Shown: positions 1 to 33,765 of the stretch, in pieces
Position numbering within the stretch: the stretch's first letter is position 1
Layout of the letters: every line of letters begins with the position of its first letter
IMG/VR virus record: IMGVR_UViG_3300046507_000899
Location: 1-33,765 of that record
Length of the DNA: 33,765 nucleotides
Reading direction: 5' to 3' (one strand)
Source: a virus
Notes under the pieces: model-generated
Told to the model about the DNA's origin: nothing
Database searches by the model: none
The model's input: the letters and a program-made list of their open reading frames with translations, nothing else
Translations under genes and position numbers: made by a program

Positions 1-21
1 AGAAACCCTTTATAGAATTTC

Positions 22-53
22 ATTATAGCCGCTCAAAAGGTGGTTGCTGACAA
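22..53 (-). promoter_or_regulatory. possible leftward promoter at window edge
   Basis: On the minus strand a perfect -10 hexamer TATAAT (22-27) lies downstream of the lysis genes. The best -35 candidate is TTGTCA (48-53), but the spacing is 20 bases, longer than the usual 16-18. It would drive transcription out of the window, where an integrase could lie. A perfect -10 alone can occur by chance, so this is weak. Confidence 0.22.
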
Positions 54-79
54 ATTGGCACTGCCGAGGCAAACTTATA

Positions 80-586
80 TCAAGGCTGAGGAACTGCTGC
101 GGGCGAGACCGGCCAGGCCTGCGTCAGTGTTTTGACGTCGCTGGCATGGTGGTCAGCCTTTTCTGCCAAGTCTCGATATCGCCCCTGGCAGTCTCCGAGT
201 ACGCTTGCGAGGGTAGTGGTTGAGAGACGGAGGGCATCGACGGTAGCGCTGGGCACGCTGCTGCTGATGGTGGCAAGGGTGCTGCGCAGGCTGTTAGAAG
301 CGCTGCTGCTGCCAGCAGCCAGAGTGCGGATGAGGTTTTCACGGGTCTGCCCTTCTGCCACAGCTGTGGCGACTTGGTTTTTAAGTTCGGTTTCGCGCTG
401 CGCTCTCAGTACCGCGTCTTCGGCCTTCTGTTTGTCCCAACGCGCCTGCACTTCTGCCCGGCCGATATCTCGCTCGTGCTCAAGGAATTCATGCACGCCG
501 AAGGTCGAGCCCGCCAGCAACGCGCTGATGACGCCGATCTCTATACCGAGCCGGTACGGCGCGAAGAACGCGGTCAGCGCGCTCAC
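80..586 (-). CDS. i-spanin (Rz-like inner-membrane lysis protein)
   Basis: 168 aa. Rz-type spanins sit in the inner membrane by an N-terminal helix and cross the periplasm to the outer-membrane Rz1 partner, fusing the membranes at the last step of lysis. Seen here: a hydrophobic segment at about residues 14-34 (GIEIGVISALLAGSTFGVHE), then a charged helical stretch rich in Glu, Arg, Gln and Lys (about 35-75) and a Ser/Thr-rich C-terminus. I chose the GTG at 586 because it overlaps the endolysin stop codon as GTGA, the coupling used repeatedly in this operon. The Rz1-like gene lies wholly inside it in another frame, the classic Rz/Rz1 layout. The role rests on topology and context rather than a family signature. 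Confidence 0.8.
   Translation of the reverse strand: MSALTAFFAPYRLGIEIGVISALLAGSTFGVHEFLEHERDIGRAEVQARWDKQKAEDAVLRAQRETELKNQVATAVAEGQTRENLIRTLAAGSSSASNSLRSTLATISSSVPSATVDALRLSTTTLASVLGDCQGRYRDLAEKADHHASDVKTLTQAWPVSPAAVPQP
124..342 (-). CDS. o-spanin (Rz1-like lipoprotein), nested in Rz
   Basis: 72 aa, read entirely inside the i-spanin gene in a different frame. It starts MKTSSALWLLAAAALLTACA: a positive N-terminus, a hydrophobic core and a lipobox LTAC with the lipidated Cys at residue 19. The mature part is short and Pro-rich (PLPPSAAACPALPSMPS), as in Rz1 proteins, which are outer-membrane lipoproteins that pair with Rz. The start codon is GTG at 342, preceded by AAGGG seven bases upstream. 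Nesting, lipobox and Pro content together make the call strong. Confidence 0.82.
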   Translation of the reverse strand: MKTSSALWLLAAAALLTACAAPLPPSAAACPALPSMPSVSQPLPSQAYSETARGDIETWQKRLTTMPATSKH

Positions 587-1098
587 GCCAGCACCCGCGC
601 GGCCGTCTCGAAGTACGCCAGACGCTCCAGCAGACCATTCGTCCCGCCGTTCACGCGCCGCGTCACTTTCGTCTGGTCGCCGCAGTCGGCCAGGTAGTTC
701 AGGCCGTGCGCTTGCCAGAACCAGCCGGCCGAGCGACACGCGTTGTCAGGCTGCTCCAGCAGCTCGGGATGCGCCTGAATATCCAGGCCCAGGCCACGGC
801 CGCACAGCAGGTAGTTTGCGCGGCCCGTGATCTGCAGCAGGCCGCGCCCCTTGAAGCGCGGGCCGTCGCCTACATAGATGTTGCCCAGGTCGGCGCGGCC
901 CTCGTAGGCGGCCCCGCTGGCCAGCTCGCGCACATACAGCAGCTGGCCGGATTCCTCCGCCACCTGGGCCAGGAATGCGGCTTGGCGCTGTGGCGTGTCG
1001 ATCTGGAATTCGGCCATGGCCGCGTTCAGTCCGGGCAAAAAAAGACCCGCACGTTGGCGGGCCAGAGGCATGATTTTGATGAGCTGGTCGAGGGTCAT
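583..1098 (-). CDS. endolysin, glycoside hydrolase family 19 (chitinase-like lysozyme)
   Basis: 171 aa. It should cut peptidoglycan glycan strands at the end of infection. Family signs: FLAQVAEESG (about 42-51) holds the region of the general acid, where GH19 phage lysins often read HES, so E49 is the likely acid. AAYEGR (about 63-68) holds the second acidic residue, and FKGRGLLQITGRANY (82-96) is the family's substrate-groove signature. No signal peptide or SAR helix is seen, so it should need a holin. The start at 1098 is set by AGGAG seven bases upstream; longer forms lack an SD. It overlaps the membrane-protein gene before it by ATGA and the spanin after it by GTGA, forming a lysis cassette. 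Confidence 0.9.
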   Translation of the reverse strand: MTLDQLIKIMPLARQRAGLFLPGLNAAMAEFQIDTPQRQAAFLAQVAEESGQLLYVRELASGAAYEGRADLGNIYVGDGPRFKGRGLLQITGRANYLLCGRGLGLDIQAHPELLEQPDNACRSAGWFWQAHGLNYLADCGDQTKVTRRVNGGTNGLLERLAYFETAARVLA

Positions 1099-1340
1099 GT
1101 TTTGTCTCCTATGCGGCGGTTGCCGGCGACGTAAAGGGCAATGCCCACAGCGAAGAGACATTCAAAAATATCGCGGGCAGCGAGGCACGAGGCGCCACCG
1201 GCGGCGCTGCCGGCCACCAGCGCGATGTGGGCATAGCGGACCGTGTGCGGCGTATCCTTGGTCATTTTGTTGAGCGCCATGGTGCTGACGTAGAAGACGT
1301 ACAGGCAGGCCAGGCCCTGCATGATGGAAGTGATCGCCAT
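1095..1340 (-). CDS. small membrane protein, holin or antiholin candidate
   Basis: 81 aa with three hydrophobic stretches (about 5-22, 36-57 and 60-75) and a short basic tail (NRRIGDKT). It lies between another small membrane protein and the endolysin and overlaps the endolysin start by four bases. Holins are small proteins with one to three membrane helices placed just before the endolysin, so this and its upstream neighbour are the two candidates. Two membrane proteins side by side are common where one is a holin and the other an antiholin or second holin. I recognise no specific family, and the role is inferred from size, hydrophobicity and position. Confidence 0.65.
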   Translation of the reverse strand: MAITSIMQGLACLYVFYVSTMALNKMTKDTPHTVRYAHIALVAGSAAGGASCLAARDIFECLFAVGIALYVAGNRRIGDKT

Positions 1341-1343
1341 GCG

Positions 1344-1667
1344 TTACTCCTTGGGATCCGACAGCCATGGCAACTTAATGTCGCGCACACGGTCGATGAG
1401 TGAAAAAATGACCGGTACCGCGCGCATGGCGGACAGGCCGACCAGGAAGGACACCGCGCGCTCCAGGCTGTCGGGCAGGCCCAGGTAGTGCAGCACCAGG
1501 GGCGTCGATGCGACCGATGTAACGGTGCCGACGAGGATCGCGGTCAGCGCCTTGGTCCGCGTCATCTCCTGGGCATAGCTGAGCGACACGGCGGCGCCGA
1601 GAAACGCAAAGATCAGCGGGGCATAGCGGATGCCGGCCACGCCGTCGCTGGTTGGTTCGATGGGCAT
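1344..1667 (-). CDS. holin candidate
   Basis: 107 aa. The N-terminus is short and polar, followed by hydrophobic segments at about 14-30 (YAPLIFAFLGAAVSLSYA), 38-60 (ALTAILVGTVTSVASTPLVL) and 70-92 (VSFLVGLSAMRAVPVIFSLI), and a charged tail ending in WLSDPKE. Three helices plus a polar tail match class I holins, which form lesions that release the endolysin. The start at 1667 has AGGG five bases upstream; upstream sequence in frame is low-complexity noncoding. It is the first gene after an intrinsic terminator (1683-1704), so it opens the lysis cassette. Confidence 0.7.
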   Translation of the reverse strand: MPIEPTSDGVAGIRYAPLIFAFLGAAVSLSYAQEMTRTKALTAILVGTVTSVASTPLVLHYLGLPDSLERAVSFLVGLSAMRAVPVIFSLIDRVRDIKLPWLSDPKE

Positions 1668-1682
1668 GCTGGCCCTTTCAAT

Positions 1683-1704
1683 AAAAAACCCGCCGAAGCG
1701 GGTT
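1683..1704 (-). terminator. intrinsic terminator between tail and lysis genes
   Basis: On the minus strand a seven-base GC-rich stem AACCCGC, tetraloop TTCG, then GCGGGTT runs into a T tract (TTTTATT). It follows the stop of the 94-aa gene at 1714 and precedes the holin start at 1667. It would cut lysis transcription unless polymerase is antiterminated. Confidence 0.85.
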
Positions 1705-1713
1705 GGGTGGGTG

Positions 1714-1998
1714 TCAGGTGCCGGCCGAGTCGGCGCAGTGGTTGGAGCGGATCCAGTCGAGGAAGCGGCAGAGGATGCAGCCCCAACGCCGGCCCTGGGC
1801 GCGCGCCCGGTTGGCGCGGCTGCTGATCGTCTCGGTGTTGGCGCCATTCGCCGCGGCGTTGCCGGCACGGTCCACCGCCACTGCGATATCGAAGGCCTTG
1901 TCGGGATTGGTGATGATCGAGGACGCCATGCGCCAGAGGATCAGCGCGGCGCCGGCGACGCAGGCGAGCCAGATGGCCAGCAGGCCCAAGCGCTTCAC
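1714..1998 (-). CDS. small membrane-anchored phage protein, unknown function
   Basis: 94 aa starting at GTG 1998, which overlaps the stop of the preceding gene as GTGA. One clear membrane helix lies at about residues 4-22 (LGLLAIWLACVAGAALILW). A soluble C-terminal part of about 70 residues carries three Cys near the end (GCILCRFLDWIRSNHC). It lies after the tail-fiber genes and before a terminator and the lysis cassette. Superinfection exclusion or a lysis accessory role is possible, but nothing in the sequence decides it. Confidence 0.7.
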   Translation of the reverse strand: MKRLGLLAIWLACVAGAALILWRMASSIITNPDKAFDIAVAVDRAGNAAANGANTETISSRANRARAQGRRWGCILCRFLDWIRSNHCADSAGT

Positions 1999-2501
1999 GC
2001 GGGCGCGCCCTGGGCGGCGACTGCGGCGCGCACCTCGGCCTGCACGGGCGCCGGCGGCAGTGCCGCGATCACCTGATCCAGCGTCGGCACCGGGATCGTG
2101 CCGGCGGCGGCCTCGGCAAACATGGTGTAGCAGCCGCGCCAAGCCAGCGAGCGCCACGCGCGCAGCGCCTTGCCCTCGGCCTCGAAGACGGCGTCGGCCG
2201 GCTCATCGGCGTAGGAGGCGGCGGCCAGCAGGTCGTCGTAGCCGAAGGACTGCGCCGTGGTGTCCAGGTGCTGCTGCACGCCAGACTGCAGCGCGGCGGC
2301 GACCTGCTCGAAAGTGGGCGGAGGTGGGACGTACGGGGGGCGCAGCACCACGCCCGTGAAATCGTCGTTGGGATCGTAATTTTCCCAATTCGCCTGCACG
2401 TCTTCGGTGACCTCGATGTAGAGGCCGTCTGTGGGCAGGAGCTCCTGCCAAAAGCCGCCGGTGAGCTTGCGAGTCGCCGGGTCGTAAGTGACGTAAATCA
2501 T
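1995..2501 (-). CDS. tail fiber assembly-like protein
   Basis: 168 aa. The C-terminal half (about 70-130, with QQHLDTTAQSFGYDDLLAA and ALRAWRSLAWRGCY) resembles a helical module common at the ends of tail-fiber and fiber-assembly proteins: a helix beginning 'HLD..A...GY', an 'AASYA' segment and a Trp-rich 'A..AWR' helix. The N-terminus (MIYVTYDPATRKLTGGFW) looks like a small beta domain, followed by a Pro-rich linker (LRPPYVPPPP). It follows the tail fiber gene with three bases between. Likely a fiber chaperone or small fiber-associated protein; family placement is from pattern memory only. Confidence 0.62.
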   Translation of the reverse strand: MIYVTYDPATRKLTGGFWQELLPTDGLYIEVTEDVQANWENYDPNDDFTGVVLRPPYVPPPPTFEQVAAALQSGVQQHLDTTAQSFGYDDLLAAASYADEPADAVFEAEGKALRAWRSLAWRGCYTMFAEAAAGTIPVPTLDQVIAALPPAPVQAEVRAAVAAQGAPA

Positions 2502-2504
2502 GGC

Positions 2505-3383
2505 TTATCCGATCATTTCGATTTTGAGGGATGAGTAGACCTCAACCTGCCCGTTGCTCATCGGCAGGCCGCCGCCACCGCTGCTGGCTTTGAAGAACTG
2601 GCGAAGACCAATGACCTTGGTGGCAGTGAGGGTGAACCGGCCCCGCACTGACACGTTGGTATTTGCGCCGACAGCAGCGGTGGTATTCAGCCCGATCACG
2701 ATATCCGCCGCGTCGGTAAAGTTGTAGAGCGCGAGCTTGCTGGTTGGCGGAGTGCCAGACCCCTGCGCCACGAAACAAGCCTCGCCTTCAAACTCGTACA
2801 TTCCGGCTGGTAGGCTGATGCCATTTCCGGAAATCCCAGCGCCCGGAATGGTTACGCCGCCGATGCTCCCGTTGAATAGGCGCGCAAAGAAGGTGTCCGC
2901 ACCTACGGTTCCGATCGACGAGGCCGTGCCGCTGGGCTGCGTCTCGCGCACGTGGATGTAGGGCGCCACTGGCGGCAACGGCGAGGCCCAATTTGTCGGA
3001 TCAGCTGAGGGATCAACCGTGCTCGCGCCGGCCGCTCTGCGGCGGTAGACCCGAAAGTCGAGCCCCAGGGCCGCGGCATATTGAGCGTACATCTGCCCGC
3101 TGACAAAGGCTGGCGTATTGGTCGCGCTCGCGGCCTGTGCGGCACTGGTCGCGGCGTTCGTGGCGGATGCGCCAGCGGCGGACTGCGCGGCGACCGCCGA
3201 GCTCGCCGAGCTCGCCGCGTCGGTCGCGTTGCTAAAAGCGTTGGCGACGAGGGCAATCAACTGCGTCCGGAAAGGCGCAAGCGCGACGAAAAATGCATCT
3301 GCCAGCGCGGCGAATGTCGTTGGCGCGGTAGAACTGGGTGTGGGCGGAAGCGCGTCGACGCTTGGGGGTGGGATGACGGCCAT
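2505..3383 (-). CDS. tail fiber / receptor-binding protein candidate
   Basis: 292 aa. The N-terminal part is Pro/Ala-rich with a helical Ala/Ser-rich repeat at about 52-90 (SASSAVAAQSAAGASATNAA), typical of trimeric fiber shafts. The C-terminal half (about 150-292) is Gly/Thr-rich and predicted beta-rich, ending in GGGGLPMSNGQVEVYSSLKI, which fits a jelly-roll-like head domain. It is the last large structural gene before the lysis module and sits beside a fiber-assembly-like gene. Host recognition is inferred from this layout; no enzymatic motif is visible. Confidence 0.7.
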   Translation of the reverse strand: MAVIPPPSVDALPPTPSSTAPTTFAALADAFFVALAPFRTQLIALVANAFSNATDAASSASSAVAAQSAAGASATNAATSAAQAASATNTPAFVSGQMYAQYAAALGLDFRVYRRRAAGASTVDPSADPTNWASPLPPVAPYIHVRETQPSGTASSIGTVGADTFFARLFNGSIGGVTIPGAGISGNGISLPAGMYEFEGEACFVAQGSGTPPTSKLALYNFTDAADIVIGLNTTAAVGANTNVSVRGRFTLTATKVIGLRQFFKASSGGGGLPMSNGQVEVYSSLKIEMIG

Positions 3384-3386
3384 GGT

Positions 3387-4313
3387 TTAAATTTCCTCCA
3401 GTTGAAGTGTGATCTTGGCCCGGGTTGGGTCGTCAACATCGATGATGAATTTGCGGTAGAAACCGCGCCGGAAAAGCATGTAAAAAAAACTATCCGTGTC
3501 GTCCATTCCGGTCACCCACACTGCGGCGGCGCCATTGAGTAGGTCGCGAAGGTCGTAGGCACGCTTGACGAGCGCCTTATCGAGGTACATGGTCAGGTTG
3601 GTGACCGGGATGCTGCGCGTGGGCTCGAAGGTGGCGTTGCCATCTGCATCGCGGTCGACCGTCGAATAATTCGCCAAGTCCGACTCGGCAGAGTTACGAT
3701 CCACGGTGCCGATAAATTGCTTAAAGTTCGCGATGCATCCCGAGCAGGACACAGTCCCGGCGCCGGACAGCGTGATCGTGATGATGGCGTTTATGAATGG
3801 CGGGAGGTCCAGGAGCACCACGTTGGGCAATGTTGTAAATGGAGCGAATGTATAGTCGTACCAGTTTGAGACGATCCGTTTGGTCAGATTTCGCGTGATG
3901 TTGTACACGGTGTTGCCATTGGTCGTGACGCTGACCTGCGCGTTGGTCACACCTTTCAAGCCGATCAGTGCCAGGGAATCGACGCGCTGGCCTGGGGTGA
4001 TAACCCAGGTCAGTGGCGATGCCAGCACGGTAGGCGTGTTGCGCATCATGTCGAACATCGCCCAGCGGTTCGTCGCACCGATGTCCTTCCAGCGCGTCGG
4101 CGCGTTCTCGGGCAGGGTGGCATCCTGGCCGGCGATAAGGTTCATGTATTGCCGGTGCGTCGTCGCGCGGATGACCACATGATCCTTCGGGTAGTTCGTG
4201 GTCGAAACCCAGGCCTCTTCGCCTGGGCCCGGCTCTGCTGCCGTGCTGCTGGTCAGCTGCGCCGGCGTGATCGCCCATGCACCCGCCATGGGCGGGATTA
4301 CGTTCATCGTCAT
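3387..4313 (-). CDS. virion tail-tip protein (after the tape measure), unknown family
   Basis: 308 aa, the first gene after the tape measure, where distal-tail or hub proteins normally lie. It is beta-rich (for example WVITPGQRVDSLALIGLKGV and NVVLLDLPPFINAIITITLS) with few charged helices, and contains a CSGC pair (about 190). The C-terminus FIIDVDDPTRAKITLQLEEI is a beta strand pair. AAGG lies seven bases before the ATG at 4313. No lambda gpM, gpL or gpJ likeness is obvious. I call it a tail-tip structural protein from position and fold propensity. Confidence 0.62.
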   Translation of the reverse strand: MTMNVIPPMAGAWAITPAQLTSSTAAEPGPGEEAWVSTTNYPKDHVVIRATTHRQYMNLIAGQDATLPENAPTRWKDIGATNRWAMFDMMRNTPTVLASPLTWVITPGQRVDSLALIGLKGVTNAQVSVTTNGNTVYNITRNLTKRIVSNWYDYTFAPFTTLPNVVLLDLPPFINAIITITLSGAGTVSCSGCIANFKQFIGTVDRNSAESDLANYSTVDRDADGNATFEPTRSIPVTNLTMYLDKALVKRAYDLRDLLNGAAAVWVTGMDDTDSFFYMLFRRGFYRKFIIDVDDPTRAKITLQLEEI

Positions 4314-4326
4314 CTTCTGGCCTTAT

Positions 4327-7300
4327 TTATGCGGGAACCGTGTAGAGCGCAGTACCGCCCTTCGTCGCGCGTTGGAGAGTATCGGCGGTGCTTTGCGAAG
4401 CCTTCGCGGTCTTTTTGCTTTCGTCGTGCATCAGGCCGCTTTGCTCGATCAGCGTGTCAAGCCGATCGACCAACGCCTGGCTGCTGCCGAGCATGCCCGA
4501 CGTCTGGCTGGCGGTGTACACGCGTGCCGGTTGCTGAAAGTCCACCAGCTCAGGGCCGCGCTCGCCGACCAGCGACAAGCCGCTGGCGATGCCGCCGTTG
4601 GCGTGCGCGCCGATGCCGGCGCCGGCCAGGGCCTGGGCGAACGACTGCGCCACGTTGCCGGCGCCAGCTATCGTGCCCTGCTTGCCTTTGATCGCGCTGT
4701 CGAGCGCGGCCTGCACGGCAGAGAAATCTTTCGCGTACTGGATGACCGAGTCGGTCGCCTTGGCTGCTGTCAGGAAGGTAGTGGCCGCCGCCTGCAGGTC
4801 ATTGGGCCCGGCAGCTTCGAACTGCGCCTTGGCCACGGTGTACTGATCCTGCTTCGACAGCGGCGACTGATCGCCCACGTACAGGCTGTCCTTGAACTTC
4901 TTGAAGGTGTCGATGGCCGACTTGGCCGCGTCGACGGTAGCCTGGATGCCCTGCGCGAAACCACTAAGCGCATCGGCGGCCGCCTGCTGGCTTGCTGCCG
5001 CCGCCTGCACCGCGTACAGCTGCTCCGTAGCGCCGCGTAGCGCCGGATCCATCGCGGCCAAGGCGGCGATGTGCTGCTGCTCGAGCACGGCGGCCGCGCC
5101 GGCTTTATCGCCGGTCACCTGGTAAATCTGCGCCTGGATGTCGAGCAAGCTGTTGGACGTCGCAAGGGCGTCCGCAGCCGCCTTATCGGATGCGGCCTTT
5201 GCTGTCGCTGCAGCTTGCGCGTCCCAGGTAGCTTGCGTGGCTGCCGCCAGCGCCGGCGACAGGCCGACCAGCGCTGCCTCGTGCTGCTGCTCCAACACTG
5301 CGGCGGCGCCGGCCGCATCGCCCGTGGCCGCATAGAGTTGCGCCTGCTGGTCGAGGATCTTGGCTTGGTCATCGGCTGCGGCAGTGGCGGCCGCTGCAGC
5401 CGCCGCAGATGCGTCCTGTTTCGCCTGTTCGGCCTGCACCTGGTCGAACAGCGCCTTATTGCTGTCGTCGATAGCATCGCGCTGCAGCGCAGTTAGCTGG
5501 GCCGCCGTCAGCGTCAACTTGTTGAGCTGATTCTGGAGGTCCGCATGCTCGCTCGCCACGTCGCTAGCCGACCTCGTCACTGACACCAGCCCTCCCAGGG
5601 CATTGGTTAATCCATCCGTGTAGTCGGCGGCCTGCTTGAACTGCGGCGCCAGCGCGAGTAGCGCCGCATATTGTGCCTGGCCGGCGGCGGTGGCCAGCGC
5701 TCCCGACTGCGTCAATTTCAGCACGGCGTCAGCATATTCCTGCGTCGTGTTCACGCCAGCCATGCCGAGGGATGCCAGCGACGCCTTGACGTCATCGACG
5801 ATCGGCGCGATCTGCTGCGCCGGCGTCAGGAAGTTTTCGGCAAAATAGGTCGTGCCGCTGGTCAGGCTGTCGAGCGAGCCGGCCGCCTTGATCAGGCCTT
5901 CCGAAAAACCGATGGCCGCCGTACCTGTAGCGCCAAACGCTGACTGCGCGGTCGCCCCGAGCGTCTTGAGCACCAGGTCAACGCCAGCGTAATCGGTGCT
6001 GACCCGCTGCAGCGTTGCGCTCAGCGTTTCGCCCGTCGCCTGAAAGCTGGCCAGGTTTGGTACGAGCTCGACCGCAATCGTATCGGCAACGCCGCTAAAG
6101 AAGTCCGCAACGGCCTGCTGGTCTTTGGTGGCGTCGCCGGTGATGGTGATGTTGAGGGCTTGAGACCGTGTCGCCAGACTGCTCGCGTCCACACCCAATG
6201 TGGTGGCCAATGCGCCGCTAATCGCCCGGATCGACGCATAGGAGTCCGTAAATGCTTTTGCCGTGGTGTCATCGACTGGCGAAGTATCCGTGCCATTTTT
6301 GTCACTGCGGAACCAGCCGCCGTCCTGGTGCCAGGTCGCTACATTATTTCCGGTGAAGGCGGCGTTGCCATTCAGCGCGCCCTGGATGCTTTGCGACGTG
6401 ACCTCTTTATTGCCCATGCCGAACGCGCGGTTGGCGAGGCCGCCGACCAAGCCGCCGATCAGGGCCCCGACAGCCGTACCGAGAACTGGCAGGATCACTG
6501 TGCCGATTGCGGCGCCAGCTGCAACGCCGGTGTTCACCGTGCCGTTGCTTCCGTATTCACCTGAGATAGCGCGTCCGCCGTACACGCCGCCCAGCACGCC
6601 GGCACCGATTGAGCCAGCTGCGCCTAGCGCGGCGCCGGCGGAGGATCCGGCAGTCAGGGCGGAAGCGGTTTCGGTCGCACCAGCTGCCGAATACGCTTGC
6701 GCGGCGGCCGCGGCCTGCGATGCTGTCAACCCCATTCCGGAGCCGAAGGCGGAAATGGCAGAGGAGCCGATCAGGTTGCCGAAGCCAGCCACCGCAGTGC
6801 CCAAGCTCGATCCCAGCGCCATCGAATAGGTATCATATGCGGCCTTGCCAGTTTGCAACAGACTCGTGACACCAGAAGTTCCTGAAGAGCCGCCTCCGCC
6901 GGCCAGGCTCGCAGCATTGGCCAAGCCAGACAATCCGAGGGAATTGGCGCCGCTGACCACGACCTGCATGACAAACGGCTTCAGGAACATCTGATAGATT
7001 TCGTCGATCAGATTTTTCTTGAATTTGTTTTTTAGGTCGGTCGTGAACGAATTCCATGCGCCGCTGACGTTCGACATCGACGCCTCCAGGCCGCTCTCGA
7101 AGGTGTCGTCGATCGATTTGATCATATCGTTCCAGACGGGCTGCACCTTCTGGATCTGCTGCGTCAGTGCGCGCGCCATGTCGTTGGCCTGCTTGACCAG
7201 CGCGCTGTTGTTGGAACTGGCCGCCAGCACCTGCAGCTGGGTGACGTAGTCCTGCAGCGCCGGGATCGCTTTCTCACGGATCGAGTCGGCCACGCCGGCG

Positions 7301-9222
7301 GCGTTGATGCGCGCCAGCAGCCCGCCGTTGGCGCCGGCGACGTCCTGCACCTGCTGGATATCATTGCTCATGCCCGAGAACAAGGCGTCGAACTGCGCGC
7401 GGGTCTGGTTAAAGCTGGCCTCGGACAGGCCCGCCTTCCATGCCTGCTCAATCGCCGCCTGCAGCTCGGTGTTGCCGTCCAGCTGAGCCTTGATCATCAC
7501 ATCCATGTAGCGCTTCGAGAAGTCGGCAATGAATGCGCCAACCAGGTCGCCGCGCTTTTTCATCGCCTCCGTGTCGATACCCTCGATCGTCTGCTGAATC
7601 GTGTGCTCCAGCGTCACCCTGCGTTCAGCATCGGCATCGTCGAGCTGCTTGCGCTTGGCGTTGAGCTGGTTGATCTCGGCCGTATATTTTTCGATATCCT
7701 TGGCGTTGTTCGTCGGATCCTGTTGGGCGGCGGCCAACTCCTTCTGGCGAATGGCGATCTCGTCAATGACAGCCTGCTGTTCGGCGGCATGTCGCTGATC
7801 CAGGTACTGCACATCACCGATCAGCGCGCGCGCGTGCTGCGATTCCAGCGCCTGCAAATGAGCGGCTAGGCCGTCCTCTTCCAGCTTGTAAAGGCCGTCC
7901 TGCTTGGCGAGGTATGCTTTATAGGCGTTGTCGGCCGCTGCCGACGACGCGGTGCTGAAATTGAGAGGCGCGAGTTCCGGCGTGGCGGCAACTTCCTGAG
8001 TAGCAGCCTTGCGCTTTGCGATCGCGGCGGCCATGGCCTTCTCGAAACGGTTCCCTTCCGCGTTCCACAGTGCATCGTAATTTGCATTCGATTGGGCCAG
8101 AACTTTGTTTCGCTCGTCCAGGGCCGCCTTGAATTCAGCGATAGGATTCTTGCCCTGCGATACTGCAGCGCTGATGCCCTGTGGGGACAGCGTTTGAAGC
8201 ACCGTCAAGTCCGCGGCGACGGCCTTGAAACTGCCGATGACTGCCGTTGCCGTTTTCGGGATCAGCAAGAACACATCGAGCAGGCGCGCCAATCCCATGG
8301 CGCCGGCATCGGCCCAGTCGGTGATCGAATTGTCCTTTGCGAGGCTCTTGACGGCGTCGTTGGTCACGTTCGTCTTCTTGGCCGCATCGAGCAGGACAGC
8401 CGCGAAGTCAGTCATCGTCGGCAGCAGCGACACGGCGACGGTTTTGAACAGCTGCCCTTTCTGGGCATCGAGCTTCGCCAGGTCGCGCTGGTATTGGCGC
8501 GCAGCCGCTGCCTGAGCATCCGTGACCTTGGCCTCGATGTCGCCCTGCTCAGCGATCAGCTTCAGCGTGGGCAGCATGTCGGCGCCGGATTTTCCGAACA
8601 GCGCCTGCGCGATCGCAGCCTTGCCGGCGCCGTCGCTATACAGAGCCAGCTTGCCGGCGATCTCGGTGAACATCGCCGACGGATCTTTCAAATTACCGGA
8701 CGCATCTTTGGCGCTGATACCCAGGTATTTCAGCGCGGCGCCAGCGCCCTTGGTTTCATCATCGGCGCCGGCCATGCCCTTCGACATTTTGCCCAGCGCG
8801 GCCGTGATGGCGTCGATGTCAGTGCCCGACTGCTTGCCGAAGAAGGCCAGCTTCGACAGGTTCTCAACGCTGGAGCCGGTTTTCTCCGACAGCGTCTTCA
8901 AATTCGCCATGCTATCGATGACGCCGAGGATCTTGTTTTTGATCGCATCGATGCTCATGCCGGCGGCGGCGCCCAGCAGCAGGCCTTTGCCCAGCGAGAT
9001 GGCGGCTGACTGCGCACGATCGATCTGCGACTCCAACGAGCCGAATTTAACGGTCAGACTCTGCAGGGGCGCCAGCGAGCTCTCAATCGATTTTTTGATG
9101 TCGCCCAGGTCGCTCGCCATCTTCGCCGATGACGACTGCACCAACTGCGTGGCCGTATTCATGTCTTGCTGTAGCCGGGCGATGTTCGCCATCAGCTGCA
9201 GTTCGAGTGTTCCAGCATTCAT
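4327..9222 (-). CDS. tail tape measure protein
   Basis: 1631 aa, by far the largest gene, between the tail chaperones and tail-tip genes, as in all siphoviruses. Tape measures set tail length and are ejected ahead of the DNA. Seen: a helical N-terminus with LQQDMNTATQLVQSSSAKMA; a Gly/Ala-rich membrane-active stretch near 890-945 (TVILPVLGTAVGALIGGLVG); long Ala/Gln-rich coiled-coil segments, including a tandem repeat at about 1280-1400; and a C-terminal motif common in tape measures, GGIASGLSLVGERGPELVDF. At about 1.5 angstrom per residue it would span roughly 240 nm (general rule, not measured). A terminator lies just upstream at 9235-9256. Confidence 0.93.
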   Translation of the reverse strand: MNAGTLELQLMANIARLQQDMNTATQLVQSSSAKMASDLGDIKKSIESSLAPLQSLTVKFGSLESQIDRAQSAAISLGKGLLLGAAAGMSIDAIKNKILGVIDSMANLKTLSEKTGSSVENLSKLAFFGKQSGTDIDAITAALGKMSKGMAGADDETKGAGAALKYLGISAKDASGNLKDPSAMFTEIAGKLALYSDGAGKAAIAQALFGKSGADMLPTLKLIAEQGDIEAKVTDAQAAAARQYQRDLAKLDAQKGQLFKTVAVSLLPTMTDFAAVLLDAAKKTNVTNDAVKSLAKDNSITDWADAGAMGLARLLDVFLLIPKTATAVIGSFKAVAADLTVLQTLSPQGISAAVSQGKNPIAEFKAALDERNKVLAQSNANYDALWNAEGNRFEKAMAAAIAKRKAATQEVAATPELAPLNFSTASSAAADNAYKAYLAKQDGLYKLEEDGLAAHLQALESQHARALIGDVQYLDQRHAAEQQAVIDEIAIRQKELAAAQQDPTNNAKDIEKYTAEINQLNAKRKQLDDADAERRVTLEHTIQQTIEGIDTEAMKKRGDLVGAFIADFSKRYMDVMIKAQLDGNTELQAAIEQAWKAGLSEASFNQTRAQFDALFSGMSNDIQQVQDVAGANGGLLARINAAGVADSIREKAIPALQDYVTQLQVLAASSNNSALVKQANDMARALTQQIQKVQPVWNDMIKSIDDTFESGLEASMSNVSGAWNSFTTDLKNKFKKNLIDEIYQMFLKPFVMQVVVSGANSLGLSGLANAASLAGGGGSSGTSGVTSLLQTGKAAYDTYSMALGSSLGTAVAGFGNLIGSSAISAFGSGMGLTASQAAAAAQAYSAAGATETASALTAGSSAGAALGAAGSIGAGVLGGVYGGRAISGEYGSNGTVNTGVAAGAAIGTVILPVLGTAVGALIGGLVGGLANRAFGMGNKEVTSQSIQGALNGNAAFTGNNVATWHQDGGWFRSDKNGTDTSPVDDTTAKAFTDSYASIRAISGALATTLGVDASSLATRSQALNITITGDATKDQQAVADFFSGVADTIAVELVPNLASFQATGETLSATLQRVSTDYAGVDLVLKTLGATAQSAFGATGTAAIGFSEGLIKAAGSLDSLTSGTTYFAENFLTPAQQIAPIVDDVKASLASLGMAGVNTTQEYADAVLKLTQSGALATAAGQAQYAALLALAPQFKQAADYTDGLTNALGGLVSVTRSASDVASEHADLQNQLNKLTLTAAQLTALQRDAIDDSNKALFDQVQAEQAKQDASAAAAAAATAAADDQAKILDQQAQLYAATGDAAGAAAVLEQQHEAALVGLSPALAAATQATWDAQAAATAKAASDKAAADALATSNSLLDIQAQIYQVTGDKAGAAAVLEQQHIAALAAMDPALRGATEQLYAVQAAAASQQAAADALSGFAQGIQATVDAAKSAIDTFKKFKDSLYVGDQSPLSKQDQYTVAKAQFEAAGPNDLQAAATTFLTAAKATDSVIQYAKDFSAVQAALDSAIKGKQGTIAGAGNVAQSFAQALAGAGIGAHANGGIASGLSLVGERGPELVDFQQPARVYTASQTSGMLGSSQALVDRLDTLIEQSGLMHDESKKTAKASQSTADTLQRATKGGTALYTVPA
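5016..5363 (-). repeat. tandem 70-residue duplication inside the tape measure gene
   Basis: Two blocks about 138 bases long, offset by 210 bases (about 5016-5153 and 5226-5363), encode near-matching peptides: GDKAGAAAVLEQQHIAALAA and GDAAGAAAVLEQQHEAALVG, each preceded by QAQIYQVT or QAQLYAAT and followed by a PALRGAT/PALAAAT segment. This is an in-frame tandem duplication in a coiled-coil region. Confidence 0.75.
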
Positions 9223-9234
9223 TCGGCCACCAAT

Positions 9235-9256
9235 AAAAAGGCCGCCCGTGGGCGGC
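9235..9256 (-). terminator. intrinsic terminator upstream of tape measure
   Basis: On the minus strand GCCGCC, loop CACG, GGCGGC, then CTTTTTATT. It lies between the chaperone stop at 9274 and the tape measure ATG at 9222. It would reduce tape measure transcription relative to tail tube unless antitermination operates. Confidence 0.82.
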
Positions 9257-9273
9257 GGATAAAGTATCCCGGA

Positions 9274-9729
9274 TCAACCATCCAGGAAGGCATCAATGCC
9301 TTGTTCAACTTCGACCTGCTGGAGGCGCTGGGCGACGAGCGAATCACCAAATGGCGGCGCCCGGTCGCGTTTGACCGCCTTGTGGGACTCGTCCGCATAC
9401 TCGCCGGACAGGCGCCGCAATAGCGCAGCTTCCCAGGGCTGCAACTCGATTCCCGACATTTCCTGCCAGGCTCGCATTTCCTGGAACGTCACGGGCCCTG
9501 AGCCCATGCCGGCCGGCATGGTTGGACCGAACTCGAACAGGTAAATGACCAGGTAATCGCCACAGGCCATCTGTGGCATTTCGACCTGCCATCCTTGCTC
9601 GATCAATAACGCACGGCGGGATTGGGTCGGCGCCGGCACGCCCTTGCGGCCGGGCGGCGCCTCAGGGATGGCATTTAGCCAGGCAGAATGTCGGACGTAG
9701 ATGGCGAGGGCGTCGCCGAGGTCTTGATA
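9274..9729 (-). CDS. tail assembly chaperone, T part, reached by -1 frameshift from the G gene
   Basis: The frame that ends at 9274 is open upstream across the end of the G gene to the slippery heptamer at 9729-9735. After the shift it reads YQDLGDALAIYVRHSAWLNA and then the body of the T part (EMRAWQEMSGIELQPWEAAL), 151 aa added to the first 132 residues of G, giving a 283-aa G-T fusion. In lambda, gpG and gpGT bind the tape measure and recruit tail tube subunits, and a few percent of ribosomes shift. A GTG at 9639 could start a separate 121-aa protein, but it has no clear SD, and the sense-like peptide upstream of it favours frameshifting. Confidence 0.85.
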   Translation of the reverse strand, partial: YQDLGDALAIYVRHSAWLNAIPEAPPGRKGVPAPTQSRRALLIEQGWQVEMPQMACGDYLVIYLFEFGPTMPAGMGSGPVTFQEMRAWQEMSGIELQPWEAALLRRLSGEYADESHKAVKRDRAPPFGDSLVAQRLQQVEVEQGIDAFLDG

Positions 9730-10124
9730 AAATTTCCGCGGTCACCCAGGAATTTCTCGGCATCGTCGGCGATGTGGCCCAGCTCGATATCGGAGTAGAC
9801 GGATTTGAACAGCTCGTGGCCGCGCGAGACGCCGTCGCCGAAGTTGTTGAACGAAGCCGTGCAGGCAGCCAGGAATTCGGCGCGCTCGATCACCTTGTCG
9901 GTCGCCGACTGCTTATTGTCCAGCTTGCCTTGCATGCGGCCAATCACGCGCGTGCTGTTGCGCTCTTCGGCGGCGTGCTTCGCTTTCTGGTATTCCTTCG
10001 TGCCGGGGCTGTGCAGGGTGATGGACACGGCGTTGCCAGCGTCATCGAACTGCGGTTCGCCGGCGGCGTCGCGCACGGGCATGGTGGCGGAGGTAGCGAT
10101 GGCCAGTTTTTTGATGTTGAACAT
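9675..10124 (-). CDS. tail assembly chaperone G (unshifted product)
   Basis: 149 aa in the zero frame, from MFNIKKLAIATSATMPV to STSDILPG. Size, place (between tail tube and tape measure) and the overlapping -1 frame mark it as the gpG-type chaperone, a cytoplasmic assembly factor absent from the finished virion. It starts with a tail-tube-like N-terminal strand and continues as a helical protein (EYQKAKHAAEERNSTRVIGR). The start at 10124 has AGGA seven bases upstream. The heptamer A AAT TTT spans its codons 130-132. Confidence 0.85.
   Translation of the reverse strand: MFNIKKLAIATSATMPVRDAAGEPQFDDAGNAVSITLHSPGTKEYQKAKHAAEERNSTRVIGRMQGKLDNKQSATDKVIERAEFLAACTASFNNFGDGVSRGHELFKSVYSDIELGHIADDAEKFLGDRGNFIKTSATPSPSTSDILPG
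9729..9735 (-). promoter_or_regulatory. programmed -1 ribosomal frameshift site (A AAT TTT)
   Basis: On the minus strand the G frame reads GGA AAT TTT ATC, a perfect X XXY YYZ heptamer (A AAT TTT). Slipping back one base continues into an open frame through the T part to 9274, while the zero frame ends at TAA at 9675. GC-rich sequence downstream could stimulate slippage, but I did not fold it. Confidence 0.82.
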
Positions 10125-10231
10125 GAGTGTTTCCTTTTCGAGGGAGATAAAAATGCCCGTGCCCGGCCCGCCCGCCCCTCGAAGGGCGAAAGCGGACCAG
10201 GTCGGTGCTAGGGGCGGCCGAAGCCGAAGGG

Positions 10232-10693
10232 TTACGCCGCGGGAGCGACGATGGTGTCGGTCTGGCGCAGCAGCGTGAAGGCGCCTTTGACGGCGTCGTT
10301 GCTGGCGCCGTTGTTTTCGACGAACTTCATGACCTGGGCGGTGAAATAGCGCAAGGATTGGTTCTGCTTTTTCACCTTGAACGACGGCACGGTGTAATTG
10401 TTGGCTGCCGCGGCGAGGATAAGCTGGCCGGCGTCGTCTTCGATCCAGGCGCATTCAAAGTCCGCGTTCGGCAGGCTGAAACTGCCTTTCTTTTCACGAT
10501 CCTGCGCGTCGTCGATGGTCGACAGCGTCGACGTCTTGTACTCGCGGCCCAGAACGCTGGGAATCTGGGTGATCTTGCCGACCTTCACCCAGGTAAGCGC
10601 GGCGAAGCCGGTGGCGTCATTGGTCGCCGGGGCGCTGACGCAAACGAAAAGCTCGGTACTGGCGACTGTGTCGAAATCGTCTTGGATGGGCAT
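10232..10693 (-). CDS. major tail tube protein
   Basis: 153 aa, from MPIQDDFDTVASTELFVCVS to RQTDTIVAPAA. Length, acidic beta-rich sequence and the place just upstream of the G/GT chaperones match siphovirus tail tube proteins of the lambda gpV/HK97 gp6 type, which stack as hexameric rings to form the tail. Supporting segments are WVKVGKITQIPSVLGREY and SLPNADFECAWIEDDAGQLI. AAAGG lies nine bases before the ATG. A terminator precedes the gene at 10713-10749. Confidence 0.82.
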   Translation of the reverse strand: MPIQDDFDTVASTELFVCVSAPATNDATGFAALTWVKVGKITQIPSVLGREYKTSTLSTIDDAQDREKKGSFSLPNADFECAWIEDDAGQLILAAAANNYTVPSFKVKKQNQSLRYFTAQVMKFVENNGASNDAVKGAFTLLRQTDTIVAPAA

Positions 10694-10712
10694 GATTTAC
10701 TACCTTTCAATG

Positions 10713-10749
10713 AAAAAAGCCCGCTCGCGCAGGGCGATACGGGCGGGCT
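10713..10749 (-). terminator. intrinsic terminator upstream of tail tube gene
   Basis: On the minus strand AGCCCGC (10743-10749) pairs with GCGGGCT (10718-10724) around an 18-base loop that can fold further, then a run of T. It follows the stop of the tail completion gene at 10769. Confidence 0.75.
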
Positions 10750-10768
10750 GGAAAAGCTGTGGATTGAA

Positions 10769-11176
10769 TCAGTCTGGCTCGATGAAAACGATCTTGAAGT
10801 CGCGGGACTGCTCATAGATCTCGGCGTCGTCGTCGCTCAGATCCGGGCCCACCAGGTCGCGTAGCACGCTACGCACGGTGACGCCTGCGATAACGCCGCT
10901 ATGGGCACCCGAGCCCAGCTTGGTCGCAGCGATCAGAGCCTTCTGCGCCGGGTAAGACTTGGCGTGCACGGTGACCTGCACTCGTGCGCGCACCAGGGCG
11001 CCCGGCTCGTTGCCGTCGACGGTTTGCTCCTCGATGGCGCTGATCTCGCGCACGCCGATGGCTGGCAGCCGCGCGCCTTGCGCAACGGTGCCCGCGACGA
11101 TGTTCTCCGGCTCGACAAACGCCAGGAGCGGCGAGTGCGCCTGCAGCAATGCGACCATGACGGAGACCGCGCTCAT
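10769..11176 (-). CDS. tail completion / terminator protein (DUF3168-like)
   Basis: 135 aa. The start MSAVSVMVALLQAHSPLLAF, then a conserved-looking PAIGVREISAIEEQ strand and a C-terminal DLVGPDLSDDDAEIYEQSRD, match the DUF3168/gp17-type proteins that cap the head-proximal end of the tail tube. It overlaps the gp10-like gene before it by ATGA and is followed by a terminator, so it ends the connector block. The family call is from sequence pattern and position. Confidence 0.72.
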   Translation of the reverse strand: MSAVSVMVALLQAHSPLLAFVEPENIVAGTVAQGARLPAIGVREISAIEEQTVDGNEPGALVRARVQVTVHAKSYPAQKALIAATKLGSGAHSGVIAGVTVRSVLRDLVGPDLSDDDAEIYEQSRDFKIVFIEPD

Positions 11177-11727
11177 ACCGGTCCTTCATCGGTGGCCGGG
11201 GCCGGCACATCGATGCCCTGGGCAGTCAGGCGCGAGCGGACTTTTTCCGCAGCGGCCTCAACGGCGGCCTGAGACTTGGCGTCGAATGCCGGGCGGACGA
11301 ACGGGTGAGGTTTGGCGCCCGGATGGCTGACGATCCTGGCAAATTTCCCGCCGAGTTCGAGCATTCGCTTCTTGCTCGGTTTGATCAGGTGCGGTCTGGT
11401 ACCGTATTCGACGAAATGCACATAAAACACGTCCGCGCCTTTCTTGTTGACGCCGCCCACCTTGACCGTAGCCGTGATCTTGCCACCAGCGGCGGCCCTG
11501 GTGCTGACGCGCACGCTGTCGCGCAGCGCGCCGGCGTAGCCGCCATAGATCCGCGCGTTCTCGCTGCTGGGCTCAGCGTCCGGCGCCAGCGCCTTGACCT
11601 CCTTGGCGATCGCGCGCGCGCCGGCGGCCAGCGCAGCGCGCATGATGTTCTTTTCCATCTTGACGGGTAGGCCCTGCAGGAACGCGGCCAACTCTGCACC
11701 GCCCTTGATCATCACGTCGCCGCTCAC
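11173..11727 (-). CDS. HK97 gp10-family tail/connector protein
   Basis: 184 aa. HK97 gp10-like proteins sit at the head-tail joint. Typical features: MRAALAAGARAIAKEVKALA helix after an N-terminal GGAELAAFLQGLP, the YVHFVEYGTRPHLIKPSKKR segment that is the family's hallmark (FVEyGT), and HPFVRPAFDAKSQAAVEAAA near the C-terminus. It starts at GTG 11727, overlapping the previous stop (GTGA), with AAGGA eight bases upstream. Confidence in family is high. Confidence 0.85.
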   Translation of the reverse strand: MSGDVMIKGGAELAAFLQGLPVKMEKNIMRAALAAGARAIAKEVKALAPDAEPSSENARIYGGYAGALRDSVRVSTRAAAGGKITATVKVGGVNKKGADVFYVHFVEYGTRPHLIKPSKKRMLELGGKFARIVSHPGAKPHPFVRPAFDAKSQAAVEAAAEKVRSRLTAQGIDVPAPATDEGPV

Positions 11728-12065
11728 GATGAATATCCTTCCACCAGCATCTCCAGCTCACGCATGCCAGTGATGGCCGCCGGGCCACCCACGATTTTCA
11801 ACACGCGCTTCCGGTTGTTTTTCTCGACAATTCGCATGTCCGACGTCACGCCGGTCAGGTAGCGCATGCGCACGCGCGCCGAGTCGGTGGCAAGCTTCAG
11901 GCCATTCTTCACGGCTTCGGAACGGCTCGGCATAACGTCTTGCACCTCGGCCCATACCTCGGCGAAGAGCTCCCAGCCGTCGGGCAGCGGCGTGTTGTAG
12001 ACGGGATCTCGGCTGCCTGTCTTGCGCTCGATCCGGATCCGGCTGTTGTACTTCAGCGCGCTCAC
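11724..12065 (-). CDS. head-tail joining (head closure) protein, PF05521-like
   Basis: 113 aa, starting at GTG 12065 in a GTGA overlap with the gp6-like gene. Family features: SRIRIERKTGSRDPVYNTPL near the start, then WELFAEVWAEVQDV and a central RVRMRYLTGVTSDMRIVEKN, as in SPP1 gp16 / HK97 head-closure proteins that plug the portal after packaging. It is small and beta-rich. The block order (connector, closure, gp10, tail completion) is standard for this phage type. Confidence 0.82.
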   Translation of the reverse strand: MSALKYNSRIRIERKTGSRDPVYNTPLPDGWELFAEVWAEVQDVMPSRSEAVKNGLKLATDSARVRMRYLTGVTSDMRIVEKNNRKRVLKIVGGPAAITGMRELEMLVEGYSS

Positions 12066-12631
12066 GTGTAGCTCCGGAATTGATCCAGCATCTTTTCCAG
12101 GTACTTCGACTGCGCAGTGTCCGTCGTCACGTCTCGCATCGTCGCTGACACGGGATCGTACTGCTCGACCAGTTTGCTGATGATGTACAGTTTGAGCGCC
12201 GCCGGCGTGGTCGCATCGTCGGGACCATAGCCGCAGCTGACCCGGATGGTGACTTCGGCATCGCCGCATGCCGTCACCGGCCAGCGCGCGCCGCGCGCCG
12301 GGACCAGGGTGCTCTCGTACCGCTTGCGGACGATCCGGCACAGCGCCGGCGCCAGATCCTGCTTGACGCCGGCCTGGTCGATATAGCTGACCGAAACGAC
12401 GTCGTTGGCCGGGTGCGGCAGCGCAATGCAGTCCGCGAAGCGGTCCACAATGACGTCCCATTCCTGGGTCACCATGCACTGGCCGATTTCTCCTTCCATC
12501 GTCGATGTCACGCCCTTGATCCAGGACGTGACCAGCGGGTCCATGTCGTCGCCATCGATGTGCAAGTTCGCTTTGGCCGTGACCAGGTCGACCGCGAGCT
12601 CGGCCGGCGGCGTGATGAGGATCTGGGTCAT
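12062..12631 (-). CDS. head-tail connector (gp6-like adaptor)
   Basis: 189 aa. Begins MTQILITPPAELAVDLVTAK and holds LVTSWIKGVTSTMEGEIGQC, the helix pair typical of HK97 gp6-like adaptors that ring the portal exit. The C-terminal ALKLYIISKLVEQYDPVSAT helix and the following 'YLEKMLDQFRSYT' end also fit. In related phages this gene directly follows the capsid genes; here two large extra genes lie between. Confidence 0.82.
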   Translation of the reverse strand: MTQILITPPAELAVDLVTAKANLHIDGDDMDPLVTSWIKGVTSTMEGEIGQCMVTQEWDVIVDRFADCIALPHPANDVVSVSYIDQAGVKQDLAPALCRIVRKRYESTLVPARGARWPVTACGDAEVTIRVSCGYGPDDATTPAALKLYIISKLVEQYDPVSATMRDVTTDTAQSKYLEKMLDQFRSYT

Positions 12632-12634
12632 GGT

Positions 12635-13846
12635 TTAGGCCGGACTTACCAAATCGGCGCGCCACAGCTTGAGCGTGGAATAGCCTGAATTGCCCACCAG
12701 CTTGCCTGTGGTGGTTGGGCCAAACACGCTAATACCAGTACCCCCGCTGAATACTCGCGCACTGCGCCATACTTCGTAGTTGTTCAAGCCATTGTCATGG
12801 GACATCACGAGGCGCGCCACCGCGCCATCGCTCTCGTTGTACCCGTAGAACATAGGCTTCGGCGAGACAGATGTGGAGCCAAAGTTTTGTGTAACGCGCT
12901 GACCAATGAGATTAGAGGGGGCACCCGCGTTAAGCATCGCTACCAAATAGGGGCTACCGTAAGTCCGGTAGCCCGTCTTCGGGAATACGAAAACGCCGTA
13001 GGGCCGACCGTCGGGCATCAGGACGATCGAGTCAGGAGTCACATGGATCGTGACGAACTGCGGACTGGCGCTGCCCTGATTAAAATTGCCTTGATAATCC
13101 ACCCCCAGCTGGCTGGCGGGGAAGAAATGCCAGCTTCCGGCCGCGCCGCGCAAATCGCTGTAGGCGAATTGCATGTTGCCTGAACCGGCGACGGCGTTCC
13201 CGTCTCCCGTGCTGTCGCCGAAGGTCAACAGGACGCGGTCGTTTGGCTCATCGTATGCAATCGAGTGCAGGTGGCAGTTGGCCGGTTGCTGCACGTTGCC
13301 GTCGGTGTAGATATCGAAGATCTGCGTCCAGGTTGCGCCGTGGTTGGTAGAGATGTACGCACGCCGCGCAGCATTGGCATCCCGCGAATCGCCCCCGCCG
13401 ATCGTCTGCGCGCCGTACTCGTTGACCACAACGACGCCGTTGGTGCCGACGTTCGCTTGGCGCCAGCTGAAGGCGCTGGCGACCTCCGCATTCAGGTGCG
13501 TAGAACCATCCAACACAACGGTCCACGTAGCTGTAGCCTTATTGGTGGCCCAGCCAGTCGATCGCCATATCTGGTAGCCGGCGCCGCCCTGCTTGGTAGC
13601 CACACCGGCCTCGCCGTCGGCGAAGGTGACGATGCCCGATACTGTCGCAGTAAATGTGTGCGCAGTCGTGAAGGTTGCACCGCTGTCGGTCGACACCTCC
13701 AGGGCACCCCCGTTGGAGGCGTAGACAGTTGCAGCATCGGGGGATATGCCAATGATAGTGTGCGCGGTGGCTGCCTCGGTGACGTTGGCCACCGAGAACT
13801 TACTTGGATAGTTCGAGGCCGCGATAGCCTGTGTTGCGATGGTCAT
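12635..13846 (-). CDS. BNR/sialidase-like beta-propeller protein, candidate capsid decoration
   Basis: 403 aa. Two Asp-box motifs (S/T-x-D/N-x-G-x-T-W/F) are visible: STDSGATF (about 52-59) and STNHGATW (about 167-174). Between and after them are repeating beta segments (WTVVLDGSTHLNAEVASAFS, NDRVLLTFGDSTGDGNAV), as expected of a beta-propeller. Such folds occur in sialidases, glycoside hydrolases and sugar-binding lectins. It lies between the capsid and connector genes and overlaps the FN3 gene (ATGA), so a virion surface role is likely. The N-terminus (about 1-30, MTIATQAIAASNYPSK) may anchor it to the capsid. Catalytic residues cannot be assigned by eye. Confidence 0.65.
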   Translation of the reverse strand: MTIATQAIAASNYPSKFSVANVTEAATAHTIIGISPDAATVYASNGGALEVSTDSGATFTTAHTFTATVSGIVTFADGEAGVATKQGGAGYQIWRSTGWATNKATATWTVVLDGSTHLNAEVASAFSWRQANVGTNGVVVVNEYGAQTIGGGDSRDANAARRAYISTNHGATWTQIFDIYTDGNVQQPANCHLHSIAYDEPNDRVLLTFGDSTGDGNAVAGSGNMQFAYSDLRGAAGSWHFFPASQLGVDYQGNFNQGSASPQFVTIHVTPDSIVLMPDGRPYGVFVFPKTGYRTYGSPYLVAMLNAGAPSNLIGQRVTQNFGSTSVSPKPMFYGYNESDGAVARLVMSHDNGLNNYEVWRSARVFSGGTGISVFGPTTTGKLVGNSGYSTLKLWRADLVSPA

Positions 13847-15219
13847 TTCGTGGTCTCCAGTTTGATGGGGATCAGCAGTCCGGTGGCATAGGTGACGCCA
13901 AGTGTCGTGGCCGCGCCAAGGGTGGCCGTCAACTGGTAAGAGAAGGTGTTTGCGTCAATCACATGCACTGGCGAGAAGCCTCCGTTGTAGCCCGCCGGCA
14001 CCACGTTGGCGATTGCTGCCACGCTGCCTTCGGTATGTGGATGGCCTGGGCAGGTCACTGTAACTGTCGTTCCGTTGCTGGTGATAGCCGTGATGTCATA
14101 GGGGTGCTCGCGCAGATTTACCTGATTCGTGGACGCGTCCGCTCCAGTGACGATAAGTTCTTGTCCGGCTGCGATTTGCGACCAACTATTCGGCGTATCG
14201 TAGTTGATGTTCGCCGCAGCGCGCAGAGCGTAATCGATCATGCCTGCGGATGTATTCTGAACGCGGATTTTAGTGCGGCGAGAGTCGATTTTGATGGGTG
14301 ACCCGGTATAGAGCAGCGGGTATTGTGTGTCGGTGGTAGCCACGTTGTTCGTGTCGCCGTACAGCAGCCCCGCCGTGTACTCAGAATAGAGCGTGACCGG
14401 GCCGGACGTTGGCGTGACGGCACTCGATGCAGCCGACAGGGCGCCCGTGCCGATGGCGTTACGCGCGCGCACCTTGACCGTGTAGGCCGTGCCGTTGGCA
14501 ACGCCCTGCGCCACCGTGAACACCACGGGGTTGGGTACGTTGGTCAGGGCCGCCACCTGGCTGCCGGCGGCATACAGGAACGCATCATAGCTGGTGATAG
14601 GGCTGTTGCCAGTGCTGCCTGCGGCGTAGGCCGCCGTCACCGTGGCGTTGCCGCCGCTGACCGAGCTGATCGTCGGCGCGCCGGGCACCGTCGGGACGAT
14701 GACGCCCGTCGGCGTGGCGCTATTCGAGACCGCGCTCGCCACGCTCTTGTCGAAGCCATTGATGGTCTTGACGGTGGCCGTCACAGCGGTGCCGGCGGGC
14801 GCGTTGACCGCCACCGTGGTGGTCTCGCCCATCTGCACCTGGCCGGTGGACAGCGTCACCTCGTAGCCGATGATCGGCGTACCGCCCGCACTGGCCGGCG
14901 CCGTGAACGTCGCCAGCACGCCGCCGGCGATGGCCGTCAAGGCAAGGCCCGTCGGCGCGCCAGGCGCCGCGATGCCAGCGAATGCGCTCACGATCTTGCC
15001 GGTACTGTCGGCCAGGCCGATCGCCACACCGTCGCGGCCGATGACCAGCTTAGGCGTGATCAGCGCGGGCGCAGGCGGCTGGTAGTTGAAAGGCACGCCG
15101 CCGGACAGGTCGGTCGTGGCGTTGCCGCCGGCCACCAGTGCCGTCTCGGTGGCCGACGCCAGCGTGACGATGGTATTCGAGGCAAATTTGCGGTAACCCG
15201 CCAGCAGCTTGATCGTCAT
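13843..15219 (-). CDS. fibronectin type III domain protein, candidate head fiber
   Basis: 458 aa. An N-terminal domain (1-82, MTIKLLAGYRKFASNTIVTL) is followed by two fibronectin type III repeats at about 85-170 (APGAPTGLALTAIAGG, PIIGYEVTLSTG) and 178-270 (PGAPTISSVSGGNATVTAAY, ITSYDAFLY). A beta-rich C-terminal domain of about 185 residues follows (LYSEYTAGLLYGDTN onward). FN3 and other Ig-like domains on phage heads and tails usually bind surface sugars. It overlaps the 101-aa gene upstream and the propeller gene downstream by ATGA, so the three are made together. Capsid attachment is inferred from location. Confidence 0.68.
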   Translation of the reverse strand: MTIKLLAGYRKFASNTIVTLASATETALVAGGNATTDLSGGVPFNYQPPAPALITPKLVIGRDGVAIGLADSTGKIVSAFAGIAAPGAPTGLALTAIAGGVLATFTAPASAGGTPIIGYEVTLSTGQVQMGETTTVAVNAPAGTAVTATVKTINGFDKSVASAVSNSATPTGVIVPTVPGAPTISSVSGGNATVTAAYAAGSTGNSPITSYDAFLYAAGSQVAALTNVPNPVVFTVAQGVANGTAYTVKVRARNAIGTGALSAASSAVTPTSGPVTLYSEYTAGLLYGDTNNVATTDTQYPLLYTGSPIKIDSRRTKIRVQNTSAGMIDYALRAAANINYDTPNSWSQIAAGQELIVTGADASTNQVNLREHPYDITAITSNGTTVTVTCPGHPHTEGSVAAIANVVPAGYNGGFSPVHVIDANTFSYQLTATLGAATTLGVTYATGLLIPIKLETTK

Positions 15220-15521
15220 GGCTTTGCCTTTACCTTATTTTCCATCGGGCGCCTGGTCTTCGTCTCTGGCGCGGGCGCCGGGTTACTCGCCGGCGTTGGC
15301 GCCATCTGATTTGTCGGCGCGCTCGGCGCGCCATTTTCAGGCTGGGCGCGCATGGCGTTATCGGGCGCTGAATGAATTTCCACGGCAGGTTCCTCGAAAT
15401 GGATCAGTCCAGCGGCGCGCAAATCCCTGGCGACCGACAGCGGCATGCCGCCTTCATGGCCGCGCTGCAGGTTCCAGTTGCCGTGGACGAAGTCAGTTTT
15501 TGCTGTCACTGTGACGTTCAT
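15216..15521 (-). CDS. small head-module protein, unknown
   Basis: 101 aa from MNVTVTAKTDFVHGNWNLQR, with GGAG six bases before the ATG at 15521. The N-terminal half reads GGMPLSVARDLRAAGLIHFE, a short motif often seen in small proteins encoded next to the capsid gene. The C-terminal half is Pro/Ala/Asn-rich and disordered (APTNQMAPTPASNPAPAPE) with a basic end (RRPMENKVKAKP). It overlaps the FN3 gene by four bases. It could be a linker or decoration cofactor; function not recognised. Confidence 0.66.
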   Translation of the reverse strand: MNVTVTAKTDFVHGNWNLQRGHEGGMPLSVARDLRAAGLIHFEEPAVEIHSAPDNAMRAQPENGAPSAPTNQMAPTPASNPAPAPETKTRRPMENKVKAKP

Positions 15522-15568
15522 CGTGTTCTCCAGGGCCCGGCGCATAGCGAGCCGGGCCGCGCTACCCA

Positions 15569-16735
15569 TTAGGGCGTGATGTCGCCTTTGACGAATGCCT
15601 CGGGACGGTACACTGCCAGCGCCAGGCGCTCTTCGGCCAGGATCGTCACCAGGTTGTTGACGAAGTCGTCCTCGTTCTCAGTGGCGATCGTGACCGCCGC
15701 CTGCTGGCGGTCAAACACCTGCGCGCCGAGGCGGAAGGCGCCCACCAGGAAGGTGTCGGCGGTCATCGCCTGGGTCGCCACGACCGGACGGCCCCACAGG
15801 CCAGGCTGCGCCAGCGACTGCGGATTGGCGAAGATGTAGGCGCCGGTCGAATCCTTGGTCAGCTCGATCGCCGCCCAGTCCGCAGGATGCAGCACGATGC
15901 CCGTCGATGGATATTCGGCCAACTCGGCCTGCAGCAGTGCCAGGCGCAGCACGTCGATGCGCGTCGCGTTGGCGACCGGGATCGGCGCGGCGTAGGCGGT
16001 CGCCTGCGTGTAGACGCCATTCAGGTTGTTGCCGACGCCCGAACCTTTCAACAGCTGCGCTTCCTCGACCAGCATCAGGCCGTAGCGCAGCTTCTCATCG
16101 ATGATCGACTGCAGCGCGGGGAAATCCGCCAGGATCTCGCTGGATGCCTTGATGAAGTGCGGAATCTTGACCACCGATGCGTTTTTCAGCGCGAAGGTGA
16201 TGCTCGATTCGGGCTTGCGCGCGCCTTCGGCGGTCGTCGCCGCGTTGTTGTCGAACCCGGTTTCCTGCAAATACTGGATCAGGGCCGATCCGGTGGTGCC
16301 CGGCGAGAGCAGGTCACGAACTGTCATGCGACGCTGCGGAGCCAGCTGCACGCCCGCCAGCCGGTCGGGCGCGATGCCCTGGCCGGCACTGCCAGACAGG
16401 CTGGTGATGGCTTTCAGGCTCACCGTCATCTTGCTGGACTTGCCCCAGCCTTCGGCGACGCGCTCTTTCAGCGCGGCCGATTCGATCACCTGCTCGCCCA
16501 CGGATTTCGCGCGGCCATCGCCGTCATCGCCGCCGCGGCGAGCCTGCTTCTGCTGCACTTCCAGCAGCTGCGCCTGGATTTCGCCCTGCTTGACCAGCAA
16601 CTCGTCAACGCGGCCCTTCGTCTCGGCCGACATGTCGCCAGCCTTCTTGGCCTCGGCCATCGCCTTTTCGCCTTGTTCTTTGACCTGGTCGCTGATCTTG
16701 TCCAGCGCTTTTTTCACTTCGATTTCGTCGCTCAT
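15569..16735 (-). CDS. HK97-type major capsid protein
   Basis: 388 aa. Residues about 1-80 form a charged coiled coil (QVKEQGEKAMAEAKKAGDMS), the delta domain that scaffolds procapsid assembly and is removed by the protease. The rest holds the HK97 fold: TVRDLLSPGTTGSALIQYLQ (N-arm/E-loop side), SVVKIPHFIKASSEILADFP (spine helix side), then LMLVEEAQLLKGSGVGNNLN and a C-terminal RLALAVYRPEAFVKGDITP, all typical of this family. The start at 16735 has AAGG eight bases upstream; an upstream in-frame extension lacks an SD. The protease gene lies 10 bases upstream. Confidence 0.93.
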   Translation of the reverse strand: MSDEIEVKKALDKISDQVKEQGEKAMAEAKKAGDMSAETKGRVDELLVKQGEIQAQLLEVQQKQARRGGDDGDGRAKSVGEQVIESAALKERVAEGWGKSSKMTVSLKAITSLSGSAGQGIAPDRLAGVQLAPQRRMTVRDLLSPGTTGSALIQYLQETGFDNNAATTAEGARKPESSITFALKNASVVKIPHFIKASSEILADFPALQSIIDEKLRYGLMLVEEAQLLKGSGVGNNLNGVYTQATAYAAPIPVANATRIDVLRLALLQAELAEYPSTGIVLHPADWAAIELTKDSTGAYIFANPQSLAQPGLWGRPVVATQAMTADTFLVGAFRLGAQVFDRQQAAVTIATENEDDFVNNLVTILAEERLALAVYRPEAFVKGDITP

Positions 16736-16745
16736 GGGGTTTGCC

Positions 16746-17432
16746 TTAATTGGTAGTGGTGGTGAAATTCCGCAGCGCGGAAAGGAGTTCGCTTCGGTCG
16801 CCACCGGACTCACTCCGGGAAAGCAGTTTCGACAGACCGCCGCCGGCGATGGCGGTGGCCTGCGATTTCGAGAACCCTGCCTCGCGCAGGAAGTCCTCAA
16901 ATTCGGGAAGGCTGGGCAGGCGCCCGGCCTTGATGGTGTGGCGCAGGGATTTGACGCTGTCGACCTGGGCCTCAGCGTTGGCCGGGAAGGTCACGATGCT
17001 GATCTCGACCAGTTCGAGCTTGAGCAGCGTGCGAATGCCGGTCTTCTCGTTCCAGCTGTCCTCCAGCACGTAGTAACCGATCGAAAGGCCCTTGACGACC
17101 CGGCGCTGCATCAGCACATACGCCTCGCCAGCGCGCACGATCTGGTCCTTGAGCAAAAAACCCTCGACTTTCAGGCCACGAGCATCCTCAGCCAGCGCCG
17201 TGTAGCCGCCGATCGGTTCGTCCGGGTTGTGCTGCCACAGCGCCGGCAGCGGATCGCCGGCGGCGGCGATCGCCTTTAAACTGTCGGCAAAGGCGCCTGG
17301 AGCCACGATCTCACCGTAGCTGTCGGTATTGCCGAAAACCGAGCCGTAGCCGGCAAAGCTGCCGTCCTCATTCACGGCGTCGGCCTTGAACGAAAACTGT
17401 TTGTGCTCGACCACCTTGCTTTTATGCGTCAT
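16746..17432 (-). CDS. HK97-family prohead protease
   Basis: 228 aa. A serine protease of the U35/S78 type that cuts the capsid delta domain during maturation. Seen: FAGYGSVFGNTDSYGEIVAP (fold start), WQHNPDEPIG (catalytic His, about 67) and VVKGLSIGYYVLED (catalytic Ser, about 116), then LLKLELVEISIVTFPANAEA, the conserved end of the protease domain. The last 60 residues (PSLPEFEDFLREAGFSKSQA) are a helical tail. It overlaps the portal gene by 11 bases. Confidence 0.92.
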   Translation of the reverse strand: MTHKSKVVEHKQFSFKADAVNEDGSFAGYGSVFGNTDSYGEIVAPGAFADSLKAIAAAGDPLPALWQHNPDEPIGGYTALAEDARGLKVEGFLLKDQIVRAGEAYVLMQRRVVKGLSIGYYVLEDSWNEKTGIRTLLKLELVEISIVTFPANAEAQVDSVKSLRHTIKAGRLPSLPEFEDFLREAGFSKSQATAIAGGGLSKLLSRSESGGDRSELLSALRNFTTTTN

Positions 17433-18699
17433 TTTTATCCTCGGGCGCGATGCCCAGCCACGTCAGCACTGCCGACTTGGCCGTTTGGGCGGTGTTGGTG
17501 ATTTTTCCCAGTAGCGAGAGCGGGACCATGTTGCTTTGCACAGTTAGCTCGTCACCGCCGGCCACCGGCGGCAGGTTTTCTAGGGCGCGGATCTCGTTGT
17601 GCGTCATCCAGCCGTTTTGGGCCGCCGAAGCGTAAAAGGCAGCACGCGCGGCCGAGTCGGCGCGCAGCAATCCTTCCAGGCTGTACTCGGCGTAATATTT
17701 CGTGCGGTCGGCAGCCGACATCAGGCTTTTTTTGATGCCCTGCTCGATGCGTGTCAGGTAAGGGCGCAACGCGAAGGTCAGAAAACCCAGCATGATCTGT
17801 TCTCGCCCGGTGCCCCAGTTCGACACCGCGGTGCCGTGACCGATCATCGCCGGCGGAACCTGGTACCAGCGGCACAGTTCTTCAGTATTGAAGGTGCGCG
17901 TTTCCAGCATTTGCGCGTCCAGCGGGTTGATGCTGAGTGGGACGTAGGTGGTATCGCCTTCCAGCAGCATCATGCGTCCGCCGGTTTCGGAGCTGCCGAA
18001 CAGACCGTCCATCAGCTTAGCTTTTGCCTTCTCGCGCTGCTCGGGATTCATGAATGCTTTCATCGACAGCACCGCGGACGGCCGCATCCCGTTCGAGAAC
18101 ATCGTCGCGCTGGCTTTATCGGCCGCCAGCGCGGCGCCGAAACTGAGGCGGGCGTTGGTGACCGGGGATAATCCGACCAGGCCATCAACGCCAAAACCTT
18201 TGACATGCCAGATCTGATCCTCGCTGTACTCGATATAACCTTTCGGGTCCGAATAGCAGAACAACACTTCGCCATTCGGCAGGCGGCGTAACGTCATCAG
18301 ATCGGGCCGCAGCGGATACAGTGACACCAGCCTGGAGCCGGCGTAGGTCTTGAGGCAGAACGAATTTCCCCACAGGCAGAGCTGCGCAATGACTGCCTCC
18401 CAGAATTCGACAGCCGTCATGTCCGCGTTGGGCGAGTCATGCAGAATGGCGTAGAGCGGGTGATCACGCGCGACACTGCGCGCCTCGCCGTTTCGCTGGT
18501 ACATGATCAGCGGCAGGGTCGAGATCGTTTCCGAAATCAGCCGCACGCATGCCCACACCGTCGCCAGCTGCATCGCTGTCTTCTCGTTGATCTGCTGACC
18601 GGCGGCGTTGCCGCCGATCGCTGATCTGTAGCCGGTGATATCGCGCAAGGCGAACGCTTTTTGACGCAACCATGCGCCAGCTTTTCGGAGAATATTCAT
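17422..18699 (-). CDS. portal protein, HK97 family
   Basis: 425 aa, forming the dodecameric ring through which DNA enters and leaves the head. Family signs: TAMQLATVWACVRLISETIS (about 40-60), LPLIMYQRNGEARSVARDHP, then ILHDSPNADMTAVEFWEAVI, and the C-terminal half with PPAMIGHGTAVSNWGTGREQ, which is nearly invariant in this family. Length is typical. It lies three bases after TerL. Confidence 0.94.
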   Translation of the reverse strand: MNILRKAGAWLRQKAFALRDITGYRSAIGGNAAGQQINEKTAMQLATVWACVRLISETISTLPLIMYQRNGEARSVARDHPLYAILHDSPNADMTAVEFWEAVIAQLCLWGNSFCLKTYAGSRLVSLYPLRPDLMTLRRLPNGEVLFCYSDPKGYIEYSEDQIWHVKGFGVDGLVGLSPVTNARLSFGAALAADKASATMFSNGMRPSAVLSMKAFMNPEQREKAKAKLMDGLFGSSETGGRMMLLEGDTTYVPLSINPLDAQMLETRTFNTEELCRWYQVPPAMIGHGTAVSNWGTGREQIMLGFLTFALRPYLTRIEQGIKKSLMSAADRTKYYAEYSLEGLLRADSAARAAFYASAAQNGWMTHNEIRALENLPPVAGGDELTVQSNMVPLSLLGKITNTAQTAKSAVLTWLGIAPEDKNDA

Positions 18700-18702
18700 G
18701 CG

Positions 18703-20241
18703 TTACCGGTCGTTTAGATAATCGTCGAGGTTGCTGTCTTGGCTTTCTGCTTGCGGCCTCACACCTACTGCCATGGCCAGCGCGACCATGCCATCGATGC
18801 GGCCTGTCGCCTTGCCTTTGACGAATTTGCGGTTCTCCGACGGATCCTTGACGACCGTCGCATTCGCAGCGCACATCGACAGCACCGGATGATTCTCGTG
18901 TCGCAGCTTTCGCGACAGCAGCAACGATTCCAGTTCGCGGATCGCCGGCGACATCGAAACGAAGCCCTGCCCGAACTCGACAAACAGCGCCAGCTCTTCC
19001 GGACTGAAACCGGCCCGCACCAACCACGGCAACAGGAATTTCATGTTGTAGCGGTCGAACGCCAGGGCGCGGACCGTGTACCGATCGAAAACCTGGCGCA
19101 GATGCGCCGCAATGAACTCGTACTCGATCGCGGCGCCCGGCGTCGTCTGCAGGTAGCCCTGTTGCTGCCACAAGTCGTAGGGAACTCGATCGGCCCGGGA
19201 TTTTTCAGCCAGTCCGGCCTCCGGTAGCCAGAACGTCGGTTCTACGCCCCAGTTCTCCTCCTGCTCGGAGATCATCACCAGCGCCGTCAGGTCGCTGACG
19301 CTGGATAGATCCAGGCCGGCAAACACTTCCGCGCCGCGCTCAAACGGCGCCGGCGCGCCGCCGTTCTCCTGCCACACCGAGCGCGTCACAAACGGGCTGC
19401 GCGCCTCGACGCGCTGGTTCAAAATCAGGTTGCGGTAGCCTGCCTCGGCGCTGGGCATGCGCTTCGCGTCCGACGCCTGCCGGAAGACCTCTTCCTTATT
19501 CATGAAGTCGTCGAAATGCGGGTTCGCCGCACGGATCGCCTCCTCGCTGAATGGGTCCAGGTCCAGAGGTGCCGTGCACAGCTCGACCTTGATACGCGGG
19601 TCGGCGCCGGTCAAGCCATCGTCGATCAACAGGCTGAGCAGGTCCGCATCGGTCGGCGCCTGCGTCGAAATTACGATCGACAGTGGCGATTCCTGGGCGG
19701 CGCTGGCCGTTTCCAGTGCCTCATACAGTTCCGACCGCGGCCCTTTCACCTGGCCCAGCTCGTCGTGCACCACAAACACGGGACTGAGGCCGTATGCCGT
19801 GGCCGCGTCAGCGCTGAGAGCGCGGTAAAGCGTGCCGATTTCCTGGCAGTGCAGCTGCTTGGCCGTGTCACGCACGCCCACATATTCGGACAGATCGGGC
19901 GACATGCGCACCACCTTAGCCGCCAGCGCGAACAAAATCGCCGCCTGATCGCGCGATTGCGCCGCACTGTAAAGCTGGCTGTTCGGCTTGGCCTCCGGTC
20001 CGCACAGGTGGAGCAGCAGCAGGAAGGCAGACAGCGCTGTCTTCGCGTTCTTGCGGGCCATCGACAGGATGAACACGCGCGTGGGCGAGTCGTAAATCCG
20101 GCAGATCCAGCGGCGCTGGTGCCTTGTCAATTTCACGGGCTTGCCGACCAGGCGCCCCTCGGGAATGCGACAATGCTCTTCGATCCAGGCGATGTTACGT
20201 TCGCCCCGGGTCAGTTTCTTTCGTCGAGTGCCAGTTCCCAC
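18703..20241 (-). CDS. terminase large subunit (TerL)
   Basis: 512 aa. The packaging motor: an N-terminal ATPase pumps DNA into the procapsid and a C-terminal RNase-H-like nuclease cuts it. Seen: a Walker A-like SMARKNAKT at 60-68 (the variant form of Terminase_1/HK97 TerL), Walker B FVVHDELG at 156-163 with its Asp-Glu, a coupling region with STQAPTDADL (192-201), and the nuclease start FAGLDLSSVSDLTAL with D312. A late KGKATGRIDGMVALAMAVG near the end also fits. The start is GTG 20241, inside the last 31 bases of TerS; AAGG is ten bases upstream. Confidence 0.94.
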   Translation of the reverse strand: MGTGTRRKKLTRGERNIAWIEEHCRIPEGRLVGKPVKLTRHQRRWICRIYDSPTRVFILSMARKNAKTALSAFLLLLHLCGPEAKPNSQLYSAAQSRDQAAILFALAAKVVRMSPDLSEYVGVRDTAKQLHCQEIGTLYRALSADAATAYGLSPVFVVHDELGQVKGPRSELYEALETASAAQESPLSIVISTQAPTDADLLSLLIDDGLTGADPRIKVELCTAPLDLDPFSEEAIRAANPHFDDFMNKEEVFRQASDAKRMPSAEAGYRNLILNQRVEARSPFVTRSVWQENGGAPAPFERGAEVFAGLDLSSVSDLTALVMISEQEENWGVEPTFWLPEAGLAEKSRADRVPYDLWQQQGYLQTTPGAAIEYEFIAAHLRQVFDRYTVRALAFDRYNMKFLLPWLVRAGFSPEELALFVEFGQGFVSMSPAIRELESLLLSRKLRHENHPVLSMCAANATVVKDPSENRKFVKGKATGRIDGMVALAMAVGVRPQAESQDSNLDDYLNDR

Positions 20242-20672
20242 GGTTTGCGTGCCTTTTTCTGATTGCCGATGGTGCGGCCGACCGTGGTCGGATGCTCGAC
20301 GGCCTGCCGCGTGATGCGTAGCCGCGTCGCCAGCGATGACGCCGCCCGGCTCTCGCGCTCGGACATGGCCAGCAAACGGTCGTAGCGTTTCAATCCGTCG
20401 TCATCGGCCAGCCAAGAGCGGTCGAAATTGATCAGCTCGTCGGCCAGCAGGCGCGCCTGCACGATGTGCCGGCAGTAGAGTTCCAGCAGTGGCGCATGCG
20501 TCGGCGTAAAGGCGCTGGCCGGCTGGTCGTTGACGACCTCGGCCCACACCAGCTGCTCGGAATCGCTCATGTGCAGCGGGGCGGCCAAGCGGCTTGCCTC
20601 ACGGACGAGTGGCGCGAGGCCCATGCCGACGGTTTCAAGCGCCGCCGCTGATTTTCTGCCTCGTGTCGCCAT
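20211..20672 (-). CDS. terminase small subunit (TerS, P27-like)
   Basis: 153 aa. Recognises the packaging site and feeds DNA to TerL. Helical and basic at the C-terminus. LRITRQAVEHPTTVGRTIGN and LLELYCRHIVQARLLADELI resemble P27-family small terminases. The gene overlaps TerL by 31 bases and follows a 123-bp gap after an HNH gene, as in HK97-like cos phages. The ATG at 20672 has no good SD within ten bases (an AAGG is 12 away), so translation may be weak. Confidence 0.82.
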   Translation of the reverse strand: MATRGRKSAAALETVGMGLAPLVREASRLAAPLHMSDSEQLVWAEVVNDQPASAFTPTHAPLLELYCRHIVQARLLADELINFDRSWLADDDGLKRYDRLLAMSERESRAASSLATRLRITRQAVEHPTTVGRTIGNQKKARKPWELALDERN

Positions 20673-20795
20673 TTTTAAGCGCTGCCTTTTTTACTTTTTT
20701 TGTCCACGTTTATGAACGTAGTGGGAATGACCGGTCCTGCCCGGCGAACGCGCCACACTTTTTGCCCGCCCCACCCCTGTAATTATTTCGTGCAA
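20673..20795 (-). other. noncoding gap between HNH and TerS, candidate cos/packaging site
   Basis: This 123-bp stretch has no gene. In many HNH-terminase phages the cos site lies here. It contains the palindrome ACGTTTATGAACGT (20706-20719), the eight-base palindrome GACCGGTC (about 20729-20736), a GC-rich run (GCCCGCCCCACCCC) and a T-rich stretch beside TerS. No cohesive end can be called from sequence alone. Confidence 0.4.
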
Positions 20796-21116
20796 CTAAA
20801 CCGGCCATCCATCCGGGCCCACGGTCTTCTTCGGCTGCGGCGCCGACTTTCCCTGTTCCTCTGCAGTCTTGGCATCGTGGCAGGGCTGGCAAATCGCCTG
20901 GAGGTTGCTCTCTTGATCCATGCGCGCTTGCGACCAGCGCAGCAGCTTTGCCGTCGCCTTGCACACGATATGGTCGACCGCAACGGCGAAGGTGACGCGC
21001 CCCTTGCGCTGGCATGGCTGGCACAGACCACAGTCGCGGGCCATGATGCGCTTGCGGATCCGGTCCCAGGCAGCGCCGTAGCCGCGGGACTGGCGGGATT
21101 CTTTCGACCAGGCCAT
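20796..21116 (-). CDS. HNH endonuclease, packaging-associated
   Basis: 106 aa. It holds an HNH/ββα-metal core: two Cys pairs CGLCQPC and AICQPCHDAK, a central AVDHIV with the catalytic His, and ESNLQAICQPCHDAKTAEEQ, where Asn and final His complete H-N-H. Proteins of this sort beside terminases help cleave cos and are needed for packaging in HK97-like phages. The start MAWSKESRQSRGYG at 21116 overlaps the stop of the gene before (TGATG). Confidence 0.9.
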   Translation of the reverse strand: MAWSKESRQSRGYGAAWDRIRKRIMARDCGLCQPCQRKGRVTFAVAVDHIVCKATAKLLRWSQARMDQESNLQAICQPCHDAKTAEEQGKSAPQPKKTVGPDGWPV

Positions 21117-21433
21117 CAGCCCGCGTGAATGCGATGCAGAACGAGTGCAGCAAAGCCGCACAGTACGAGCGCGCTCATAAAAGCACCGCCTGCCGCGCCG
21201 GATGCTGGGCGCCAGAACTGCCACCACGGCGCCGGCTGCCACGGTTGCACCTCTTCGAATGCGCCAAGCACCGAAAGGTCGACGTCATTGCTCAGCACCA
21301 TCACGCGGACGTCAGGCGGCATCTTCGACTGCACGTACCCGGCCAGGACTTCGCGCTGGTCCTTGGAGAGGATGCAGTGCGCTTGCACCACCAGAGTATC
21401 GCCAGCGCGCAGGCGCAGCTTGGTGATGCTCAT
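21116..21433 (-). CDS. small phage protein with C-terminal membrane helix, unknown
   Basis: 105 aa from MSITKLRLRAGDTLVVQAHC. The N-terminal half looks like a small beta/helix domain (ILSKDQREVLAGYVQSKMPP then DVRVMVLSNDVDLSVLGAFE). The Trp-rich linker WQPAPWWQFWRP leads to a hydrophobic helix GGAFMSALVLCGFAALVLHR near the end. Topology suggests a membrane-tethered protein with a cytoplasmic N-domain. An ATG at 21448 would add five residues. It overlaps the HNH start. I recognise no function; its place in the late operon suggests a structural, lysis-timing or exclusion role. Confidence 0.62.
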   Translation of the reverse strand: MSITKLRLRAGDTLVVQAHCILSKDQREVLAGYVQSKMPPDVRVMVLSNDVDLSVLGAFEEVQPWQPAPWWQFWRPASGAAGGAFMSALVLCGFAALVLHRIHAG

Positions 21434-21450
21434 CTCGCGCGGACGCATGA

Positions 21451-21882
21451 TCAGGCAACTGCTACTTCGTCCAGCGTCAGCTTCGCAGCTGGGCCGACGA
21501 CGACGGTGATCTCGTAGGTCGCGGTCAGCGCGCCGGCCGTGGCCGTGACGGTGGCCGTGCCCAACTTGCCAGCAGCCGTGACCAGCACGCCTTTGCCATC
21601 GCTGGTCAATGCAGCGGTGACGATGGTCGGGTCGGAGCTGGTCAGGGTGACGGGGTCGGTAACGGGATTGCCGGCGGCGCTGACGAGCGCGAGCGCCAGG
21701 GCGATGCTGCCGGTGTCGGTGATCTGCTTGGCCATGGTGATGTCCTTGATGGTGGTGGTGATGGATTCGACAGCGGCGCCGACGGCCTGCTCGATGGGCG
21801 CGAGCACCGGTTCGACCTTGGCCTCGACAGTGTTCAGCGCGGCGGACAGGCGGGCCAGGAGGCGGGCGATCAGTTTGCGCAT
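21451..21882 (-). CDS. phage protein with Ig-like (Big-2-type) domain
   Basis: 143 aa. The first about 50 residues are amphipathic helical (RLSAALNTVEAKVEPVLAPI, EQAVGAAVESITTTI). Then comes a bacterial Ig-like beta sandwich: SSDPTIVTAALTSDGKGVLV followed by TAAGKLGTATVTATAGALTA and TYEITVVVGPAAKL. Ig-like domains in phages decorate virions and bind surface sugars. GAGG lies six bases before the ATG. It follows a terminator (21897-21931) and precedes the HNH/terminase block. It could be a capsid or tail decoration expressed from the late operon. Confidence 0.68.
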   Translation of the reverse strand: MRKLIARLLARLSAALNTVEAKVEPVLAPIEQAVGAAVESITTTIKDITMAKQITDTGSIALALALVSAAGNPVTDPVTLTSSDPTIVTAALTSDGKGVLVTAAGKLGTATVTATAGALTATYEITVVVGPAAKLTLDEVAVA

Positions 21883-21896
21883 GGCGAACCTCAAAT

Positions 21897-21931
21897 AAAA
21901 AAGCCGCCATCGCAGTGATGCGGCTGGCGGC
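21897..21931 (-). terminator. intrinsic terminator early in the late operon
   Basis: On the minus strand GCCGCCA (21925-21931) pairs with TGGCGGC (21903-21909) around a 15-base partly structured loop, then T tract TTTTTT. It sits between the 100-aa gene (stop 22008) and the Ig-like gene. Confidence 0.75.
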
Positions 21932-22007
21932 GAACGCCTGGCTCGGACCAGGCAGGAGACACTTGAGCGGCGCCTGGGATCTCCCGGGCCTGAACCACTT
22001 TCCTCGG

Positions 22008-22310
22008 CTACTCCCCCGACAAAATAAACTGGTGTTGGAAGTAGCTGAGCGCAACCTCTTCTGCTGGGGCATCCGACTTCCACGATGTGATCCAAAAGAA
22101 CAGGTGCCTGGATATCGCACCATCACCGTCTTGATACAGGTGACGCCATCCGTCATGCTCGAAGTGGGCGATGCACATCATCGACCCATGATCAACATGC
22201 TCGATCTGAAAAACTTTGACCGGCCGGAGCAATGCCAATGCGATCAGCGTGTCACTCTCGGGAACCTCGCGAGTGAATTCGTGAACGTCCTGATTAGAAG
22301 TGATGGCCAT
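22008..22310 (-). CDS. first late gene, unknown 100-aa protein
   Basis: 100 aa from MAITSNQDVHEFTREVPESD. It is acidic, with several aromatic and His residues (IEHVDHGSMMCIAHFEHDGW and HLFFWITSWKSDAPAEE). No membrane helix or known motif. AAGG lies five bases before the ATG at 22310. It is the first gene after the pR'-like promoter and its leader terminator, so it may be the first product of antiterminated late transcription. Function not recognised. Confidence 0.7.
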   Translation of the reverse strand: MAITSNQDVHEFTREVPESDTLIALALLRPVKVFQIEHVDHGSMMCIAHFEHDGWRHLYQDGDGAISRHLFFWITSWKSDAPAEEVALSYFQHQFILSGE

Positions 22311-22339
22311 GGCAACCTTTGAAAGTGTGAGAACAATGC

Positions 22340-22369
22340 AAAAAGCCCACGACCGCGAGGTGGTGGGCT
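22340..22369 (-). terminator. leader terminator just downstream of the late promoter (tR'-like)
   Basis: On the minus strand AGCCCAC pairs with GTGGGCT around a 12-base loop that can extend the stem, followed by TTTTG. It lies about 40-70 bases after the expected start of the promoter at 22418-22446 and before the first late gene. It also closes the PEP-CTERM gene at 22471. Confidence 0.85.
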
Positions 22370-22417
22370 TCTGCTGCCGAACTGCTTGACGCAATTTCGA
22401 CGTGTATATAAAAAGCG

Positions 22418-22446
22418 ACTATACCGGACGGGTTTGTCCGGGGCAA
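22418..22446 (-). promoter_or_regulatory. candidate late promoter (pR'-like) with inverted repeat in the spacer
   Basis: On the minus strand -35 TTGCCC (22441-22446), a 17-base spacer and -10 TATAGT (22418-22423). The inverted repeat CCGGAC-N6-GTCCGG (22424-22441) fills the spacer and reaches into the -35. In lambda the Q binding element lies between -35 and -10 of pR'. A terminator follows at 22340-22369, and a T-rich stretch (CGCTTTTTATATA) occupies the initial transcribed region, where lambda has a Q-dependent pause. Confidence 0.68.
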
Positions 22447-22470
22447 GAAGTTTATCGTAATATTTAAAGT

Positions 22471-22995
22471 CTACTTCGCGCGACGCCGAGCCGCGAAGGT
22501 GATCAGGCCCAACCCAGCCAACAGCATGCCATACGTCTCAGGCTCGGGAATTGGCGTTAAGGCTGTCACTTTTATATCCACGGGCGAGCTGATCCAGTTT
22601 GTCCTCGCGCCGGGCACTGTATAAACGAAATAGCCAGTGTCAGCATAGACGCTTTCGAAAATAAAGCCATCTCCGCTGCCGGCACGCAATCCACCAGGAA
22701 TTGGAGTGCTAACAATTACCATGTACTCATCGGAATAGAGCCCGATTTCAGAAAGATCAAAACGGTGTCCATCGAAAGTTAAATTTACACTTTTGATACT
22801 GTCCCATTGAACACCTTCGCCAGCGGCAGAATAGACAATTGAACCTTTGATCAGATCTTCTGGTGCTGGTATCGAGGATTGCGTGGAAATATCCGTAAAG
22901 TTTGATGCAGTAAAGTCAATTCTGAAATCTTCCGCCTTGGCCCCACTAACGCAAAAAAAGAAAGCTGCCGACAGTGCCGCGATGCGCATCAACAT
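22471..22995 (-). CDS. PEP-CTERM sorted exoprotein, prophage moron
   Basis: 174 aa. It has an N-terminal signal peptide (RIAALSAAFFFCVSGAKA, cleavage likely near 21) and a canonical C-terminal sorting tag at about 150-174: PEPETYGMLLAGLGLITFAA followed by RRRAK. PEP-CTERM proteins are exported, cut by an exosortase at the tag and usually placed on the surface or in exopolysaccharide. The middle part is beta-rich and resembles no enzyme I know. GGGGA seven bases before the ATG at 22995 fixes the start. It has an AT-rich promoter region upstream and a terminator downstream, the layout of a phage moron. Its codons are clearly more AT-rich than the neighbours, which suggests separate acquisition. 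Confidence 0.88.
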   Translation of the reverse strand: MLMRIAALSAAFFFCVSGAKAEDFRIDFTASNFTDISTQSSIPAPEDLIKGSIVYSAAGEGVQWDSIKSVNLTFDGHRFDLSEIGLYSDEYMVIVSTPIPGGLRAGSGDGFIFESVYADTGYFVYTVPGARTNWISSPVDIKVTALTPIPEPETYGMLLAGLGLITFAARRRAK

Positions 22996-23068
22996 AACCG
23001 TTCCCCATATAGTTATTGGTGTTTTTATATTATCATATATATAAATAATTATTGGATTAATACCTTTT
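22996..23068 (-). promoter_or_regulatory. AT-rich region likely holding the moron promoter
   Basis: This short gap is very AT-rich in an otherwise GC-rich region. On the minus strand it includes GATAAT and TATAAA hexamers as possible -10 boxes, but no strong -35 at the right spacing. I infer an independent promoter for the PEP-CTERM gene without fixing its boxes. Confidence 0.45.
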
Positions 23069-23614
23069 TTATTCGTCGGTGGTATCAGCGCACATGTCCT
23101 CCAGCGAGACGCCAGCGCCGGCCTGGGCCTTGAGGTCGAGTTCCTTAAGCGCCCTGTGGATGCGCGCCTTCTGGTCGTAGGCCGTTGCCTTCGCGACGTT
23201 CAGCTCCTTCGCGGCGGCCGTGATCGACACGCCGCGCTCGAAGAACGAGCGGATGATGGCGGCGCGCATGTTCCGCAGCGTCATGCCCGTGTGCAGGCTC
23301 ATGGCCCATTCCGTCAGCGTGGCGATCGCCTCGCGGTACTGGTCGGTGATCTTGTCTTTGTTTGCGCAGCACGGGCATTCCTCAAAGCGCGGCGCATACC
23401 GGGCGACGATACAGGCGCGCTGCAGCACGGGCAGCTTGTCCAGGCGCGCCAGGATGATGCCCGACTGCGCCGCGCCATCGAGCGCCACAAGGCCCTTGCC
23501 GCTGCCGATCCCGGTCTTCATCATCTTGGCCATCGGCGAGAGCGCGTACTGCTGCGATGAATAATTGAACGCGTACATCAGCGCGTCGTGCGTGTTTTTG
23601 AAAAGCTCTTCCAT
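23069..23614 (-). CDS. candidate Q-like late antiterminator / DNA-binding regulator
   Basis: 181 aa. Its N-terminal half (MEELFKNTHDALMYAFNYSS, IGSGKGLVALDGAAQSGIIL) resembles a family seen in Burkholderiales phages at the place of Q. A Cys cluster ECPCCANKDK (79-88) could be part of a metal site. Residues about 128-157 form a helix-turn-helix of sigma region 4 type (VSITAAAKELNVAKATAYDQ), as in P22/DUF1133-type Q proteins. AGGGA is six bases upstream of the ATG. It is the last early gene before the late promoter at 22418-22446. The antiterminator role is inferred from HTH, Cys cluster and position; a repressor or activator would look similar. Confidence 0.6.
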   Translation of the reverse strand: MEELFKNTHDALMYAFNYSSQQYALSPMAKMMKTGIGSGKGLVALDGAAQSGIILARLDKLPVLQRACIVARYAPRFEECPCCANKDKITDQYREAIATLTEWAMSLHTGMTLRNMRAAIIRSFFERGVSITAAAKELNVAKATAYDQKARIHRALKELDLKAQAGAGVSLEDMCADTTDE

Positions 23615-23637
23615 GTGATATCCCTATTCTCAAATTT

Positions 23638-24405
23638 TTATTGATGCTGTGGCGCGATGAATCGGCCCAGGTGCAGCGCAACGGCGGCAGCCTGCTCTGC
23701 GGTCAGCGCGACGCGCGCGCCGCCGGCGAGGATCTCGGCGCGGCCGTCGTGGAAGACTGCGCAGAAGAACTCCGGGGCCGCCGGGTCTGCGACAGGATCG
23801 ATCGCCGGCACCGGCATTTCGGCTGATGCCGCCTTCTTGGACGGTCGGGCGACCGCTTTCTTCACTGAGCGCTTCGCTGCTGGCTTGGCTGCTGCGCGCC
23901 GCTTTGCCACCGGCGCCTTCGTGCTGGCGCGGCGCCCGGGCCCAGCTGGCCAATTGTCGACGTCATCCTCGTCCGGCACCGTAGTAGCGGGAGCGAAATT
24001 GGCATCGGCCGGCGTCCACCTCGGATTGATCTTGTAGGAATTCACAAGCCGGCCGGTCAGGCCTGGTACCTTGTAGACGATGATCCGGCTATTTTCGATG
24101 CGCGGCTGCAGGTAAGGCCGCACCAGATCGGCATCGATGTCGAGTGCTTCCGCGATCTCTGCCGTGCGGATGCCTGGCTGGGCAGCGATCAGGTCGGTGA
24201 TGCGGTCGACCTGCGAGGCGGCGGCCGACGGCTGCACGCCAGGTTGACGAGCAGCCGTGACAACCTGATTGTCGTCTCCCTTGATTTTGTCAACCGACGC
24301 CATCCGGCGCGCTGACGTCGACGCGGCGCCGATCACCCGCGGGCCGGTGCTGGCGCCCAAGCCACCGATGGCTGCCGCGATCGGATTCATGGCAGGTTCT
24401 CTCAT
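23638..24405 (-). CDS. winged-helix protein with histone H1-like basic linker
   Basis: 255 aa. A predicted winged-helix domain at about 58-125 (ASQVDRITDLIAAQPGIRTA, then EIAEALDIDADLVRPYLQPR) would bind DNA. Then comes a Lys/Ala-rich linker at about 160-190 (KAPVAKRRAAAKPAAKRSVK) like the tail of histone H1-type bacterial proteins, and a C-terminal domain (FFCAVFHDGRAEILAGGARV) ending near AAAVALHLGRFIAPQHQ. I set the start at 24405 because ATG overlaps the preceding stop as ATGA; an ATG at 24390 is possible. It may organise phage DNA or regulate replication. Function not known. Confidence 0.66.
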   Translation of the reverse strand: MREPAMNPIAAAIGGLGASTGPRVIGAASTSARRMASVDKIKGDDNQVVTAARQPGVQPSAAASQVDRITDLIAAQPGIRTAEIAEALDIDADLVRPYLQPRIENSRIIVYKVPGLTGRLVNSYKINPRWTPADANFAPATTVPDEDDVDNWPAGPGRRASTKAPVAKRRAAAKPAAKRSVKKAVARPSKKAASAEMPVPAIDPVADPAAPEFFCAVFHDGRAEILAGGARVALTAEQAAAVALHLGRFIAPQHQ

Positions 24406-24629
24406 GCGGCCCGCCTGGCCAGTGCCGCTGCATGGCAGTCGACGAGCGTCTTGTGCCAGTCGGCGCGCGCACTCCAGTACGTGGCCCGGCACCAGTTCAC
24501 TTCGTTGATGTCGAATTCATTCATCTGCAGTAACTCCATCAGTCGTTTCTCAATTTTCTCTGGCAAAGGCCTTGCAGCTGAATCGCTGCCTATCCCTCTA
24601 TCATTGCTACCGTCTACTGCTGTTCTCAT
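24402..24629 (-). CDS. small protein, unknown
   Basis: 75 aa ending in NEVNWCRATYWSARADWHKT and LVDCHAAALARRAA, a Trp-rich helical end. The start at 24629 has AGG six bases upstream; a shorter form from an ATG at 24524 has GGAG nine bases upstream. It overlaps the winged-helix gene by ATGA, so the two are coupled. No known motif. Confidence 0.5.
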   Translation of the reverse strand: MRTAVDGSNDRGIGSDSAARPLPEKIEKRLMELLQMNEFDINEVNWCRATYWSARADWHKTLVDCHAAALARRAA

Positions 24630-24652
24630 ACATCACCTGAGCTCGGAAAGAC

Positions 24653-24850
24653 TCAGCCCTCCTGAGCTGAGCCTTTACACATCACCGTCGCCGTTGTTGT
24701 GACTCGCAAGCCTTTCGATTCGATGGTGCTTACTTCGCCGCCATCTGCCCCTGTTTCAGAATCTTTCCCACAGTAGGAGCACTCCCCACGCGCCGCTGTT
24801 GTTTCCCGACCGGCGCGCTGTTCATTGCCGACTTGCTCAGCCCACGGCAC
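24653..24850 (-). CDS. possible small zinc-binding-like protein, uncertain
   Basis: 65 aa from GTG 24850, overlapping the primase stop by 14 bases. It holds RGECSYCGKDSETGADGG, a CxxC knuckle, and a later MCKG. An alternative frame in the same stretch encodes a 31-aa peptide (MNSAPVGKQQRRVG...). I cannot tell which, if either, is translated; the CxxC version reads slightly more like protein. Confidence 0.3.
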   Translation of the reverse strand: MPWAEQVGNEQRAGRETTAARGECSYCGKDSETGADGGEVSTIESKGLRVTTTATVMCKGSAQEG

Positions 24851-25793
24851 CCCCGGGAGTGCGCACGCGCATCAGCACGCTGGCCAGCGCGGTCATCCCG
24901 GCGCGCACGTGAAGGTCGTTCGCGTCCTCGCCCAGCACCGGCGACATGCAGTAAGGCAGGCCCGCCGCGCGCGCTGCAGCCTCGCCGGCGCCGCTCTTGT
25001 CGTGATCGGCGACGACGAAGCGCTTGCCGGCGATCAGCGACGCCACGTGCGCCAGGTTGCCGGCGCTGAAGCACACCACCACGGCGGCGTTCAGGCGCAG
25101 CCTGCGCAGCGCGAGCTCGATGGACAGTCCTGTGGCATACCCCTCGCACAAAAACGTCTCCCTGGCCCGCTTGCTGCCCAGCCAGAGCACGGCGCCCTTG
25201 GCGCGCATGCCGAAGGCCATCTTCTTTTCCCATTCGCGCGGGCCGGCCAACCATTCGATCGTCTGCACGCCGCGCAGCTCGTTCGTCTCGACGTCGCGCA
25301 TCGGCACCACCAGCACGCCGTCTGCGTCCAGCGCCAACACGTCGGGCAAGCCCTTGCCAGACAGGTAATTGCTGCGCTTGACGATGCAGCGGTCGACCAG
25401 CGCCTGCGCGCGCGCAGCAGCTTGGCGGTATCCCCTCTCTTTGCGGGCCTCCTCTGCCGCTGTCGCTGCGTCGCGCGCCGCGCGCAGGCGTCGGCGCTCC
25501 TCGATCTCGCTTGGCGTCAGCGGCCCGCGCGACACGGTGTCGTCGCGCCAGCCGCGGCTTTTGGCCTCGTGGTACAGCGTGCCGATGCCGACCTTGCCGG
25601 CGGCGCCGACGCTACGCCAAACGGACTTGGCCGCGCGCGCGTCGTAGGAATCGGCCGTCTGACTCCAGGCGTCCCAGATCTCGAAGCCGTCCTCGAAGAA
25701 CTCGGCCTTGACGGCCATGGCCATGCGCACCCAGGTTTCGCGCTCGTGCGCTGGGATAAACGACAGGGCGGCGGCAGCTTTATCCATGCTCAT
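24837..25793 (-). CDS. phage primase-like protein (PriCT-2 + TOPRIM)
   Basis: 318 aa. Residues about 5-80 match a PriCT-2 module (AALSFIPAHERETWVRMAMA then AWSQTADSYDARAAKSVWRS). A basic helical linker (100-135) leads to a TOPRIM domain: FLCEGYATGLSI (214-225, catalytic Glu 217), RFVVADHDKSGAGE (258-271, DxD 263/265) and GEDANDLHVRAG (288-299). No zinc finger or helicase domain is present. It overlaps the helicase gene by ATGA, so it likely primes replication together with that helicase. Confidence 0.88.
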   Translation of the reverse strand: MSMDKAAAALSFIPAHERETWVRMAMAVKAEFFEDGFEIWDAWSQTADSYDARAAKSVWRSVGAAGKVGIGTLYHEAKSRGWRDDTVSRGPLTPSEIEERRRLRAARDAATAAEEARKERGYRQAAARAQALVDRCIVKRSNYLSGKGLPDVLALDADGVLVVPMRDVETNELRGVQTIEWLAGPREWEKKMAFGMRAKGAVLWLGSKRARETFLCEGYATGLSIELALRRLRLNAAVVVCFSAGNLAHVASLIAGKRFVVADHDKSGAGEAAARAAGLPYCMSPVLGEDANDLHVRAGMTALASVLMRVRTPGGAVG

Positions 25794-27319
25794 GCCGATG
25801 CCTTCCGTTTCGCGAAGGCGATATTTTTCGTTTTAATCTTGCTCATGACTTTAGGGTGGACGGGCATGTTTGCTGCCACGTCGAATTTGAAATCGTTGGG
25901 CGGCCACTCGCCGACCATGTCTTTGAAGAGGCTGGCGGCACGGCCGCGCTGCTTGTCCGGCGCACTCTTGCCGGCGGCGTAGGCGCACAGCTGGAGCCAC
26001 AGGTGATGGCGGTCTTCCGCTACCTTGTTCTTGCCCAGCATGACCTCGCGCATTTCGCCGACTTCGACCTGGACCTGCGACGGCGCCACGTATTCGTGGC
26101 CGCAGGCGATGCAGCGCCGCGCGAACGGTTTGAAGCTGCAGGCCGGGCAGCCTTTGGCCTCGTATTCCTTGTTGTCGACGCGGACCTCTTTGTCCAGCTT
26201 CTGGCCGTCGTCGAGCGTGTGCAGGCCGTCGAAGTAGATCCGGCTGAAATCCTCCATGAAGCGCAGAATATTGCCGCTGTGGTCCAGCAGGATGCAGTCG
26301 ACCTTTCCGGTCTCCGGCGACGCGCGCAGCCCCCTGCCCCACATCTGGATCGCAGTGCTAAGCGACTTGCGCAGCGGCCGGCAGTCGATCACGCAGCCGA
26401 CCGTCGGCACGTCGAAGCCTTTCGCCAACGCCTCGACCGATACCAAAACCTTGAGCGCGGAATCGATCTTGCGGTACTCGGCCAGCAGCTGCTCGCGCTC
26501 GAAGGTGTCGGTCTTCGATGTGAACACGGCGGCCATGATGCCGGCCTCGTTGAACTGGCGGCAAATCTCCTCGCAGTGCGCGATGGTGGCGCCGAAGGCA
26601 ATTGTTTTGCGGTTTTCGGCGTAGCGCATCCACTCGACCACCACGTCGCCGATCACTTCCATCCCGCGCTGCTCGGCCGCCTTGTCGGTCCACTCGCCGC
26701 CGGCCGTCGACGCGCCGTCCATGTTCGGCTTCGTGCAGCTGTAGACGCGCATCGGCACGAGCACGCCCGACTTGGTCAGCTCGTCCATCGTGGTGGCGTT
26801 GATCAGGTTCGAGAACAGCTTGCCCAGGCCGGCCGAAAACGGTGTAGCGGACAGGCCCACCACGGACGCGCTGCAGGTCTGGATATAGTCGGTCCAGACG
26901 CTGAGCTGCGTGTGCGCCTCGTCGATCACGATCACGTCTGCCTTGGGCCAGCCGCGATTTTTGAGGGTTTGCGCGCTCGCGATCTGCATCGGCAGTTCGG
27001 GGCGAAAGCGCCAGTGCGCCGCCTGAATAACGCCATGCGCGGACAGGCCGTATTGATCGGCGGCCGCGCTGGTCTGGTTGATCAACGTGGTGCGGTCGCA
27101 GACGAACACCACGCGGCGGCCCTTGAGCAACGCCTCGTGCGCCACGCGCAGGCCCAGGTAGGTCTTGCCGGCGCCGGTAGGCGCCATGATCAGCTGATTC
27201 TTGTGCCCGGCGCGCCGGCCTTCGCGCAGCGCATCGTGTGCGCTGGCCTGGAACGCGCGCGGCGCCGGGAAGGTGCTGGTCTCGTAGCTGGGCGCCGAGT
27301 CGAACAACGGGCCGATCAC
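25790..27319 (-). CDS. SF2 DEAD/DEAH-box helicase
   Basis: 509 aa. Motif I APTGAGKT at 46-53, motif II VIDEAH at 131-136, motif III SATPFSAG near 157-164, and motif VI QMWGRGLR at 325-332. A four-Cys zinc site follows at 391-406 (CPACSFKPFARRCIACG), common in phage and mobile-element helicases of this group. The tail (RAASLFKDMVGEWPPNDFKF) matches the usual end of such proteins. It unwinds DNA for replication and is coupled by ATGA to the ParB-like gene and the primase. Confidence 0.92.
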   Translation of the reverse strand: MIGPLFDSAPSYETSTFPAPRAFQASAHDALREGRRAGHKNQLIMAPTGAGKTYLGLRVAHEALLKGRRVVFVCDRTTLINQTSAAADQYGLSAHGVIQAAHWRFRPELPMQIASAQTLKNRGWPKADVIVIDEAHTQLSVWTDYIQTCSASVVGLSATPFSAGLGKLFSNLINATTMDELTKSGVLVPMRVYSCTKPNMDGASTAGGEWTDKAAEQRGMEVIGDVVVEWMRYAENRKTIAFGATIAHCEEICRQFNEAGIMAAVFTSKTDTFEREQLLAEYRKIDSALKVLVSVEALAKGFDVPTVGCVIDCRPLRKSLSTAIQMWGRGLRASPETGKVDCILLDHSGNILRFMEDFSRIYFDGLHTLDDGQKLDKEVRVDNKEYEAKGCPACSFKPFARRCIACGHEYVAPSQVQVEVGEMREVMLGKNKVAEDRHHLWLQLCAYAAGKSAPDKQRGRAASLFKDMVGEWPPNDFKFDVAANMPVHPKVMSKIKTKNIAFAKRKASA

Positions 27320-28221
27320 GATGCACGCTCCAGCTTTTCCAGCTTCTTGCGCTGTGCGTTGATGACGCGGATCTGCTCGTTGACGGTGTTCTGCAAACCG
27401 GCGTTGCGCGACTCCAGCACCGCATTCATGCGGCGCATCGTGTCGACGTCGGTCAGCGCGACCGTCAGCGGGTCCTCCGCGCGCTCCAGCAGGTCGCGGA
27501 TGTACTGCGCTTGGTCGGCGTCGGCTTTCAGCGCCGCGGCGACCTCTTCATCGGACGGTCCCACGTGTTCGTGCTCAACTTCCACCGGCGGTGGATCTGC
27601 TGCAGGCGCTGGCGTGGCCGGCGGTGCGGCCGCGATGTCGACGGCCGGCGCCGCGGCAGGCTTTGCAGGGGTCACAGTTTTTGCGGCGGCGTTGATCGAG
27701 AGCTCGCCCGACCTCACCTGAGCGACGACTTCGGCCGAGGCCTTCTCAATGATTTTTTCGACCTTGCGGACGGTGTCGCGGCCGACGCCGGCCAGTTTCG
27801 CCACAGCGTCATCTGTCCGCACCCCAGCTTCGTCTGAATTCGGACGAAGCTGGGGTGCCAGGCCGCCAGTCGACGTGGCTTGGCGCTCGCGCGCGCGCTG
27901 TTCCAGCAGTGGCTTCAGTTTCAGCGCCAAGGCCGTACGCGCGAAATCGGTCGCGTTGCGCTTGCCCAGCTGGTTCTCGATCATCCAGATCTTGACGTCG
28001 CTCTTCGTGCGCAGGCCCGACTTCTCGAACGTCTGGAAGGCAATGCCGTGCTTCTGGCAGATCGCATAGCGGTTGTGCCCATCCAGCAGGTAGCCGCCCC
28101 ACACCACCAGCGGGTCACGGCAGCCCTCGGCCAGGATACTAGCCTCAAGCAGCGCGAACTCCTCCGGCGACAGCGGATCAATCCAGGCCTGAAGCTCGGC
28201 GTCAATTTCGAGGTCGAGCAT
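27316..28221 (-). CDS. ParB-like nuclease-domain protein
   Basis: 301 aa from MLDLEIDAELQAWIDPLSPE; GGAG lies nine bases before the ATG at 28221. An N-terminal ParB/Srx-type domain (DPLVVWGGYLLDGHNRYAIC with the family's DGHNR at about 47-51) is followed by GLRTKSDVKIWMIENQLGKR and NATDFARTALALKL, then a DNA-binding helix-turn-helix near 130-155 (VAKLAGVGRDTVRKVEKIIE). A Pro/Ala linker and a coiled-coil C-terminus (LESRNAGLQNTVNEQIRVIN) follow. No ParA partner is near, so it is probably a replication or regulatory DNA-binding protein rather than a partition pair. A 40-bp palindrome lies in the gene. Confidence 0.82.
   Translation of the reverse strand: MLDLEIDAELQAWIDPLSPEEFALLEASILAEGCRDPLVVWGGYLLDGHNRYAICQKHGIAFQTFEKSGLRTKSDVKIWMIENQLGKRNATDFARTALALKLKPLLEQRARERQATSTGGLAPQLRPNSDEAGVRTDDAVAKLAGVGRDTVRKVEKIIEKASAEVVAQVRSGELSINAAAKTVTPAKPAAAPAVDIAAAPPATPAPAADPPPVEVEHEHVGPSDEEVAAALKADADQAQYIRDLLERAEDPLTVALTDVDTMRRMNAVLESRNAGLQNTVNEQIRVINAQRKKLEKLERAS
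27819..27858. repeat. perfect 16-bp inverted repeat (40 bp) inside the ParB-like gene
   Basis: GCACCCCAGCTTCGTC (27819-27834), eight-base loop TGAATTCG, then the exact reverse complement (27843-27858). It stays in frame and encodes part of APQLRPNSDEAGVR. The length is far above chance for coding DNA. Confidence 0.9.
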
Positions 28222-28223
28222 GC

Positions 28224-28331
28224 TCACGCGCTCCACAGATCAAAGCGCGCGAACGCGCGGGTGACGGTGGCGCCGGAAATCAGGCCGCGCAGATAAAGCG
28301 TCATGATTGCGCGCTTGAGCAGGAATTTCAC
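28224..28331 (-). CDS. 35-aa phage microprotein
   Basis: Not a long frame but well supported: GTG at 28331 overlaps the stop of the 238-aa gene (GTGA), AGGA lies seven bases upstream, and it stops just before the ParB-like start. The peptide begins MKFLLKRAIMTLYLRGLI and ends ARFDLWSA: basic, amphipathic, with a Trp-containing tail. Such tiny genes are common in phage replication regions; the role is unknown. Confidence 0.6.
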   Translation of the reverse strand: MKFLLKRAIMTLYLRGLISGATVTRAFARFDLWSA

Positions 28332-29044
28332 GATGGCTTCCTTTCGACCACGCGCGAGCCGGCCGCGTCGTGCACGGTCAGTGCCGGCGCCTGGCGCAGC
28401 ATCGTCCCGTCAGGCTGCTGAAAATATTTCGGCACGCCCTCGAACAAGCCGCACGGCGCGAACAGCGCGTCGAAGATCGGGCGCGTCGCCGCCCTGCCCT
28501 CTGGCGTGGAAAACATCTTGTGGTGGATCTCGGCGTTGACGCAGGCGTGCAGCGGGCGGTCATTGAATTCGTCGGCGCGGTGCTCGGCGGAGTCCTCGAG
28601 ACAGTAAGCAGCCATCAACAGGACAATGCCAGGGTTCGGCTCGTCGATATCGGAGCGGTCGGTGATATTGCAGCCCAACAGGTCCAGGCGCTGCGACAGC
28701 GTGGTGATCGCGTCGATTTCCGGAGCGACGTCTATCAGGGCGCCGCCTAGGTCGCGCATATGGTCGCGAACGATTTTCAGTTCAGCGTCTATGTCGCCGA
28801 TATAGGCATCCAGCTGAGCGATGCGATGCGCGTTGAAATGGCCGGCGGCGAGCTGGCTGCGGAATCGCTGGGCACGGCGCCGGTCGACATGGTATTCAGC
28901 TTGGATGCGATGCGCGGCGCGTGCCATGCGGCGCAGGCGCAGGAACACAGTCATCGGTGACGACAGCACAGGCGTGATCGGAAGAAATTTAGGGCGCAGG
29001 ATTCCCGCGCCGGCCGGTTGCCCGGCGGCGTTTGAGGTATTCAT
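28328..29044 (-). CDS. phage protein of unknown function, 238 aa
   Basis: N-terminal basic helical half (MTVFLRLRRMARAAHRIQAE, FRSQLAAGHFNAHRIAQLDA) with a coiled segment about 75-115, then a C-terminal half with PNPGIVLLMAAYCLEDSAEH and FDALFAPCGLFEGVPKYFQQ. AAGGG lies nine bases before the ATG at 29044. It lies between the AlpA-like regulator and the 35-aa gene, in the early operon. No catalytic motif recognised. Confidence 0.68.
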   Translation of the reverse strand: MNTSNAAGQPAGAGILRPKFLPITPVLSSPMTVFLRLRRMARAAHRIQAEYHVDRRRAQRFRSQLAAGHFNAHRIAQLDAYIGDIDAELKIVRDHMRDLGGALIDVAPEIDAITTLSQRLDLLGCNITDRSDIDEPNPGIVLLMAAYCLEDSAEHRADEFNDRPLHACVNAEIHHKMFSTPEGRAATRPIFDALFAPCGLFEGVPKYFQQPDGTMLRQAPALTVHDAAGSRVVERKPS

Positions 29045-29056
29045 CGGCAGGTGCCC

Positions 29057-29311
29057 TTAAGCGGCGTGCTGGCGGGCGGCGACGAGCTTGGCGACCAGCT
29101 CGCGCATTTGACTCTCGGATTTTCCGGATACGCGTGCAGCGATCAGGGTGTCAACTTCATTGGATGGCCAGCCGACAGCGCGGGGGCCGATGTGAATGCC
29201 AGGCGGGAGGACCTTGTCCTCGATGTGCTTGTAGATGGCCGAAGACTTAAGGCCAAGGCGGGATTCAAGCTGCTTGCGGCGAAGGATTTGAACGGTCACG
29301 ATACTCTCCAT
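29057..29311 (-). CDS. AlpA-family helix-turn-helix regulator
   Basis: 84 aa from MESIVTVQILRRKQLESRLG. AlpA/MerR-like winged HTH: LRRKQLESRLGLKSSAIYKH (recognition helix about 15-28), then PPGIHIGPRAVGWPSNEVDT, the wing typical of AlpA (GPRxVGW). Phage AlpA-like proteins switch early genes or excisionase. The start at 29311 lacks a clear SD; translation may be coupled or leaderless. A 35-bp palindrome (29365-29399) lies 54 bases upstream. Confidence 0.85.
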   Translation of the reverse strand: MESIVTVQILRRKQLESRLGLKSSAIYKHIEDKVLPPGIHIGPRAVGWPSNEVDTLIAARVSGKSESQMRELVAKLVAARQHAA

Positions 29312-29364
29312 TTGTTGACGTTTCGGTCGATGGAGGTATCTTCCATTATTAATCTTTAACCTAA

Positions 29365-29399
29365 AATGCAAATGCACCCTATTTGGGTGCATTTGCATT
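29365..29399 (-). terminator. 15-bp perfect palindrome: intrinsic terminator or operator before alpA-like gene
   Basis: AATGCAAATGCACCC, loop TATTT, GGGTGCATTTGCATT. On the minus strand it overlaps the stop of the 276-aa gene and runs into TTTTAGG, so it can act as an intrinsic terminator. Its symmetry also suits a protein operator for the AlpA-like gene. Confidence 0.68.
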
Positions 29400-30228
29400 A
29401 CCTACTTTGGACCTGTTTAATCCCGGTTGGAATCCACGTTTTTAAATTCCTCTCGCTCAGCCCCGGGTATCCTTTATAAACCTCTAGCGCCTCATAAATC
29501 CGCTCCGCGACAATCTTCTCCTCGCCGTGGAATTTTGCCTTCCACAGTTCTGTACTTAACGCCCCTATGATATTAAGGAGCGCGGTTTTGGTTTTTCCCG
29601 CCAACTCGTCATCCACCTGCTTGGGTTCAGCAACGGCGGTCATATAACCTTCTCTCTCTGCCCAATCGAGCCACTCGACGATGAAGCCCTTATCCTGAGC
29701 CCACGTCACGAATTTCGATAAAGGAAAGCGCCCCTCCCCGTTACTGCTACTTGTCCACCACTGCGTGAGTTGAGCCAATTCGCGCTCAAATTTTTCCTTC
29801 ACAGCAGCAACAGCGCCCTTCGGGAGCATCATCATAGCCAAAGGGTCGTAGGGTTCTAAACCATCTAGACGCATGAACGGCCCCGGGTGCGACCCACCAT
29901 CGACATGTCGCAGCTTTCTACAGAAACCACACAGGAGCGGCAAAGCCTCGGTCGCGGTCCACAACTCACAGCCAAGCCAAAATTCTAACCAGACCGGCGG
30001 GTGACAATTTTTTAACAACGCGAACATGTCACGACTTGCAGCCGCTAGACGCTGCACACCGTCTTCGTGCTCGTCTATGTCGAACTCAGTGATTTGATAC
30101 CTCCGCCCATTGATAGAAGGCCGCGCAGTGCACGCGTTTGCCATACGGCTGACAGACGAGAGATACTCGCCGCTCATCGCGATCAACTTAGGATCGTTTT
30201 CAAATTGCTTTGCATCGTTCGCCGACAT
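29398..30228 (-). CDS. phage protein of unknown function, 276 aa
   Basis: From MSANDAKQFENDPKLIAMSG. Aromatic-rich first half with VWLEFWLGCELWTATEALPL and CGFCRKLRHVDGG (a CxxC). The second half is charged and helical (LAQLTQWWTSSSNGEGRFPL, FVTWAQDKGFIVEWLDWAER), ending KTWIPTGIKQVQSR. GGAG six bases before the ATG at 30228 fixes the start. Proteins of this build are often found next to AlpA-type regulators in phages and islands, possibly as DNA-binding or host-interaction proteins. Not recognised. Confidence 0.72.
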   Translation of the reverse strand: MSANDAKQFENDPKLIAMSGEYLSSVSRMANACTARPSINGRRYQITEFDIDEHEDGVQRLAAASRDMFALLKNCHPPVWLEFWLGCELWTATEALPLLCGFCRKLRHVDGGSHPGPFMRLDGLEPYDPLAMMMLPKGAVAAVKEKFERELAQLTQWWTSSSNGEGRFPLSKFVTWAQDKGFIVEWLDWAEREGYMTAVAEPKQVDDELAGKTKTALLNIIGALSTELWKAKFHGEEKIVAERIYEALEVYKGYPGLSERNLKTWIPTGIKQVQSR

Positions 30229-30262
30229 TTCCTACTCCCTTTTTGTGGGTTTTTTTATTGCG

Positions 30263-30427
30263 TTATGCTAGATTAACACCGGTAAATGATGTTATCCACA
30301 CCACGGAGCTTGCGTAGCGTAGTTGGTACGCGTGGTGTGTGAGCGCCAGAAGCTGTGGTAGCAATTCAGGCCAGGGCCGTGCGCCCAGGTTGACCATGAA
30401 AATCATGGCCACCAGTTCAACCGGCAT
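30263..30427 (-). CDS. possible 54-aa protein after the 174-aa gene
   Basis: Starts at ATG 30427 inside the end of the 174-aa gene (11-base overlap), with GGAG only four bases upstream. Peptide MPVELVAMIFMVNLGARPWP then ELLPQLLALTHHAYQLRYAS. Short and hydrophobic. Its codons also hold an inverted repeat (30297-30339), so conservation could belong to an RNA structure instead. Confidence 0.38.
   Translation of the reverse strand: MPVELVAMIFMVNLGARPWPELLPQLLALTHHAYQLRYASSVVWITSFTGVNLA
30297..30339. repeat. 9-bp inverted repeat CACACCACG...CGTGGTGTG with inner hairpin
   Basis: Perfect arms at 30297-30305 and 30331-30339. The 25-base loop holds a further short pairing (GCGTA/TACGC on the minus strand). 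It lies between the 174-aa gene and the 276-aa gene and could be an RNA element or operator. Confidence 0.6.
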
Positions 30428-30941
30428 CGCGCTCCAGAACGACGCTGAAATGGAACCCGAGCAGGCGCGCCAGGTGAGCGCGGCCCTGGGTGAACCGGTC
30501 AACGTGGAACAGCGCCAATTCAACGTCGAAATACAAAAATTGATCTTCGTACAGGACGACGATCTCGTCAGTCCCAAGGCCCAGGCCCAGCGTGGTGCCG
30601 TGGAAGATGAACTGCATCGGCGAGCCGTCTGCAGGCGGCGGGATCTCGGCGCCGTAGCCGAGCAGCTCGAACGGGACTTCGGACTTCGCTGGTTTCGGTG
30701 GCGCCGGCGGCCACATGCGGATCTCGATATTGCCCTGCCACGCAGGAAACTGCGCGGGATCGGCCTGGCGCATTTCGATCAGGCGGTGGGCGTCGGGCAC
30801 CGATGTAGCCCACCAGAGCTGGCGGCCGTCGGCGGCGAAAAGGTCGCATATCGGCGGTTGAGCTTCGGTGTCGTCTTGGACTGCGGATTGCGAGGAATTG
30901 TCTGCGCTGACTGCGCTCGGCGTGGGCATGCTATTGACCAT
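30417..30941 (-). CDS. 174-aa phage protein under RNA leader control, unknown
   Basis: From MVNSMPTPSAVSADNSSQSA with a strong GGAGG six bases upstream (start 30941). The rest holds ADGRQLWWATSVPDAHRLIE, WQGNIEIRMWPPAPPKPAKS and a C-terminal LFHVDRFTQGRAHLARLLGF. In P1 and P4 the gene controlled by the C4/CI leader is an antirepressor or killing protein; this one matches neither by eye. Its place behind the leader suggests it is an early gene kept silent in the lysogen. Confidence 0.68.
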   Translation of the reverse strand: MVNSMPTPSAVSADNSSQSAVQDDTEAQPPICDLFAADGRQLWWATSVPDAHRLIEMRQADPAQFPAWQGNIEIRMWPPAPPKPAKSEVPFELLGYGAEIPPPADGSPMQFIFHGTTLGLGLGTDEIVVLYEDQFLYFDVELALFHVDRFTQGRAHLARLLGFHFSVVLERDAG

Positions 30942-30961
30942 GGGTGGCCTCCGGTGTGGTG

Positions 30962-31084
30962 TTAAACCGCACATCCCGTCGCCAAACGGGGTGAGCAGCA
31001 AATGGCGGGGTTGGCGAACCGGTACACACGGAAACCGGCATACCCGAAGGTATCCCCACCACTGCCGCTCATGGAGAAGGTCAT
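30962..31084 (-). CDS. Icd-like short ORF within the immunity leader (possibly not translated)
   Basis: 40 aa, MTFSMSGSGGDTFGYAGFRV then YRFANPAICCSPRLATGCAV. This matches the pattern of widely annotated Icd-like peptides (GYAGFRV...ATGCAV), named for the P1 cell-division inhibitor gene, which overlap C4 antisense RNA. The conservation may be of RNA, not protein. Confidence 0.4.
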   Translation of the reverse strand: MTFSMSGSGGDTFGYAGFRVYRFANPAICCSPRLATGCAV

Positions 31085-31171
31085 GGTGTATGGACGAAAA
31101 AAAGCCGCCTGGTGGCGGTCGTCCGCCGGTGTATTCCGAGTCGCCAAACCCGTGCCCCTTTTTCTCGGGAC
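30965..31171 (-). ncRNA. C4/P4-CI-like immunity leader RNA
   Basis: From the promoter at 31178-31207 the minus-strand transcript contains GTTTGGCGAC at 31140-31149 (seqA-like), a terminator (31097-31118), an ATACC-TTCG-GGTAT hairpin, GGTTCGCCAACC at about 31009-31020 (seqB-like) and again GTTTGGCGAC at 30978-30987 (seqC-like, inside a CCCGT...ACGGG hairpin), just before the SD of the 174-aa gene. In P4, seqB in CI RNA pairs with seqA and seqC and causes early termination; P1 C4 works likewise. TCGCCAA in seqB is exactly complementary to TTGGCGA in both flanking copies. The exact ends are estimates. Confidence 0.66.
31097..31118 (-). terminator. early intrinsic terminator in the immunity leader
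   Basis: On the minus strand CCGCC, loop ACCA, GGCGG, C, then seven T. It ends about 75 bases after the expected start of the promoter at 31178-31207, so most transcripts would stop before the 174-aa gene unless the leader refolds. Confidence 0.82.
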
Positions 31172-31177
31172 CTTTTT

Positions 31178-31207
31178 AGAATAGGCCAGCGACCGGTATA
31201 ACGTCAA
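31178..31207 (-). promoter_or_regulatory. leader promoter (sigma-70 type)
   Basis: On the minus strand -35 TTGACG (31202-31207), 18-base spacer, -10 TATTCT (31178-31183). Good matches at both boxes and position just before the immunity leader. Confidence 0.6.
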
Positions 31208-31361
31208 GCGTTTTCGTCCGGGGCGGATTCTAACAGTGTTGCATAAAAATGTATAACTAAATATCAATGTTATCGGAATACACAATTCGGAAGGTCACCC
31301 TTTAGGGGGAGCTTGCTGCAAAAGGGGATGCATAATCTGCGCCCTCTTCTGGGTGAGCAGG

Positions 31362-31571
31362 TCAGGCAGTCGTACGAATTCCGTCAGGCTGGTCAATGGC
31401 GGCCAGGCGGCGCATCTCGCGCAGCGCTGCCCCGCCCAGCGACTTCGCCAGCACGGATCGGCCCTGCACGGCGCTCGATGTGAAAACGCGCAGTCGGAAA
31501 TACTCGTGCGCGGCGCCGGCGACGTCGAAGCAAAAGTGGCGAGTGGCAGTGCGGTCGTGGTGGTTAGGCAT
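31362..31571 (-). CDS. small early protein, 69 aa, unknown
   Basis: MPNHHDRTATRHFCFDVAGA start with a strong AGGAG six bases before the ATG at 31571. Basic, helical C-terminus (SVLAKSLGGAALREMRRLAA). Early small genes with this layout lie beside Icd/Ash-type loci in many prophages. Function not known. Confidence 0.6.
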   Translation of the reverse strand: MPNHHDRTATRHFCFDVAGAAHEYFRLRVFTSSAVQGRSVLAKSLGGAALREMRRLAAIDQPDGIRTTA

Positions 31572-31588
31572 GCGATGCTCCTGATTTA

Positions 31589-31729
31589 TTAATGAGCCTC
31601 CATTGTCTTCCCCGCCATCTTCTTCGCGTGCACGCTTTCCGAGTAACCATCGGCGGGACCAAGGCGACGAATATCGTCGGGTGGGGCCCAGGGCGGTCGG
31701 CGGCCGGCGGCCGGCAGGGTTTTCCCCAT
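31589..31729 (-). CDS. possible 46-aa protein, uncertain
   Basis: MGKTLPAAGRRPPWAPPDDI then RRLGPADGYSESVHAKKMAG and a short end. The start lies inside a TTCCCC...GGGGAA inverted repeat and has no SD. Another frame in the same place also lacks stops over a longer range. Weak. Confidence 0.28.
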   Translation of the reverse strand: MGKTLPAAGRRPPWAPPDDIRRLGPADGYSESVHAKKMAGKTMEAH

Positions 31730-31891
31730 TCTCGGGGAATACCGCTGCGCCCGGCCACATAGTCGCCGTCGGCAAACCGGGGAAATCCCGGTATGTCCTG
31801 GCGTCCATATTCTGGACGGCATCCAGCGGCGTGCTTGACGCCGAGGTGCGCGGAAAACTGCTCACACCTGCGCTGGCATGGAAAAACTTTG

Positions 31892-32092
31892 CTACGTCGA
31901 TTTCCTTTCACGAAGCTTCAACTTGGCCGGCGGCGTAGCGCCAGTGATCAGCCCCCACCTCACGATCCACCGGACGGTGCGCATTGAGCCAATCTCGCCA
32001 CCCGACAACAAGCGCTCGATCGCCTTGTTCATTCGGTCTAACGCGTACACTTTTTTGTCGGCCCGCCGCCGACGCCTGGCTCGATCGGACAT
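31892..32092 (-). CDS. small basic protein, 66 aa, DNA-binding-like
   Basis: MSDRARRRRRADKKVYALDR, then MNKAIERLLSGGEIGSMRTV and RWIVRWGLITGATPPAKLKL. A very basic start plus two short helices suggests a nucleic-acid binding protein. GGAG lies six bases before the ATG at 32092; a GTG at 32104 would add four residues. It is the first phage-type gene after the plus-strand gene, so the prophage boundary lies near here. Confidence 0.6.
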   Translation of the reverse strand: MSDRARRRRRADKKVYALDRMNKAIERLLSGGEIGSMRTVRWIVRWGLITGATPPAKLKLRERKST

Positions 32093-32330
32093 CTTTATCT
32101 CCACGTGTGAATGCGCGGATGCGCACTACCATATATACGTGCGAGATTAGAAATTGGTCGTACTTAAATTGTAAGCAAAGTATCGAAAAGTGAAACTCGC
32201 ATTTTATTATCAAAAAAACTAATTTGTTAAAGCGAATATTTTGCGATAAAATTTTTCCATCGGGATAAAGACGGGTGCACGAAGAGGTGTCCGCGCAATC
32301 TTCAAACTTTTAAGGCTCGCGAGGCCGAGG
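32093..32330. other. AT-rich divergent intergenic region, likely prophage edge
   Basis: No gene seen. It separates the leftward 66-aa gene from the plus-strand DUF2158 gene, so it should hold divergent promoters. It is more AT-rich than its surroundings (for example 32200-32250). I see no clear attachment-site repeat, since only one prophage end is in view. Confidence 0.5.
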
Positions 32331-32621
32331 ATGAAATGCGTCATGGATATTTTGCGTTCGTTTGCCGAAGGGCAGCTGGTGCGCCAAAAGTGCGGTGGCC
32401 CTGTGATGTGGGTCATCTCGATAGATGAAGGTTATCCCGTTTTTCCATCCGATCAGGCTCCACCAGGCGGCGTTTGCTGCGGCTGGGAAGAAGACTCCAT
32501 CCTATTCGAGCACGTTTTTTCCCCTTACGGGCTGGACATCATCAGTGGCCAGCTTCCGCGCCTCGTGCAGGTCGAAAGAAGATCATCTATCAGGAGCGAA
32601 GTCGCTCCCCCACCGAAATAG
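32331..32621 (+). CDS. DUF2158 (YodC-like) protein
   Basis: 96 aa, the only plus-strand gene I support. FAEGQLVRQKCGGPVMWVIS matches the YodC/DUF2158 pattern (VGDVVxLKSGGPxMTV), and the later VCCGWEEDSILFEHVFSPYG fits the family's WxD...FxP end. These small proteins are of unknown function, in hosts and in mobile elements. GAGG precedes the ATG by six bases; an internal ATG at 32343 is an alternative start. The extra C-terminal tail is polar. Confidence 0.72.
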   Translation: MKCVMDILRSFAEGQLVRQKCGGPVMWVISIDEGYPVFPSDQAPPGGVCCGWEEDSILFEHVFSPYGLDIISGQLPRLVQVERRSSIRSEVAPPPK

Positions 32622-32624
32622 ACA

Positions 32625-32969
32625 TCAGTCCGTTATTTTGCTCAATTCTTCGACACATCGGCGGCATGCTTCGGCGCAATCTTTGCAATGTAGGTGCGAG
32701 TGCTTCGAGCACTCGTAAGCGCATGCCTTGCATACCTCAGCGCAGGAAAGCGAAATTAACGGCGCCATGGAGCTACCTCGGGCGAAGTAGCTTACCGCGA
32801 GCCGGCAAAATTGAGCGCAGTCGATATCTAATCCAATGCACGACGTCATCATCTTCACGTCTTCTTCTTGAAGGCATGCACTCGCACAGCGTTCACAGGC
32901 CAGGGCGCACTCGTTGCACGCGTTGATGAGGCTCTCAAAATGTGTGCTAACTTGGATGGAATTTGTCAT
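32625..32969 (-). CDS. cytosolic four-helix-bundle copper storage protein (Csp3-like)
   Basis: 114 aa with 16 Cys spaced along helices: CNECALACERCASAC (18-32), C44, C51 and C55, CAEVCKACAYEC (76-87) and CKDCAEACRRC (95-105), the DUF326 pattern. Csp proteins store many Cu(I) ions inside a tube of four helices lined with Cys. No Tat or Sec signal is present, so the cytosolic Csp3 form is likely. GGAG seven bases before the ATG at 32969 sets the start. It lies convergent with the DUF2158 gene, three bases apart, and could be host DNA or prophage cargo. Confidence 0.9.
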   Translation of the reverse strand: MTNSIQVSTHFESLINACNECALACERCASACLQEEDVKMMTSCIGLDIDCAQFCRLAVSYFARGSSMAPLISLSCAEVCKACAYECSKHSHLHCKDCAEACRRCVEELSKITD

Positions 32970-33222
32970 TTTTGATCTCCAGTTTCCTCGCATCTGCCAG
33001 TCAGATGCAGGAGTAAGCAAATCATCAATGAGATTGAATCTGAACGGTATCGGAGTAAAGAAATAAAATATGTAGGACCATTCCTGTAGTGTTATGGACG
33101 CAGAGCCACTGATTGAAACGCCAAGAATACGCAAACCTTCGCGCAGATGTCGAACCATTTTGGAAAACACCTTGTGCGCGGAAGCGGCCAGGTTGGCTCA
33201 GCTTCGGCCGACTGAGGTCGCA

Positions 33223-33249
33223 CTAAATACGTGAAATTCTCGTATTTAG
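33223..33249. repeat. 9-bp inverted repeat CTAAATACG...CGTATTTAG
   Basis: Perfect arms with a nine-base loop, in the gene-poor right flank. It is not followed by a T tract on either strand. It could be an operator, a recombination site or part of a dispersed repeat. Confidence 0.7.
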
Positions 33250-33325
33250 AATTTGCGAACGACTTAAAGTTGGTGGCAAAATCGGCGCAACGCCGGAATC
33301 GCCCACGAAGCGGGCACAAAAGGCA

Positions 33326-33346
33326 AAACCTACAGCCCGTAGGTTT
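33326..33346. repeat. 8-bp inverted repeat AAACCTAC-AGCCC-GTAGGTTT
   Basis: Perfect eight-base arms with a five-base loop, followed by CGGGCC on the plus strand. No T tract follows at once, so it is not a clear terminator. Confidence 0.65.
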
Positions 33347-33498
33347 CGGGCCGGTATCGCTCTGTGACATTGAACTTCATTCGTACTCCTTGCCGAGCAG
33401 ATCCGCCACCGCAGGCGCGAGCCGAACATCATCGCGGGCGCCTGCACGCTATATGCACGCATGTAGCGCTACTTCGCGCAAGTGAGCAAATGAAGGCA

Positions 33499-33765
33499 TC
33501 AATCGAGCAACGCGTCCACTGCTATCTTCGCCGCGCTAACGGCGGCGTTTTTTGCTTCCGACGGATGCTCGAACGTACCCTCCGCATAATAGGCCTTGCG
33601 ACGAAGGCTCCGGCTTGCCGCCTCTTGGGTGAGATCAATTTTCAGCTCGAATTTTTCGATAAATGCGATACCTGTGTAAGCCAGTTTTTCAGCAGGGTCC
33701 ATGGCGAGCTGACGTGCATGAGCCGTAATGACCCAGTCTCGATATCGAATCACAGTGGCGTACAT
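33499..33765 (-). CDS. unknown 88-aa protein at window edge
   Basis: MYATVIRYRDWVITAHARQL to VSAAKIAVDALLD. A mixed alpha/beta small protein with EKFELKIDLTQEAASRSLRR in the middle. The ATG is the last three bases of the window, so the true start could lie further out and no SD can be checked. Function not recognised; probably host. Confidence 0.55.
   Translation of the reverse strand: MYATVIRYRDWVITAHARQLAMDPAEKLAYTGIAFIEKFELKIDLTQEAASRSLRRKAYYAEGTFEHPSEAKNAAVSAAKIAVDALLD

Follow-up and report, generated by a model that had tools for sequence, protein, structure and literature searches.

A palindrome in the promoter spacer and a predicted AlpA-like fold point to a Q-type late-gene switch in a temperate-type phage

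Antiterminators of known mechanism and the layout of the phage locus

For AlpA of Pseudomonas aeruginosa to act, the spacer of its promoter must contain an element, polymerase must undergo a sigma-dependent pause at a −10-like sequence, and a terminator must lie further downstream (PMC9371919; PMC7969949). A loop of AlpA, like one of 21Q from phage 21, forms a ring in the RNA exit channel of polymerase (PMC9371919; PMC6606751). 21Q has two half-sites in the spacer region, a sigma-dependent pause, helix-turn-helix (HTH) recognition, and a short leader (PMC6606751). GafZ, from the Caulobacter gene transfer agent (GTA), acts in antitermination together with GafY at a promoter with a near-perfect palindrome between its −35 and −10 elements and a terminator that comes after the first gene; mutation of the palindrome abolished GafZ enrichment and GTA output, and its authors report that it resembles known antiterminators neither in sequence nor in structure (PMC11150451). 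Because the GafZ palindrome has this mutational support, a symmetric spacer element is not without precedent. In phage lambda, Q, the late promoter pR', the terminator tR', and the late genes lie in this order, the binding element is in the promoter spacer, and polymerase pauses early.

The DNA analyzed here, which we call the window, corresponds to the 33,765 bases of an IMG/VR virus record. Close relatives were found within Duganella and Janthinobacterium genomes, and the host probably belongs to the Oxalobacteraceae. The minus strand presents the lambda order of gene, promoter, terminator, and late genes (Table 1). Direct reading bore out the anatomy described in the original prediction: the hexamers TTGCCC and TATAGT are separated by 17 bp, the inverted repeat CCGGAC-N6-GTCCGG fills the spacer and takes in the last base of the −35 element, an intrinsic terminator follows the promoter by about 70 nt, and a gene for a 181-residue HTH protein with a cysteine cluster lies upstream. 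Between this gene and the promoter is a PEP-CTERM gene that the prediction did not mention. The predicted leader RNA has a folding energy of −34 kcal/mol, compared to −17.2 in shuffles (z = −6.6). The terminase genes are followed on the same strand by genes for portal, protease, tape measure, tail fibre, and holin (PHROGs).

Like AlpA, the locus combines an element between −35 and −10, a −10-like element that may act as a pause site, and an intrinsic terminator downstream. The two differ in that AlpA is a chromosomal regulator whose targets are lysis genes, whereas phage late genes follow here; AlpA uses a single, non-palindromic GGGACG site at −25 to −20 with one protomer, whereas the phage family mostly has inverted repeats with arms that vary by subfamily; and the −10-like sequence of AlpA, CACGAT, lies at −1 to +5, whereas kATAC lies further downstream here. 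With 21Q the locus has in common two half-sites in the spacer region, a predicted HTH for recognition, and a short leader, but the 21Q half-sites are direct repeats of TGAGCA (PMC6606751), in contrast to the inverted repeats here.

Table 1. Positions of the features discussed, in window coordinates
Feature	Position	Strand	Basis
Putative Q-type antiterminator gene, 181 aa	23069..23614	−	ORF; AlphaFold fold match; ~80 viral relatives
Candidate RNA-exit-channel segment, low-confidence loop, residues 28-47	23474..23533	−	invariant columns; pLDDT
Cysteine cluster CPCC, residues 80-83	23366..23377	−	70-sequence alignment
C-terminal HTH, residues ~131-157	23144..23224	−	model helices 131-137 and 142-170
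Cargo gene, FxDxF-type PEP-CTERM protein, 174 aa	22471..22995	−	NF038126; PF07589
−35 element TTGCCC	22446-22441	−	sequence
Palindrome CCGGAC-AAACCC-GTCCGG, putative binding site for the 181-aa protein	22424..22441	−	sequence and relatives
Palindrome arm CCGGAC	22441-22436	−	sequence
Palindrome arm GTCCGG	22429-22424	−	sequence
−10 element TATAGT	22423-22418	−	sequence; spacer 17 bp
Predicted transcription start	near 22411	−	sequence
Conserved initial transcribed element TATACACGTCGAAATTGCGTC (−10-like kATAC and pause-consensus-like TGYG)	22388..22408	−	31-sequence consensus
Intrinsic terminator AGCCCAC..GTGGGCTTTTT, tR'-like	22369-22340	−	sequence and leader RNA fold
First gene past the terminator, 100 aa, no family	22008..22310	−	Pfam, PHROGs, and NCBIfam searches
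Second terminator-like hairpin GCCGCCA..TGGCGGC plus seven T	21931-21896	−	by eye
Start of late operon	18703..20672	−	PHROGs
Terminase small subunit	20211-20672	−	PHROGs
Terminase large subunit	18703-20241	−	PHROGs
Protein resembling Csp1-type copper storage proteins	32625-33170	−	NCBIfam TIGR04401, below cut-off

Two further features of the window deserve mention. The second terminator-like hairpin comes after the first late gene, with similar hairpins seen by eye in L005 and L006, and may be a further stop signal for a modified polymerase to pass. Elsewhere, one gene encodes a protein resembling the four-helix-bundle Csp1-type copper storage proteins, which is unusual for a phage; its NCBIfam TIGR04401 score of 50.7 bits is below the cut-off of 100.

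In statistics confined to the window, no element beats chance. Over 6 kb we counted 2 promoter-like sites (1.4 expected) and 4 terminators (6.5 expected; shuffle level); perfect 6-bp dyads with loops of 3–8 nt numbered 109, compared to 69–101 in eight resamples, and, allowing two mismatches at most, the specific dyad occurred 4 times against 2.9 expected. The significance of the module comes from comparison with relatives.

Linkage of the gene and the promoter module among viral relatives

A protein search returned six close relatives of the 181-residue protein, megablast against phages gave no match, and a profile search extended the family to 80 viral loci at 32–79% identity. An annotated phage collection held five distant records, and the four of these that are annotated call the protein hypothetical or leave it unnamed. 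All six close relatives have the same spacer palindrome, the ATACACGT element downstream, and a terminator, and the genes between protein and promoter vary or are missing among them. In a mostly mechanical screen that allowed hairpin loops of up to 16, the gene was followed by promoter, pause-like element, and terminator in no fewer than 68 of the 79 usable viral loci, L021 being unusable because its contig ends inside the gene. The module is 3 kb away in L029, recognizable variants were seen by eye in seven loci (L053, L057, L068, L069, L073, L081, and L094), and no module was present within the DNA examined of L028, L031, and L032. The gap between gene and promoter exceeds 160 nt in 14 of 73 loci, and the linkage persists across the intervening cargo genes.

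The association also holds in reverse. Two patterns that combine only the transcribed element with the foot of the terminator, and contain neither gene nor dyad, matched 18 contigs among 2.9 million, and every one of these 18 viral contigs carries a family member upstream; the weakest match (E 7e-18) is to a gene truncated where its contig stops. The palindrome adjoining TATAGT was found in five contigs among the 2.9 million, four of them Q-family contigs. The fifth match (L016, 818–840) lies in a GC-rich, repetitive collagen-like gene, and we rejected it as a chance occurrence.

The cargo protein of the window scores 54.1 bits against NF038126 (cut-off 50) and matches PF07589 at 4.7e-9, and one full-length viral relative of it was found, in L128 at 36% identity. 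A PEP-CTERM/exosortase-sorted FxDxF protein encoded by a phage raises the possibility of lysogenic conversion of the host surface. Cargo in the slot changes from locus to locus (L022, L024, L026, L033, L051, L057, L066, L068, L073, and L081); a DrmC-like protein occupies it elsewhere, and toxin-antitoxin-like, HNH-like, and Hint-like genes and other unknowns were recognized by eye. The slot may be a hotspot for cargo or defence genes.

In other relatives, gene and promoter overlap. In L005 and L007 (near 5500–5576), the palindrome is spanned by the final codons of the gene, whose TAG stop falls inside TATAGT, and in many distant relatives (L042, L050, L055, and others) the TGA stop forms part of the −35 sequence TTGAC. 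Where a gene end overlaps its own promoter in this way, coding and regulatory constraints share bases.

Dyad symmetry, recognition helices, and a fixed register

The spacers retain dyad symmetry while their sequences change. Among 30 distinct spacers, with five promoters that the terminator or −10 filter had missed added by hand, the longest perfect arm averaged 4.9 bp, compared to 3.27 in shuffled spacers (z = 11.4), and none of 2000 shuffles came near the observed mean. Besides the CCGGAC-N6-GTCCGG of the window, examples are TGGCGG-N6-CCGCCA, TGCGAG-N5-CTCGCA, TGAGAA-N5-TTCTCA, TTGTGTG-N5-CACACAA, GTGCA-N5-TGCAC, CGCCA-N5-TGGCG, TTTGCGG-N7-CCGCAAA, and TTTGGCACA-N4-TGTGCCAAA. The arms and the recognition helices of the proteins differ together between subfamilies: VxKATAYDQK pairs with arm CCGGAC, IPPRTAERH with TGGCGG, AHVNTVSKQN with TTGTGTG, and AHRNTVSAQN with GTGCA. 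The dyad is weak in L019, L020, L082, L084, and L092, and a perfect palindrome is therefore not obligatory. The pR' spacers of lambda and phi80 contain no comparable dyad.

In 31 non-redundant sequences, the initial transcribed region has the consensus [GT]ATAC-N10-TGYG-N-C, with an information content of 1.5–2.0 bits at ATAC and 1.8 bits at the T of TGYG. The kATAC part looks like a −10-like hexamer, and TGYG resembles the foot (T-G-Y-G) of the elemental pause consensus; because the hexamer lacks a T at position 6, a classical sigma-dependent pause is not certain. We also considered a conserved hairpin in this region and rejected it, since by eye the pairing is not kept across subfamilies; the region is accordingly read as a sequence element.

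The distance from the dyad centre to ATAC is nearly constant at 25.8 nt (sd 0.84), or 26.0 nt (sd 0.40) without the outlier L040, whereas the distance from the centre to the −10 element ranges from 7 to 11.5 nt (sd 1.64) and that from −10 to ATAC has an sd of 1.68. The latter two distances compensate for each other (r = −0.87, permutation p = 5e-5), and do so among strict TTGAC promoters with 17-bp spacers (n = 11, p = 0.001), with p-values that are optimistic because the 16 distinct spacers fall into a few related classes of shared ancestry. With the distance from centre to ATAC fixed and the −10 element drifting, dyad and pause-like element move as a unit relative to the core promoter. Such a register would be expected if the protein binds DNA at a paused polymerase and would not be expected of an ordinary operator.

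Predicted fold, alternative explanations, and a proposed mechanism

No Q family in Pfam, PHROGs, or NCBIfam matched the Q-like protein of the original prediction. The 181-residue protein hit no Pfam antitermination profile at E 0.1, nor did the 70 family members hit one at 0.01; PF06530 matched nowhere in the window; searches of Pfam, PHROGs, NCBIfam, and PDB sequences returned generic HTH and sigma region 4 matches only; hhalign comparisons with lambda Q and phi80 Q were not significant; and AlpA was not among the PDB sequences found with the family profile at E values up to 1.

Structural comparison gave a different result. AlphaFold models of the window protein and of a second member, 34% identical to it and with a different dyad, have pLDDT values of 82.7 and 82.6, and for both of these divergent proteins AlpA (PDB 7xya, 7xyb) is the best fold match by a wide margin. 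In VIA-align, AlpA chain 7xya_G is the top match to the first model (Z 13.9 over 144 residues) and AlpA is again the top match to the second (Z 14.0 over 140 residues); the next matches are lambda Q (7ubn_Q, Z 7.7) and one at 5.8 for the first model, and one at 5.2 for the second. Foldseek also recovered AlpA (prob 1.00, E 5.8e-3). Identity to AlpA is about 19–20% in the structural alignment. 21Q is absent among the structural matches listed, which says nothing against a shared fold. A shared AlpA fold alone does not prove antiterminator function; the best reading of the protein is a Q-type processive antiterminator that has the AlpA fold and stands outside the lambda Q sequence family.

Conservation across 70 sequences picks out two further regions. 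In the cysteine cluster, C80 and C83 are invariant and C82 is nearly so. Most of the invariant residues (M28, G39, G41, L42, and G47) lie in or beside a loop that is modeled with low confidence (pLDDT < 50 at residues 31–44 of the window protein); by analogy with AlpA and 21Q, this conserved N-terminal loop could be the nozzle in the RNA exit channel. In the model of the 181-residue protein, the recognition helix begins near KATAYDQK.

Dyads between −35 and −10 occupy typical operator positions of repressors and MerR-type activators, and the C-terminal HTH matches generic HTH and sigma region 4 profiles. Both facts would suit a conventional dyad-binding regulator of initiation, either MerR-like or an autoregulator, next to an incidental terminator. 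We consider this explanation improbable: the spacer has a normal length of 17 bp and needs no MerR-type untwisting, such a regulator has no need of a conserved transcribed element or of a terminator 25–60 nt past the start, the dyad keeps its register with the transcribed element and not with −10, and the overall fold is that of AlpA and Q and not of a repressor.

Still less probable is that the product of promoter and terminator is an attenuator leader or an independently functional small RNA of the phage, with the protein gene a neighbor by synteny only. A stable short RNA is indeed predicted, and lambda 6S-like RNAs offer a precedent, but mere synteny accords poorly with a linkage that survives intervening cargo and with dyad arms that change along with the recognition helix, and the part of the RNA conserved between subfamilies is short and has no common structure. 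The location of the PEP-CTERM gene directly upstream, along with the chance-level statistics of the window, might instead suggest an outlet for that cargo or a chance promoter in a cargo region; the comparative data already contradict this idea, which we regard as the least credible of all, as relatives with other cargo or none retain the module, and the promoter is directed away from the cargo gene.

The conserved linkage, the persisting dyads, the registered pause-like element, and the AlpA/Q fold support the original prediction of a late switch resembling lambda pR'/tR' with a Q-like protein. It is very likely, taking all parts of this explanation jointly, that the phage is of the temperate type and that the locus is its late-gene switch, composed of a Q-type protein of AlpA fold, the palindrome, and the terminator. 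From this arrangement we infer the following sequence of events. Host sigma70 polymerase would start near position 22411 and, without the phage protein, would stop at the tR'-like terminator to leave an RNA of about 70 nt. The C-terminal HTH of the protein, as one protomer or two, would recognize the palindrome between −35 and −10, and the protein would load while the −10-like/TGYG element, about 26 nt past the palindrome centre, holds polymerase that still carries sigma. The conserved N-terminal loop would then move into the RNA exit channel, as the loops of AlpA and 21Q do, where we propose that it keeps hairpins from forming, so that polymerase passes terminators. Polymerase would thereby read past the first terminator and later ones into the operon that runs from terminase to holin.

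On balance, we favor the broader view that proteins of the AlpA fold, in a branch widespread among phages, make up an additional class of Q-type antiterminators. They would load through a two-fold symmetric DNA element whose position depends on the pause element rather than on the core promoter, probably as two protomers on the inverted half-sites, of which only one protomer would become the RNA nozzle. Our best reading of the open-access literature is that a phage family with such a palindromic element is undescribed there; an earlier description elsewhere is possible. Under this reading, proteins that at least four annotated phage genomes list as hypothetical or leave without a name gain a proposed function, and a wide range of phage antiterminators is connected to AlpA. 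About 30 recognition helices come naturally matched with their palindromes; from these pairs one could read the DNA code that the proteins follow, and one could test directly whether the distance from the pause element governs where an antiterminator docks on paused polymerase. Orthogonal combinations of protein and site would also be useful as switches for terminator read-through.

Follow-up and report, generated by a model that had tools for sequence, protein, structure and literature searches.

The window analysed here, an IMG/VR phage record taken at its full length of 33,765 bases, carries an intact gene for a predicted PEP-CTERM surface protein between its early and its packaging genes. 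This gene is probably a moron of lysogenic conversion, i.e., one that gives the exosortase of the host a substrate and so changes the surface or the exopolysaccharide of the lysogen. A sequence-only reading had proposed as much, and homologues at phage cargo slots, together with an exosortase in related genomes, now support it. Arguing for a moron are the signal peptide and tag, the place between the early operon and the large terminase gene (TerL), the variability of this slot, the recurrence of such genes at two slots, purifying selection on phage relatives, and the exosortase. Weighing against it are a stop codon in one prophage copy, a low occupancy of the slots, the lack of a close relative of the window gene, a poor promoter match upstream, and a host known by inference only.

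The open reading frame of 174 aa fills positions 22471-22995 exactly, as first read, but its strand is corrected here to minus (22995 to 22471), the plus strand being closed. Its product, P0001, is the complete PEP-CTERM protein that had been described: it scores above the cut-offs of Pfam PF07589 (36.4 bits, cut-off 20.7, E 4.7e-9) and NCBIfam TIGR02595 (21.3 bits, cut-off 16). PHROG gave no match for P0001. By eye the N-terminus displays M-R, a hydrophobic stretch, and AKA before E, i.e., a predicted signal peptide, and the structure model has a helix at residues 3-16, within it. The coordinates of the features are in Table 1.

Table 1. Features of the PEP-CTERM gene and its surroundings in the window, with the records that carry such a gene at a second slot.
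Feature	Position or record	Strand	Basis
PEP-CTERM moron gene P0001, 174 aa	22471..22995	-	ORF and translation, PF07589, TIGR02595
Predicted signal peptide, residues 1-21, MLMRIAALSAAFFFCVSGAKA	22933..22995	-	translation; aligned with signal peptides of 8 relatives
Ectodomain, residues 22-147 (~125 residues), beta-rich, no known family	22555..22932	-	family searches without the tag; low-confidence model (strands only); no PDB relative
PEP-CTERM sorting tag PIPEPETYGMLLAGLGLITFAARRRAK: PEP, hydrophobic helix, RRR, plus stop codon	22471..22554	-	PF07589, residues 148-172
AT-rich upstream gap, 73 bp, 22% GC, GGGGAA ribosome site; presumed own promoter	22996..23068	-	composition, consensus scan
Intrinsic terminator downstream of the moron	22335..22375	-	fold -22.5 kcal/mol, z -5.1, then T run
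Weak promoter-like site around inverted repeat CCGGAC-GTCCGG, candidate late promoter	22418..22446	-	consensus match at chance level
Last early-operon gene (Q position), 181 aa	23069..23614	-	relatives ahead of HNH-TerS-TerL in Bordetella phage PHB09, beside the HNH gene in Bcep176
HNH endonuclease, other side of the slot	20796..21242	-	
Terminase small subunit (TerS, by position)	20211..20672	-	82% to the G308 gene preceding TerL; TerS there in PHB09
Terminase large subunit (TerL)	18703..20241	-	phrog_9, E 6e-110
Second-slot records	L284/L147, L286/L153, L288, L291/L171, L317, L318/L173, L154, L158, L164, L175, L177

P0001 also scores above the cut-off of NCBIfam NF038126, the FxDxF PEP-CTERM family (54 bits, cut-off 50). 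However membership in that family is rejected: the match comes from the tag alone, and the similarity of the ectodomain that the family calls for, including a central FxDxF motif, is absent. With the tag removed, neither P0001 nor the proteins of the phage contigs L001 and L240 have a match in NCBIfam or Pfam, thus the FxDxF label should not be applied to P0001. Chromosomal members of NF038126 (e.g., L071, L203) have ectodomains unrelated to that of P0001. As a separate observation on the model, unrelated PEP-CTERM proteins exceed its cut-off through the tag alone, and annotations that carry its name may therefore be unreliable.

Judged from these searches, the ectodomain of P0001 and its relatives is a small family of its own, with conserved motifs, one near the mature start around DFRIDF, the other, G-[SY]-x-x-[FY]-S-A, farther along. 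An AlphaFold model built from five sequences displays strands only, and a PDB profile search with the ectodomain found no relative (best E 0.3). Alternatively, the ectodomain might act against neighbours as a secreted effector, or bind other phages as a decoy receptor, with the tag serving for release only; unrelated ectodomains swapped at one slot, as described below, do resemble competition modules. However no toxin or receptor fold was recognised, the confidence of the model (mean pLDDT 51) being too low for a fold search, and an effector or decoy appears very improbable.

The gene lies inside the phage genome. The late region, on the minus strand, is of HK97 type and has endolysin and spanin genes at the left end, then tail genes, capsid, protease, portal, TerL, TerS and HNH (protease and portal were called by reading the translations). 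To the right of the slot are genes for a primase, a helicase, a ParB-like protein and an AlpA regulator, and a C4 antisense RNA. The PEP-CTERM gene has the last early-operon gene on one side and HNH-TerS-TerL on the other. It had been placed between a Q-like gene and the late promoter; the place after the last early-operon gene is confirmed, but Q is a positional guess, as the 181-aa gene has no Pfam match above cut-off and none in PHROG, and the late promoter is not supported, the consensus scan having found 2 sites where 1.3 are expected.

The TerL of the window is 78% identical to that of Pseudomonas phage PAJU2 and 90% to that of a prophage in the Oxalobacteraceae genome G308, and the latter prophage has no PEP-CTERM gene in the slot. 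The slot is empty in Burkholderia phage Bcep176, where only HNH follows the Q-position relative, at the end of the record. In Bordetella phage PHB09 the genes between the Q-position relative and HNH-TerS-TerL include one for a BrnT toxin and one for a Rha regulator, and six IMG/VR relatives of the Q-position gene have other genes in the slot. As expected of a moron, the window gene is an extra gene among phage genes that all of these near relatives lack. On these comparisons the slot between early operon and terminase is a variable cargo site, and in the window a PEP-CTERM gene occupies it.

No phage gene is recognised in the window to the right of about 31.1 kb, where a DUF326 gene is found, as might be seen if the PEP-CTERM gene were misassembled or belonged to host DNA flanking a prophage, and so lay outside the phage. 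However the gene is ~11 kb from the nearer end, with phage genes on both sides, and the same arrangement recurs around homologues on contigs of independent origin as well as on a 6.3 Mb contig from a genome. Thus a flanking or artefactual origin is disfavoured and can hardly hold.

Some other features of the window should be recorded. About 80 bases between slot and HNH, at 21886-21964, are 85% identical to the G308 prophage while the neighbouring DNA is not alignable; they are a candidate conserved control element or short leader gene. The C4 antisense RNA (30987-31076, minus strand; Rfam RF01695, 72.8 bits) is found here in a phage of HK97 type, with the AlpA gene nearby; C4 is the immunity RNA of P1/P4-type phages. 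A Betaproteobacteria-1 RNA (24702-24820, minus strand; Rfam RF02932, 87 bits), a class named without a function, lies just downstream of the primase gene. The DUF326 gene (32625-33170, minus strand), which encodes a cysteine-rich protein, is beyond the immunity region near the right end and may be host flank or further cargo.

The AT-rich upstream region and the downstream terminator ascribed to the gene are both there, and the terminator is strong (Table 1). The best sigma-70 match in the upstream gap agrees at just 8 of 12 positions. Codon use was said to be unlike that of the phage genes, and this holds: the gene has a GC of 0.49 against 0.62 for the window, and a GC3 of 0.50, where the other phage genes sampled lie at roughly 0.6-0.9. 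Three of the five chromosomal ectodomain relatives (L278-L280) are, however, GC-poor relative to their surroundings, and the upstream region is AT-rich in all five; since the composition is partly a trait of the gene family, odd codon use alone is no proof of recent arrival.

The gene is co-directional with the preceding early gene, 73 bp away, and its terminator closes before the late genes. This would also suit a protein transcribed with the upstream early operon and active during infection rather than in the lysogen, e.g., by blocking a second phage at the envelope or by preparing the envelope for lysis. However the PEP-CTERM genes of the second slot, and those of L165/L181, oppose their phage neighbours and would need promoters of their own; the chromosomal relatives are ordinary host genes; and surface sorting would be slow for a lytic role. 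An early lytic function is thus decidedly unlikely.

Relatives of the ectodomain are found on the viral contigs L001 (36-40% identity), L240, L241 and L243, and where the extent of the contig allows, they lie between a Q-type zinc-finger gene and the terminase. The TerL of L241 and L243 differs from that of the window. Seven of 392 Oxalobacteraceae genomes carry a relative, one copy each. The copy in genome G358 is in a prophage, where it comes after a Q-type gene and a cytochrome-like gene and is itself followed by TerS and TerL; it is a pseudogene, with a TAG stop directly after the signal peptide, thus the gene is dispensable in that prophage. The other genome relatives are single copies among ordinary chromosomal genes. 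Named phages and plasmids yielded no homologue of the window gene. Homologues in prophages, which the sequence-only reading had called for, therefore do exist, in phage contigs and in the G358 prophage at cargo slots, besides the chromosomal copies, and the ectodomain family is one of both hosts and phages. In the ectodomain tree, which was examined for a single phage clade, phage copies are in two places on long branches, so that the tree is compatible with one capture or with several.

Two neighbouring genes are of interest in themselves. A gene for a cytochrome-c-like secreted protein (L277, 8783-9625) is situated between the Q-type gene and the PEP-CTERM pseudogene of the G358 prophage. 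A methyl-accepting chemotaxis protein gene (L001, 7341-9068; L146, 13654-15381) immediately precedes the Q-type and PEP-CTERM genes and is possibly another surface or behaviour moron.

Selection was assayed on relatives, the window gene itself having no close relative on which it could be measured directly. Intact phage pairs display dN/dS values of 0.07-0.26, i.e., purifying selection: 0.26 (L240-L243), 0.24 (L147-L158), 0.07 (L150-L159, with dS near saturation), and 0.12 (L240-L241), 0.20 (L153-L171) and 0.17 (L165-L181), the last three being rough because each is based on just 10 to 19 substitutions. The pair that includes the pseudogene, L001-G358, has a value of 1.16. That value and the pseudogene, as well as the low occupancy of the slots by PEP-CTERM genes, would be expected of a neutral passenger, a host gene caught by chance, of no use and decaying, and with dozens of PEP-CTERM genes per host such a capture would be easy. 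However the window gene is unbroken and has a signal, a tag, a ribosome site and a terminator; the intact phage pairs are constrained; and among unrelated phages there are many with PEP-CTERM genes at the two slots. A neutral passenger is for these reasons unlikely.

The second slot emerged from an IMG/VR motif scan with PEPxTY[AG]M, which gave 61 stretches; a PEP-CTERM match over the cut-off is present in 43 of 49 records checked. This slot is in the structural genes, beside a head-completion gene (MLxTETGxGLPxAESYASVA, or equivalent), and in 11 phage contigs (Table 1) the PEP-CTERM gene is opposite in direction to the structural genes. Two of these records are less clear-cut, as the motif of L317 is a PEA variant and the contig of L288 ends at VIPEP. 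There is no detectable similarity among the ectodomains of L147/L158, L153/L171, L154, L164, L173 and L175/L177, therefore at least six ectodomain types occupy the second slot. The L171 phage has a PEP-CTERM gene in both slots. Because second-slot genes oppose the late operon, promoters of their own are implied, and we infer that these genes are probably expressed in the lysogen; the PEP-CTERM genes of L165/L181 are likewise oriented against their phage neighbours. Occupancy by PEP-CTERM genes is 0/6 for the near Q relatives of the window, 2/32 for the other Q type, and ~6/38 at the second slot.

Other phage PEP-CTERM genes are found elsewhere. In a third group (L150/L166, L159/L178, L168/L155) the phages are of a different kind and share a conserved PEP-CTERM gene, whose protein (L150, 9290-9991; also L166, L159, L178, L168, L155) displays the motif GGSLSNxxITxDDFxFTRTCGGIGVCAPLDASG. 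Two other phage PEP-CTERM families have no homologue among named phages. The third-group protein is absent from named phages. The PEP-CTERM gene at L174 10523-11317 is on a contig with PhoH-like and ClpP-like genes, probably of a virulent phage, and a similar protein is encoded in Rugamonas fusca (L067, 3375-4106). Several metagenome phage contigs have a PEP-CTERM gene, of one family throughout, beside a tail-fibre-like gene (L183, 6245-7066; L185, 8737-9558).

The check for a host exosortase was run on related genomes. A match is present in all 22 (12 carrying PEP-CTERM relatives and 10 carrying ectodomain or TerL relatives), above the family cut-off in 21; in one Nitrosomonas copy the exosortase gene is interrupted by a stop. 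No exosortase is encoded in the phage record itself. The TerL relative and an immunity-region match in genome G378 (88% over 119 bp) point to a host that is probably a member of the Oxalobacteraceae, and comparison of the flanking DNA gave only short, scattered matches, to Oxalobacteraceae.

A lysogenic-conversion moron may thus be pictured as follows. A temperate phage would take a cargo gene from the PEP-CTERM repertoire of its hosts, probably Oxalobacteraceae, and keep it in the variable slot between early operon and packaging genes. Transcription would start in the AT-rich upstream region of the gene and stop at its own terminator, which would make expression in the lysogen possible. Sec would export the product, and the host exosortase, of the kind seen in the genomes of relatives, would recognise the tag. 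The ectodomain would then end up at the cell surface or in the exopolysaccharide, whether released or fixed there, and the surface of the lysogen would be altered. The benefit may be the exclusion of competing phages or altered aggregation and biofilm, which we hold about equally likely. Swapped ectodomains at one slot fit phage exclusion; aggregation is a plausible outcome because floc formation in the related bacteria Aquincola and Zoogloea depends on PEP-CTERM proteins (PMC9850573, PMC9012009).

That related viruses have such genes at the same two spots, with differing outer parts, suggests that viruses routinely alter the surface of their host cells by means of them. A wider proposal is more tentative, and we incline somewhat against it: temperate phages of exosortase-bearing bacteria would systematically carry interchangeable exosortase substrates, at two fixed slots and with the same tag but with unrelated ectodomains swapped, so that each lysogen shows a phage-specific surface protein as a phage-exclusion or kin-type marker. 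Many environmental Gram-negative bacteria have dozens of PEP-CTERM proteins, mostly without known function. That they turn up as phage cargo under selection, their ectodomains swapped at fixed slots, points to a concrete role in phage competition or in a change of the lysogen surface, and prophages may contribute to the rapid turnover of PEP-CTERM proteins among related strains. Lysogens with and without one defined PEP-CTERM gene would be a natural test of function.

The PEP-CTERM/exosortase (EpsH) protein sorting system (Haft et al. 2006, PMC1569441) shares with P0001 the signal peptide, C-terminal PEP motif, hydrophobic helix and arginine tail; it is known from chromosomal genes, whereas here a phage carries the substrate gene and the exosortase must come from the host. 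A single PepA-type PEP-CTERM protein can alter aggregation through exopolysaccharide binding (PMC9850573, PMC9012009). The PepA-type proteins of Zoogloea and Aquincola have the same kind of tag as P0001, but another ectodomain, and are chromosomal and RpoN-controlled. The likeness to the FxDxF family is, as described above, one of the tag, the ectodomains being unrelated. In the literature outside subscription papers, no account of phage-borne PEP-CTERM morons was found, only incidental co-mentions; thus the surface moron as a kind is known, while the exosortase route and the slots with swapped ectodomains were not found there. Prophage morons for lysogenic conversion and superinfection exclusion include lambda Lom and Bor and the O-antigen conversion genes. 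To our knowledge, none of the known prophage morons is sorted by an exosortase. The window gene is like morons of the Lom and Bor type in being an extra gene for a predicted surface protein, with its own terminator and a presumed promoter, in a variable slot, and missing in near relatives. It differs in that Lom, Bor and the O-antigen genes use lipoprotein, outer-membrane or glycan routes, whereas the predicted route of P0001 is by way of the exosortase.

Follow-up and report, generated by a model that had tools for sequence, protein, structure and literature searches.

Gene content of the window

The DNA analysed (hereafter the window) spans 33765 bases and is a linear fragment recorded in IMG/VR as a virus. 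Every phage gene identified lies on the minus strand; among them are genes for the terminase, portal, major head and tape measure proteins and for an endolysin. Genes for a primase, a helicase, a ParB-like and an AlpA-like protein are found on the same strand, upstream of the structural genes, and this block is itself preceded by the leader described below. A family search of the window, which is a fragment, detected no tyrosine integrase.

A C4-type leader

The leader carries the full C4 layout. In the direction of transcription, a promoter is followed by the a1b1 targets, an intrinsic terminator, the C4 RNA, the a2b2 targets and the Shine-Dalgarno sequence of a 174-aa gene:

31178..31207, minus strand: promoter TTGACG-18 nt-TATTCT (-35 TTGAC aligned in 11 of 12 relatives)
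31140..31149, minus strand: a1 target (seqA-like), 7-nt core TTGGCGA at 31141-31147, predicted to lie in the loop of a hairpin
31126..31133, minus strand: b1 target TACACCGG, complementary to b' with one bulge
31114..31127, minus strand: hairpin GGCGG-ACGA-CCGCC, proposed antiterminator (putative role), sharing GG with b1
31097..31118, minus strand: intrinsic terminator CCGCC-ACCA-GGCGG-C-T7, between a1b1 and C4
30987..31076, minus strand: C4 antisense RNA (RF01695, covariance model, 72.8 bits)
31023..31034, minus strand: b' antisense loop TTTCCGTGTGTA, within C4
31011..31017, minus strand: a' antisense core TCGCCAA (seqB-like), unpaired joining strand within C4
30962..31084, minus strand: 40-aa leader frame (Icd/orf45-like), overlapping C4 and a2, weak
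30978..30987, minus strand: a2 target (seqC-like), in the loop closed by a CCCG/CGGG stem
30948..30958, minus strand: b2 target CACACCGGAGG, which contains GGAGG, the Shine-Dalgarno sequence of the 174-aa gene

A reading made from the sequence alone had proposed an RNA immunity locus with the seqA-seqB-seqC logic of P4 and P1 C4, and had named a covariance-model search with the C4 family as a check. This search matched the Rfam model RF01695 to the minus strand at 30987-31076 with 72.8 bits (E 1.5e-12), well above the gathering cut-off of 45 bits. Antisense and target sequences also change in concert within the family (see below), and the two findings bear out the proposal. Compensatory changes were seen in 15 of the 26 predicted pairs of the C4 fold (28 sequences compared). 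The promoter that the sequence-only reading had placed upstream of the leader is present at 31207-31178, and transcription would start at about 31171. Among relatives, promoter, a1, terminator, C4, a2 and Shine-Dalgarno sequence align; the downstream genes differ. Two related models remained below threshold: isrK (RF01394) with 33.4 bits versus a cut-off of 50 (isrK-like segment 31098-31172), and c4-a1b1 (RF03163), for the upstream part of the leader, with 20.1 bits versus 46.7. The AUGG conserved near the C4 5' end is AUGAG in the window, so that trimming of this C4 by RNase P to about 77 nt is uncertain. Overall, the locus belongs to the known C4 family and is well preserved.

Antisense core and its flanking targets

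As the sequence-only reading had noted, GTTTGGCGAC occurs on either side of a complementary GGTTCGCCAACC: there are exactly two minus-strand copies, at 31140-31149 and 30978-30987, with GGTTCGCCAACC at 31009-31020 between them. The proposed antisense contact is indeed complementary, but does not span the full 10 bases, as it consists of the 7-nt core TCGCCAA/TTGGCGA plus GGG/CCC flanks. In the window, a' is exactly complementary to TTGGCGA in a1 and in a2. With one mismatch allowed, the 10-mer has 6 matches versus 3.2 expected, which is only modestly unusual when taken alone. The repeat becomes decisive because the C4 model matches and because the core co-varies with both flanking copies in other loci.

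For the comparison with other loci, two pattern scans of viral contigs, the second of which left a' free, were combined. An intact-flank filter left 98 distinct loci. This figure counts the window itself, a phage record and a match that lacked the C4 form and was later dropped. In 22 of the 25 a' types, the same 7-nt complement was present upstream as well as downstream of C4, although these types are not independent events, as the loci are related. Permutations gave a mean of 0.96 and a maximum of 6 types, and swapped pairs matched in 2.5% of cases. One viral contig (L052) has two C4 loci 1.6 kb apart (8644-8669 and 10211-10236), with the a' types TTTATCAGCC and TTTCTCAGCC. The int-alpA RNA (RF02996) was also found on several C4-bearing stretches (L002, L004, L006, L147 and L149).

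Antisense loop b' and the ribosome-binding site

A second antisense contact, of b' with b1 and b2, was absent from the sequence-only description. Pairing of TTTCCGTGTGTA is predicted at -11.5 kcal/mol with TACACCGG (b1) and at -11.4 kcal/mol with CACACCGGAGG (b2), in both cases with a one-base bulge. A complement to b' of at least 7 nt was found in b1 for 27 of 40 loop types and in b2 for likewise 27 of 40 (permutation maximum 9 each), again as counts of types among related loci. Nearly all b2 sites (63 of 64 leaders) bear a Shine-Dalgarno-like GGA(G), with an ATG 3-16 nt downstream in 62. In the window, GGAGG within b2 precedes the ATG at 30941, and the leader thus extends to the Shine-Dalgarno sequence of the 174-aa gene, as had been suggested.

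Terminator and competing hairpin

The intrinsic terminator, placed at 31118-31105, was likewise missing from the sequence-only description. Upstream of the terminator, GGCG..CGCC was present in 79 of 89 leaders, versus 0.8 expected in shuffles, and in 55 of the 62 leaders with a b1 match, b1 has the GG of this hairpin at its 3' end. In the window, the GGCGG:CCGCC hairpin (-9.4 kcal/mol) and the CCGCC:GGCGG terminator stem (-8.7) are mutually exclusive, and the hairpin can form before the terminator is transcribed. The competition with the terminator and the GG shared with b1 suggest RNA-triggered attenuation, in which C4 binding at b1 would favour termination. In equilibrium folding, blocking a1/b1 left the terminator probability unchanged, and the terminator dominated with or without C4; attenuation would therefore have to be kinetic. 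If the hairpin sharing b1 is a true antiterminator, it would account for the role of the upstream targets.

Leader frame and downstream operon

The Icd-like frame of the sequence-only reading exists as a 40-aa frame overlapping the region, and is moderately supported: it is open in 71 of 82 C4 loci, versus 41-50 for the other frames, but in the window no ribosome-binding site is clearly recognizable for it. The genes downstream of the leader are:

30417..30941, minus strand: 174-aa gene, head of the operon and first under putative control, no family match
29398..30228, minus strand: 276-aa gene of the same operon, no assigned function
29057..29398, minus strand: AlpA-like regulator (PF05930, family match)
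28328..29044, minus strand: phrog_7215 protein (PHROGs match)
27316..28236, minus strand: ParB-like protein
25790..27319, minus strand: DNA helicase (phrog_16)
24837..25793, minus strand: primase (PriCT_2/Toprim_3)

Searches of Pfam, PHROGs, NCBIfam, phage records and viral contigs gave no match for the 174-aa protein. Weak relatives (32-35% identity) were found in 2 of 146 Oxalobacteraceae genomes, both in prophages without C4. Helicase and primase are encoded downstream of the C4 leader on the same strand, and none of the genes scanned downstream of C4 matched the antirepressor families AntA, Bro-N or P22_AR.

The cassette in other genomes

A genome scan detected this C4 subtype in ten genomes, the majority of them from Oxalobacteraceae, with identical a' in all. 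Nine of the ten share 81-87% identity with the window leader (best place of each). Three Oxalobacteraceae cassettes (G007, G001 and G009) resemble the window in this leader identity and in the identical 7-nt core, yet they are followed by unrelated genes, for AAA_25 helicases or a Toprim-AAA primase, and unlike in the window, an integrase is nearby in G001 and G007. Related sequences also occur on plasmids of Burkholderia and Paraburkholderia. As judged from these sequence comparisons, the C4 leader is a mobile cassette, and one cassette fronts unrelated operons in Oxalobacteraceae genomes. The a' and b' sequences would be a readable immunity code, predicting which elements should be cross-immune.

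Comparison with known systems

The C4 motif occurs in many Proteobacteria (PMC2864571). For P1 C4, RNase P processing and the roles of a' and b' have been described (PMC5320573, PMC12197685). The window resembles P1/P7 C4 (RF01695) in the fold, the a' and b' loops, the flanking a1b1 and a2b2 and the position of a2b2 at the ribosome-binding site. It differs in having an intrinsic terminator between a1b1 and C4. P1 C4 controls an antirepressor beside the C1 protein repressor, whereas the 174-aa gene and replication genes follow in the window.

IsrK of Gifsy-1 and the P4 CI RNA with seqA and seqC (PMC4825925) provide further parallels. In layout, the window resembles the satellite P4 (seqA, seqB/CI, seqC), where the leader of a replication operon likewise holds an antisense RNA flanked by two copies of its target. 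Premature termination is the output for P4 CI RNA and would also be the output in the window. In contrast to the satellite P4, the window represents a tailed phage that itself encodes capsid, portal, terminase and tail. Gifsy-1 IsrK-orf45-anrP shares with the window a promoter, a target segment, an intrinsic terminator and a C4-like region under a small leader frame, but controls an antirepressor, and the isrK model stays below its cut-off in the window (33.4 versus 50 bits). In the window, the C4 RNA switch precedes the replication operon of a tailed phage, and not an antirepressor gene.

Proposed mechanism and alternatives

From sequence, structure, complementarity, concerted change and gene order, we infer the following course of expression, processing, repression, attenuation and immunity. 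A constitutive promoter would give rise to one transcript with a1b1, the terminator, C4, a2b2, the 174-aa gene and the replication genes. C4 RNA would be excised from read-through transcripts and act in trans: the loops of a1 and a2 would be bound by its unpaired a' core, and b1 and b2 by its b' loop. Contact with a2b2 would mask the Shine-Dalgarno sequence of the first operon gene and block its translation, which by P1 precedent would lead to premature termination. Contact with a1b1 would sequester the GG needed for the GGCGG:CCGCC hairpin; this would favour the intrinsic terminator and switch the operon off earlier. In a lysogen filled with C4, the early genes of the resident phage would be silenced, and so would those of a superinfecting phage that shares a' and b'.

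Taken together, the locus is very likely a C4-family antisense-RNA immunity leader. We give practically no weight to the view that the repeats merely reflect chance or similarity of coding sequences; although, with one mismatch tolerated, the 10-mer by itself is not a rare sequence, the covariance-model match and the concerted change across the family rule this explanation out. As the b1 and b2 contacts are bulged and AUGG has become AUGAG, the locus could also be the remnant of a former C4 switch. All elements are nevertheless present, the model scores 72.8 bits, identity to the Oxalobacteraceae copies is 81-87% and the a' core is exact in both targets, and we consider a decayed remnant very improbable.

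A C4-family immunity leader would very probably, as far as sequence can tell, silence early genes in lysogenic cells. Neither HTH_3 (PF01381) nor S24 (PF00717) families were found in the window, a fragmentary record, and no repressor was recognized among its other scanned ORFs, in line with the sequence-only remark that no CI-type protein repressor is visible. Immunity by RNA alone fits this absence in a fragment and is plausible. Alternatively, a protein repressor encoded outside the record could maintain lysogeny, and C4 would then be accessory and only tune the 174-aa gene. P1 offers a precedent, as its C4 tunes an antirepressor alongside the C1 repressor (PMC12197685), the record is a fragment without integrase, and the distant relatives of the 174-aa gene (G049 and G128) adjoin antirepressor genes in prophages that have S24-type repressors and lack C4. 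On the other hand, the window contains neither a recognized repressor family nor an antirepressor downstream of C4, and the C4 leader heads a co-directional operon with helicase and primase. We regard an accessory C4 as a serious possibility, with a less than even chance of being correct. The two C4-less S24 prophages would also fit replacement of a protein-based switch by an RNA-based one, the window record again being a fragment. The most far-reaching version of the immunity-leader reading, a full-size tailed phage whose immunity depends on nothing but a C4-type RNA, combined with partial attenuation through b'/b1 and cross-immunity within one bacterial family, seems rather unlikely to hold in all its parts. 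If immunity does depend on C4 only, phages and islands sharing the cassette within one bacterial family would be cross-immune.

Other features of the window

Upstream of the C4 leader, a 70-aa gene (31892-32104, minus strand) encodes a small basic protein, for which searches gave partial matches only. Weakly similar relatives were found in 14 of the 146 Oxalobacteraceae genomes. The region from about 32200 to 33765, with a DUF326/Csp1-like gene at 32625-33056, has partial matches in several Oxalobacteraceae genomes (host-flank searches gave partial matches only) and is probably bacterial DNA past the prophage end. Within the phage gene block, an FxDxF PEP-CTERM protein is encoded at 22471-22995 (minus strand), possibly as a cargo gene. 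Immediately 3' of the primase gene, a Betaproteobacteria-1 RNA (Rfam RF02932, 87 bits) is located at 24702-24820 (minus strand), and in Acidovorax phage AP1 (L012, 11856-11979), RF02932 also follows the primase gene (93.4 bits).
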